The notes under the pieces were generated by a model that ran no database searches, was not told where the DNA came from, and was given only the letters and a program-made list of their open reading frames with translations. A stretch of 64,000 nt of DNA from Diploscapter coronatus (taxonomy: Eukaryota; Nematoda; Chromadorea; Rhabditida; Rhabditidae), in NCBI GenBank assembly GCA_964036155.1, contig OZ038423.1, forward strand, positions 46,391,249 to 46,455,248, in the 5' to 3' direction. A program made the translations under genes and the position numbers. Positions 1-64,000 of the stretch are shown piece by piece (position 1 is the stretch's first letter; every line of letters begins with the position of its first letter).

Positions 1-2826
1 TTGAGAAGGTCGAGTTCGTGGGTTTCCTGGAAAAATAGTCGAATTTTGCAAGATTTAATTTTCGAACCTTCATATGTTCTAGCAGCGCCTTGCAAGTCTC
101 CTCACTCTGATCGCAGACCAGACAGAGCACCCTGGTATCGTCCAAATCCACGTTGTCCTCCTGCCATTCGTGCCACGAATTGTCTTTCTCTTCTTCTTCA
201 TCGTCGGATTCGGGGTGTGGCTTGACCGTCTCATCCGGATCGTCTGAAATCATTTGAGCATTTGAATTTTTGAAATTCAATTTTATATTTTCATCCTTTA
301 TAATACCACTTTTTATAACTCTTAAATTCCATGAATATACCGTACCTGCAGGGTCCTCAGCCAGCACGTCGAGCCATCGCTTTCCCAGCTCCAGATAGTT
401 GATGATGTAGAACTTGTCATAGTAGTGGTTTTTCGGGTTCACCTGAAATCGCCATTCTTCTTTTCCAGACTTGAAAGAATATATGGAGGTAGGTCGCGGA
501 GCGAAAAGGGATGAAATGCAAGAGGGTAAGGGTAATTTAGAGGTAAAAAGTACAAGAGATACAAAATTGTGAAGGAAATATAATAGGGAGTAGGTCGCAC
601 ACGACCATCCTGACTTAAGTCCTCCCTAGATCTGCTTTTTCTCAGTAAAAATATAAAATTCTAACCTCTCTATGATTCCTCTTCCTCATGTGGTCCATGA
701 GCGTATTCCTGTCCTGGAATGTCTTCTCGCAGTAGATGCACTCGTTCCTAAATCATATTATTGTTTTTTTCAATTTTGAATTTACTTTCATCCTATTTCA
801 AAATGCTAGTAAATTTTAACATTTAGAGATCGAACCCAAGTTTTTGTTCTCATTTGATGATTGTGTACCTGATGAGTTTCTCCTTGAGATGCTCAATATA
901 CTCGGTGACGAAGACGAGATTGTCAGGACTGCCCAGATTGAGGTGGTGGATCATATACAGATGATGGATGATCTTGGAACGATTGCCTCTGGCAGTGTAT
1001 CTGCAGAAGATGCACTGCAGTTGGAATGTGGAGTCCTCTCGTTCTCTCTCAAATTAGAACATATTCAGTCTTTCTCTTTCGAATGACTACTGCACCTGCT
1101 GACAAGACAGTGCCTCTTCGAGTCTCCTCATGGCGAGTCTCTGTCTGAGGGAGTAGTCCTCGGACAGTGCCTCGGACATGTTGTAGAAGTAGTCAGTGAT
1201 TCCGAAATAGGGACTGCCCTGCTGCACCTCCACTGTCGGGAAGATCTTGTCGATGCTCTCCTTCGCGAAGCGCTGGCGCCAATACTCGATGTACCTGGAA
1301 AATCAGCTATTTTACGGATTCCTAGCAAATTCGCCAATTTCATTAAGAAAAGTGGGTGATTTCTACAAGAAATCGCATTTTTCTTGAAAGTAATGACTTT
1401 TCTACTCTTTTGTATTCCACGACCTGCCATGCCTAATACTCGGAGAAAACAACGGAAAATGGAGATATTGTGTGGAAAACGAGAAGAAAAGAGGATCTCG
1501 TTGGAACTTTTCTTGTTTTCACTCTTGGCTTGCCGTGATTCTACATTCATTATCTTTTCCCATTTCCCTCTCACTTTCCTAAAAGTGTAGGTGTGGATTA
1601 CAAATGCTAATTTTTCCACCTTTTCGGATCGACAATCAGATTCATCTTGGACACGACGATCTTGTGCTCGATGAGGAGATGCTCAGCGAAGTCGTTAATT
1701 TGCTCGGGCAGGTCGAAGAACTGCAGGCAGGACAGACACATCGTGGGGCCGCCCCACTTGGGCGAGTATCCGACTATGGGCACAGTGCCTGACAGAGTGC
1801 GGATTCGGCCTCTGGGGATGGCCAGATTCATCTTCTGCGGCTGTCTGGGACGACTGGAGTCATCGTCCGAGTCGCTGAATGGCTCGTCCAATTCGTCTGA
1901 AAAATGTGTTCATTGTTAGAAAGGTAAATCGAGTTTCTTACATTCGTCCGAACAGGCATATCCCTCTCCGCTCTCCTGCGACAGAGTCCTTGTCGAGTAT
2001 CTCTGCGATCTCTTGCTGCTGCTGCCGCTTTGCGAATTCGAGCTTCTGGTCCTCTGTTTCTGTTCGTCCTTCCCTCCTTTTCCTCCTCCTCCTCCTCCTC
2101 CTTCGTTCTGTTTGTTTCCTGTAGACGCGCCTCCCTGGCTCAGCGACTTCCTCTGTGACCATTCCTGAATCCATTGAATGTATGTCGTTGCGCACAAAAG
2201 CCGATTTGCAACTTTTCGAACTGCGGTTAGTCAAGTGAAACGAGATGGTGTGCCTTATCGAGAGAGAGAGAAGAAGAACATGCCTTCTTTTCGTCTCTCG
2301 AAAATATGCACTATCCCGTTCATGCGGCTAGCCACGGTTCGAAAAGCTGCATAAGATTGTGCGCAACGATTGTTCTTCAATTCATTTTTGGATTAGTCCT
2401 TTTTATTCTAACCTTTCTCCTGCTCTGATTCTGATTCTGCTGTCCCTGTGCTTTGTTCTGATCCTTTTTCTCCCCATTGGACTGGCTGTTGTGTCTGCTG
2501 CCACTGCGAGAAGACTCTTTCCTCTCCCTCTGCTGTTGTTGTTGATTCTGATTGGCTGCAGCCGAGGAGCGACGTCGGTCATTTCTGTTGTCATTCTGGA
2601 GATGAACATCGTCATCATCAGGCCGTATTTCAATGCTACATACCCTCGGTTGGCTGTCGCTCTTCCTGTTCTGCCTTTGTTGCTGTTGTTTGTTATCTTC
2701 AGTCTGTTGTTTCTCCTTGTCTTTGTCCTTGTTATCATGCAGATTTTCCTTGCTTTCGGGAGCTGTGTGTTGCGTGTCCCCGCCGCCTCCTTTGTCAGGA
2801 GCTACGGTTTCAGCTGTAGATGACAT
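1..2826 (-). CDS. znf277: ZNF277-like C2H2 zinc-finger protein (3' end cut by window)
   Basis: Exons on the minus strand: 2413-2826, 1942-2164, 1620-1896, 1096-1294, 869-1047, 666-747, 346-442, 68-243 and 1-26, continuing past the window edge. All junction phases agree, giving at least 557 residues. The N-terminal ~200 residues are low-complexity (Gln, Arg and Gly runs). Four zinc-binding units follow: CLSCLQFF with a distant IEHKI histidine, CIFCRYTARG...MIHH, CIYCEKTFQDRNTLMDH and CLVCDQSEET...EHMKETH. The spacing, the HREVNPKNHYYDKFYI segment and the acidic linker match the ZNF277 family, a nuclear/nucleolar protein reported to bind the uS5/RPS2 region and chromatin. The start was chosen because a splice acceptor lies 4 nt upstream of the ATG, as for a trans-spliced leader. 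The conserved core is certain; the poorly conserved N-terminus is less so. Confidence 0.88.
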
Positions 2827-4226
2827 TTTTCTGAAAAAAGGATAATAATTTTCAATTTTTTTTTGAAAATGTGGCCTTTGTATTTTTATCCCCAAGTTAC
2901 CCTTACTCTCTTGTAGCTTTCATCTTCTTTTCTGGAAAATAGCAAGGGGAAGAGAAAAAGGGGGTAAAAAGCTACAAGAGATAAGGATAACTTCTCAGAG
3001 AATTTTTGGCGTCGATCATGGCGCCGAAATTACATCGGCGCGGCAACTCCTGGAAGGCGCCAATTTCTCTCCTAGTTAGGGGTAAAAATACATGAGACCG
3101 AAAATGTACCCTTGTCGGAGCGCAGCTCACCACTCCCAGCAAGAATTGGGGGCCAAATTTGAGCCGACTCTGCCCTGGAATCGAGCTGCCGGACCCGTCG
3201 TCGTGACTCGAGGATCCAAATCAGTGATCCCAGTTGCAGGGGGACTGCAATTCAAAGATTACATGTGCTCAAGCAGTCATGAAAACGGCACACATTATGA
3301 AATGAATTTCAAAATCTCGATTCAGACAATGAAAATAGAAATGGGAATCGGCAGAAAGGACACGTGAAAGCAGCCGAATGATGGAGCGAAGAAGAGCACG
3401 AAAGAGGAGAGAAAGCGGTGAAATGAAGAGAGAGATAGAGATAAGGAAGGGAAGAGAGAAAAGGGGCAGAAATCGATGGCAATTGCAGTGCAGAAGAGCG
3501 TGCCGAGTAGGGTGGAAGAGAATGCTAGCAGGTGGGAAGAGCAAAGAGGGTGTTTATCTAAAAATGGGCAGACGCGGATAGAGATATAGGTGATCATTGT
3601 AAATCTCACCCGGATAAATCAAATCTCTAAAACCCCTCGTTTTCCCTTCTTTTCACGATACATTTGGCAAACATTGGGTTTCATCATCAATTCATTTGGC
3701 AAATTCAATTTTCGCGAGATTAAAAAAGTGGAGAGTGGGATATCGATTTTCAGAAAATGAAACAGCATGAAAAAATCTAGAGATAACTTACATTTGTGCT
3801 AGAAGTTGGAACCTAAAAAGTGAGCGGGCCTAGAAAAATAGGTTCAACGTGAGAAAATCGAAATCAATCGAGTGATCATACGGTTTATGTCTGCCTTCTT
3901 TCCTATCTGTCTTCCAGTTGAGAGTCGAAGTCACGAGGGCCATTTTGTGTAGACAACGGCACTCTTCCCTATGTACGTTTCTCTGCTCCCTCTCTTTTTC
4001 ATACACTATCTAACTTTTCATTTTCACGTGCTACCACCTCGCACAACATTGAGACTCTGAGACGGGCAGACAAACAAATTTGAAGGAAAAAGACATTCGA
4101 TTTCTGATATGATTATTGCATCATCCCAGAATAAATTTATTTAAACTTGAAAACACATGGAAAGTAAAAACCCGAACATAAAAATCGGAAGTGAGAGGTG
4201 GACTTCATTTCGAAACCTGTGAAGAT
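2827..4226. other. Intergenic region between ZNF277-like and MTHFD genes
   Basis: No supported gene. It should hold the promoter or outron of the ZNF277-like gene and the 3' UTR of the MTHFD gene. A minus-strand ATG near 3940 opens a short frame (MALVTSTLNW...), but I cannot connect it to any exon. The stretch 3380-3480 is purine-rich and has no repeat structure that I can see. Confidence 0.5.
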
Positions 4227-5892
4227 CTACTTCTGATTATGTTTGTGATGATGTCCGATGCGTCTCCTGATGGCCTGATACACGGTGTTTTGAATGAGCA
4301 TGGCGACAGTCATTGGGCCTACGCCTCCAGGCACAGGGGTAATGAAACTTGCCACCTAAAGTAGTAACAATTACATCGCTAGTCTATCATTGATGGTGAT
4401 AAAATCCTACCTGTTTTGCAGCCTCGAAGTCAACATCCCCGTACAGTTTATTCTTGGTCGTCCCATCAGCCTGTTCGATCGGTTCCACATTTATGCCGCA
4501 GTCGATTACAACCGCGCCTGGCTTGATCCAATCACCTGAGGCGGGAAAAGATATCTTTTCTAATAGGAAAATCATTCTTGCCTTTAACAAAATGCTTCTT
4601 CCCAATTGCCACAATGAGAATGTCTGCCCTCCTACAATGTTCCTCGATCTTCTGAGTCTTGGAATGACAGACAGTGACGGTGGCGTGGTGCCAGAGGAAG
4701 AGTTGTGCGGCTGGGGCTCCGACAATCTTGGATCTGCCCAGAACGACCACATGCTTCCCAGCCACGAAGTGGGGATCGCCTAAATGATGAAATTGTAAAA
4801 CGATGTAATGATCAAGTGATGTAAGCTAAAATGATGAAATAATTTCCGAGACTGATGTAACCAGGGTGTATATATCGTTGCGCACCAAAGTAAATGCTGC
4901 ATCTTGCTATAGATGGGCACCTCACTCTACTCTATCAACCCCTGCCCTATCCCTATCCCTAAGCCTTACCTTAAATTCATAGCCTAAATTAGGTAAACAG
5001 TTCATGATACTTGGGAAACTCAAATAACCTTGTGTAGATATGATAGTTCAATTTTCATGTTTCCTCTCGGGTTATATCTTATTGGTCAGTTTGTGGTTAG
5101 TACATGATAGATCGCAAAAAAAAAACTCATTGATAAATATGCCAACACCTTAGTTATTGCAAAACAAGTCTGGCGCGCAACAATACACTTTGGTGCGTAA
5201 AGACCATTTCCCATGCAACAACAATACATACCTGTAGCTCTCTGAACCAAGTGCAGACATCCATAAGGAGTGCAGGGGAAGATCGTGTTTGACAATTCTC
5301 CCCTCAGTAATCTGCCTGCATTCTCACGAGTCAATCCATCCACGTCCTTAAATCCTATCTCATCTTTAAAAGAGAATTTCATATTTCCTTGCCTTGACAT
5401 GTTTGATCCTGTCAATGATGGCATCAGTATCTACCGGGTTGACGCAGTCCAGAGGCAGTTGCACGAGGATTCCATCTACTTCATCGTCATCATTCAATTC
5501 ATCGATCTTCCTCTCGAGTTCTTCCTCAAATAATTTACCCAAGTTATTATTTAGCCATTCAACTAAATCTACCTGAGTAATAGTGCTTGGTAGTTTATGC
5601 AGTTTAGACTTAACACCGACATCCGAGGCTCGTTTGATCTTCGCGTTGATGTAGACAGTGGAGTCGCTTCTGTCGCCGACCTAAGGTTTAAAGTTGAATT
5701 CCGAGCATTTTAACCTCAAATACCTGGACAATGGCCAGTGCGGCTTCGAAGTTGGGATGAGTTTCTCTGGCGGATTTAATCTGAAACTCAGTCATTTAGA
5801 AATAGCTCAATTAAATCCAGATCCACCTGCTGAGAGACCCTTTCGTTGACTTCCTTGGAAATCTCGTTGCCTGAAATCAACTGAGCCACCAT
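4227..5892 (-). CDS. Methylenetetrahydrofolate dehydrogenase / methenyl-THF cyclohydrolase (FolD-type, 309 aa)
   Basis: Exons: 5827-5892, 5724-5780, 5573-5680, 5393-5524, 5232-5346, 4582-4779, 4411-4535, 4227-4355; 310 codons in consistent phase. It interconverts 5,10-methylene- and 10-formyl-tetrahydrofolate with NAD(P). Visible family features are the catalytic Y-x-x-x-K (Y51/K55 in VYINAKIK), [17 protein letters not shown], the Rossmann segment [23 protein letters not shown] and the signature [15 protein letters not shown]. The protein holds only the D/C domain, with no formyl-THF synthetase module, so it resembles MTHFD2/FolD or C. elegans dao-3 rather than full-length MTHFD1. I see no clear mitochondrial leader, so location is open. 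Introns 4 (5347-5392) and 6 (4536-4581) both need GC-AG splice sites (donor AG|GCAAG). A splice acceptor sits about 30 nt upstream of the ATG. Confidence 0.93.
4864..5192. repeat. Diverged fold-back repeat inside intron 5 of the MTHFD gene
   Basis: Near 4864-4890 lies GGTGTATATATCGTTGCGCA followed by CCAAAG. Near 5165-5192 lies the reverse-oriented counterpart (CGCGCAACAATACACTTTGG then TGCGTAA). These resemble the arms of the short palindromic repeat seen whole at 34420-34468 and 50807-50855, here separated by about 270 bp. The rest of the intron (4780-5231) shows nothing else. Confidence 0.45.
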
Positions 5893-6580
5893 TTCAATGA
5901 CCGACTATGGGTGCTGATCTGTAAATATTGCTACTTATGAACAGCGTGTCAGTCGAATACAATAATAACGGACGAAGATGATAAACAAATGAATACTGAG
6001 GAGAACGAGAGGAGATAGCATCTGCAACTATGTCGAACAAACTGTGTAAACAATGAAAGTGTCAATCTATTTCCATTTATGGACAATTTCCAAGAAAACA
6101 ATCGAAACGATCACTTGCTTAATTCCCTTTGAAGGTCGAAACACCACAAGGCTTATCAAGTAGTCGCCATTTTATGACGAAAAATGGGATGATTTCCATG
6201 AAATATGATGATTTGGCATGATCTTACAAAGTTTAAGAGATCAAAGTAGTAGAATGAAGGAGATGTGGAGGATGAGTGAATAGCACTGCTATGTCAAAGT
6301 CAGTCTTATCTAAGACATCTCTGACCTTCTCGTCTCTAATCTTATGTTTTATGTATCGATTCCTTTCCCACCCTCTATACAATGAGAACCAGGGAACCAG
6401 CCCTTCAGGCACGAATTATCAATTCATGAGGATTCACTTTCAATTCCAACAAAAACTACAATTGCATATCACACTACATGCAGTACACACATCTTCTATT
6501 GAGAATATACAAATTTATTAGATTACCAAATTATTAGATAGTTATTAAAAATCAAGGACGTAAGTTTCGTTGAATCTAAT
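5893..6580. other. Intergenic region
   Basis: The region between the MTHFD start and the first cathepsin B stop. No coding exon, RNA gene or repeat is recognisable. It should contain the MTHFD 5' region and the cathepsin 3' UTR. Confidence 0.4.
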
Positions 6581-8837
6581 TTATACCTTGGCCATACCTG
6601 AAATTTTTAACATTTTTATCGAAAGTACCAGAACAAAATTATGAGCTACGCTACGGAAAGCTAGGGAATCGGGATTTCTAAGAACCTACCGGCGACGATG
6701 GCGTGTTCGATTCCACATTCGTTGGTGCCTCTGAGAATTCGGAAATAGCCGTTCTCACCCCAGTCAGCGGCCCACGAGTTGGCAACCAACCAGTAGTCCA
6801 CATTATTCTCAGTTCCCCATCCGAGGATCTTGACGGCGTGACCTCCTACCATACCTCCATAGTTGTACTTGTAAACGCCCGTCGTATAATAATAGAAGTC
6901 CTCATAGACGGTGTAGGCAGCTTCAACTGGGCCGTTGGTCCTATATTTTAAGAGTGAATTTCAGTAAGGACTAAGGTCTGTATAGCCAGGAATCCACAAA
7001 ATCGGGCTGATTTTCACATATATTGTTCAGTTTTTCACGCTGATTCTCGTGGTGCTATCCATTTTTCATAAAAATGTCGCATGCAGGATTACGGTAGCCT
7101 AAAGTTTTGGCAGATCCGACTTCAGGAAAAAGTTCATAACTTTCTTACTTGTGGACCAAATCGAACGGAGTTTTCAGCATTGGATAGCCCATGAAAAACT
7201 CTGCAAATAATGTAACTACGACCACCTGCTACCATCAATAATTTCCAGCAGGCTTTTCTTCCTATCGATGGGGTAAAAATCCCGAAAAACTGCAGTCGGT
7301 CGAGGTCGCATTTTTGGAAATTCATTTTTTGGCGGGAAATTATTGATGGTAGCAGGTGGTTGTATTTACATTATTTGCAGAGTTTTTCATGGGCTATCCA
7401 ACGCTGAAAACCCCATTCGATTTGGTCCACAAATAAGGAAGTTATGAACTTTTTCCTGAAGTCGGATCTGCCAAAACTTTAGGCTACCGTAATCCTGCAT
7501 GCGATCATTTTTATGAAAAATGGATAGCACCACGAGAATCAGCGTGAAAAACTGAACAATATATGTGAAAATCAGCTCTATTTGAGGGCCCCTGGAAACA
7601 TCCTCTTTACTAAGACTTTGATTTTTCCTGGGCCGGGATTCAAGTAAAATTACACCCCCCTGTAAAACCATTTACAATTACAGGGGGGTGTAATTTTATT
7701 TGAATCCCAACCCTGATATTCACTCTTAACCTCGGATGAGAAAATTTATTATAAGAAATTACATGATCTCCTTCTGGATGGCGGCAACCTTCTTGGAGAC
7801 GGCAGCAGCGGTCTTTCCGAAGTGCTTGTCGTCAATGTAGCTAGTCGGGTATCCAGCAACGCACTGTTTTTTGCATGTTGGCGTGTCGTATTCAGTATCT
7901 GGACAGGGGTCGTAGGTTATGTTACCATGGTTGCCACAGGGAGGGATTTCGTAGGGGCGGCTGAAAACTCAATTTCATGATGAAGATCAGCTTTTCCCTT
8001 GACTAGTGTTACCAAGTAGTGGTATCTCCAAACTCTCCTCCCGTGCATGTGCCCGTCTTAACCCAGAAGTTCCAAGCCTGAAATTCTTTCTTAAGTTTAG
8101 ATTTTCAGATTCGAGATCGTACCTCGATGGGGTATCCGCCCTCACAGCCATAGCCTGTAATGATAATATGTCATGGCAATCTTCAAAACCTTCCTACCGC
8201 ATTTGTTTCCACAGCAAGAAAGGATGTCGTCAGCGGAGAGCTTAACGTTGACGTTACCATTCGACTGGATGCAAGTTCTGTCCGACATGGCCTCTGCAGC
8301 TCCGAAGGCCCAGCACGAACCTATATATTTCTCGATAAAATTGGTTCTTTTCAGACCGACTTACCGCAATCAGACTGATCACGAATGAATCCGATGTTCT
8401 GGCAATTGGGCCAGGCAGTTCTGGCGTCGAAACTTAACATATGGTTTATGAAATCTCGGTTTGTCTACTTTCATATATCTACCTATCAGGAACATCGTCA
8501 TCCTTAATGGTCGTAATCTCGGGGTGTTCAGGCGTGCCAGCCGGCAACTGAGTGTACTTCACGTCCATCAACTTCTTCTATAAAATATGCTATGTTTGGA
8601 AGCCACAGTAATCCTCCATCTTCTACCTTGATGTTTTCAATAGGCTTGGCCTTGACAGCGGCCTTCCACAAATTCTGGCCAGCATTGATCTTGTTCACAA
8701 TAGCCTGAGGATCGGGGTGGATCGTCTTCTATAATAATTCAAGGGGATTTCATATATCGGACTTAGATAGTTTAAACCTGAGCCACGAAGGCATAAGAAG
8801 CGGCGACGAGAGCAAGGGCGACCAAGAGAGATCTCAT
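6581..8837 (-). CDS. Cathepsin B-like cysteine protease 1 (336 aa)
   Basis: Ten exons: 8778-8837, 8627-8728, 8483-8577, 8365-8432, 8198-8320, 8123-8154, 8013-8077, 7763-7960, 6690-6940, 6581-6597; phases all agree. A secreted or lysosomal papain-family (C1A) protease. Signal peptide ~1-17 ([16 protein letters not shown]), propeptide to ~90, mature domain from VPDSFDAR. Catalytic centre: Q in [10 protein letters not shown] with Cys111, His282 in [11 protein letters not shown], Asn302 in [10 protein letters not shown]. The occluding loop is present (CRPYEIPPC ... TPTCKKQC), but the usual His-His pair reads Asn-His (CGNHGN), so carboxydipeptidase activity may be changed. The last coding exon is only 17 nt. 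A splice acceptor lies 9 nt before the ATG. Intron 8 (6941-7762) consists almost wholly of a fold-back repeat. The neighbouring protease at 9595-11453 lies on the same strand. Confidence 0.95.
6948..7729. mobile_element. Large fold-back (inverted-repeat) element in cathepsin B 1 intron 8
   Basis: Two near-identical arms of about 241 bp, 7006-7246 and 7335-7576 in inverted orientation, are separated by an 88-bp spacer. Outside them, short terminal repeats match in inverted orientation: TTAAGAGTGAATTTCA at 6948 and its complement, with one mismatch, ending at 7729. I see no transposase frame, so this looks like a non-autonomous fold-back or MITE-like insertion filling an otherwise short intron. 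The host exons on both sides are intact. Confidence 0.85.
7635..7708. repeat. Short near-perfect palindrome nested in the fold-back element
   Basis: Arms of about 30 bp (7635-7664 and 7678-7708) around a 13-bp loop, built on ATTACACCCCCCTGTAA and its complement. It lies only on the right-hand side of the larger fold-back element and interrupts its symmetry, so it is probably a later insertion of a separate small element. Confidence 0.7.
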
Positions 8838-9594
8838 TTTCAGATCTGAAATTTGAAATTCAAAAAATTTTTTGAAAAATTAAACTTTTGATCTTCATCA
8901 CGAAAAATGAAAAATTTTAAAAGGACGTTCGTTATCAGAAAAAGTGCATAAAATTATCTAACGAAAGAGACATAACTTCTTTGTTTTATAGGCCTCAAGA
9001 AATTTCACCTATCAAATAAAATGAAGCACTGATAAATGTAATAAAGTGAAATGACGAGTTCATGATTTTGGACCTCTCGCTGATAGAGAAGGTTATAAAA
9101 GTAGAGCTGTATGTTAGGAGAGCTTATAAGTGAACGGAAAAAACCGGATATGATAATAGATAAATCAAAATTGCTGATAAAAATCCTGCCATTTCTCAAT
9201 TCTCAAAAAGCAAAGTTGAAAACAACAGATAAGCATCAAACTTCACGAGCTCTTTTTTTATCTAAAATAGCTATTGCTTTATGAAGAAAGGGAAAGCAAA
9301 TCTAGTTTAGTGAGTTCGCATTCACCATTTGTCTATAGTCTTGCATATATCATATGACTTCGTGCTATCTAAGCTTTAAATTTTGGTTGCTAAAATCTTT
9401 AAAATATATAATTTTATAATTGTTTATTTTGACTATGTACACACCGCATGTTGCATGTGGAAAACAAGAATCATCAATCAAAAACAAAGTGAGTGAAAGA
9501 GATGTTCTCCCTACAAGGGATGACGAAGATCAATCATCATTGAACTATGATTGCACGTTTGTCGAAAGTAAATCATTCCATCATCTTATGCACA
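8838..9594. other. Intergenic region between the two cathepsin genes
   Basis: AT-rich spacer with no supported exon on either strand. It should carry the promoter or outron of protease 1 and the 3' UTR of protease 2. No GATA-type palindrome could be singled out with confidence. Confidence 0.4.
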
Positions 9595-11453
9595 TCATTG
9601 GGCCAAATATTCTCCAGCCACAATTGCTCCCTAAAATTTTGTAAATTAAGAAGAAAAGCCAAACACTTAAGCTAGCCTCAATTCCACACTCATTGGTGCC
9701 TCTGACTATCCTGAAGTAGCCTCCATTCTCGCCCCAGGTCTCGCTCCACGAGTTTGCCACAAGCCAGAACGGAATTCCGTTTTCTCTGCCCCATCCGAGA
9801 ATCCTCACTGCGTGACCTCCGAGGGCATCTCCCCACGTGTGAGAATAGACTCCAGATTTGTAGGAGTAGAAATCTTCATAGCTGAAAGAAAAGAATTTCA
9901 TAACCCCCATTCCCAATTTTATAATTCTTACACAGTGAAAGCGACCTCAACTGGACCTCTGGCCATGATTTCTCTCTGCACAGTGGCAACAGCTCCTGGG
10001 ACGGCGTAGGAAGTCTTTCCATGAGTTTTATCGGCGTCATAGTTTTTATCGTATCCCTTTTGGCACTGGTGCTTGCACTTTGGCGTGTCGTATCCATCAT
10101 CTGGACACTCGCCGTAGGGCTGCAATTCAAGTCCTTGTAGCTGTACGAAAGATATGAATAGGGCCCGCAGGTCATTTAGTAAAATTGAGATTAGCGTTTC
10201 AAAACCTACACCATTAAATCAAGCTGGTTCTGGGAAGAATTGAAAATTTTTTATTTTTTCAAACTGGCACTTCTATCAACAGTTGTGTATTCCGTATTTT
10301 TGAGAATAGCGACTTTCAACCAGGCTGTCGTTGATCATTTTTGAGTTTTTTTTGCTCAAGAATATGCAGCAAATTCAGGTCTACAAGAATATTCTAAGTG
10401 CTTTTGAGTGGAATCGCTGTACTTTCAGAAATTAGTTTTTCTCTGAACTTCTTTGACGCCCAATTGTAAACCGGTTCCAGAACAATTTCGTAAATTTTTC
10501 ACGCTATTTTTCGGTGCAATTCGTTTCCGGGATACTCATTTGAATATTTGTAGAAGAAAAATTTCTATGAAATCGCCTAGTTAGCTAGAACAAAAAATTT
10601 AACCGATTTTTTCTTCACCACAAAGTGAGCGGATCTTGTGGACCAGGGGTGCACGAACTTTGACTTCGACTTCGAAACTTTTCAAATCGAAACTTCGTGC
10701 ACCCCTGTTGTAGACTCTAGATATGAATTCCTACGCTGTTCTTTCCACAGGGACTAAGTTCATAGGGTCTGCATCCGTCTTTGCTGCCGAATCTGCCTCC
10801 AGACACGATGCCAGTGTTCTTCCAGTAGTTGAAGGCTTCAATCGGCCACCCGCCGTCGCACCCATCGCCACACGTCTTTCCGCAGCTTAAAGTTGAAGCT
10901 CACTTATTTAAACTTGTATGATGTTTCCTTTACCACGAAAGTAGGTCGTCGTCCGAAACGTAGATCTGTTTCTCTCCATTCGTGGCGATGCAGATTCGAT
11001 CAGACATGACTTCGGTACCGGCAAAGGCCCAGCATGAGCCGCAATCAGATTGGTCCCTTATGGTAGAAATCGACTGGCATTGGGGCCATTGAGTTCGGGC
11101 GTCGAATCTAGAGATCGTCTTCATCTTTCATAAAACCTAAAATCAACTTACTCGTCAGGAATGTCATCGGCTGCATTGGGCAGAGTGTGAGCTTCTAGCA
11201 TCTTGACGCCCTCCGGGTGTTTAGTGTACTTCACGTCCATGAGACGCTTCTTCACGCTAGTCAATGAGATCTTCGGAGACTCGGCCTGGAAGGCTACAGT
11301 AGTATGCTTTCAATTATCTTAAATTCGTACCCTCCATAGAGACTGCCTCGAGTTGATGTAGTCGGCTAGAGCTTGACCCTTGAGGTTCTTTGGTCCTGGC
11401 ACGAAGAGGGCTGTGGTCAGGGGCACGAGGGCTATCAACGATAAGAGCTTCAT
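9595..11453 (-). CDS. Cathepsin B-like cysteine protease 2 with altered occluding loop (340 aa)
   Basis: Seven exons: 11331-11453, 11152-11285, 10934-11107, 10735-10885, 9932-10119, 9665-9881, 9595-9630; 341 codons in phase. Signal peptide ~1-16 ([15 protein letters not shown]), propeptide, then mature domain from [10 protein letters not shown]. Catalytic Cys111 in [10 protein letters not shown], His in [11 protein letters not shown], Asn in [10 protein letters not shown] are all kept, so it should be an active endopeptidase. The occluding loop ([13 protein letters not shown] then [15 protein letters not shown]) has lost both histidines that anchor a substrate C-terminus in cathepsin B. Loss of exopeptidase activity is inferred. 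Exon structure differs from protease 1, so the duplication is old. The donor of the last intron (AGT|GTTTGG) is weak, which makes the last 12 residues the least certain. Confidence 0.92.
10644..10707. repeat. Short inverted repeat in cathepsin B 2 intron 4
   Basis: Perfect 14-bp arms CAGGGGTGCACGAA (10644-10657) and its complement (10694-10707) around a 36-bp loop made of TTCGA-type repeats. This is probably a fossil of a small palindromic element. Confidence 0.65.
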
Positions 11454-12099
11454 GGCCGATCACTGATAAGGGAGAATATCCGGTTCAACGACGAATGATG
11501 TAATTCTTCAAACAGCGTCATCCATTTTATAGTTTTTCGTGAAAAGCCTGCCCTTTGTGTGCCAAATATAGACATGTTTAACTTTGTGATAATTTGATAA
11601 GAGTTCTTTATGCGTTGAATGATATCAGGTGCCCGTGAAATTGAGACAAAAGGGGTTGTTGAATTCCAAACAGACAAGTGCTCGGGGATCATTCCGAGTT
11701 CAGGGGATTTCTTTGTTTCATTAAAAATTCATCATTATCAGTTGGAGCTTTTGGCATTCGAATTTGATGATTCTTGACAAATTCTCAAAACGCTTTGTCT
11801 GCGTGTATTTTTGAATATAAACTAGAAGTTCCGTGTCGAACGAGCGTTCAGAGATCCATCTCGAGGGTGGCTTTACGCTTGAGATATTAAAAAGGGAAAC
11901 GGTTTTTGCGTATCAAAATCTTTGGTGCACAACGAAACACTTGTACTATGTCTTTGCATATCAACGAGTTTTTGAGCGTATCGTTGGTACCAGAACTATG
12001 TAGCTATAACAGATCAATGTCTTTGCGCATCAAACAAGAGAAATTTTTGAATTTAAATTTATTTTTGAAATTTTTTTACATATTCTTATTCAGTTCGTC
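11454..12099. other. Intergenic region
   Basis: No coding exon is supported. At 11905-11935 there is a diverged copy of the TTTGGTGCGCAACGAC-type palindromic repeat (GCGTATCAAAATCTTTGGTG then CACAACG) that also occurs at 2178, 4864, 34420 and 50807. Confidence 0.4.
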
Positions 12100-12625
12100 G
12101 AGTTGCATCGCTAAATGGAAGAATTTACATAACTGGAGGATGGATGTCGTTAATTTTGTACGATAAATAACGTATCATTATATATTTAGTGGCCAAGTAT
12201 TCAAATCCTGTCTGTGTTTCGATCCCTCCGCTCCAGTTGACAGTCGAATTTCTCAAATCACTGATATGAATTATGCAAGAGAGCAACATTCGCTCATTGT
12301 CGCTAACAGAAAATTGTATGCAATCAGAGGGTGAGCTAAGATGTTGCATATCTTTATACGGAATATTTTTTAACTTAAATTTCAGATTTGGTGAACATTT
12401 TTGTAACTCAGTCGAGGAATACGACCCACTAACGAATAAATGGTGTGAAATCGGAAAAATTAATATAGAATAAAACTTGATTATAATAATCTCAGATTTC
12501 ATATATAATTTTTATTCAATAAAATGTCAAATAATAATTTAATTTTAATGAGAATAATATAGACAACTCTTGAAAACATTCAAAAGTAGCGAGTGAAAAT
12601 TGCAACTGAAATAAATATTATTCAA
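12100..12625 (+). pseudogene. Partial copy of the F-box/kelch gene (3' part only)
   Basis: The sequence from about 12100 to 12625 matches 14230-14800, the last kelch exons, their introns and the 3' flank of the intact gene downstream. Matching blocks include the kelch exon around 12104-12135, the exon ending at 12329 and the terminal exon 12387-12470 (FGEHFCNSVEEYDP...NKWCEIGKINIE then stop). Even the post-stop sequence with its AATAAA matches. There is no F-box and no 5' part upstream. Splice sites and reading frame look largely intact, so it may be transcribed, but it cannot encode a complete protein. A truncated tandem duplicate. Confidence 0.8.
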
Positions 12626-13340
12626 AATATTTTATTTCAAGACAAACCTAGGGAGCACTTTCGTCGGACGAAAAAATTATGGGGGGTAGGTCGCAAAGGA
12701 TTTTTGATGACCGTCCTCTGTGGGACTGCTTTCGGTCCAAAAAGACTAGTTACTTCTGGTCGATTATCTTTTATACATGATGAGCACTATGTGTATTTCA
12801 GGCGAAGCATCCAATCAAGTGATTTGTGATGGTTGCATATATCTGCAACGATCATAAAATAATCTTCTTATTATGTATTCGACAGTAACATTTTAAAAGT
12901 ATATTCTGTGCTGAGCCAAATATCGAAAAAAAAACTGAAATTTCAATAACTCGATTATTATTAGGCTATGTATCATCAATGCGAATGAGCGTTTTGAACA
13001 ACCTCCTATCTTTCAAATAACTTATTTGAAATTGAAAATATGTTCAGTAGCAATAGAAACGATATAGCGTTAGTAATCATGAAAAATACTTGGTGATACG
13101 AGATATGCATTTGCGTCGTTTATCATCGATAAGTAAATACACGGATAGTTTTATTTCAGCATGCATCTTCAGGTTTTAGGAATCGATTTTTAATCTGATA
13201 AAAATGGCGAAGCATCAATTTAGCAGTTTTATTTTCCTTTCTTCAATGACCAATTTTAAACTTTCTCGTTCAATCAATACTCTTCTACTATTTCCATTTC
13301 GAAATAATACTATGCTTATTGTTTAGATCTCTCAACAAAG
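12626..13340. other. Intergenic region with a dispersed repeat motif
   Basis: At 12648-12693 lies a copy of a dispersed motif (CCTAGGGAGCACTTTCGTCG, a short A-rich gap, then GGGGGTAGGTCGCA) that recurs at 62367-62413. Parts of it also occur near 578-635 and in the PRPF38A intron. The rest shows no gene. Confidence 0.4.
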
Positions 13341-14656
13341 ATGCTAACCAATTTACCAGTCGAAATTATATTGTTGATCTGCGAGTATCCCGAATTCAAA
13401 GATCTGGGACAATTGGCCTGGACTAACAAACGGATGATGCAAATGATCAAGAAACATCTGCCGATAGTGCTCGAGAGGAAAATTTTATTCTATCGTAAGA
13501 AATAGGGATAAAGGCTAAGTAAGACTTTGAAACGATTTGTAATGATTTAGTTTGGTATCGGAATAATGAAGAAAAGGAAGGAAGGATATGCTTGTTCAAT
13601 TCAATTACCTGCTCAGTCGAAGAGATTGCAAAATTCCACAATTGTTATTGGCCACATGAAGTAGCAACTACAAAGGATAAAGTGCATTCTTATGCTCGCT
13701 ATTTTGAATAATTTCTTGAGCTTCAGATTTTTGCAATTGACGCATTTGAAAAGTCATTTGAAATATATGACTTGAATACTGGACAAATTTCAAGAGGTCA
13801 TACAAACAAATCCATGAATGATCGATTCAAAGAATTTTACAGGCCCAGATCCTCCTGAATGGCGTAAATTTGCATCTGTGGCCTATTTCAAAGACAAATT
13901 GTATTATTTGGGTGGATGGGATCCTGAAACAGGGAAAGATACGAATCGAGTTGATGTAAGAAGATCGAAAGAAAGTCCATGAAATGATTTATTCAGATTT
14001 TAATAGATGGAGAATGGCAAACAGGACCTGCTTTTCTTCTTTCAATTAATGAAGCTCAAACAATAACATGCAATGAAATTTTATACGGTCACCTTATAGC
14101 ATATTCGTTATTTTAATTATGGATATTCAGTTATTGATGGATGGAATAGTAATAAGATATATCGATTATCAGACGATGAACGAGAGTGGATTGAAATTGG
14201 AGAGATTCCAGAAAAACGAGGTTCTTTCGGAGTTGCATCGCTAAATGGAAAAATTTACATAACTGGAGGATCGAGGTCGTTAATTTTGTATTATAAATAA
14301 TGTATCATTATATATTTAGTGTTCGAATATTCAATGTGTTAAAATCCTGTCTGTGTTTCGACCCCTCAGCTCCAGTTGGCAGTCGAATTTCTCGAATCGC
14401 TGATATGAATTATGCAAGATGTGATAATTCACTCATTGTCGCTAACGGGAAATTGTATGCAATCGGAGGGTGAGCTGAGATTTTGCATATCTTTATACCA
14501 AATATTTGCTGACTTAGATATCAATATGCTAATGCTAATTCTAATGTTAATTTGAATTTTAACTGCCAACTAGATCTGAAAGCTTTTTGTAATTCAATTG
14601 AAGAATACGATCCACAAACGAATAAATGGAGTGAAATCGGAGAAAAATTAACATAA
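13341..14656 (+). CDS. F-box / kelch-repeat protein (330 aa)
   Basis: Eight exons: 13341-13494, 13551-13681, 13727-13796, 13843-13955, 13997-14087, 14131-14275, 14320-14469, 14518-14656; phases agree throughout. The N-terminus (LTNLPVEIILLICEYPEF...LAWTNKRMM, residues ~2-42) is an F-box, which docks on Skp1 in SCF ubiquitin ligases. The rest holds diverged kelch blades: VAYFKDKLYYLGGWD, VASLNGKIYITGG, LIVANGKLYAIGG and paired Trp residues in EWIEIGEIPEKRG and KWSEIGE. By family logic it would recruit a substrate for ubiquitination; the substrate is unknown. Large, fast-evolving F-box families are typical of nematodes. A splice acceptor is 15 nt upstream of the ATG. A broken copy of the 3' half lies about 2.1 kb upstream. 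Confidence 0.85.
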
Positions 14657-15689
14657 AAGAGCTTGATTATAACAATCTCAGATTTCGTATAAGAATTTTA
14701 TTCAATAAAATGTGAGATAATAATTTAACTTCAATGCACATGAAATAGACAACTCTCGAAGACATCCAAGAATAATGAGGGATAATTGTAACTGAAATAA
14801 AGGAAGTTAAGTTCAAGTTCGATTCTTTTTTTTGAGCTTCAGACAGTCCTGGTCCTGTCATTTACTCTCCATTGTTTGCGACAATGTCATTACCAGAAAA
14901 TTAAATTTTTTGTTTTAAATGCGGTTGAATAAATTTAAAGAAAACAATAGATAGTTGATAATATACCGCAAATTGATCAATTTATGTTAGCACACCCTTC
15001 GAAAGCATCTATTCTGAAATGAGTTATTCCGAAGAATCTTTTCGGGATATAGCAGTTGGAGGGCAATACTTAATTTTTCCTCCCAAAGTACCGTGCTACC
15101 ACTTTACTATGTTACCATATGGGTCCATGGTATACCACCCATATGGTACCCGGGTAATACCATACCAAAATGGGTATCAAGCGACTCGAAATTGACTGGA
15201 ATAGTTCACCACGTAAAGGATAATTTGCGGCGGAAAAATTTCAAATCTGGGAGCAGTCAGTAAGGAGAAGATGTAGATTCGCATCCTTGAAAGTTTAGAG
15301 AAAATCACCGTTTGCCGTCAAGAAAGCCACTCGGATGGTGAAAATCGATGTTTGGACCTTTTACTATACCCTCGATTTTTGAAACCTGTCGAAAATCAAT
15401 AAGGATAAACGGTGACAACTTCCATTCATTTTCATTCGCTTTTTCCCTTTTAATCTCTGCCAGTCCACACTATTTTACAAAATGTTTGTGTTTCTTCAAA
15501 TTTTCTAAAATTTAGCTGACTAATTAGCACAATTGTCCCTTTCTTTCGTTGTCACAAACTGACAAGACATCTCCATCCTCCGTATAACAGGTTTCGATGA
15601 GTAAAGACGTTGAATTCCCCTCTAAACATTGCGTTGTCACATTTTCTCGGAATTATTTTAATTTTCTACTGTAGACTTAGTGCTTCAGG
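14657..15689. other. Intergenic region with a palindrome at 15111-15150
   Basis: An AATAAA near 14704 fits the 3' end of the kelch gene. At 15111-15150 the arms GTTACCATATGGGT and ACCCATATGGTACC flank a 12-bp loop, and further TACCC/GGGTA blocks follow to 15178. No coding exon is seen. The promoter of the PLRG1 transcription unit should lie just upstream of 15690. Confidence 0.45.
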
Positions 15690-18127
15690 ATGGCAACGAC
15701 GGTGGGGAATCCAGTGGGTGGCGAGGAGAGCACGAGCACAGTCGACAGGCTGCCCGATGAGGCCGAAGGAGGTCGGGGTTTCGAAAATTCAAACAAGTTG
15801 TTTACTTTTTCAAATTCAGGAATTTCTCAGCCGGACGCCAACCAAAAGGCCCTGCTGAACGTGGTGTTTCGTTCGCTCAAGCGGACGCACGACCTGTTCG
15901 CCAGCGACTACGCAAAGTTTCCTGATCCCGACGATAATTCGTGAGCTCTTCAACTGAATGCCTGAAAGTTTGATTTTCGAAATTCCAGAATGAACGTGAT
16001 AAAGTCGGTGAAGAAGAAATGCGAGTATGGACAAGTGATCAAGGCCGTGGAGGAGTCGAAGCGAAGGAAGGAGCAGGAGATGATGGCTCTGCCATCCACA
16101 CAGCCCTCCTTCGGCAAGGGAACTGTCCTCAGGTACCATATTCAGGGATAAATTCTGAAATTCCAAAATTCATTGATTAAAATATTCAGTTTCAAGAATT
16201 TGTTTAAATTCATGATAAAAACAATTGAAGAGTTGGATTTAAGTGCGAGTTCTGGACAGTTGGCGATCACAGACGGGACGGGCAAGCTCGTTCAGCAGCA
16301 GGGAGGCAATCAGTCAGGCAAGCTGCTGCCCGTGCTGCCTGTCGGACAGGGTCCCAAGGCCGAGGAAAACACGACCAGGGCGCTGCTGCCCTCGAAAGCG
16401 CCCATGATGATCAAGCCCAAGTGGCACGCCCCTTGGAAACTCTACAGAGTCATTTCTGGTAAGATTATCATTTTCACATATTTTCTGTACATTTGCTTAG
16501 AGTTTTGTGCAGAAAATGGATTTGCAAAAGGAGAAAAATACTAAAGAGGAATGAAAATTCAGGCCATACTGGATGGGTGCGTGCAGTGGACGTGGAGCCG
16601 AACAACGAGTGGTTCGCCTCCGGAGGTGCGGATCGAATCATCAAAATCTGGGACCTGGCAAAGGGCACTCTGCGTCTCTCCCTTACCGGCCACATTTCCG
16701 CCGTGCGCGCTGTTAAAATCTCCAATCGACATCCGTTTCTGTTCAGCGGAGGAGAAGATAAACAGGTTTTCTCGAATCTCCAAAATAAGTATTGATTTTT
16801 AAATCTCCAGGTAAAATGCTGGGACTTGGAGTACAATAAAGTCATCCGACACTACCACGGCCATCTCTCCGCCGTGCAGGCTCTGTCCGTCCATCCCACT
16901 CTCGACGTGCTCGTCACTTGTTCGAGGGATTCCACTGCTCGAGTAATCCCTAGCTTTTTGTGTCTTGGAACTTTCTATTTTTCCTGTTTCAGGTTTGGGA
17001 CATGCGGACGAAGGCGCAGGTGCACTGCTTCGCGGGCCACACGAGCACTGTGGCGGACGTGATCACTCAGTCACCCGACCCACAGGTCATCACTGCCAGC
17101 CACGACTCCACCATCAGACTCTGGGATTTGTCTACAGGCAGATCTATCACCACGCTCACTCATCACAAGGTCGAATTACTGCAGTTCAGTGGGATTATTG
17201 TGGTTTTTGAATTGCAGAAATCAGTGCGTGCTCTGGCTCTGCATCCCCGTCTGTTCATGTTCGCCTCCGCCTCCCCGGACAACATCAAGCAGTGGAAATG
17301 CCCGAATGGAGAGTTCATGCAGGTTTCTTTTAGTTGGCTCGTCTCTAGAAACCATAGATATTCGTTCAGAACCTGCCGGGCCACAACGCGATCGTCAACT
17401 CGCTGGTCTGCAACGAGGACGGAGTCCTTGTGTCGGGCGGCGACAACGGCTCCATGTGCTTCTGGGACTGGAGATCCGGCTTCTGCTTCCAGGTTTTTAT
17501 TTTATTTTTCGAGCATGTCTAGGCAGGACTTGAATCAAGTTCACCTTGCGCGTATCTCCTTAAGCCAAAATATTCTGAGCAGTGTCTTGATGACTACACT
17601 TTCAATATACCGAGTTTCTATAGAAAGATTACCATTTGCATATCCCCTCCACTATAATTTGTTTTTGGCTGAAAGTCTGCCTAGACCTGTTTGCGAGAAA
17701 AATACAATTTTTGAATTTCAGAGAATTCAAGCCAAAGCCCAGCCCGGCTCGATCGACTCGGAGGCAGGCATCTACGCGATGTGCTACGACAAAACGGGCC
17801 TTCGACTCATCACTGCGGAGGCTGACAAGACCATCAAAATGTACAAGGAGGACGATGAAGCGGTGCGAGCTTTGAAAATTCAAATTCAAACATTAAAATA
17901 AGAGTTTTGCTGAACAGAGAATTCTAATGGATAGAAATTGGATTTTTGTTGTACAGACTTGGCTGTGTTCGGCAAAATTGTACTTTCTGTTGAACAGGAA
18001 ATTTGCTACAGAGAACTTTTCTAGAATAGTAAATTCCAATAAAATAATTTTAACTGTACGATTTCAGACAGAAGAAACACACCCGATTGTGTGGCGGCCG
18101 GAAATTCTTAAGCGCAAAGCATATTAA
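15690..18127 (+). CDS. plrg-1: PLRG1/PRL1 WD40 spliceosomal protein (500 aa)
   Basis: Eleven exons: 15690-15771, 15820-15940, 15989-16132, 16244-16458, 16563-16765, 16811-16942, 16993-17169, 17218-17322, 17370-17492, 17722-17862, 18068-18127; 501 codons, phases all agree, close to the human length of 514. Pleiotropic regulator 1 is a core member of the Prp19/CDC5L (NineTeen) complex of the activated spliceosome. The N-terminal ~185 residues are variable. A seven-bladed WD40 propeller then begins at [20 protein letters not shown] and runs through [52 protein letters not shown] and [13 protein letters not shown], ending in [10 protein letters not shown], typical of the family. A splice acceptor lies one base before the ATG. 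The next gene starts 184 nt downstream, so this looks like the first gene of an operon. Confidence 0.97.
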
Positions 18128-18189
18128 TTCAACTTTTCTCTATCTATCTATTTATTATTCACATGTGTTTCAAGCCGTTATTATTGTTG

Positions 18190-18195
18190 AATAAA
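18190..18195 (+). terminator. Poly(A) signal of PLRG1
   Basis: AATAAA 62 nt after the PLRG1 stop and about 116 nt before the PRPF38A start, the layout expected at an operon junction where 3' processing and trans-splicing are coupled. A T-rich run follows at 18211-18219. Confidence 0.7.
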
Positions 18196-18305
18196 ATAAA
18201 CTTTGATGATTTTTTTTTGTAAAATTTCCTCATTGAACATTTTATGGCTTCTCATGGCCTAGGATATCTCTGAAATTTGTATTTTTCTGATGAAAGAAAT
18301 GACAT

Positions 18306-18311
18306 CTTCAG
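18306..18311 (+). promoter_or_regulatory. Probable trans-splice acceptor of PRPF38A
   Basis: CTTCAG immediately abuts the PRPF38A ATG. With no room for a 5' UTR and the previous gene only 184 nt away, the simplest reading is an SL2-type trans-splice site inside an operon. Confidence 0.7.
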
Positions 18312-19839
18312 ATGGCGAACCGCACGACAAAGGATGCGAGAACAGTGAAGGGAACGAACCCGCAATTTCTCGTCGAGAAAATCATTCGACAGAGAATCTA
18401 CGACAGCATATTCTGGAAGGAGGAATGCTTCGCTCTCACAGGTACATTTCTAGAGAATACGAGTATCGAAGAAAATGGAAGATATAATATACGATATTTG
18501 TAAAAAATTTTGCATGTCTTATTTTCTTGAAATTAAACATAAATAAATAGACAATATTTCAGCTGAGTTGGTTGTGGACAAAGCAGCGGATCTGCGTTTT
18601 ATCGGAGGCATCTACGCGGGCAACGTCAAGCCGACGCCCTTCCTCTGTTTGGCTCTCAAAATGCTGCAAATCCAGCCGGAGAAGGAAATCATCCTCGAGT
18701 TCATTCAGCAGGAGGAATTCAAGTAAGGGAAAATAATCAGACCTAGGGAGGACTTAAGCCAAAAATCTTGAAATCTTACGAATCGTATGCCAGCTATCCC
18801 TCTTTCCCCATGATACTTTGTTTACAATTTTGTAGCTTCAGCAAAAATAACGGAAAAGAAACATTTCGCTATATTTTATGACGTAATAACTATGATTTCG
18901 CTCTTGCGATCTACCCTTTGTAGTTTATCTTCGTCTTACGAAAGCTCTCCCTAGGTCTGAAAATAATGGAAGAGCTACAGTAAACTTAATTTATTTTCTC
19001 AAAAGCTACAGTACTTTCTATTCCTTCAGATATGTCCGTGCTCTGGGCGCGATGTACCTGCGTCTGACGTTCAGTTCCGTGGAGATTTACAAATATCTCG
19101 AGCCGCTCTACAACGACTACAGAAAGCTCAGATACATGAACACTATGGGACGTAAGTTAACGAAAAAATCTTGAAAATTGAAAAAAAAATTTGCAGGCTT
19201 TGAGTTAGTCCACATGGACGAGTTCATCGACCACCTGCTCAGAGACGAAAGATATTGCGACATTCAGCTGCCTAGACTGCAGGTATTTTTTGTTGAAAAT
19301 AAAAAAAAAAGATTTTGTGAAAGTTGTATTTTTCCAGAAACGCGAAGCCCTGGAAGAAGTCGATGAACTGCAGCCCTACAAGAGCATTCTGGACGACGAT
19401 TTGGATGCAATGAGTGCCTCATCTGACTCGGACGACGACAAGGACAAGAAGAAGGAGAGACCACGACTGACCAAGAGACGCAGCAGAAGCAGAAGCAAGG
19501 AGAGAGAGCACAGGAAGGAGAGAGAACGAGAGAGGGAGAGATCAAGGAGGGAGAGAGAGCGGGCCGAAGGTGGAGGGGGCCGAGACAAAGACAAGGAGAG
19601 GGACAGGGACAGGGAATCCAGGAGAGACGACAGAGACAAGGAGAGGCATCGAGGTTGGAATTTGATTTGTAAAATTGATAAAATGATAAATAGATGATAT
19701 GATTGCAGATAAGGAAGACCGAAGCCGCAGTGACAAGGACAAGAAGAAATCGGCGAATTCAAATGACGATGAAGAGCGCGAAATCGCAGATGCGAATGCA
19801 CTCAGGGCCAAACTCGGACTGGCTCCCCTTCAGCGATGA
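18312..19839 (+). CDS. prp-38: PRPF38A pre-mRNA splicing factor (314 aa)
   Basis: Six exons: 18312-18441, 18563-18722, 19030-19151, 19197-19282, 19338-19653, 19709-19839; 315 codons in phase, against 312 residues in human. PRP38 is a tri-snRNP/B-complex protein needed for spliceosome activation. The PRP38 domain (residues ~1-180) is highly conserved: NPQFLVEKIIRQRIYDSIFW, FIGGIYAGNVKPTPFLCL, YVRALGAMYLRLT and YCDIQLPRLQKREALEE. Then follow an acidic stretch (DDDLDAMSASSDSDDDKD), a long Arg/Glu/Asp/Ser-rich tail and the C-terminal ADANALRAKLGLAPL motif. Second gene of the PLRG1-PRPF38A-SepSecS cluster. Intron 2 (18723-19029) contains an inverted-repeat element. Confidence 0.97.
18733..18966. 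mobile_element. Small terminal-inverted-repeat element in PRPF38A intron 2
   Basis: ATAATCAGACCTAGGGAG near 18733 is matched in inverted orientation by CTCCCTAGGTCTGA ending near 18960, then AATAAT, giving an element of about 235 bp with ~18-bp imperfect terminal repeats. The CCTAGGGA core also starts the dispersed motif at 12648 and 62367. No coding capacity, so MITE-like. Confidence 0.6.
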
Positions 19840-19913
19840 GAAACAGGCCATCTTTTTCAATTTCTATATTTATTTTGATCGAGATCTCGTTAATTTCCAA
19901 GGAAGCGTTCCAC

Positions 19914-19919
19914 AATAAA
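19914..19919 (+). terminator. Poly(A) signal of PRPF38A
   Basis: AATAAA 75 nt after the stop codon and about 215 nt before the SepSecS start. Confidence 0.7.
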
Positions 19920-20133
19920 TATTATTCTTGAAGAAAAATGGTGTTTTACTTTGAAAAGAATGGTTAACATCCCGAAATGGCATTTTTCTGTAGAAATGTA
20001 GATTTCCTTTGTTCTAACCCAGTCGTATGTAAAGAGAGTTGCTTAAAGCCAGCGTTGAACGGCTTCCCGCAGAGGGGCTACTCTATTGTCCGCACTCTTA
20101 CCCATTTTTACTTCGAATTCCAGGTGAATAAAG

Positions 20134-23100
20134 ATGAAGGCGTCGTTCGGGAAGCGAGAAGAAGCCCTGTCTAATTCGATTTCGAAGTCCACTCACAAAA
20201 TGCTGGCCAACTTATGGGAAAAGGTGGGAAATCTTAAATACCTTTGGGTTTTCAAGTATTTTTTGTTGAACTTCATGGCTTTTTATAAAAGTTGTACACT
20301 AGCAAAATAGGAATAGGAGTAGGTCTTGGTAGGTTAGGCTAACTTGTTTCTAGAAATATTCCGCACGTGCTGCTCATCATTTTGAGACCAACACATAGTC
20401 TACCCCTATCCCTTGTATATACAGTTATATAGATTTGATAGGTGTACGACTTTTACAAGAAGCCAATTTCAGAAGGACGTACCTGAAGAGGGCTGGCCAG
20501 AGCACATGATCGAACGCCTACTCTCGTGGTTGGCCTCGCACGACACGAACAATCGAGCGGATTCCATCCCGATTGGGGCAGGGGAAAGAGAAGGCAGAGT
20601 TGCCAGTCCGCTCGTCAGAAGACTCCATTGCAAGTAAGCAAATCTGGCTATTTTCGATCTCACTTTTGTCCAGTCTATCCCACGGAGTTGGAAGATCGGG
20701 CTCCCTGGATGAAATTCAGCCGAAAGCCATTGGCTCTTCAATGCTTGCCTGTCTCGCGAATGAATTCGCCCTCCATTCTCTGCACGTTGCAGGTTAGAGA
20801 TGCAGAGGCAATTACTTTCATTTCAATTCTAGGAATTTCAACCTGCAAGGCAGCGATTGTAGTGCCTCTCTGCACAGGCATGTCCTTGTCGCTCTGCATG
20901 ACTTCTTTTCGAAAACAGCGACCGAATGCGAAGTACGTGGTCTGGTCGAGAATCGATCAAAAGTCCTGCTTCAAATCGATCTACCACGCTGGATTCGAGC
21001 CGATTATCGTTGATCTGGTCAGAGAGGGAGATGCGTTGGTGACAGACGTGCAGAGCGTTGCAAGGATTCTGGAGGAACGGGATAAACAGGTACTAGGGGT
21101 TTTTTTCATTTTGAAACGCTCGTGGAAGGGGCGTGTCGGCGAGAGTAGTTCTAGCTCTAAGAGGAGAAACAGCATTGAAAAAGAAGGAAGCGGAGAGAAA
21201 AAAGAAATGCCAAGGCCCCGCACGCTTCTTCCCGACTCCTCCCCCTCCATGAGTGTTTCATTTGGAAAACTTTGCAATGATTTTGTCATAAAATTATGAA
21301 GATTACGACATTTCAGATTGTCTGTGTGATGACGACTACCTCGTGCTTCGCTCCCCGATCGCCCGACAATTTGCCAGCCATAGCCAGAATTTGTGCAGAG
21401 CATGGAGTGCCTCACCTCGTCAACAATGCCTATGGAGTGCAGAGCGAACATTGCTGCCGACTTATCAATGAAGTAAAAATTGCATAAGTCTTAACAAATT
21501 GGATTTTTCAGGCCTCAACCTCGGGAAGATTGGACGCTTTCGTCCAGAGTTTGGACAAGAACTTCCAAGTGCCAGTGGGCGGAGCCATCATTGCTGCGAG
21601 GAAACAATCTGTTATAAACAGCATAGCTAAAACTTACCCGGGTAGGGTTAGATATCAATTTCATAAATCTAACAAGAAACATAAACAGTGCTAATAACAG
21701 AGTTTGCTCAAAATTGATGGGTAGGTAAATTCGAGTACGCTGATAACGAATATCATGTTGAAAAGTGCCCACCGTGCATTGTTTTCAGAATTTCCCATCG
21801 AAGTCTTTTCTTTACTTTACAATATTTCAAATGAAAAATTAGTCTACATATAAAAAATCATTAACATTGTCATTATTCGCTGCAGCAACAAGGAAGTTTG
21901 AAGCCAGATCTTGGAGTCAGAATGCACGGTGGACACTTTTCAACATTATATTCGTAATCAGCGTACTCGAATTTACCTACCCATCAATTTTGAGCAAACT
22001 CTGTTATTAACACAGTTTACGGTCTTTGTAAATTTGATATTTCAGGTAGAGCCTCCCTTGTGCCAGCAAGAGACCTAGTCCTAACGCTACTTCACACGGG
22101 AAAACGCGGATTTATTCAGAGCTTGGAGCAAGAGAAAAGGTTTGAAGATATTCTAACAAGGGAAATGCTCTGTGTGTTACTCATAGAATCGGTTCATATT
22201 CTCAGGGAAAGCCAATTCGGACAGTTTGATCATGAATATCAAAATCAAAAGTGCTGAGCTGCATCCTCCTGCATCCTGTTCCCAGGATTTGTTATCAAAG
22301 TTTACTCGGTTCCTTTGAATTACTGTATTTATACGAAAAGATTAGTGTACATCACGAATTGAGTTTTGATAATGCTATCACTTGCCGCAGCAGCAAGGCT
22401 GCAATAAGGATAAATTCAGTCCCAAACTATGGGACTCGAGTGCACGTTCAGTACTTTAGTACTGATGTCCATGGTCAATATGTCGGAATTGACTTTACTT
22501 GAAAATATGAACTGATTCTATGAGTAACAGACTGATAGTTTCCCTTGTAAGTTTCTGAGAAACAGTCGTATTTCTTCAGACTATTCAATTTGGTGCACAG
22601 AAAATTGGAGTCGTTCGCGAATCACATCGGGGAATGCGTCTATGAGGTCGAAACGAATGAGATCAGTCTTGGTCAGTGATCATTTCTTTATCGCTGGTGT
22701 GATTTTATCCATTCTTCTTCAGCAATGACTCTTGGCACAATTCCTGTCGAGAAACAGACATTGTTTGGATCGATTCTGTTCAACAGGGGCATTACAGGAG
22801 CGAGGTATGGAAATTATTGCATCATTTCTTTTTAATGATTCCATTTCAGAGTAATTCCAGCCAACGTGAAGACAATCACTTTGGAAGGCTGTGAATTCCA
22901 GAACTTTGGCTCTCACACAGACGAAAAACATGGCGGGTATCTGAATATGGCTTGTGGAGTAGGTCAGTTGTTGTTTTTCACTTCTCAGGCGAAAGTCAAC
23001 GGGCTAGTACTGGTCAGTACAGGAATGTGTTACTGGCCAGCTGCCTTTTTCCTGAGTTTGCAAAACGAACCAAAAGACCCTTTATCTTAGTCTGTATCAA

Positions 23101-23269
23101 AATATTTACGAAAATCCTGAAATTACGCTGATTTTCTTCAGGAATGACCGAAGTGGAGATAGATGAGTTATTCAATCGATTACCTCTGGCCTATTCAAGC
23201 TTCATGAAAGAATTGCACAAGGACGATCGATGTTCTTGCAACAATTTGCAAGATGATGATTCTATTTGA
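20134..23269 (+). CDS. secs-1: SepSecS, O-phosphoseryl-tRNA(Sec) selenium transferase (473 aa)
   Basis: Eleven exons: 20134-20223, 20473-20633, 20674-20792, 20833-21089, 21317-21472, 21512-21641, 22046-22139, 22580-22671, 22723-22804, 22850-22962, 23142-23269; 474 codons in phase. This PLP enzyme turns phosphoseryl-tRNA(Sec) into selenocysteinyl-tRNA(Sec) with selenophosphate. Conserved blocks: [76 protein letters not shown], the PLP lysine (about K277) in [18 protein letters not shown] and [12 protein letters not shown]. All expected catalytic regions are present, so it should be active and the worm should make selenoproteins. A splice acceptor at 20123 lies 10 nt before the ATG; the gene starts 294 nt after PRPF38A. 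Introns 6 and 7 carry related fold-back repeats. Confidence 0.96.
21688..22013. mobile_element. Fold-back element in SepSecS intron 6
   Basis: Arms of about 94 bp (21688-21781 and 21921-22013) match in inverted orientation with only a few differences and flank a ~140-bp centre containing GCTGCAGCAACAAGG. The intron (21642-22045) is essentially this element. It is related to the one in the next intron by its central CGCAGCAGCAAGG-type segment. No coding capacity. Confidence 0.8.
22152..22551. mobile_element. Diverged fold-back element in SepSecS intron 7
   Basis: Arms of about 78 bp (22152-22230 and 22472-22551), sharing AACAAGGGAAA and GTTACTCATAGAATC in inverted orientation, flank a centre with CCGCAGCAGCAAGG. 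Weaker identity than in intron 6 suggests an older copy of the same family. Confidence 0.65.
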
Positions 23270-26200
23270 TTTTCTACAGAGAAAAGCATATTTTATTTTA
23301 AATAAATTTGTAAATTCTGTCGTAATAGAACAAATTTTAAAAATAAGTACTATATCAAATAGTCGATGACGCGAATTTTTTCTCCAATCTATCATTTGAG
23401 GAACAATAAGGAGTATAATTTTGGGAAAAAACCTCCAAAAACTTCTAAACAGGTATTGTAGGTGCTTCAGGAAGTTATCGGAAAATTTCACGTCATCAGC
23501 TTCACCCCGACATCATTATTAAGCTTTCAAGTGACGACGTTACGATGATGCAATCATTTGGACATTTCTGTTTCTTTATGTCATACTCTTTCGTCTCTTA
23601 GATTAAAATAACTTTGAGATCGCTTTAAAGTAAGATTAAAATTAAAAACTCTAACATAAAAAATCTTATATAGTAAATCGATCTCGTAGAAATCGAAATA
23701 GTTTGAAAGACTTCAATTTTATCTGAAATTGTACTTTTACTGTAGATCTCATCAGGTTTTCTAACATTTGTGCTGATCTTCATTAGTATAAGAGTTGAAA
23801 TGAGCGTAAACAATGCGAGAAGATATTGGAAGACAAAGCTCTGAAGTGGCTAATGGAGAGATACAGCGAACGAGAATGAGAGTGATAGCCAAATAGGCCA
23901 AATAGAGTGCGAAAGAGGCTCTTGGAAGGAGAAACAAAGACTCGGCTAGATTCGAGGTATCGATATAGCTCAGATTTGGTCTATTATAGATTTGTTCAAT
24001 ATCTTCTATTTTGGTGTTATGCAATTTGCTGTAAAGGATATATCTGTGTGCAGTGCAGATTCAGTGAATCGTACCGTAATCCGTAATTGGCCGCGTTTTC
24101 CCCTTTCCTTCTCCTCTCTTCTATAGCAAATCGCCCTGCTGTGATACACGATACACGCATATTCTAGCTCACTGAGCATCTACCATTCACCTACAAGGAC
24201 GCTTTTCTTTTTAAGAATCTAATTACCGTAATCCGACAACATTTGATTTTCTAATTTCAGTCATTGCTTTCTGTCTAAATACAGAACGGAAATAATTTTA
24301 TTTGGTGAAGAGCAATTTTGAGATTAAATCAAAGCGGAAAAAACCGGAACAGATTGGTTCTTTTGGCAATTAGGGAGATGGGCGCATTGCTTATTGGGGT
24401 ATCTTAAGTGGAAATGTGAGAAGGAGATTTGGGAGGTCTTCCGAATATCTGAATTTATTCGAGCCTAATCGGTCAAGAGGTCTATCTCCTCTCATAGTTT
24501 TTGCCTTCTATCCATAATTTTGAGGTGTCAACCCCTAAAATAATGCTTTGTTTACAAATTGTTGGACATGGGAGATTATGCCTGAATTTGGAATAAACTG
24601 GTCATTTTCCGAGGGAAGAAGGGTTGTTTCTCATCCAATTAAGATATCCATCTATAAATATATCTAATCTCAGATTTAGCATATCACCTTGAGAATGGCT
24701 CTCTGGCCATTCAAGTGCAAATTGTCTATTCTTCGTTGGCTACTTTTCCGCTCTCTCTGCCAAATCCTTTTATCTGCCCTTTTGTCGTTCAATAATCGCC
24801 TCTTTTTTACTTTTTCATATGCTCACTTCCAACAACTTTTCTGTTCAGTTGACATATACAATTCGATGGGAATTTCATCTGTAGTTGGTCTATTTTTGTG
24901 TATGCAAACTGGTGATTAGTCTCAGTGGGCGGGGTCTGACAGCACCATTCATTCTCTCTCCATCATCTTTCCCTATGAGAAAAATTTCCTTTTCCCAAAA
25001 TTACCTCCGAACTTACCATATTCATTTGCGATGATTTGCTATGCTTCTCTTCATTCCTCATTTCTAGCAGATGTTCCTCTATGGTCCTTATTCCCAATAA
25101 TATTTGCTTATTTATCTAGTCCTCTTCCCCAGCCCTTCTCGATTGCATGTATTTCTGCGCAGTTCCCACATGATATTCCCATAATTAACATTTTCGATTG
25201 GCTTCTTCAAAAATTTCTTCTTGAATCTCAGATGGTTATCAATATTTTCTCACCTGTCGAATCGCATTTCACGCTGATTTATCCCTTTAATCTTCTCTTT
25301 GTGACATCTTTCTTTTTCTCCGAAGAAGTATCGATTTCTGTTACGATCAGTCTTGCAACAAGTTCTATTAAGTCATGCTGCTTTTTTACGATTTTAAGTC
25401 TTTATACAACTTTTCCTGTCGAATTTCTCATTGAGGTGCAAAGTTCCCTATCTGGACATCTCTCCTTTCCTTCCTCCCATTCACGTTCTCGTGTCCTTCA
25501 CTGCATTGTTTTATGGCGTGCTGGTGTTTGACTCAGGCCTGTGGGCACTATTTTCTGTCTCTCGCCTTTTTCTGATTGCCTCCAATTTGGTCTGTTTTCC
25601 AGACCTCCTCCCTACTTCTACTTTAGTCTATTTCCTTATCATTTCGAGTAGAATTACAGTTTTCCCTGATGATAATCATTCGTGTCGTTTGGCATTTGCA
25701 ATTGGCTTCGAGAGATTTTTCGATTATCGATTTTGATAAGTGAAGTTCCGAGGGAAGAAAAGTGATCTTCACGATGATAATCGGAGAATTGATAGATGCG
25801 GTGAAAACACGGCCGCAGATGTTTTTTTACAAGAAAGAAATTAGAGAATTCCTTTCAATTTTCATTTTCTACCTGTGTTTCGATAGTCTTTTCAAGACGC
25901 GCATTGGTTTCAAATTTATGACTGTCGGTAATCGATTTGAGTGGTGGATTTCATTCGTTTTTATCGCTCCGAATTATTCCTTTGATTAGCGAGCGAGACG
26001 ATTGCCATAAATTTGCCCGAATCTGAAGGAATCTGCAAGAATCCACCCCTGACCCGTATCTCCTCTGCATAAATTCCCTTTGTGCCTATTTGCTTGAAGC
26101 TTGAGGCTTGAAGCTTGAAGATGGAATGGAAGGGGAGAAAGGGCGTTGATTTGTTTTGCCTACGGATATAATGAATCTCAATATCCAAATCTTCTTCTCT

Positions 26201-26929
26201 TCCAAGATATCCATGAAAAGGAAGGATATAATATATCTCGTTCCGTCTTTCTCTAAGTCTTAGTTAACTGATTAACTCGCTAACAGGCTTTTCACTTCAG
26301 AGCATATGTTCTGCTTTGTCCCTAAGGGAGCTTTAACTTCAGCCTAATATTCACTAATCGACTCTGAATGTCTGTTGGTCACTCTGCTTCTGCTTCTGAC
26401 TTCTAAAAGGGAAGTCCTCGGGCTCAGTCACCTCGTGCATTTGTCATATCCACCACATACCCACCCTATCTATATCCTCTGCCATCCTGCCATATTCCTA
26501 TATCCTACCCTCTTCCCCATTCTTCATTCATCAATTTGTTTCCTTTCGCCCCTGACAATGTATCAATGGGAAGGAGGAATCTCTTGCGTCATGCGTGGTC
26601 ACTCGTCTTCTCACACAACTTTACTACTTTTTACTTAAGGACAGATATGTCTAATCCCTTGCAGTTTTGTTTATTCTTATACCCCTTTTATCGTCTTTAT
26701 CCTTTATCTCTTTTCGTCTTTCCGAGACTTGGTTTCCGCCCCCTTTACCCTTCGTTCTAATTTGCATATGGTTAAGCAAATGCAGATATGCGAAAAGATG
26801 TGTGTTTTCGTTTGACCCGACAGAGTTTTTCGCGTTTTCATAACTCGTGACAATTTCATATTCAGGTTGGAATTGATTGTTCTGGAAATTCTATTCTTAA
26901 CTTAGTTTCCACATGAAAATGCCCACAAG
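23270..26929. other. Gene-poor intergenic stretch of about 3.7 kb
   Basis: AATAAA at 23301 fits the SepSecS poly(A) site. Beyond it I find no exon with splice support. The plus strand at 24650-25740 and 26340-26760 is pyrimidine-rich, which keeps some frames open by chance (for example 166 codons at 25031). The minus frame at 23761-24024 has a hydrophobic run but no matching neighbours. The promoter of the menorin-like gene should lie at its right end. Confidence 0.5.
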
Positions 26930-29900
26930 ATGAACTATCTGTTGATTCTCTTCAATCTACTGTTCTATTTCCACCAGACCCGATGTCGAGGTAACTTTTC
27001 CACTTTAGTTACAAGAGTTTTTGACATGGCATTTCCTGCAGAAGACAATTCACCATTTTATGCGAAATGCCGTAAAAGTTATGAAATGGGGAGAGGAAGA
27101 ATGAGAGTGAAGATCTAAAGCCTGAATTGGGCAGACAGGCAAACTTGTGAATGAAGAAGATTGCATCAGAATATTCATTCTTGCCAATCCAACTTTAAAA
27201 GGGCGTCCCGTTCCACAAAATTAATGAACCGTGCAGTAGAACATGCAGAGTAGGAGTACATGCCATCAACTAATTGACACCATTCAAAAGACAAAGGGGT
27301 TTGAAGAATTTCGATTTAGAGATATATCATGAAAGTCTTAGCTAATGTCGGACTAAAATTTAAATAACACTAATAGTTTCTTTTTATTTTTTAATTAAAA
27401 AAATTGTATTTAGGGGATTCCAACTCGGGCAGAGAAATGCGTGCGACACGGATGTCGGTGGTGGATTTTTGGAAGAACGAAACCCAAGGAGACGGACTGA
27501 ATATTCGGGTTGCGCACGGCGTGAACTCTTGGCCGGATCTGGTTGATCAGCTTCATGGTACATTTTTATCCTCTCATATCCCTTCCTCTGTCCTTCATCC
27601 ATTAACCTCATTTCTCCTCTCTCCTCTCTTATCCTGCAGCCTTTAATTATGATCATCTTAACCTTACGTAATTCACCTGGCTGTAAATAGACCGACAAGG
27701 GGATAAATCATCCGCAAAATAATGAATTTCCAGAGCCCTTCCTCAATAAATCTATGATGATAGAGGGCGACGTCTTTCTACAGGCACATAGAAGACCCAG
27801 ACATAGGTAGAATTGAAGTTAGATCAGGCATGGGTAGATTTAAATTCAGAGCCATTCCGGTAATGAGGGCCGATACAAAGTTGGCAGATCGGATAACATT
27901 CAAAGAATGGCTGAGGGAGGTTGCGAATTTGCATAAAGGTGCTGAAACATATGTATTTAGTGATAGATTAGTCCACTGTATCTGTTGTTCTGTCCAACTA
28001 TTCAAATGTGTCCCGAGGTGTCACTCGGAGTGTGTAAACGAGAGAAGGAAGGATATATCGGGTTGTCTAGCCAAAAGACTTGATTGATTACTGTATTGAC
28101 CTGAAGAACTTGAAAAGAAATAACTAATCACTTTAGGACCAAAACATAGACACACAGACTAATACAACTAATGCAATCATAATCCAATTACTTGGGAACA
28201 GAATGTTTTTGAGTAAACACTTAGCGAAATGAATTTAACTTATTCAAATTCAGCTATTAAAATCAACTTCCGAAGCAACGAAGTGGTGCGTCCGGTTTTG
28301 CAAGATCTATATGCTACGCAAGCAGATCCCACCGCTCCCGTTCTACAATACCCTGTCATTCTTCATGCTAATGTATTCCGCTCGCCAAGGAGTGTCGAGG
28401 TTTCATCATATTTTCAAAATAGTGAAGATCAGTTTCTTTTATTTAGCCAGAAGTAGATCCAGCAACTTTTGTTGAACGGACAAGTAACCTATTTCCTGAT
28501 GCCACATTGTCCTTGGGATGGACGAAACAGTCCAACTTTTCACATCTGCATCCTAAATTTAAACGGTTTGAGATTTACTATTAATGTTATAGGAATGATT
28601 TATTTAGGCTAACTTGGCGCCAACTTTTCGAGATTCTCGAATACATCGCTCGATTGGAACAGCCTGTAATGCTCTCTATTAGATTGTCCGTGGTGAGTGT
28701 TGCGTAATGAGATGGATTAACTCGGATAGTCGAGGATATTTGATATCGTATTTATTCAAATAAAGAGCATCCTTTAAATTCTAGAACCACCGATTACCTA
28801 GTGCAGATAACTTCATCGAGTATTTTCGATTATGCTTTTTAGAAAATGTAGTATGCATTCAATTTTGATTTGAAGTGATTATGATTATTAGACGAGTTTT
28901 AATTGACTGGAAAATTATTTATTTTTGAAGATTGGCTTATGAAAATAAAAGAACATGCTCTTCTATTAGAATAAATACGATAGTGACATCCTTTCATTGT
29001 ATGTTTAGGCTGCTGCTTCTAAAGAGCAATTACTGTGGCTGTTGGGCATGGATCAATCGGTTTCTCTGCTCATCTGGAGCGATGAAGAGGATAAGGTTGG
29101 GGTTTCTCAAACCAGATATTTGAGATGTTTCATTTTTAGATAGACGACTGGAATTCCATCGTGCAACTGCGAAGATCGACCACGAAGAATCGGATTTTGT
29201 ACGATTTAATTCCGAAACACAGAAAATTGATGCAGACCATGTCGAATGAGCCTATTGAGGTGGGTTCTTGAATATACCTAGGCAGAGTTTTAGCCAAAAA
29301 CAAAAATGAATATAGAGAAGGAGGTCCGCAACATGATTTTAGTCGAAAATTTCGGGAAAATAGCTTAACTCCTAACTAGAAACTTTTCAAGTTGATTAGA
29401 CGCAATATTTAAACTTGAATATTTTAGAATGCCACTCCATTCCAACTCTCCAAGTGGAATGCAGTGCAGTTCGCCTCTTCCACTGACAGTCTATCAACAG
29501 TCGTCAGAAGTGAGCAGGGTCCTGCCTTCATCGGCCAACCTACGGCACTGCTGATCTCACAAATCGCTCCACCCCTATATCCTGCCAAACAATATATCAC
29601 GGGAAAAGTACTCCATATTTTAAAAGCTGTACTTCAAAGTTTAATTTCAGGTTCACTTCCTACCGAAGAAATATGCGAACGAAATTGAAATTGACGAGAA
29701 GAGTGGATTGATCATCTATCTGATGAACAAAATCCAGGAAATCGAATCGCCGGATATAAAAAATTCTCTGGAAGTCAGAATTTTTTTTTATTTTAAAAAT
29801 TATCATCACAGTGCTTTGGCTTGTCTGGTGTCCTTTTTTTTGAAAAGCTGAATAGAAATTTTCATATTTTGATTACTTTTAAAATATCTTTTTCACTGAA

Positions 29901-30524
29901 AAATTCCAACAAATATTCCCTACAATTCTATAAAAGCAGATCCTTCTAAATCTATCATAACTCAACAAAAAGTCTATTTTTGAACCATTTTCAAAGGGGC
30001 TTCGTCGGACAAAGCACTATGATCATAAGTTAAATTTTGTTAGGTCTTCATCGGCTACAACGGCCGTGTGAAGATAGAGAATTCGAATTCGAGTGATCGA
30101 GCTTATGAGACGAAGTCTGTGGGGCAACTGCCCAAAAGTGCTTGTTATGAATTTATAGGTAATGTTTTCACCTAAAATAGAAGCTAATATAAAATCTACA
30201 GTAATCGACGAAGGATGGCAAGTAAAGGCAGATGTTTGGACCGCTGATTGCAAGGGAGAAAAGAAGAGGGCATCTTCAAAGCCTCCTGCCGCCACAAGTG
30301 TGAAACTTCACACTCCTTTCCATCAGAGGTATGAAAAGTACGGTAAAAAGACAAGGTTGATACGATTCAGGAAAAGATCGCTGAGAAATGTGGTCGTAGC
30401 CAAAACTGGAGATGGAGCGGTCGACTTCTTACTGGAAGAATTACATCATTCCTTTGCCAACCATCTGCTAAAATTCGTATCGTTGATTCTTCCACTTCTT
30501 GTCATCATTCTCAGGATACAGTAG
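26930..30524 (+). CDS. Menorin / FAM151-like secreted or membrane-anchored protein (558 aa)
   Basis: Thirteen exons: 26930-26990, 27414-27557, 27734-27806, 27838-27938, 28254-28399, 28447-28565, 28608-28692, 29009-29095, 29140-29259, 29428-29607, 29651-29773, 30044-30158, 30202-30524; 559 codons in phase. Signal peptide ~1-18 ([16 protein letters not shown]). The FAM151/menorin (DUF2181) domain is recognised from [42 protein letters not shown]...TFKEWLREV and [17 protein letters not shown]. In C. elegans the family member MNR-1 acts from the skin with SAX-7 to pattern sensory dendrites; which paralogue this is cannot be told here. A basic segment ([12 protein letters not shown]) and a C-terminal hydrophobic tail ([16 protein letters not shown]) suggest membrane or GPI anchoring. 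Oddity: exons 3 and 4 are joined only by a 31-nt intron (27807-27837). Confidence 0.85.
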
Positions 30525-31503
30525 TCCCCCCTGAATCTCTTTAAATCTTTGGTACTTCTATACTTGTACATTAGCTAGTGTTAGTATTGTTGATCTTACT
30601 CTAACCTCCTGCTTAGGAAATGATTCAATTTTTTTTGAGATTGACTATATGTCTTTCTCATCACATTTGTCTGTGATATAGAATCTCTTATTGAAATTCA
30701 CTCTACCTTAACACCATTATTATTCAACACATTTATTTTTGACTATTCAATGGGTATTAGCTAATTATTTGATTTTCAATTAGTCCTGCTGAATCTTTAT
30801 GTCAAGGCCTTTAGTAATCCTGCCGCTCTGTAATTCAATATTTTCTGTACAGATTATTGTCAACTCTCTAATTAGCACTTGATTTTGATTGTTCTATACC
30901 AAAATTGTTGGCCTTTTATGCAGCTCATTCTTTCAGTTAGGTGAAAATACCCTTTTATAGTAAAAAAAATAAGAGTGATTAATAAAAGTAGTACTAAAAA
31001 TATAAAATAAAAGTCCCTAAATCATAAATTCGTTTTTACTGAGATCTATCGTACTACTTTATTAATTGCCTAAAATAGAATAAGGGCATGGCTAATAAAT
31101 AAACGTGGCACGAGTACAAAGAGCATGCTCCTTCGCTCTTTGCATGGTGCAATCTCGACATGACATACGAATTCTCAAACTCGCCCCTGGGGAATGGGGT
31201 GCGCAAAAAAGAGGGCGTGGTCCGTTTCGTCTTAGCCTTGTATGTATGTCTGTCTCGTTTTCTCTTTAAGTTAAAGCCTCAGGGGTCCAATGCATCCCTG
31301 CGTCCTCTCTCCTCGCCTTTTCCATATCTTTTCCAGTAGCTTTTCCCCTTATAATATAACACAAGAGGCATCACTTATTTCCAACATATCCATCCAATAT
31401 ATATACCTTCCTTTATGCATGTAAAAGTTGGACTCCACATTATTTCATTCATTCATTGACTTGTTGAATTACAGTAATCCATCGAAATGCATCGTGTCAA
31501 GAG
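30525..31503. other. Intergenic region
   Basis: The spacer between the menorin-like gene and the ligand-gated channel. No exon, repeat or RNA gene is recognised. It should contain the 3' UTR of one and the promoter of the other. Confidence 0.4.
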
Positions 31504-34500
31504 ATGAACATATTCCCTCTGATTCAATTGCTGCTCTATTGTCTGCACCGAATCTTGGCTGACAATGCGACGACGTCGAAAGAGGATACTGTAGCTCGGC
31601 GTGACGAACATGCTGAATCATTTGACGACGAAGACAGTCTGAGAGTAAAGAGGGCATTTGGGAAGAAGGACTATTTGCTGCCGACGAATTTCCCTACTCT
31701 CAAAAGATCGGACATCCCAGTGACGTATCGACTGCACGATGACTTGCTCAGATATTACAGGCAAGCTAAAAATCTTCGCACAAAAAACTGAAGTGCTGCT
31801 GGGGAAATCCGGTCTTGACATAAGAAAGAAGGAAGATGTTGGAATGCGAAATTAGCTGTTTTTGCCTCAACAGATTCGGAGGGGTCGAATTTTCGTGCAG
31901 AAAAGCGAGCCTTCTTCCGGAAAACGCATGACTTATGCATGATGCACAGGGCCAACCAAGCGCAGGCCAAAGTGAAAATGACTTAAACCCCTAATCCTGG
32001 AAACTAAATTATGAATGAACGTCTGTGGATTGTGCCCCTCGTTCACTTTTTTCTCGAAAGTTGTACGTTTTGTCAGTCCTGCCTCCCAAAACACCCAAAC
32101 AAAGTGAAATTCCGGGAAGGAAGAGCGGAATTGCATTTGGGGCTCGTAGAAATTCACGTATATTTTCCATTATGAGCATCTAATTTGCGTAATTTCATTA
32201 CGACACGAGCTCGAATCCGATTGAATTTGGAAAAGAAAACCAAAACAAAGGAAGTTGAGAGATGAAGAAAAAGGATCCGAGAAGATATGAATGAGTTCAA
32301 AAATTGCAGGAAAGGAACTCGCCCAGTTACGCACCCGAAGAAGATGGTGCATGTGACGATGAGTGTATTCCTCTATCAAATCATCAAACTCGTAAGATTT
32401 TCGAACTTGTTTATTTGCTAGGAGAACAAAAAACAACTCAAGTGCCCTATTATTAGAATTGAAGTCTACCCGTTTTATGAACAAGTTTCATGTTTTCAGG
32501 ATGCCGTCAAAAACACGATCAGCCTTTCCGGCTCCTTCGAGTTGGTGAGTGGAATATGCCTATTTCCTCTGTGAAAAGCACGTAATCTTGGAGATAGTCG
32601 AATGTTTTCTTGTATCTAAAAGCAAATTTAGCAGTTTGGGGAAAAATATTCTTCTTTATAGCAACTAAATTTTCATTTTTTTCTCGAACTTACCGTTTCA
32701 ACCACTTCTTCTCTCTGCCATGCCAGTCCTTCACATAGACTCTTTCTTCGAGCAGATCCGGCGAGCGCAAAATGAACATTCGTTTCGACTAAAATCCGTG
32801 AATTATTTGTTGTTCATCTTTTATGTCCATTTTTGGTCATAAATCATCGTTTTATGTGCGCTCCTCTTACTTCTCTGAACTCCTTCCAATGAGACAGGAT
32901 AGATTTTCGATGTTTCATCTCCAGTTTAATCTCTGTGGGCGTAACTGTTCCTTCTTCGATAATCAGCATGCCTAAATTAAACCCACTGTGAAATTCGCCA
33001 ATTTTTAATTTAGATTAGATGAATAACTTTTCACAAACCCTTATCTTCGCAATCATTTCGTCACTACCCTATCATGTTCATTAACGAAGGAAGGAAGAAG
33101 CGCGATTATGATTTAGAATTTACAAAATTATTCATAATCACGACACAAGGGGTGGGATAGACACCAAATATTTCGCTTCGAAAATCCGATTGAAATAGGC
33201 CTAAAATTCCATACGGTATAGCGCTTTAGTCACGCCCATTGACACAGCTTGCAACCATTGCGCAGGGAAAAGTTCTTCGTTAATGAAAAAGAAACGTGGC
33301 CATTTGCTCTGCTCTATCTTTCATTCTCCTTAGCCTGAATCAATGCGTAATAGGCTGATTGGCTCAGTTTAGCCTGAGATTCCCGGTAATTACAAGAATT
33401 CCTGAGCTCGCCTAGGCAAAGCGCATATGTAATGCATCGCTTCTCTTTCTTCCTTCTTTACTCGAAACTACAAATTCATTCGAGCTGCGTCTAATTTAAA
33501 GCGAAACTTGCGACATTTGGAAATGGAAAGCTCATTCGGCGGGACAAACAGGGAAAATACGAGTGAATTTTCATTGTTGGACTATTAAATCTTTTCCTCC
33601 TTCCCATACATTTTCCCTGGGATAGTAAAAAATGAGGGTCTAGAAATGTGTGAATTTACCATTGTTGTTGACAGTCTCTATGGCGACGAGGTCATCCCCT
33701 TCCAAGGGCTTGTTCACATCGATGAATCCTGTGTTCTCGTTGAAGGGCTTAGAAGTTAAGAATCCCAGATCGATATGCATATCTCTGCCATCTAGAGTTC
33801 TGGTCGTCACTCTGCAAAAAATAGCATCAATTTCACTTTCAAGCCTTTTTAGCTCCCACATCATGTAATGTTGATGGATAAGACAAACTGAAATTTCAAA
33901 CATCTCCACTTTTTATGATGATCCTAGTAGAATGGGATGAGGAGAGACCTCTCGTCTTTTTCCCTTTTCGAGGGAAAGCAATAAGATTCTCATAAGTTCA
34001 GTGAGTAAGTGCTTTGTGATGATGCAATGGAGTTGAGAGGGGAGCTATGATCATGCATATTTCAAAGAGGGGGGATCCTCTTTGCATTGCGCCTCGGCCA
34101 AGTCATTGACATTTGGGCATTTCAACAAGACGAATGGCCGTCTCATTCCCTCCTCTTCCATTTTTGAACTCCAAATCCAGTCAGTTCTCAGCCAAACGCG
34201 TTCTTTCATGCACAAATTCAATCCATGATGAACGTTGGACTTTCTTTGTAAGGGAAATTGAACAACGAAAGAAGTCGACAATGAGCGTCTGAAGAAGCAA
34301 AGCACTCACGTTATATTCACAGGTGGCCGATCGAATTCTGGTACCTCAGAAGGGGCCACATCGAGGATTTCGTGATACGCTCCGGAAATGGACTCTGGAT
34401 ATCTGAGCATATGTTAAATGGGTGTATGTCGTTACGCACAAAAGATCTTTGTGAGCAACGACCGCTCCCCATACTGAATTCATCTATATACAAAGTTTAA

Positions 34501-37500
34501 AATACCTCTCCCCAGAAGTGGTGGTGCATTCCCATCTGCCGATGAACCATGCAATGTTTTCTAGCAATGGAGGCAAGGCATGTCTCAGTTCTTAAGTTCT
34601 CTGTATAGATTTTTTATGATAGATTTAATCTAACTGATATTTCCATGCTGGCAGGCCCCACACGAAGCGCCGCAATTGTCTGCGTAGAAGGGGAAGATTC
34701 TCTTCGTCCAGGTGCATTTATTCTCACTCTTCCATCGTTTGCAAGCGGTGTAGATGTCTTGACAGGGTCCTAACACATTTCACTTTACGATAATTTTGGA
34801 TGTTTTTAAATTTTACGTCTGCATCCCCTTCCCATCCAGCCCGCGGGGCAGATGCAGCGGTTTCCGAACTTTCCTGGGGCGCATCTTCCTTCTCTGCCAC
34901 AGGACTGAGGGATATTCATTTGACAGAAGTGGGTAACTAAATTCGGAAGCTCCTGATTTTAACCCACTTCAAATTGATTATTGTTTGTACATTGACCCTG
35001 TTCGAATTTCCGCACGTTTCTGCCTCAGTCAATCACGCCTAAGTCCATGCCAAACCTCGGTGGATTTGCACGGATTTGTCTATTTTCTCTCAACACATTG
35101 ATCTATCTTCCTTCCTTTTCCTGCTTCATGCAAACATTCCCCTGGGGCCGTTTCACCCGAATCACGATTCTGGGCCGAGCTGATTCCAACTACAACACAG
35201 CAACGCAACGTCATGTCGACACGAGAAAAGCTGCATCATTCTTTTTTCGCTATCTTCGTTTCCCTGCTCTTTGACTACTTTACGCAATCATTTTTAGGCT
35301 AAATTTTGAAATCTAACTCGCTTGGCCTCCAACTTGAGATAAGCTAGGCTGAAGATAGAATAATAGCAAAAATACCGACAACAGTTCCATCGTCTAACAC
35401 TGCAAATTAGCTGTTCACTGATTAAGAGGGGATTTGATTGATTAGTGACTGTCCCAGGCAGATTAAAACAGTGTAATCTCATGAAAAAGTAAAAGTAAAA
35501 GTCGGAGATAAGTTACAATAAAAACTTCAAAAAAGATAATGTTCTAGTGATTTTCATTTCAGTATTGGCAGGACGAGTTTCTAAGGTATGTACTAAACAA
35601 TTTGGGGCCTGAATTATAAAAAGTACCGTAATGTTTGAATTCAGATGGGATCCAAGCAGTTACGAGGGTGCGACGGAGATTTTTCTCTCCTCTTCAGATA
35701 TTTGGATTCCGGAATTTTCACTCTACTACAGGTTAAATTGATATATTCTGAAAGAAACAATGCGCAATTAAACTAAATACAAAAGCTAGCTAGATGAATT
35801 GAGATGTACGCAGAACTGTATGATATGAAACTGAGATAGACTGGTTACACCTGCCGATTCTGATAATGCGAGTGATAAAATCTATGTACAAAGGATGACA
35901 GCATCTTGCAATAGCAAAATATAGCCATATATGTTGGGAGGAAGGCTAGATGATCTGAGTCTGAAGTGAAGGCGGAGAGGGAACGTTTAAGTGAAAGGAG
36001 AAAGCTTGAAATACCCGTGGAAAAGTGAGGGCTGAAGGTAAAAGGGAATGGTTTTTGGGAAGTTCTGAGGGAAGGAATGGGGGGTTGGAATGGGAACGAA
36101 GACAAAGAAAGGCTGCTTGACAAGAAGAGGAGGGAGATGCTGAAAGACAAGGCAGAGGCTTGAGACGATGAACGATGAAACCTGTTGGAGAAAGGCAATC
36201 ATTCGATGATGCAATGCCCATATGCCGTGCCACAAGAAACCACGACGACAATGTGACAGAAATACAAGAATAAAAAAACTGATAAACTTCAAGATAAGCT
36301 TCAATTTAAATTCAACTTCAGCCTCAATTTCAACGACGCCGTCAAACTCCAGTCGAACAACGACATTCGAGTGAACTACACTGGAAATATTCGCTATTAC
36401 ATACCGTTTTCCTCTGAAAGTCTCTGCAAACTCGATGTCAAATTCTTCCCCTTTGACATGTAAGATTTGACTTTTTTAACGAAAATCACCAAATTTACTG
36501 AATTCAGACAGCAATGCACTTTATTGTTTGGTTCCTGGGCCCATTCTAACGATTCCATCAAATACTCTCTGTACAGTCCGACCATGTCTTTGATCGACTT
36601 CTACGATAATCAGGAGTGGGAGTTGGATAATGTAAAATGAACTTTGAAAATTTCACCCTTCATAAAATTGCATACTTCAGAGTCAATCTGCGGTATCTTC
36701 GAATGGATTTCTGTATGATTACATCGAACCTCCACTTTTCTGGGAGATGATCATAATCGATCTCGTCGTGAAAAGGCAGAGTTTTTACTATGGTAATTTT
36801 TAGAGAATTAATTTGTACAATATGAGATTTCAGTATTCAACTTGGTGATTCCTTCAACGATCATAACTCTTGTCGCAGTGATCGGTTTCCACACTCCTTC
36901 TACGAGTGGTAGGATGAGGTGACAAGAGTTTCTGTAAAATTGCTTGATAAAATGATAAAAATTTAAGGGATGCAAAATTTCGACTGGGAATCATGACATT
37001 GATGGTTTGTTTGCGAACCCTTTTGGCTTATAAAAGTAAATTTTAGTCAATGTCAGTTATTTTGCTCGCAATCGTCGAAGACATGCCGAAATTCAGTACG
37101 ACCAACAGACGAGTGAAAAAGGAGAGGTTTTCGGGAATTCCTTTAATCGGTAAGTAAGGCATGCCCTTCTTCCAAAAAACGATTCCACTTTCAGGACTTT
37201 ACTATTTCATTCTCCTAGCCATAATCGGTCTTTCGACAGTGACCACGTCTATGTTCGTGTACATGGAGAAAAATGCCCGTTCTGGATATCTGATTCCCTG
37301 GTACTTGCAATGGCTTGCATTCGATGTGAGGCAGAGAGCCTTTGGCAAGCGGTAATTTGATGAAGACGTTTTTATCAACGATATGCCCAACTCTAGATCG
37401 ATAGTTAGTGAGCAGAGGACTCCGTTACTGCAGAATACAGAGGAAGTGCTGTCGAATGGCCACGTTCAGACAGGCTCCGCAGTGCGGGAGCGGACCAGGG

Positions 37501-38051
37501 GCATTGCAGGGTCACTTTTATCGCTGATTCCAAGACATAACAACAACGACAGTCCTACCACGCCCATTCACATGCAGAGCTATGAGGTTCGTTTTATTTT
37601 TCCAAATGAAAAGACTAACTCAATTTTAGCCATCTCCAAGAGATGCATTAAGGAGAAGATTAAGTTTGACTCAGTACGATAACATGATCATCTACCAGTA
37701 TTTCGAGCAAGTATTGGAGGACATAATACACGGAGTGGGGAAGTGTGAAAGAATCATCCAGGGGATACGGTATTTGAAACCCATCGATTTTGAAAGAAGA
37801 ATGATTTTAGAGAGGACATAGCTCATAGGAATCATGATGACGATAAGGTATGGCAAGTGGTGATAAGGAGGATGGAGATCCTATCGCTGATATTCTACGT
37901 GGGAGTGTTATTCGTTACGATTTATCTATTCTTCTATCACGACTGGTATTGTGCAATTGGAATCAACCCTTGTGGAAGGCAGAATCGAAAGTGTCCCTGG
38001 CTCGAGAAGCTCGCAGAAGACCCCACCTGCCAGCACAACAGTTATAATTAA
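31504..38051 (+). CDS. Nicotinic receptor-type Cys-loop ligand-gated ion channel subunit (606 aa)
   Basis: Fifteen exons: 31504-31760, 32310-32391, 32500-32544, 35563-35585, 35645-35731, 36322-36459, 36508-36631, 36681-36792, 36834-36918, 36968-37004, 37047-37149, 37195-37351, 37397-37586, 37630-37769, 37811-38051; 607 codons in phase. Signal peptide ~1-19. The extracellular domain holds YWQDEFLRWDPSSY (loop D region), DIWIPEFSLYYS and the 15-residue Cys-loop CKLDVKFFPFDIQQC. Four membrane segments follow: VFNLVIPSTIITLVAVIGF, LGIMTLMSMSVILLAIV, LYYFILLAIIGLSTVTTSM and a C-terminal one at ILSLIFYVGVLFVTIYLFF. There is no vicinal Cys pair in loop C, so it is a non-alpha type. The segment before M2 reads RMRDAKFRLG, without the acidic ring of cation channels or the PAR of anion channels, so selectivity is open. 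Probably an orphan LGC-type subunit. Intron 1 is GC-AG; intron 3 houses another gene. Confidence 0.9.
32690..35390 (-). CDS. Secreted EGF - ShKT - nitrobindin-like protein nested in the channel intron (285 aa)
   Basis: Eight exons: 35318-35390, 34817-34936, 34635-34769, 34506-34590, 34310-34402, 33660-33811, 32871-32971, 32690-32788; 286 codons, all phases agree. It lies wholly inside intron 3 of the channel gene, on the opposite strand. Signal peptide ~1-18 (MELLSVFLLLFYLQPS). Then an EGF-like module (CQMNIPQSCGREGRC...GNRCICPAGWMGRGC, ~27-64) and an ShKT-like six-Cys module (PCQDIYTACKRW...CTW...DNCGASCGAC, ~65-105). A C-terminal domain of about 165 residues starts at LENIAWFIGRWECTT and resembles the THAP4/nitrobindin beta-barrel (FIGRW, a GAYHEIL strand and a GTVTPTEI strand). 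The first two domains are clear; the last is a moderate-confidence fold guess. Function unknown. Confidence 0.78.
34420..34468. repeat. Dispersed palindromic repeat, copy 1
   Basis: GGGTGTATGTCGTTACGCAC followed by its near-complement: GTCGTTACGCACAAAAG pairs with CTTTGTGAGCAACGAC around a 2-bp centre. It lies in an intron of the nested gene. A second complete copy is at 50807-50855, and partial ones at 2178, 4864-5192 and 11905. Confidence 0.7.
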
Positions 38052-38321
38052 GTTCTTTCAAAACTTGATATTTTTCCACTTCGGGTTCGCTCAATTTTCT
38101 TTCCCTCTCCATGCGGGTCTGTGTATGTGGAATATTTAGCGAAGATGAATATTCACATGTTAGGTCTTTTATAAATTGCTCATAATTCATTTTTGTGTAT
38201 GAATAAATTTTTCTTTTGGAAAAAAACAAGTTTATTTTATAAGAAAAGAAAACAATTTAGAATTTTCAACAAAAATTAGGCTGGCTGATTAGAGAGACGC
38301 AGCAAGTGGTTGACTGCTACC

Positions 38322-39143
38322 TTATTTGAGTTCCTTGACCTGGATGCCGGGTGGCAGGGACTGCTTCAGCTTGTCTGCCTTCTCCTTGTCCTGAAATCAC
38401 GCTCCATTCATAAATTACAGTAGTTCTATATCTCTGCACTTACATTGACGACGAGTGTGTAGAGGTACTTGGAGCAGCGAACCTTGAATTTGGTGTTTGT
38501 CGGGTTCTTCTTGATCTTGACCGACTTGGCGTCCTTTCTGCAAAAGAGAAATCTTCGTTTATTTCCAAGTTATTCTTAATTTAGGATTTAGGAGTTAAAT
38601 TAATATTCCTTCTAAGAAAAATCGAGTCCCCAAAATTCGTTCCCTTGTAGAAACATGCTAGTTGAAGCCAAAAATTTAGGAAGGAAGTACCCTTCAAACC
38701 CAAAATGTCTCGAAAAACCCTATCCAGATCAACGATAGACCTGATAGAATGGATATGTGCCACAAATTAGCATAAAATGTGCCTGTACGACCATATGCAA
38801 GCCATCTGAGGCTCGTCAAAATGTGTTCATTTTGAGCGACGCATTTTTCTATTTTCTTCGCAAAAACCTTACTTACAGCCCAAATCACTTTTGTTCAGAA
38901 AAATTTATCCTAAAACGCGACTTGGCATATTTACTTGGGACCCTATCTAAACATTTTGGCTTTTCCAAAATTCAAAGTTAATTTTTCAAATCTGGAGCTA
39001 CTATCAATTCCCAAATTTAAAATGAAATTTTTCAAACTAAAATTTTATTTTTTTAAAATCTTTTCAGTTAAATTTATGCTTTCTCCTTTATACCTGCGGG
39101 CCTTGACCAGGAAATCCTTGATTTCGGTGATCTGCTTCGGCAT
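38322..39143 (-). CDS. rpl-38: 60S ribosomal protein eL38 (70 aa)
   Basis: Three exons: 39094-39143, 38444-38537, 38322-38390; 71 codons, exactly the family length. The protein starts [20 protein letters not shown], continues [20 protein letters not shown] and ends [12 protein letters not shown], matching eL38 throughout. A splice acceptor lies 18 nt before the ATG. Divergent from the mitochondrial ribosomal gene MRPS12 with 309 bp between start codons, so the two ribosomal genes probably share a promoter region. Confidence 0.97.
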
Positions 39144-39452
39144 GTCGGCACGCGGAATTACCTAAAATCGCAAATCAATAAATTTCCAAATTACAAAGCG
39201 AGTTTCGAAAATCTAACGACGTAGGGCGATTCAGAGGGTGATATTCTAATTTCTGGATAATTGGGAAAAAGATAATTGGGGGATAATTAGCGAAAACTGA
39301 CTAAAATTGTGAAAAGTAGGAGAAAATGGGCTGCGCTGCGGGACCAAGTTGAATTTCGTACAACGCGATTGACGCGTAATCGTCGTGCCTTTCTTCGTTT
39401 TCTTTTCCTTGTAAAATTAAAACTTATTTTTTTTATTTTTTAAGTTTAGACG

Positions 39453-40244
39453 ATGTTGGGGCGTCTGTTTTCGGGTCCATGTGCCGTACCTCGGCCGAGT
39501 TCTGCCCTCAGACTGTCCCTGCAGCCCTCGACCTCTGCCTTTCTCCCACAAATCGCCGCTTTTCATTCCTCGGTCAACTGGCTCAAGAATAACATTCTTC
39601 AGGCACGATTCAGGTCTATTTAAGTTGAGAATTACTGTAGCTCTTTGCAGTACATGTACTACATGGACGGCCCTCCTGAGCGGCGCTCGCGAAGTGCCGA
39701 CAAATCGCCCCTTTCTGGCTATAACTACATGAAGGGAATCGTCCTTAAAAGTCGGTTTTTATTGAGTTTACTTATTTTCAAGAAAATAAAAAAGTAGTGC
39801 GGTATAAAGTCCACAGAAATAGTGAATTTAAAATGATTTTGTAAATTTGATAAATAACGCACCACTTTTGTAGTTTTTTTCAACAAGATAATTTTCAGCC
39901 GTAATTCGGCACCCGAAAAAGCCGAATTCGGGGAACCGAAAATGCGCGATCGTGCGACTGTGGAACGGCAAGGAGTTGTGCGCCTACATTCCCGGTGTGG
40001 GACACAATCTGCAGGAACATTCACAGGTTCGGATCTTCTTTTTTAATCTTTTAACGATTGCTGTAACGTTCATTTACTTTGAGAGAGAAAATGTTAGCAC
40101 CTTTGGTATTCTAATTTCTAAAAAAAATAACAAGAAGCTTTTGAGGTGCTTGTGCGAGGCGGCCGAAGGAAAGACCTTGTGGCCGTGAAGGCGAACATCA
40201 TCCGAGGCAAACTCGACTGCGCCCCTGCCAAACCCGGCAAATGA
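39453..40244 (+). CDS. mrps-12: Mitochondrial ribosomal protein uS12m (158 aa)
   Basis: Four exons: 39453-39602, 39651-39750, 39899-40026, 40146-40244; 159 codons in phase. The N-terminus ([20 protein letters not shown]) is Arg/Ser-rich with no acids, as for a mitochondrial targeting peptide. The body holds the uS12 signature: [40 protein letters not shown] and GGRRKDL...VRGK-type end IIRGKLDC. uS12 shapes the decoding centre. Intron 1 (39603-39650) must be GC-AG (CAG|GCACG), because every GT alternative breaks the frame. Cyclin K starts 194 nt downstream, so the two are probably an operon. Confidence 0.95.
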
Positions 40245-40304
40245 AATAAACATACGGATTTTTAGACAAGTAGATTTAAAAATAGATTTGTTTTTGTTTT
40301 GTAC

Positions 40305-40310
40305 AATAAA
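40305..40310 (+). terminator. Poly(A) signal of mrps-12
   Basis: AATAAA 60 nt after the MRPS12 stop, followed by the probable trans-splice acceptor TTTCCAG ending at 40416, 22 nt before the cyclin K start codon. Confidence 0.65.
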
Positions 40311-40438
40311 TATTTCACTCATTCTTTTCTTCTTTCTGAAATTTCAATGGTTTAGAGCCATTTTATATTGTTTATCTTTGGAAAACCTAGTCCTTTATAA
40401 GTTGTTTTATTTCCAGATTGATAAATTTGGTCTCAAAA

Positions 40439-42117
40439 ATGGTGGGCTGGCTTTGGACAGAGGAGCAGATCAAGAACTCGCCTTCGATTCAGAGAGGAAT
40501 GACCGAAGAACAGGAATATCAGAAGAGAATCGAGGGCTGTAAGGTCATCACTTCCGTTGGATATGCGCTTGGATTGTAAGACTAATTTATTATTTTCTCC
40601 AATAGAAGCCTCGAGTTTTTAAAAATTTTTTAAGAAGGAGGGATTCAATTATAGAAAATACAGTATTCTTTGATTTGAAGGAAGCCCAAACCAACGCTCG
40701 CCACTGCAGCGACCTACTTCCATCGATTTTACATGTTCCACGCCTTTCAGGATTTCCAGAAAGAGGCACTTTTTTGCTTTATTTTCTTCTGAAAACATTA
40801 ATTTTCTATATAAATTTCATATTTTTGCAGTTAGCCGCCTTGGGCTGCCTATTTCTGGCTGGAAAAGTGGAAGAAACCCCGAAGAAGTGCAAGGATCTGT
40901 GCGGTGCCGCGGTCAAGGCCTATCCTCATCTGCAGCAGAGATACAGAAATCTTGTGGTGGGAAAATACTTATCTTTTTCAATAAGTCACATTTCTTCACA
41001 ATTAAAATTGTAAACGTAGGATTGAGAAAATATAGAGGCGAGGAGAACGACACGATAAAGGGGGAGAAACAGCAACTGGAAAATGCTGGGATGACGTGGG
41101 CTATCTTTTCCCACATTATTTATCAGTACTTTCCTCTTCTCATCTATCCCTAACTATAGCACACGTCCTCACGTCATTTCAAAATTGCCGGGAGAAGCAA
41201 CGCGCTTTCTTTTTTTCGAGGGAAGAAAGAACGTAGCATAAAGAAGGAAAGGGTAAATCGCATTGTTTTGGACTGTTAGTAAACATGAGTTTGTACTTTT
41301 TTTTTTTAAAAGATTTTTTCCAGGAAGAAGTAATGGGCATCGAGCGAGTCTTGCTGAGAACGTTGAAATTCGACCTGCAAGTGGAGCATCCCTACAGGTT
41401 CCTGCCCGAATATGGCAACAAGCTCAAGCAGAGGAATATCGATGAGCAGGAGGTGGGAAAAATCATTTCTTATTGAAGAAAAATCAAATTCATGTAAAAC
41501 GTGTAATTTTGTTAGAAAAAATAGAAAAACAAAGAGTTTTATTGATTTTAAAAATTTTCAGTACAAAAACGTGCTGCAAACGGCGTGGACGTTCGTGAAC
41601 GACAGCATGTCGACGAGAATTTGTCTGCAGTGGGAGCCTGAGGTATTTTAATTTGCTGATAAAGTGTGGTTGATTGAAAAATCGCTGATAATTTTGAGGT
41701 GATTGCAATCGCTCTGATCCACCTGGCGCTGACAGTGAAGGATCTGGAGAAGCGGATCAGTAACGGGTCGGGTACGAACGGGAATGGGGCGGAGGAGAAT
41801 TGGTGGGACGAATACGTCTTTCATCTGACCAGGGACCTCATCAACTCTATCTGTCACAAGGTAAGAAAGTTCTTTTCTACAGCATCCGTCAACTTTTCTT
41901 CTTTATTCTGTTCATCTGAAAAATGATATAAACTGACATGAAAATGCGAATTAGGAGATTTGCTACAGTAATCTGATCGAGAAAATCGATAATATTTTGC
42001 ACTTTCTTGCTTTATATGAATAAAAAGTTTTTTGTTATTTTTTAATTTTTTCCTACTGTATTGTTTTCTTTTCAGGTTCTCGACTTTTACACTTTGACGC
42101 GGCAACAGACGCAATAA
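40439..42117 (+). CDS. ccnk-1: Cyclin K (253 aa, cyclin boxes only)
   Basis: Seven exons: 40439-40575, 40681-40765, 40831-40956, 41324-41452, 41562-41642, 41699-41860, 42076-42117; 254 codons in phase. Cyclin K pairs with CDK12/13 to phosphorylate the RNA polymerase II C-terminal domain during elongation. Recognised from [76 protein letters not shown], the Trp pair in [11 protein letters not shown] and the end [13 protein letters not shown]. It covers both cyclin folds and then stops; the long Pro-rich tail of vertebrate cyclin K is absent. Intron 2 (40766-40830) contains no GT dinucleotide at all, so its GC-AG border is forced. Confidence 0.95.
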
Positions 42118-42435
42118 CATAAACAGTCGTTATTTGTTGATTTTTGTAAATATTAAATTGAATAAATTATTTGAAATTAAAAAAAAAAAATTTGAGTTGA
42201 CATGTACCGAGAGAGGCATAGGTGATCGCATGCAATGTATTGCAATGCATGGTTGTTGTCGAGTGAAAGGGAAACTTGTTCCCTTCACCTCTTCCCCCTC
42301 TCATATCTTTGGCCTATCACTTATCATCATCATAGTCATTCTTATCATTTCTGCCCCTCCTTCAGCCTAATCGATTTGTGGTAATTCGATAATCACTGAT
42401 AAGGCGTTCTGTTTATTTTCCCTTATCATAACACT
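42118..42435. other. Short intergenic region with cyclin K poly(A) signal
   Basis: AATAAA at 42161-42166, 44 nt after the cyclin K stop, followed by an A run. The remainder, including the pyrimidine-rich segment to 42360, should be the promoter of the Ig-domain gene. Confidence 0.5.
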
Positions 42436-43904
42436 ATGGTATCGGCTTTCAAGCTGTTGCTTCTTCTACTGTCTATATTTGGATATTCCAAATCCCGTCC
42501 GCCCACCCCGTCAGATCTGCAAGACGCAGTTAACATCGCTCAAGAGATTGAATATTTCGACGATATTCTGCCCTCCTACTATAATTATAATTCCACTAAG
42601 TTGCAGGTATCGCCCATAAGGGTAATTAGTTTTTGAGGATCATCCTAAAGTTTAGGAAACATTATTGGTAGAGAAGAAGAAATACCTGCGAACAGTGTTG
42701 GGACAGACGAGAAAACTGAAGAGGCTTTGATAGTTTGAGTTTGTTTGAACCTTTGTCTCTGTCTTCTTTATTGTCTCTGACAGTAGGCCTCTTTCCATTC
42801 CTTGCCCCTGACTTCCAGGCTCAACAAACACGCAGCTTCCCTTCGCTTTCTGTTTGTCCTATTTTCTTTCTCCGAGCCCTTGCCTTCCCTCTTTTCTGCT
42901 TCTTCCCACACCCCGCTCACTTTTCTCTTACCTGACTGTATAAATTTGTGCCATCCTCGCATCAAAAATATTGATTTTCCTATTTTTATCATTACATCAG
43001 ATTAATTTCCATTGTAAATCAGGTCGCTTGCCATAATCTCAGATGGTCGTCGAATAAACCTCTTCTTCGCCTGTATTTGTTTGTTGTTACTGTCCATTTA
43101 GGGTATGAGTTATTCGCCTCAACCGCAACCTCCCCCAAGGAGCTACAGTAATCTGGCAGTGGATTGTATCGATGGCATCTACAGGCCTGCGCCTCAAACT
43201 AGTCCTCTCACGAAGGTGGATCCTATAACATACAGCGTTTTTCCTAGTCGAAGTTGCGGAACCTTTAAATTTTAATATTCACCTGAAGGCGGACTTCAAT
43301 TATAGAAAATACACTATCCGATTTATCGCGCTATTTTCAGCAAGTAAACCAATTGGCCTACGAATTCCCGAAGAACAAATACGCTAACAACCCGTGGAAC
43401 TACGCCCCTGAATTTCTGAAGGTGTTTGGCGACGTTCGCACGCACGTGGGTGGAAAGGCTGTCTTCGACTGCGTTTTGCTAGGAAGCCCCCGGCCTAAGG
43501 TAAATAAACAAAATCCAGATATAAAATGGGATAAATTTAGACTTCGGGAGAAAAGCGTATCGCAACTGCATAACCCTAAAGTTACAATAGAAATTATTTG
43601 AGAATTTAGAAGATTCGTGAAGTTCAGCCATAGAAATAGTGAATTAAGCTTCAACTTTTGAGCTTTAGGTGTGCTGGCTATTTAATGAGGATAAGATGAG
43701 GTTTACGGATATTATAATCGAAGACACTTCTGATGTCTGCAGACTGACGATCCCCTATGTTCAACCCTATCATTACGGTATCAGTTATCATTTAACCAGT
43801 CATACTCAGTGCAAATGATCGATTTAGGGGAATTTACTGTTCTTTGCGAGAACGAAGTCGGTCGTGCAGTGGCCTCAGCTCAACTCCTCCCCCTCTATGA
43901 ATAA
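42436..43904 (+). CDS. Small secreted single-Ig-domain protein (209 aa)
   Basis: Five exons: 42436-42606, 43102-43215, 43341-43499, 43669-43777, 43828-43904; 210 codons in phase. Signal peptide ~1-20 (MVSAFKLLLLLLSIFGYSKS), then a Pro/Tyr-rich linker with no recognisable domain, then one I-set immunoglobulin domain from ~115 to the end: VFGDVRTHVGGKAVFDCVLL, SPRPKVCWLFN (core Trp), DVCRLTIPYVQPYHYGEFTV and LCENEVGRAVASAQL. Its size and lack of a membrane segment resemble the nematode one-Ig/ZIG proteins, which act in neuron maintenance and synapse organisation. That role is inference by family only. Convergent with the ornithine decarboxylase gene. Confidence 0.82.
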
Positions 43905-44478
43905 ACTTATCGATGAAATCTCAGTTTCTCTAAATTCGTGTACAAAAATAAATGACTAAGTTTTGCGTCACAATTCAATGACATTTAGCTCTTGCGTAAT
44001 ATTTGTTCACATTTGAGCAAATATGGGAAGGAATGGCCTGAATTGGCTTCATTCCGCTCATTTCGCTCATTATCATCATCTCTCGCCTCAAGCCATAACT
44101 CTGCATCTCTGGACTCTCTCCATCCCTTCATTACGTCATCAAGGATAAGAGAGCCTTTCCCTCTTAAAACTATCAATACGAGTGAATATATATCCGTTCA
44201 AACAACTGCCTATTAATGATTAATTTATTCATGAACGAATGTAACTGCACTGAATGATTAAATATGTAGAGGAATGCTCAGTTCTTTGAGAACGAATGTG
44301 TGTTTGAAAGATTATGAACGAGTTGCAGTGGGAAAATCGAGAGATATCCATGTTCAAATATGGATGGCAACAATGATAAGTGATGAAATGATATTAAACA
44401 GCGAGGTTAAATGAGTCAATTCCTAACGTAGATATTAACTTCAAGGCCCATTTTTACAGAAATATGTCTTCTTCCTGA
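43905..44478. other. Intergenic region between convergent genes
   Basis: The 3' flanks of the Ig-domain gene (plus) and ODC (minus). AATAAA occurs at 43948 on the plus strand and TTTATT (AATAAA on the minus strand) near 44224. No gene. Confidence 0.45.
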
Positions 44479-46311
44479 TCAGATATGAGGTGAAGTGTTG
44501 ATGATCTGCCATGCGTCGTTGCCGATCACGTAGATGTTCGTGGGCCGAGCGAATCCGTTGAACGTGGTCGAAGCAGCGCAGGTGTACGCGCCCATCGCCT
44601 CGTACAGCATCCACTCGCCCACTTCCATGTGTCGCATGCTCTTTTTGTCCTCGATCATGTCCAGACTGTCGCAGGTCGGGCCCCAGATCGTTGTGGGGAA
44701 CACTTCAGCGGAAGTATCGAAGAGCGGTCTTCCAACTGAAAACGTATTCAACTATAACAGTCGATCTAGCCTCAATGCAATTTTAAATTTCGAGTTTAAA
44801 AATAGCTGAAATATTCGTTTAGTTTTATACCTGGATGAACATGGTCGAAGAGAATGCAGTTGAACGACCCATAGACTCCATCATTGAGAAAGTACATGAA
44901 CCCAGGCTTGTCCTCATCGCCCGAATTCTTCGTGATTTTCGATGCAGGCACTTCGGTGGAGTGAATCACGTTGGCCACGAGGGAGAAGGGCAGTGCGGCG
45001 AAGAATCTGCCAGGTTCGGCAATCCAGCGAATGCTTTCGTTGTTCGAGAACAGATCTTCGAGAGACTGGCGAATTATCGAGGCGATCTAAAGATAGAAAC
45101 TTACGAAATTTTACCCAATCTCTCCATAGGTTTGCCGAGAATTTTGTGGCTTCATGTCATTTGCCTACCTCCTCGAAGGAAGGTCTGTGCTCGTCGCCCG
45201 GGAAGCCGCCTCCCATGTCGATGATGTGCATGTTGAAGCCCAGCTCGATGCCCATTTCATACAGCCTCTTGCAGTGCTCCAGAGCCACTCTGTAGGCGGT
45301 TGGGTCGTTGCAGCTAGAGCCCACGTGGAAGCTGCAAGAAAACGCTGATCTTCACGGATTTCTGCTGAAACGTGCTACCTAATTCCGACCACATTCACGC
45401 CCATATCTCTAGCGATGGTAAGGAGCTTCGGAGCAGCTTTGACCGGCTCGCATCCGAATTTCAGATTCAAGGGACAAGTCGCAGTTGGATCGGACACAGC
45501 GATACGAAGGATCATTCTATAAGTTTAAACTTTCCAACTTTAAAATTTGAATTTTTCATACTCGGAGTTCGGATGAATGGTCATGATCTTCTTCAGCTCT
45601 TCTGCATTGTCGAAGGTCATCATTTTGACCTGAACCTGCTATTTAGGATCTCTTTTTAAGATGAGTTTGTATACATTCTGATCTTTAGCGTGAGAGATGA
45701 AGGATCGAGTTTTGCATGGATTTGCGTAGATGACTCTTTCTGCAATGAAAACCATAGTCATTTAGGCTTGAGCTAACTAGTTTATGATGCTATACCTGGC
45801 TGAACGCCCATGTTCATCACAATGTCAATCTCCTCTGCGCTGGCGCAGTCAAAACCGACATCCAAAGCAGCCAGAGTTCTTACGAGCACAGGATCAGTGT
45901 TACATTTCACCGCATAGAATGGCTGAAATTGTAAAACTCTAAAGTTTTCATAATTTTTGCAACTACCTCGACCATGGGCAATTCCTTCTTCCACAGCTCG
46001 TATCTGTCCAGCACCGTATTCAGATTGATTAGCATGAACGCTCCGTCATCTTGCTATAATGTTTGAGGTTACTTAAATAACAACTTAAATCAGGCAACCT
46101 CCTTGTCCTTGTTCTTGACAATCTCCTCGATTAGATCAAGCGAGTGAGGAGCGTCAGGCAGCACGCCTACCTATAAGACAGATACCTGTTGATGTAATGG
46201 GGATACTGTAGGTGAGGGGACGGAGGGGGCTTTGCAGCCAAAGTGAGCGGGGCTTATGAGTTCAGAAAAGCGTGCCTTGTTGTTGCCGATGAGTTCCATT
46301 TGGCTGATCAT
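44479..46311 (-). CDS. odc-1: Ornithine decarboxylase (422 aa)
   Basis: Ten exons: 46276-46311, 46099-46170, 45967-46053, 45796-45922, 45675-45739, 45562-45629, 45379-45516, 45169-45331, 44831-45086, 44479-44735; 423 codons in phase. A PLP enzyme making putrescine, the first step of polyamine synthesis. Key residues: PLP Lys71 in PFYAVKCN, His200 in SFHVGSSC, the glycine loop in [17 protein letters not shown], and the active-site Cys359 in WGPTCDSLD at the dimer interface. The C-terminus ends soon after the barrel ([13 protein letters not shown]), so there is no long PEST tail like the mammalian one. Intron 1 (46171-46275) needs a GC-AG border. The coding start is only 2 nt after the stop of a conserved-looking AUG-less upstream frame (see 46314-46519). 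Confidence 0.95.
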
Positions 46312-46313
46312 CT

Positions 46314-46519
46314 CTAGAAGGGAGGTCCTTGGTCCCAGGGCGGAGCAGACGAGCAGATGGAGGCCTTGTAGAGGAAGGAGAAGTATTCGAAGTAGGTCTC
46401 GATGTAACGAGACTCTTCGAACACCTGTAAATAGTATCGATTGGACGACTGTAGCCTACAGTATGTCTGCTTACTGTTTGGGTTTTAGCGGATGCCGCTA
46501 GCCCCGTTGGCTCGACAAT
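46314..46519 (-). promoter_or_regulatory. AUG-less upstream coding region (uCC-like) of the ODC mRNA
   Basis: A spliced open frame directly upstream of ODC: exon part 46475-46519, a 50-bp intron 46425-46474 (GTAAG...TTTACAG), then exon 46314-46424 ending in TAG. From an in-frame ATT at 46519-46517 it is 51 codons; an in-frame ACG lies at 46507-46505. No in-frame ATG occurs back to the previous stop. The peptide ends YFSFLYKASICSSAPPWDQG then PPF, and the Pro-Pro-Trp codons are at 46343-46335. Codon use looks coding-like. Known biology: antizyme inhibitor and some ODC mRNAs carry a non-AUG-initiated upstream region whose Pro-Pro-Trp stalls ribosomes at high polyamine. I infer the same feedback here. 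The TAG also forms part of a possible splice acceptor (TTCTAG) 2 nt before the ODC ATG, which could give a leader lacking this region. Confidence 0.8.
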
Positions 46520-48737
46520 GTGAGTGATTTTCTGGCGAAGTGAGTGACTGTCCGACTAGAAGGAAACGCGCTAGCAAGTCGACAGCAGCACTTGCTAGAG
46601 CGATAGCCTAGAATTACAATAATCAGATGTTTCAATTTTAGACTACGGCCGATTAACTTATTGGATAGAAAATAAACGATGCACATGTGCATATATGCAA
46701 GAAGGTTTATATATATATATATAAGACAGCGGGCCAAATGATCAGTGACATCATTAGGACTAAGAATAAAGAGTGCATAAATCAGAAGTACAAAAAGGGA
46801 AAATGATCAAGAAGGTGGAAAGGGGATACGGTAGGTCTTCTTCTTCTGAGAAAGGAAGGAGAATCACGAGAGAGAAGTTTGGCAAAGGAATGACAAAAAG
46901 GGAAGGGGGAAGGGGGCGGGGTAATGGAATTGTGCTGAGAGAAGAGGGAAAGATTCCCAACACAGATAAAGCCGAAATGACGAATGCGCTCTAGCAAATG
47001 GAAGAACGGAAAATAGAACATCCATCTGAGATTGGGCTGGAATAATTGGAACGAGAAAGGACCACTGCATCAAGGGATACAGGATAGAGAGGACAAGTGG
47101 CCAGAAATGGGATAAGATGAGAAGGAAAGAAAAGAAGGGAAGAGACTAGTGACGCTGAGAGACCGAAGCTTATCGCGTCAGGGAAGTTTAGATCGATAAA
47201 CTACCGGAAATAGCATTTTCCGTCGATATTATCACTGAGAAATGAAAACTGTTACGACTGATGAAATATAAATTGTCTAGCGTAGAGCGCGTATGAACAA
47301 GCCAACACATATAGAAGGAGAGGGGCCGAATGGGGGCGGAGACTGATGACTCTGTCCGTATGTCTATGCGTCTCTCACCCACCAAGTACATCTGCACCCA
47401 CAACAATGGCGAGGACGCGCTATCCCCCTCTAGTTCTAAGCCCCGCCTCCTCGCATATCTGTGTCAGAGATCATAGATATAGAGATGCAGAGATGCAGAA
47501 AGTCGGCACATGTGACTCCGCCTATTTTGGTCGCATGGAAAGAGGCCAAATTTGGGCAACGAGGAGAAGGAGAAAAAGCAAAATGCAGTTGTTGTGAAAT
47601 TTAATAGAAAAACTACTGAGTCAGATGAAAGTTAGAGCGAATTCGTCTTTGAGCGGTCAAATCATATATAAACAAAAAGTGTCGATATTCTGCTCTCATT
47701 CAAGAGAGAAACCGTCTCTATTTCATTGTTTTATTCAACGCCCCCGCGCAGCTGCTCTCAAAACGCGTCTTTCGTTGTTTCTAATGAAAATTTCAACGAA
47801 AATCGTACGATTTCGAAAATTTCCTCAAACACATATGAAAAGATCTCCGAATTCGAAAAGGAGGAAAGAAAACGAAAAGTGTTCACATTACGGCCAGGCA
47901 CAACAAAATGCTATGAGTGAGTGCGTTGTGTAATACTAAGAGAGGAAAGGCGAAAAGATGCAGAGAAAAAGAATGAGAATGGAATACTCTGTCATTGAAT
48001 AATGGCTAAAATAGCGGATGGGACAGGGGACGGGGCATATTGACGTTTCGGACTTTAACCTATAGTTAGTCTGATCTCACCATAAATTTTATGTGAATTT
48101 TATATGAACCAACATAAAATTGGAAATAAGGTGATTTTGAAATAAAAGCTCCATCTCGAAGAGTACAAAGGCCCTTTCGCCCCATGAAGACAGTCATTTT
48201 ATCAATTATCATTCCACTTTCAATGATATGATAGAAATTACGAACAAAGCAAACTGCCTTCTATCAATGAAATACTTTAAAACTCATTGACAGATTTGAC
48301 AGAGTTTGTGGTTGGTCTTTGATCTTTAATACCGACTTACGTAATCTGACCGAATTCGGTCTGAAAATCGATCAGCATCAGCAAGTTTGTTGCCATTCAC
48401 ATGCTATTGAAGGAATCACGTCATTTAGTTTAACACACAGAGAAAAATTCCAGTTTCATAACTCTCAACTACAAATTACAGCATTTTACTTCCTTTTCGG
48501 GTTTCTTCACTTAACGATGCTATCCCACGCTTCTGAATTTGCTGAACCTGAATCTGAGAATGAAGGTAATAAACATCTCAGACAGGCTGTGAGGCTTATC
48601 CTTCTCACTTCAGTTGCAGTCCGTCAGATATCCTCTGCCTTTGCATGCAGCCTTTCTTCTAATCATTATCTTCTATGATAAATCGTCCGCTATAAAAGGC
48701 TCGGCTTCTGTCTCTAATCACTTCTAAGCCAATCAAT
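46520..48737. other. Gene-poor intergenic region
   Basis: The 5' region of ODC, then about 2 kb without a supported exon. 46710-46723 is a short (TA)n run. 46780-47140 is strongly purine-rich on the plus strand, keeping several pyrimidine-strand frames open by chance. No RNA gene is seen. Confidence 0.45.
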
Positions 48738-49005
48738 ATGCAAGTCGCCGTGTTTATTCTCAGTTTTCTGGCTTTATTAGGCTTCTCCACAGCTTTCCCA
48801 GGCAGATATGGACGATATGGTAAGCTTTAGGCAAATTTTCCGAGTTTCAAACCTAAACATAGGAGGGTATCAGCGCTTCGGCAGTCCATATCCGTATAGG
48901 CATTATGACCAGCACTCGCTGTCAGGCTTTGGTCATGGGCACGGTCGTTTTCATCACCACCATTTCGACCATTTCGACCCCCACTCCAATCACTTCGGCA
49001 AATAA
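48738..49005 (+). CDS. Small secreted His/Gly/Tyr-rich peptide (74 aa)
   Basis: Two exons, 48738-48819 and 48863-49005, 75 codons. Signal peptide ~1-20 (MQVAVFILSFLALLGFSTA), then a mature part of about 54 residues: FPGRYGRYGG, a Tyr/Pro stretch, and a His-rich tail with FGHGHGRFHHHHFDHFD. A TATA-like ATAAAAG lies about 45 nt upstream (48691). The composition recalls nematode secreted Gly/Tyr/His-rich antimicrobial-type or metal-binding peptides. There is no Cys and no dibasic array to prove a neuropeptide precursor. Function unknown. Confidence 0.7.
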
Positions 49006-50409
49006 ATCATTGTAAGACTTCATTTTGTTGTTTTGAATAAGTTATCTGGTAAAGAAATAAAGAATGGTTAATGATAAAGAAGACTTATTGATTGTTCCTC
49101 TGCGTTCTTCTTCTTCTTCTTCTGATTCCCTCCATTTTAGTTTTGTATAACTGAGAAGAGTAGTCTTCTTCGATTTGATCTTCAGCAGAATATTTGAGCT
49201 TTTATCCTGAAATAGGGTTTTTATGAAGATCAGCTTCTTCCTAAACCTGTTGATACGCATCTCTTCTGAATTTGAGCGGAGTAGGCGTGATCCATCGATA
49301 CAACGCGGTTAGCGAAATCACGTACACAGGAATCAGGCAGGAAACTATTGTATCTGCAAGGAAAATTTGTAATTTTTGAAAAATTAAGGTATTTAACTGA
49401 TTCAATAGATCTCCTGTTTCCTATGGCTCCATGCATTTGGGCGCATCTTCTTGATTTATATGCGCAACAGAAATATGTAATCTGAAAAAAAAACCCTCGA
49501 AATTGTAAAAATAAGAAAATAACCTCTTTCATTCTAATATTTCAGCTCAGCCAAATGCATAAAACCATAATATCGATAGAACTGAATTTTATTAATGTAA
49601 ATAATTTTTAAAAAGTCAAAAGTTTTTAACTCGAGCGGGAAAAATTTTCGTTAAATTAAATCTTAACAGTTCAACAAAGCCCATTTTTCAACTTGCTAAG
49701 AGGATATTGGGAATTATCGGAAGAAAAATTTCGATAATAAAAATAATTGCACCGGCAAATGCCACTATTCCAAATAATCCTATAAAACCGAAGCCTAAAT
49801 ATCAATATGCATAATTTAATCAGATACATGAAAATTAAAACAATTACCATTCATGTGCTCAGGTAAAATCATTGAAGAGCCAATGAGAGTAATTATCTCT
49901 TTTTATGATTTGATGCAATAAAATTGAAATTGATAAATGAATTTTCACAGCATTATATAAAAACTGATTATAAAATCATATGTAACAATTGGGCATATTG
50001 ATTAGAAAAAAGGTTGACATTTTTTATTTTGTGTTTAAATTTGCAGACAAATTATTTATTTATGAGCTAGACGTATTACAAGAATATCTTATCAAATAAT
50101 ATTTTTAAAGATAATTTATTGAGGTTAGAATTTGGACATTTATTATGCAATCGGAGTTAGACTTTGATTCGATAATGGATAAATCTGATTACTATGATTA
50201 ATGCGACTGTTCGTGGATGTTAAAGGGATCGGTCTATCACTCCTCCTGAAATTCATCATTAAAACTAAGAAAAAACATTGTTGGGAAGTTTTCTTTTATC
50301 GTCGAGTTTAAACAATTTTGAGATTTGAAAGTATTCGAATTAACTCTTGCAAACTAAATCAACATCGTGAAGTTCATGTCAGATGAATTAAGAATTACTC
50401 AATTAACAC
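49006..50409. other. Region with possible minus-strand membrane-protein fragments
   Basis: On the minus strand, 49854 down to 49690 can be spliced into a hydrophobic end piece (GFGFIGLFGIVAFAGAIIF...NILLAS then stop). At 49370-49100 a frame DTIVSCLIPVYVISLTALYR, then WITPTPLKFRRDAYQQ, continues into a Lys/Glu-rich tail with stop near 49043. Neither could be joined to a full gene, so they may be degraded or partial membrane proteins. The rest is AT-rich without features. Confidence 0.25.
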
Positions 50410-53081
50410 CTAGAAATTTGTCATTTTTAATATTATAATTTCATACATTTTCGAGAAATATTGTCGAATGGCTTGGCGTCGTTTCGGACTAGCAACTATA
50501 AACGAAAGTGGTACAGTTATGCACGACAAGAATGCGTCAAATAGTCGTGAATAGATGAACATTTTTATATACATTTCAAAAGTGTGATTCACGTTTGATA
50601 TTTCAAGTTGTTTTTCATTTTGAGCACGCTTTAAGTTATTACCGTAATAAAAGTAGTATAATGTTAAAAAGATGATCGTTGATATCTAAATTAATTTTTA
50701 TAATTATTTTTATATATGAAATAATATAACTTTCAAATGTCGTAAATAAAATACTCAATAGAAGAATGAATTTAGTTGTACTGGCAGTAACCTCTATTCA
50801 TAAAATGGGTGTATGTCACTGCGCACCAAAGATTTTGGTGTGCAGTGACCGTTCTCCGTTTATCATCTTTGGATTAAAATATTCCTTAAATCTTTCTCTC
50901 ACTTATCTCAATCTCAATGCATTATCATTTCTTCGAAAATGTTATAAACACGATGAATTAGAGTTGGAATTGATATTTATAAAAGCCCAATTAAAAAGTT
51001 AAGCCTTAAAGGGTATCCCGGATCAGGTTTTGCATCCTGTCCCTGTGATGTCCGAGTTTAACAGCCAAAGATCAAATAGACCAACTGTTTAATTTGCTTA
51101 CATGTTGCACGAATAAAGGCATCATGGTATATAATATCCTTCGATTATCAGATTTATGTTTCAGGTTTGACGATAATCTTGCCAAGTCACGAAATTTGAA
51201 ATATAGAGCAAAGTAGAGAAGCGAGGCAAAAAGAGCCAGAATATCCACAGATGAGTATGATATTAACTAAATATGTTGAATTATTATACGATTTCTAATG
51301 CATCAAAAATAAATAGGATGAAGTAACGTAAGAAAGGGTTGTCACAGTGTCGAACAAAATTATTGGATTAAAAAATTCTCATTCTGTATCGACATTGAAA
51401 CTTCCAAAATCTGTACTCTGCACTAATCGAATTTAGGTGAATTTTGAAAACACATATGCACGTGGAAAACATTAGGTTGTGCTAAATTTCAATCAAATCT
51501 GAAGAAGTGCAAGCGACTTTTCTAAACATTGGCACAGAGATAGAAGATAGGTGACTCGAAACTTTTGTCACCTATTATATAATTAGAGAGGCCAAGTGGT
51601 TTTTTCTTTGAAAAACTGACGATACCACCATTTCGGGCGTATTTTATTATTCTAGTTGGTGTCATGGTTTCATGAAATTATCAACTAATTAATGATAATT
51701 GAATCGGCGGAAAATTTCATGCGTTCTTTCTCTTTTGAAAGAAGTAGACTTGGCCTCTCTAATCATAACACTTTACACATAGTTAAAGTATTGAAAACAT
51801 GATGTCTTCAACTTACAACTAGAATTGGTCCATATTCTAATTTTTCATCGAAAAATATAGCTATGCTTATAATAGAATGCACTAGATTTAGAATAATCGC
51901 AAACGCTATAATGCAACGAATGATCCTTTTCAAATTATCCCTGCAATTTTCGTTGTATTAACAGTGCAAATGAGTTTTCACTTACTTGGTAAGCAGATTT
52001 GTTAGGCGTGGTAGTTCATACATGAGCACAAGTCGTTGGATAATAAGGCAGATGCTAAGCAATGCTACGGCTGAACTCACTGTCGGAATCAAGAAGAAGA
52101 GGCAAATGAAGATATAGCAAAACCATATGGTAGCTTGTACCCCAACATATAATCTTAGCAACATGAAAACCTGTAATTGATGGAATGATGAAATGGCCTT
52201 TTGTATATGCGAAGAAATGATGAAATGAGAAAATGATAGTATGACGTTTTAAATCGAGAGTATTTATGAAGTAGTGTAGGCAATAAGCGAACTTCAAAAG
52301 TTTCCAATTCAAGAACTCATTTCGTCATTTGCGAACTTCTTACCCAATTAACATTAGGATTATTCTCAACTAAGCCTAAATTACTTTTCTAAAAATTAGT
52401 GTACAGTGGCGGTCAAAAGTTTGGAACACTTGTGATTATGAATGTAGCCTGGTAGGACCAATAATTGTAGATCAATTGAGTGAAAATTGGCAAGAATTCT
52501 CAATACAGAGAAGAATATGTGTGCAAAATCCATTCTAATTAATCCGCAACTATGAGACATATCAGTCTGCATTCATAATGATAATTTTTGCAAACTTTCA
52601 ATCGCCACTGTATAGAGAATTTTAACGAGTGCAAATTACCAAACAAATATGACATGAATACAGCTACAACTAGTACGCCAGATACTAGTAATGAGAATAC
52701 AACTGACATAGTCGGAACGAAATTAGCCAATATTCTCATTTGGTAATATATTGGATAGTAAGGCGCCTATAATCAATAATTTTTTTTAATAATATTTGCC
52801 AAATAAGTCAAATTACATCCTTTAACTCCAATAATTCTCTGTCAGAGATCCTTAGCAGTAAATTAGGTATAATAATTAGAAACGCAGATATAATGGGGAT
52901 AATAATAAAATACAAGGGTATATCTTCAGCTAGTTTAAGGAATACAATACTATATAATGCTGAAACATCATTTTAATTAAGACCCTATTAAATTTTTTCA
53001 TATAGTGATATTATTATGGAGAGATTTTTATTCCTTAAATTAATATATCTTACTGGTATTATTATTTCCTTCCATTTCCAT
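50410..53081 (-). CDS. Nematode 7TM chemoreceptor-like gene, model incomplete or broken
   Basis: Exons seen: 53054-53081, 52817-52959, 52640-52766, 51986-52170, 51817-51940, 50410-50685. The start MEMEGNNNTTLYS carries N-glycosylation sites. Hydrophobic segments: YFIIIPIISAFLIIIPNLL (TM1), FVPTMSVVFSLLVSGVLVVA (TM2), a long block from LLRLYVGVQATIWFCYIFIC to LSICLIIQRLV, IIAFAIILNLVHSIISIAI, STIIFLTLYYFYY, and DAFLSCITVPLSFIVASPKR, a typical receptor end, with stop at 50410. Phases agree except between 52640-52766 (ends phase 1) and 51986-52170 (starts phase 0). At least one TM segment seems missing, so an exon is unfound or this is a pseudogene. The subfamily cannot be assigned. It is AT-rich with longer introns than its neighbours, as for chemosensory genes. 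One intron carries a mariner-type MITE. Confidence 0.5.
50807..50855. repeat. Dispersed palindromic repeat, copy 2
   Basis: GGGTGTATGTCACTGCGCAC, then a near-perfect palindrome (GTCACTGCGCACCAAAG pairing with CTTTGGTGTGCAGTGAC read in reverse complement, with the centre near 50832). It shares the leading GGGTGTATGTC and overall length with 34420-34468. Confidence 0.7.
52404..52610. mobile_element. Tc1/mariner-type MITE (about 207 bp)
   Basis: The left end CAGTGGCGGTCAAAAGTTTG is mirrored at the right end (CAAACTTTCAATCGCCACTG), and both sides are flanked by TA. CAGTGGCGGTCAAAAGTTTG is the kind of end seen on mariner-family elements, and TA is their target site. The element has no transposase frame. 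It sits in an intron of the chemoreceptor-like gene. Confidence 0.85.
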
Positions 53082-55757
53082 AGATAGAATTAGTGAAAAT
53101 TAGAATTTTATAAGTACCAATCGAGTCGAAATTTATCGAGCTTTTTCTTGATACGCCCTAAAAAATTTCAATTTATATACTTCAATCGACAGGTGAATTA
53201 GAACGACACTAGAAACAAAATCAATTTATTCTGTTCTCTTCGTCTTGATACAAATAAAATATCATTGACTTTAAAATTTCATTAATATTTAATGAAAAGA
53301 TATTTGATTATTTAAAAAATGATATTTTGCAGACAAATTAGGAGCTATGAATTTTGGGGAAAGTGTTGATTCTAAGTCGAATGAATTTGATTATTGCTGT
53401 TTCTTCTGAAATAAAGCAAATAAAAACTAAAATACTTATTCCAGGTTAAATTGGAAATTAATATACACCAAATCTAGAGAATGAAAAAACGTTTAAAGAA
53501 AAAATTTCATCGTTTTAGGCCTATTTTTCATTATTCCATTATCTACGATTTTCATTTCAATTACTGTAAGAAAACGATGAAGAATTCATACATTCTTAAA
53601 AAAATATATCACTTGATAGCCTGACGTCGGCTGAGAGTCTGATTTTTAATGAGCATTTCGTATGAATATCACCAAAACAGGTGGTTTTAAATTGAAAATT
53701 TGAAGTTTGATTATTGAATTGTTGTTGGCTACCGAGTCTAACTATGAGAATAGCAGAGCATGTTATTTCTAATGTTTGAAAATTATTAAATGATTTAGAA
53801 GTAATAAAATTAAAACTCATCATGAATCATGCCATTTATTTTCGATTAAGTGTATGTCAGGAGAGTTGATTCTATCTACATACATTACTGAGATATTTCA
53901 AATTCTCTGTAGGTTATTCAAAGAGGACAAAACGAGATAATAATTTTTTTAAAATAATATTAAAATTCAAAATTGATTTCACAAATGTTGAAAATTCGAA
54001 ATTTTTCAAAAAAGACAAGGTTTAGATTGTTGGTTCTCGATTATTAACGGCTGAAACCATCATATGATTTATGGCTGATGAGCGACTCTTCCTGAAGTGA
54101 TATCGGTTTTAAAGTTATGGCAAATTTCTTTTTAACAAGTTTTAGGTTTTTTATTATAATATAGGTTTAAAAGACGAGATAACAATTTGCGTGCGTGATG
54201 AACAAAGATGTACGCGAGAAATAGTGTGTGAAGATGATGCAATAGGACTCGGATTCGGTGCACTATTTCATCGCTTTTTTTCTAAAGGACTCGCGCACAT
54301 CCCTGGTACCCACTGTGCATCCTGATTCATGAGATTATCTTGAAAGTTCGTTTTGCTGTTTTATCGAATAATACAATGAACAACGCTTGAAATAATGTAT
54401 TCTGGTTTTTCATTAAACAGTATTTTGCAATGTATTAGCAAGAAAAATTCACAAGGCATAAACGATATGTTTCTTCAGTTTTATCTGGAAGATAAATAAG
54501 TGCGAAGATGGAAATGTTAGAGCATGCATGGTTATGAAAATTTCTTGAATTTTTGAACTATTCATTCATTTATTAATTAAATACATTATTTGTTATCCAT
54601 TTCAAATTTCAAATAAAATGAGAATAAATATTTTGAGATCTTTATAGATTAATTGTTGTCGTCGTTCAGTTATCCTCTGCAGGATATCCAGGAAGCACCA
54701 CGAGGAGGTAGACGAACATCACTTCCCGCCACACAATCACACACACGTACACCTGAAAAGTGAAATGAACAAAACGGACAGGACGCCAAGTTCTGAGCCA
54801 TACTATCATTTAATGAAATTTTACGCATATGATTAGCAATCAAAATAAGCTTGATTTTAACCCCAATACACCAAAATCTCGTTTATGTTTCCAGATAGCT
54901 ACTTAACAAAATAATCTTTTTATATCTACATTATCGCATTATCATTTTCATGTTAAATACCAGGATTATCTTTAGAAGTTTTTTCATACTCAGACTTACG
55001 TTGTTCATGAAAATCTCGTCTTCAGCCTCCCGAATCATCAGCGCAATGTCCCGGAAGGTATTATTTTCGCGTCATCATTCACTTTGCCGTCTTTGGGCTA
55101 AGTTAAATGAAACATTTAGTAATAAAAATATTCGGCAGAACACGTTAAATAATCGTCGTTTATTTTGATAGCTTCGAAATATCACCGATTCCTTAATTTA
55201 TTTTAATTATCTTGAAGAAAAATAAAATAGATATTTGAAAATTTAGGTTAGAATTAATCAATGCCTTGATGTTGCATCCATTATTACGATATTAATTAGT
55301 ATATCATTTTCATCAAGAAAGTTTCATTTGCTGGCTTAAACATTATCAAGATCATATCCTTGAAAGTGCCCATTCAAAAATGATGCTTTTTATTTTTTTT
55401 CAATCATCGATTAAAAATTTTTGAGTAAGCATAGTTCAATCTAGTGATCGCGTTTCTCCGATTCTAACCTTGTGCGATTCCGCAGATTCAAGTATCGAGC
55501 CAAGACGACTTTGTTTGGCGGCCATCGACTTTCTTCGAAGAGCGATTATTTGGTAATGACTGACTCAACGACGACTCATCAAATTTCAAATTTCAGCTAA
55601 TTCAACGACGAATTCAAATTTCTCATAAGTAATTTACGTCAATCAAAATCACTAATTTGACTACGATTATGTGATTTACATATTATGACGAGTAAATAAA
55701 TTTATTAAATGCATTGAAAGTTGGAAATATTAGTGTATTCGGAAATTTATTTTTTGA
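53082..55757. other. AT-rich region with a doubtful small minus-strand gene
   Basis: No firm gene. On the minus strand an ATG at 55525 opens MAAKQSRLGSILESAESHK (55469-55525), which splices in phase to PKDGKVNDDAKIIPSGTLR and a stop near 55040. A different frame just after it reads MIREAEDEIFMNN and splices to a hydrophobic end VYVCVIVWREVMFVYLLVV, with stop near 54668. The two frames do not join, so this is either a tiny peptide gene or a decayed gene. Confidence 0.25.
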
Positions 55758-58134
55758 TCAAAATGACCACCAACTGATGTTGAATCCCCTGAAGACGTTC
55801 TGTTTGTCTGAGAGGAATCTCATCGAGACAACATTTGAGGCTACTGAAATGTTTCGGGAAGTCACATTTCCGGTCCAACTGAAAATGAACTTGACTAAAA
55901 TTCTTCCTTTAACGAGAAAAATACCCCCAAAGAACAGTGTTCTCATCCATGTTAGCACTCTTGTAGACTAACAAATTGTCGTATCCCAGTTCCGTCTGGC
56001 AATCTATCAAATTGAGCATTATCTAAAGTGATGAACATTCATTCAGGCAACTAAGAAACCTCATTACTTCGTGGCATCGTAGCATACGAAATAGTGTGGT
56101 AAAGGAGTTTTAATTTTACCTTATTCTCAGCTTATTTTATGCTACCTCATAATGTCACGAGATCTCCAAATGACTTATAATAATAGGATATGATGGATTC
56201 ACCTGTTTTCCCTCTTCAGCAGCTATGTAATAATCAGCAATATCGAAATTCTGGTAGTTGTTTGGATAGAATGGAGAAGTCATGCCTCCACTGCTCCCTT
56301 TCTGATTAATCACTGGAACTCCTCGTCTAAATATAGCTACTTAATGTTGTATAATAAAGAAATACTTCCAAACGTCATCTAAACCGTAGAGAATATTTGA
56401 TCAATTGTATGTTATATCATTGGATATGTTAAAATGAAAGAAGGAATTCGAAAAAAGTTGTGGGAAAAATTCTAGTCCTTCCCAGCATCGAGGTTGGAAA
56501 AATCTATTCCAACTATAACTCCAATATAAAATCAATTCTGTCAAATTGCTGGTCAGAATGCTATTGCATTTGAATTCTTACGTTGCACAAACTCGAGCAG
56601 GTACCCAAAGTGCAGGATCGACGTAGGATGTAATCATATTCTCAGGAGACATCAGGTTTCGATAGGAAAGAACATCGACTCGAGTAACGTCATACCAGAC
56701 GAATACCAGTACGAGGAATCCCTGATAATTATTGACGATCAAAATAACAAATTAGATGCATATACCTTGGCTTGCAGTTTCTTGACTGCAGAAGCGAAGC
56801 CGTCGAAACCGAAGGACGGACTGCAATTCGAGTGGTAAGTATTAAGACAAAGACAATAGGATATTAGAACAATTAATTCCTAAGACAGTGACCTAGAATT
56901 CCAATCCTACTCTCTAGTCTCTAGTTTTTCGTATTCATATTAGCTATCCGAATTTTTCATCTTTTGAATGCCCTACTGTACGAGTTTTATTAGTGAACAG
57001 CTCAGATAGAACAAGAATTTCAGATTTTGAACCACTTACTTTTCAAAAGCGTAGATTATAGCGACTGGCTGAGGCTCTTTCTGTGCATCATATTTAGAGT
57101 ATTCGCTGGAGAGGAACGTGTCGACTGCACTAAAAATCTATCGTTTGCGATGAGTCTAATGACCGTTTACAGTTTCTTTTAGAATAGCGAAGCGTTGATA
57201 AAATATGTTGCAGAAATAAATACTTACGTTGGAACGTCATACAGTTTCCCGTTACTTGAAAGCGACGATTTCATGAAGACTCGCGCCGCGACTACATCCT
57301 GACGAGAGGTGGCATTGTGAGGATAAACGATAAAATCCGACACTATGGCTAAATTCCGATTTTCAGTATTTTATTTTCATCGAATCGATTACCTCCAATG
57401 ATATATCGAGATTTGCCTTGCAGATAGAATTCGGCTTGATCGCTGATGTATTTGAATGTCTGAAGTATCTTCACTTAAAGCGGAATTTTATGAGAGACTC
57501 GATTAGGCTCTTTAACAAAGGCACAAATAAAGCAAGAGCGCGCAACACCGAGAGCAAAACGCCCACGAAGCACCCACGGGTAGCACGCACCACTCGCAGA
57601 TGCTTCGTGGGCGCTTCACGGGTGCTCTGCTCTCAGTGGGCTTAACGATCATTAACGACAGAAAATAAAGAAGTCACGAGCATACGTGGTTTAAAATTCT
57701 GAACTTTGAAAAATTCCGTCATTTCATATTCTCCACTTCGTCTCACGAAGTCAATACCTGATCAATCGCGTTGGGATTATTTCCACTCCCATCCACGAAA
57801 TGCACGAAGAATCTCGATTCCTTTGACGGATCACACTCCTTGGCTAAATATTGCATATTATCTTTGAAACTATTGTCTTTTTTATTCCTCCAGTGAAATT
57901 TCTGGAAGATATTATATTTGGTAAAATGAGGACTATCCCACTGCGAATCAATACCCACGATCTACACAATCTTTAGCTACATTATGTAAATGCCTTGATT
58001 ATCAGCTTCAAATCATAACTCAAATAAAAATGTTGGAATTATCAAATTCAATTACATCTCAATGCAGATTCACAAAACGCTGTTGATGAAATAATTGCCA
58101 ACGTTAATAAGGTCGACTTAACTTGTGCCAGCAT
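55758..58134 (-). CDS. Secreted protein with VWA-like region and C-terminal CUB domain
   Basis: Exons 57758-57961, 57393-57459, 57228-57348, 57040-57129, 56766-56820, 56582-56721, 56203-56326, 55925-56022 and 55758-55878 join in perfect phase (339 residues). A first exon 58056-58134 encodes a signal peptide (MLAQVKSTLLTLAIISSTAF) preceded one base upstream by a splice acceptor. It ends in phase 1 while the next exon begins in phase 0, so a small exon is missing or that border is wrong. The N-terminal half (FFVHFVDGSGNNPNAIDQ, PVAIIYAFEKN, FDGFASAVKKLQAKGFLVLV) looks like a diverged von Willebrand A fold. The C-terminal ~110 residues are a CUB domain (SPFYPNNYQNFDIADYYIAA, LNLIDCQTELGYDNLLVYKS, VVSMRFLSDKQNVFRGF, then WW). 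Similar VWA-CUB secreted proteins are common in nematodes; function unknown. Confidence 0.65.
57546..57640. repeat. GC-rich inverted repeat in the VWA/CUB gene intron
   Basis: GCCCACGAAGCA (57561-57572) pairs perfectly with TGCTTCGTGGGC (57601-57612), inside a broader imperfect palindrome bounded by CACCGAGAGCA and TGCTCTCAGTG-type ends. It is strikingly GC-rich in an AT-rich region, so it is probably an inserted palindromic element. Confidence 0.65.
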
Positions 58135-58547
58135 CCTAAAACAGTTTTATAGTAAGATAAGACAAAATTTCGATCTTGTTCCCTGAATGGTCATTTTATA
58201 TTACGTCTTATCACAATTCATTGAGTGGGCCAGTCTCGAAATGAGTCGCTTATCAAGTTTAATCGTTTTACCAAAATTTTTGTCAAGCTAAAACGAACTA
58301 GGCACTTTTTGAGTGAGATAGGTTTGGGCTGTAAAATTCATTTTTGAAAAGGTCAAAGATAAGAATTCGAACGATTTGTTTCTAAAACAGCTTGTTAAAA
58401 CCTAAAAAAATCATGGGTTTGAGAGTTTTATGTCTGCAATAATCTTACGCAATTCGATAAATAATTTTCAATAAATATTAATCAACGATAGACATAAAAT
58501 ATTCCTAATCAGATAATAAACGTTTTAACGACTAAGCTGTATATGGG

Positions 58548-58590
<43 letters not shown>

Positions 58591-59107
58591 TGAGTGTGGG
58601 TCGTCTAATGGTTGATTCCTTGCTTGGTAGACGAGAGGTTCGCAAGTTTCTGTTGGACTCCCAGTGATTGACGACCTGAACAGGAAGAGCCGAACAAGGA
58701 CTTGTGGAGTGGATTGATTGATTTCGGACTTGTGGTAAATGGCACTTTGTACTTTTGACCAGGGCTGCAAATTTCATACCCGACACAACACTCGGAGTAT
58801 TGGGTATTTATAACATACTCTTATTAAGCCTATTTTTAAAGTAGATCTTTCCAGACCAGCATGTCGGGAGGATTTACGACAGAAACAGCGAATTTCCAAC
58901 TGAATATCAACCCCTTTGTGGATTTTTGAAATCCCCCAACTTACAGCAGTTCGATAAAAGAAGAACAAGCCAAATAAATCACTTCATCGTGAAGGTCAAC
59001 TTTTCTCAATGGCATAATTTTCATGTAAAAATTAATGTATTCTAATTTTTCAAATGAGTTTATTTGCGTTTCATCTTATTGTTTCATTCATTCGCGTTAG
59101 TTTCTCC
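58135..59107. other. Intergenic region with a (TG)n microsatellite
   Basis: 58549-58586 is a TG dinucleotide run of about 19 units, trailing into GGGTGTGAG variants. No exon is supported on either strand. It should contain the 5' region of the VWA/CUB gene and the 3' flank of the gene ending at 59108. Confidence 0.6.
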
Positions 59108-59690
59108 TCATTTCTTGATGATTTCGGCCACCTGCTTCTTGTTGAGCATTATGTAGGCGTGGATCATCGGCACTGGCTGCAAATGTGACGCCATCATTTT
59201 TCAGAATTATAGTTGACGTCGTAATTCCGATTTATAAATTACGTTAAAATTAAAGGGGCAAAAATCAAAAGAACGCCATCATAATTCCAACCTTCTCTTT
59301 CCTGACAGCGAACAGTCGCATCTCCCCATCAGCGGCGGTCAGCGTGCACAGCTTCCTGCCCGTAACGCATTGTGTCATGGAGAAGGCGAGCCTGTGAATT
59401 GTCTCGTTCGGCGTGTTCGCATCAGCAGCACCCCCAGTCGCATTCAGCCAGTTGTTCAGATTGCTGGTCTCAGTCCCGCAGGCCTGTTCTGCAGCTTCCT
59501 TCATCCTGATCACTTCCAGCATTCGCTTGATGTGCTTCATCTCCCTGTCTAGCTGCAATGAGTTATTCTATTGATTTTGTTGGACACCCAGAAGAGTGAT
59601 AATCTTAAAAATGAACTTTCAATTCATCTGATATAACTTTTTGGTAAATTAAAAACTATAATGTGCGCTTCCTCCACACCTTTTCTCGTT

Positions 59691-59722
<32 letters not shown>

Positions 59723-60865
59723 TATTCTAAATGATCGAATAAAAATGCCCACCTCTTCTTCCTCATCACTCAACCTCTCCTTTGTGTCTTTCTTCCTCTG
59801 CACAGTCTGCATCTGTGTTCTGTACTTGTTTACAGTGTCCATATTGACTGCGGGTGCGGATGTCTGGCTGCTACCCATCGCTTCGTCCAACGTGCCGCTT
59901 GACTTCTCTAAATTAGACATACTATAATCTACCGTAATCGTTTATGCTAATCTAGCCATTAATAAGAGTGGTAAGGAGAATTTCGTACCTGTGCCTTATT
60001 TGTGGGCATCCTTTCTAGGGAGTATAGGGAAAAGAAGAAATTAGATGAATTATACAGAGGCTACTCTTAACATTTCTTATCAATGACTGAAAATTTACAA
60101 ACCTCCATTCTTATGCTTCCACTTCAACTCGACAGTTCTCTGTTTGCATTGATAGGGTGATACGTTGCCTTTGATGGGTTCGAACACACTCATCTGGTTG
60201 TTTTTCTCCGCTTCTTTCACAGAGTAAATCTGCAACCTTTGTCTTTGTTTTCAAACTCAGAAAACCAAACGAACCTTTTTCTTATCTTTCTCCTTGTCTC
60301 TGGGCATAAATGGCTGCTGTTGTTGTTGGTCTTTGGATTTGTCTCCACCATTAGCATTCCCATTAGCAACAGCAAGTAATTGTTGCGGATGCTTCTTCTC
60401 GATGCTCACAGTCGCCTTCTCCTTCGATTTCCTGCCTAGTTTGCTCTGTTTCGAGGGTGGCGCAGAGATTTCTGCGCCTCCCGACACGCCGCTGATTTTC
60501 GAGTTCTGCTTCTTTCTGAAAGGAACATGATTATTTCAAGAATAAGAGAATCTTTGGAAAGTCCATGATTTAATGAGCGTGACCTTTTCTAAAAAGGGGA
60601 AGGAATAGGCTTCGTTCACAAAATCACGCGGGTTGCATGAGGTAATTATCAAAGTAAACCTATGATCTTACGTGATTTTATCTCTGAGCGCCTCAGCGGA
60701 AGCCTTGAACCTCTTCCCGGACTTGTTGATGATCGACATTTTGCTGCCCGACTTGCTCTTGCTCTTGGACGCGTTCTTGCTCTTCGAGTTCGCGTGCATG
60801 TCTCGCTCCTTCGACCCACCAGCCTCTTGAGCTGCCCTTCCATCAGAACACTTCGAATTGTTCAT
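59108..60865 (-). CDS. Unrecognised Lys/Ser-rich, probably nuclear protein (360 aa)
   Basis: Seven exons: 60672-60865, 60275-60515, 60103-60229, 59989-60010, 59753-59921, 59292-59552, 59108-59176; 361 codons in consistent phase, so the gene is real. I do not recognise the family. The first ~140 residues are basic and low-complexity (SKSKNASKSKSKSGSK, KSGKRFKASAEALRDK, a Gln run, PRDKEKDKKK) and should act as nuclear localisation signals. A conserved-looking segment follows: NQMSVFEPIKGNVSPY, then QCKQRTVELKWKHKNGG. Then come an acidic/coiled stretch (KERLSDEEEELDREMKHIKR), and a C-terminal domain with CVTGRKLCTLTAADGEMRLF and a KKQVAEIIKK end. It starts 175 nt after the PH-like gene on the same strand, with a splice acceptor 18 nt before the ATG, so the two are probably co-transcribed. 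Confidence 0.75.
59691..59719. repeat. (AG)n microsatellite in an intron
   Basis: About 14 AG units within the 59553-59752 intron of the Lys-rich protein gene. Confidence 0.9.
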
Positions 60866-61040
60866 TTCACCAGCAGCACTACATGCAAAATAATGAAGAT
60901 CAGCTTTTTTCTTGCGCAAATTTTAAAAATATATGTTAATTTTTACAGGAAACTTTATTAAATTCAGCGATTATGATGAGCATGACAAGTCAATCTTGTA
61001 CTTTAAATTAAATCAAGGGAGGTGAATAAATAAATAGTTT

Positions 61041-61887
61041 TCACGAGTCTCGAGAAATCTGAACATCGTCGTTTAATAGAGGCTTTAGAACATCGATAAA
61101 GTCGTGGATATCAAATACGGTGAATCCCATATGCTTTCCATTGCAAGTTATGATGACGTTATAGCCTTCAGAATCGGTTCTTGCGTTTCTGAAAGCGTCC
61201 TTCGCCCACCAGCAGTCATTTTCGTTATCGATGCCCCAGGTTTTGGCCGATGAAGATTCATCCTGCTTCTCGCATTTGATCGAAGTGATCTTCTCGAAGT
61301 CAATGTGCACTGGCAAAGCAGAAGGATAGAAATAGTCTTTGATCGTCAGAAAACATTCAGTAATCTGAAATTGGCAAATTAAAAAAAAAAAATTATTTTC
61401 TGTATTTGATATCGTGCCTAGGGCCCGTTCATACTTAGTTGCATTGAAACTCACTCGAAATAGCACAGGAAATCAAGAGAACACAAAAATGATTTAATCG
61501 CACTCTTCACTTCCTATGCTATTTCAAACGAGTTGCAAGTTACATTGCAACAAAACCTGAACGGACCCTTACCGTCAGACTTCGACGCTGAAAAGAGCAC
61601 GCTCCAATGCAAAATGAATGTTTCCCCTTTCTTCTTTCTTTCCAATAACAGTTGAAAAGGAGTGATAACATACATTTCTCATTGAAGCACGCTCTTTCCA
61701 ACGCCGAATTTTAGCGGCGAACACGTTAAAGTACCTTGATAAATGAGTCCTCGAATAAAATTGGTATGGAATTTGAGTCAGTACTGGACGAGATCGTAGG
61801 ATCTTGGAATTTGATGTCCAATTCATCGGAAATCCTCACTTTCTTTTTGATTCCAATCGGAGCTTGGGGACTAAAGACGACTTCCAT
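61041..61887 (-). CDS. Unnamed PH-like fold protein (158 aa)
   Basis: Two exons, 61735-61887 and 61041-61364, 159 codons in phase. A splice acceptor (TTTTTGCAG) lies 15 nt before the chosen ATG. The protein has no signal peptide or membrane segment. The C-terminal two thirds (ITECFLTIKDYFYPSALPVH, IDFEKITSIKCE, DCWWAKDAFRNAR, GYNVIITCNGKHMGFTVFD, IHDFIDVLK) read as alternating beta strands closed by a helix, like small PH-type domains also found in bacteria. That fold is my inference from pattern, not a confident family match. It lies directly upstream of the Lys-rich protein gene, 175 nt apart. Confidence 0.65.
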
Positions 61888-63509
61888 CAAATTTAGAAAC
61901 TCCTGCAAAAAGGAATAAATTAAAGAGAAGCAGAAATTTATAGTTAAATGAAGTGTTCAGAAAGCGAAATGCAGGTCTTCTATCTCGTTGCGTAGAGACA
62001 TTAACCGGATTTATGCGGATTTAGACAGAGCTAATCTTCTCGTATCACACGTTATCACTTTATTCAAACATCTCCACCAAAGGAAGGGGGGATAATGCTT
62101 GCTGATTATGAATAAAAAGGGATCTCCCCATGCAGCCATGTGACGGCAACAAAAAACATTTTACCTCTTGCATCACAAAGAGCCGTCGTCATCTCCAAAA
62201 GGAAATCAATATCTGCAGTCTCAAATCTGACTTTTTGTGCAAATTTGTGTGCGGGATTTCGTAAGTAAGAATTTGCAAAAAAAAAATTGTATGAAAAGTT
62301 CGAATCATTTAGAGATGACTTCCTATACTATTATCCGCCGAATAACCGCAACCGTCTGTATTAATATCTAGGGAACATTTTCATCAGACGAAAATAAACT
62401 AGGGGGTAGGTCAAACGAGCGAAGCCAGTGTTATGATACCAGGTCGCATATTCCACACCCACTTTTTTTTTGCTTTTTCCCTGCCCTCCTCCCCTACACT
62501 CTTCTCAAAAAGTGGATGTGGAGTATAAAAGGCTGATTTATGAATCATAAATATACAGTCATGATATTTGATACAGGTACAGATGTGATTCAGATAGAGA
62601 TACAGGTATGATCACGTCCTTTTGTCGTCTTAAATCGAAATTTTTCTTTAGTATACATTTTCCCTGGATATGGCATTAGACTGCCAATAGTAAATGAGAA
62701 ATGTTGTTTATTTTGGATTGCAGCTGCATAAATTCCTTTGTTCTACAATTCATCAGATACATTTCCATCTTTGCCATGTTTTGTTGGAGTATCGATTATT
62801 CCTCCTTTTCCCCTTGGCAAAAGGCCGCCAAACCGCAATTTCCTTGGTCCCCTCTCACTTAATCTAACCTCATGCAGATGTTTGGGCTCAGAAAATGTAG
62901 TCATCGATTTTTTCTAGACCTCAAAAATATAATATACCTGCCTTTCAAAAATGATATTTTGTATGCTCCAAAGGTGTGATGAATTTCATACATAGACCTT
63001 CAGTGTCCGAAATCACATTCTCTTTGAATTTTCACCACTTCTCAGTTCTCAGTTCCGAATTTCTGTTTGTTTTCTCGCACTACTTTTCTTTTTATCTTTC
63101 CACCCTCTGCTTCCTTCGTCATTCATCCATTTGCCTCAGCTTTTGCCTGCTTTTCATGCTGCTTTCCTAACATTTTCATCTCTCAAAAACGTTCAATTTT
63201 GCCAACTGATTGAAAATATTTTCAACTATCGGCCCCTATTTCCCTTCCTCGTCAATAACATTTCTCGTAGTTTTTATGACAATTTTCTGAGGTTTGGCCG
63301 AAGGGAGAATTTGATGAAACATCGTTTTTCAGCCCTCCCGAGCAATCGATATGACGTGATAAGGACGTCTGAAATAGAATAAGTCTCTGTGACTGCATAG
63401 CTTTATCGAATTTTCACCAAAGTGAGTCTCTATAATTGCTACTTAATGATATGTAATTATTCGAATCTTAGGTCTGAAGATTGTAAAGTTTCAGTAGAAG
63501 CCTCAAAAA
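61888..63509. other. Intergenic region between divergent genes
   Basis: Holds the promoters of the PH-like gene (minus) and the innexin (plus). At 62367-62413 lies a copy of the dispersed motif (CTAGGGAACATTTTCATCAG ... GGGGGTAGGTC). 62980-63250 is pyrimidine-rich without splice-supported coding. An acceptor-like TTTCAG ends at 63494, 15 nt before the innexin ATG. Confidence 0.5.
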
Positions 63510-64000
63510 ATGGTGTTAGCTGCGGTATTGTCTATGCTTCGCTATGTGGCGGGGTCGGAGGATCGAGATTTCGTTGATCGCCTGCATTCCTACTTCACCT
63601 GCAATATACTGATCGGTCTGGCCGTGCTAGTCAGTTTTAAACAATTCGGAGGGAAACCGATCGAGTGCCTTGTGCCGGATATGTTCAGTTAGTTTATCCC
63701 CAATAACTCAGTGGGGGATTTCATATAGTATACCTTAGGTGGAGCGTGGGAGCAATACACAGAGAACTATTGCTGGAGCTCAGAAACATACTATGTCCCG
63801 ATTAGAGAGCACGTCGCCGGACTTGCCGACTCTGATAAGCGGAGCAGGAGGATATCATATTATCAGGCACATTATCATTCCTATCAGTTTATAATTCATC
63901 GAAGTTCAGTGGGTTCCATTCTTCCTGCTACTTGAAGCTGCTTGCTTTCGATTGCCATCATTTCTGTGGAAATACTTGGGCAGTCATTCGGGAATTAAGA
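63510..64000 (+). CDS. Innexin gap-junction protein, N-terminal part (continues past window)
   Basis: Exons 63510-63687, 63739-63866 and 63910 to beyond 64000. Innexins form gap junctions in invertebrates. The visible 130-odd residues hold the short cytoplasmic N-terminus, TM1 ([16 protein letters not shown] with [13 protein letters not shown]), the first extracellular loop with two Cys (C in PIECLVP and C in [11 protein letters not shown]), and the family signature [20 protein letters not shown] at TM2. The signature is split between exons 2 and 3 by a 43-bp GC-AG intron (TATCAG|GCACAT). Which of the many nematode innexins this is cannot be told from the N-terminus. Confidence 0.95.

Follow-up and report, generated by a model that had tools for sequence, protein, structure and literature searches.

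Upstream frames with an unusual start codon were reportedly described by Ivanov in 2008 on other ODC homologues, from yeast to mammals, and the frame considered here would likewise combine an unusual start with an ODC homologue. The AMD1 uORF of mammals is very short, AUG-started and without a Pro-Pro-Trp (PPW) motif. Polyamine-dependent pausing on a gene of polyamine synthesis, as excerpts of PMC8162569 have it for AMD1, may be common to both, on the worm side by analogy. By the same kind of analogy the worm frame may resemble the yeast HOL1 uORF, which in the excerpted text of PMC11550727 combines a polyamine and eIF5A sensitive stall with leaky scanning on a polyamine gene, and which is unlike the worm frame in its PS-stop motif and in preceding a transporter gene. 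The closest described system is the uCC of vertebrate AZIN1 (Ivanov 2008 and 2018, as cited in later papers). Its PPW is the pause site (excerpts of PMC9082881, PMC11058473 and PMC11550727), its last 10 codons are required for the response in mouse (PMC4458265, in excerpt) and its AUU lies ~30 codons 5' of the stall (PMC9082881).

The locus in Diploscapter coronatus resembles the AZIN1 uCC in that an AUG-less frame of ~50 codons precedes an ODC-family gene within the predicted leader, has PPW close to its end and offers near-cognate start candidates which include AUU. In contrast to AZIN1 the gene that follows is an ODC with active-site motifs and not an antizyme inhibitor; features of the worm to be set beside the vertebrate arrangement are a stop that leaves just 2 nt to the main AUG, and a 50-bp intron. 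With a probability of about 0.7 an upstream coding region that lacks AUG is translated from the ODC mRNA of this worm and acts like the AZIN1 uCC.

The upstream frame, its ODC gene and a candidate polyamine circuit

Features of the window (the whole 64-kb stretch of DNA analysed) and of the two large contigs are collected in Table 1. The preliminary description had claimed a 51-codon minus-strand frame split by a 50-bp intron, with no in-frame ATG, with PPW near its end and with a stop 2 nt 5' of the ODC ATG, and all of this is confirmed in the sequence. The peptide of 51 aa reads IVEPTGLAASAKTQT up to the intron position and VFEESRYIETYFEYFSFLYKASICSSAPPWDQGPPF after it. PPW stands six codons 5' of the stop and so within the last 10 codons, with 26 nt from the opening base of its Trp codon to the start of the ODC AUG.

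Table 1. Coordinates of the upstream frame, the ODC gene and related features; positions are those of the window unless a contig (C1 or C2) is named
Feature	Position	Strand	Remarks
Conserved block	46227-46615	minus	1 variant in 389 bp between haplotypes
Predicted first leader exon of ODC mRNA	46607-46475	minus	46607 acceptor, G+C step, conserved block from 46615
Upstream frame, first part from ATT	46519-46475	minus	15 codons
ATT of upstream frame	46519-46517	minus	
Intron of upstream frame	46474-46425	minus	50 bp, GT-AG, GTAAGC...TTTACAG
Upstream frame, second part	46424-46314	minus	36 codons + TAG
Stable hairpin opening exon 2	46424-46383	minus	42 nt, -21.1 kcal/mol
Pro-Pro-Trp codons CCG CCC TGG	46343-46335	minus	codons 43-45 counted from ATT, then DQGPPF + stop
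TAG stop of upstream frame	46316-46314	minus	then AG (2-nt gap); acceptor-like TTCTAG here
ODC ATG	46311-46309	minus	
Ornithine decarboxylase (ODC) gene	46311-44479	minus	422-aa model, first intron uncertain
Diverged ODC paralogue	C1:43769753-43772218 (match C1:43770821); C2 near 41045179		on both large contigs
Candidate antizyme gene	C2:11586633-11587342 and other haplotype		frame ending TTT-TGA-T in both

The PFYAVKCN and WGPTCD motifs of the downstream gene match human ODC in alignment, and human ODC is its best solved relative (E 3.4e-119, antizyme inhibitor 1 following at E 1.8e-80), and judged by its sequence the gene is an apparently active ODC, its active-site motifs intact and its resemblance to ODC greater than that to antizyme inhibitor. 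In the best-fitting model its first intron (46275-46171) lacks an ordinary donor: AAG is followed by GCACGC...TTATAG, a GC-AG intron of 105 bp; the GT-AG alternative is only 36 bp.

Diploscapter is parthenogenetic, belongs to clade V of the nematodes and has a single chromosome pair, with assembly sizes of 157.7 and 170.5 Mb (PMC9071541, in excerpt), and the present assembly amounts to 169.7 Mb in three contigs of 87.7 Mb, 82.0 Mb and ~13.4 kb. The exon 2 peptide has two genomic matches at E up to 10, one per large contig, with ODC exons at the same two places. The two large contigs (C1 and C2) are taken to be diverged homologous copies in a diploid assembly, both of them carrying the upstream frame.

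Other parts of the known polyamine circuit seem present in the same genome, and it is the gene of the enzyme that carries the PPW frame. A diverged ODC paralogue has YALRCN where ODC has YAVKCN and, aligned by eye, GPSLE where ODC has GPTCD, replacements which make it probably catalytically dead and antizyme-inhibitor-like; its Pfam ODC domains reach 32.9 bits (cut-off 23.4) and 21.8 bits (cut-off 23). Contiguous PPW codons, a search which an intron-split PPW would escape, are absent from the paralogue's strand in the 9.5 and 9.8 kb around it. At E 0.001 the antizyme search gave nothing; with E up to 10 it gave three places, one of them above the cut-off, and its controls gave a signal in 0 of 14 genomes. 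This candidate ODC_AZ exon (PF02100, 37.2 bits against a cut-off of 24.2) lies downstream of the frame ending TTT-TGA-T, the join of the two being putative.

The predicted leader, its splice sites and candidate start codons

An acceptor matrix built from nine other acceptors of the ODC gene, which as training sites score 7.5-11.6 and four of which end in TAG, was used to rank the 282 AGs in 5.1 kb. The 46424 acceptor (TACTATTTACAG) scores 9.02 and comes fifth, all four above it being training sites. The 46607 acceptor (TTGTAATTCTAG) comes 16th with a score of 6.33, and at 46607 the G+C steps from 0.32 (46800-46608) to 0.54 (46607-46556), the ODC introns having 0.20-0.47. A leader exon from 46607, trans- or cis-spliced there, is likely as the simplest predicted model, and the resulting spliced leader (46607-46475 plus 46424-46312, 246 nt) is ATG-free in every frame.

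Trans-splicing is likely available, since the 22-mer used as query, which we take to be SL1, has 269 exact copies in the genome (134 forward and 135 reverse). Among the matches listed, many of the copies lie in divergent pairs ~250-350 bp apart. SL1 trans-splicing directly before the ATG is the usual nematode layout. At the uORF stop a TTCTAG had been proposed as a possible alternative acceptor; it is present (46313), pyrimidine-rich and 2 nt before the ODC ATG. Were SL1 joined at the end of CCTCCCTTCTAG, onto the AG right before the ODC ATG, the region upstream would be an outron, the mature mRNA would be without the frame and the TAG would be an acceptor only, as four of the nine ODC acceptors and the supply of SL1 copies would allow. 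However TTCTAG scores just 2.18, to be held against the scores of the nine training sites and of the 46424 and 46607 acceptors, the region has an exon-like G+C of 0.54, its exon 2 is coding-like and the block around it is the most conserved (see below), all of which makes an outron unlikely.

The frame was said to be open from ATT 46519, and so it is, but the openness already begins at 46555, directly after an in-frame TAG (46558-46556) which closes it upstream; ATT is therefore one candidate start among near-cognates. An acceptor-like site also lies at 46555 (GTTTCCTTCTAG followed by TCGG, score 3.69), and with the frame open from there a uORF might begin at a standard AUG if an exon as yet unseen lay further upstream and were spliced to 46555, and would then be a PPW brake without a near-cognate start. 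This is very improbable given that 46607 outscores 46555 and that an exon from 46607 contains the in-frame TAG. With the leader ATG-free and the frame closed upstream by that TAG, initiation would be at a near-cognate, of which there are at least four in frame, namely ATC 46528, ATT 46519, ACG 46507 and GTG 46424, with A, C, C and (once spliced) A respectively at −3. The Trp codon of PPW is preceded by 44 codons counted from ATT and by 29 counted from GTG. By analogy with AZIN1 an AUU start is plausible.

With the 50-bp intron kept, the ATT frame continues beyond the ODC ATG to 46262, and since it overruns that ATG a retained intron would block ODC. Going by the sequence, retention is possible as a switch on ODC.

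Chance, codon choice, conservation and RNA folds

Chance expectation was taken from the 194-nt spliced leader that starts at 46555, shuffled 20,000 times with its dinucleotides kept. At least 50 open codons in a frame occurred in 14,923 and absence of ATG in 9,348 of these shuffles, and both being so common neither carries any weight. PPW in any frame appeared in 176; a frame of at least 50 open codons whose last 12 residues include PPW came up 12 times, or 7 times when absence of ATG is added. Codon choice in upstream exon 2 is ODC-like (z 3.19, with 3 of 20,000 composition-weighted synonymous recodings as high), the 15 codons of upstream exon 1 give no codon-choice signal (z −0.36) and the frame as a whole has z 2.49.

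Between window and other haplotype there are 2,242 mismatches in 41,919 aligned bases (5.3%), among which no run with one variant or none is longer than 46227-46615, the next non-overlapping one being 209 bp. No variants fall in 46607-46556 (0/52) or 46555-46475 (0/81) and one falls in exon 2 with its AG (1/113), and the 50-bp uORF intron has 0/50 changes versus 39/436 in eight other ODC introns. The first ODC exon has 0/36 and the nine ODC coding exons together 22/1,233, with values for comparison of 10/185 for 46800-46616 and 3/105 for the first ODC intron, the first 49 bases of which are the same in both haplotypes. If bases changed at the ODC coding rate, no more than one change in 389 would have P 0.007, and with the overall rate P falls to 1.2e-8, for a stretch picked after the fact. 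The only change in the upstream frame is nonsynonymous (Tyr22His, in exon 2), and at 0/36 synonymous and 1/117 nonsynonymous sites dN/dS is uninformative for the frame; for ODC the values are 19/275 and 3/991.

Peptide constraint alone cannot explain the block, because the uORF intron is as identical as the exons. From the comparison the block would be constrained or recently converted, and the haplotypes by themselves leave constraint on the peptide unproven. Gene conversion can leave short identical tracts, and if it had equalised the haplotypes here, exons and intron would be equally identical, as they are, and the conservation would be uninformative on function. That the 5' edge of the block (46615) falls only 8 bp from the 46607 acceptor speaks against so accidental an origin, and PPW position and codon choice are independent of the haplotypes, such that conversion as the whole explanation is highly unlikely.

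The leader may also be kept for an RNA-level reason, be it the hairpin that opens exon 2, control of splicing or a retained 50-bp intron, with the PPW frame then incidental. Such a reason would account for an intron as identical as the exons and would fit the blocking of ODC when the intron is kept. The hairpin has z −5.42 with none of 200 shuffles as stable (whole exon 2 has z −4.02), and over the two strands of the 64 kb its stability is reached in 69 of 127,918 windows of 42 nt, or 11 strand-specific places including its own; the sole haplotype variant of the upstream frame sits in its loop. Synonymous recodings with ODC codon usage reach that stability in 1 of 3,000 cases, but permutations of the hairpin's own synonymous codons do so in 185 of 3,000, and so it is partly a by-product of the codons used. 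This, together with PPW position and exon 2 codon choice, makes a purely RNA-level reason quite unlikely. Other leader folds are unremarkable (z −1.21 for 46475-46607, −1.34 for 46475-46555 and 0.93 for 46270-46350). A second inverted repeat, CTAGCAAGT...ACTTGCTAG at 46600-46567, lies just inside the presumed 5' exon, and the fold of 46610-46565 has −17.9 kcal/mol with z only −1.64.

Weak starts are favoured by stem-loops that lie 14-16 nt downstream (PMC9082881) and a ribosome footprint is ~30 nt (PMC11058473), both as given in excerpts of these papers. Counted from the A of ATT, the stem of the hairpin starts 45 nt downstream, one such footprint beyond that spacing. That the hairpin acts on ATT by way of another scanning complex, queued behind the first, is speculative.

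Relatives of the frame were sought in several ways. In the protein collection the 51-aa peptide had no candidate sharing three words, and a fusion of peptide and ODC, scored on residues 1-51 and aimed at gene models which join the two, gave three candidates and none at E up to 10; both negatives are weak, because protein predictions rarely include a frame that has no AUG. Neither Pfam with the peptide nor Rfam with 46000-48000 (E up to 1) gave a match. In literature text the string APPWD led to two unrelated papers, and no nematode ODC uORF is named among the literature matches listed. Others have catalogued 37 conserved uORFs of a nematode (PMC7530721, in excerpt).

A model for control of ODC and its meaning

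Overall the uCC-like reading is favoured by the rarity in shuffles of PPW so near the end of an open frame, taken with the codon choice of exon 2, by a block which is the most conserved of all aligned bases and more so than the ODC coding exons, by a strong 46424 acceptor which joins the two parts in frame within an ATG-free leader, and by the position of the frame immediately 5' of an ODC that has its active-site motifs. It is favoured too by a PPW within the last 10 codons, the part required for the response in mouse AZIN1, and by a candidate antizyme and a probably dead paralogue in the genome. It is weakened by the lack of a relative in the protein collection, by an exon 1 with no codon signal, by an intron as identical as the exons and a sole frame change that is nonsynonymous, by openness and ATG absence being common in shuffles, and by a C at −3 of the AUU, where the AUC at 46528 has A, and 44 codons to the Trp, where AZIN1 has ~30. 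Of the uCC-like control put forward in the preliminary description, a constrained, coding-like PPW frame before ODC is upheld by haplotypes, exon 2 codons and motif position, and the AUU, the pause, the polyamine response and the queueing stand by analogy only.

In the model proposed, for which we infer transcript structure and start codon, and for which translation, pausing, polyamine dependence and queueing are borrowed from AZIN1 (PMC9082881, PMC11058473, PMC11550727 and PMC4458265), most scanning complexes would skip the near-cognate start and reach the ODC AUG, and ribosomes which do translate the upstream frame would arrive at PPW and then at GPPF-stop. High polyamine would hamper eIF5A, leading to a pause at PPW and perhaps at GPPF-stop too, and the paused ribosome would obstruct the path to the ODC AUG. 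A queue behind the pause would raise initiation at the near-cognate start, and ODC would be repressed. By this analogy the worm probably restrains polyamine synthesis at translation, much as vertebrates do for a related gene.

A more elaborate version is offered tentatively and is on balance doubtful. Here the PPW uORF would control ODC itself and leave the dead paralogue free of it, and the leader would have two brakes, the PPW stall and a stable hairpin so placed that, with one scanning complex stopped at it, the next one waiting a footprint upstream would have the AUU in its P site; the acceptor at the uORF stop would provide an opt-out and retention of the 50-bp intron a lock. Features worth testing are the position of the uORF on ODC, the gap of 2 nt to the ATG, the intron and the hairpin.

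If the uCC-like reading is true, the nematode would provide a small genetic system for PPW and eIF5A based polyamine sensing that acts on the enzyme instead of the antizyme inhibitor, and the queueing model could be tested with separable parts, namely the near-cognate start, the intron, the hairpin and PPW. It would also bear on where PPW control sat before vertebrates put it on AZIN1.
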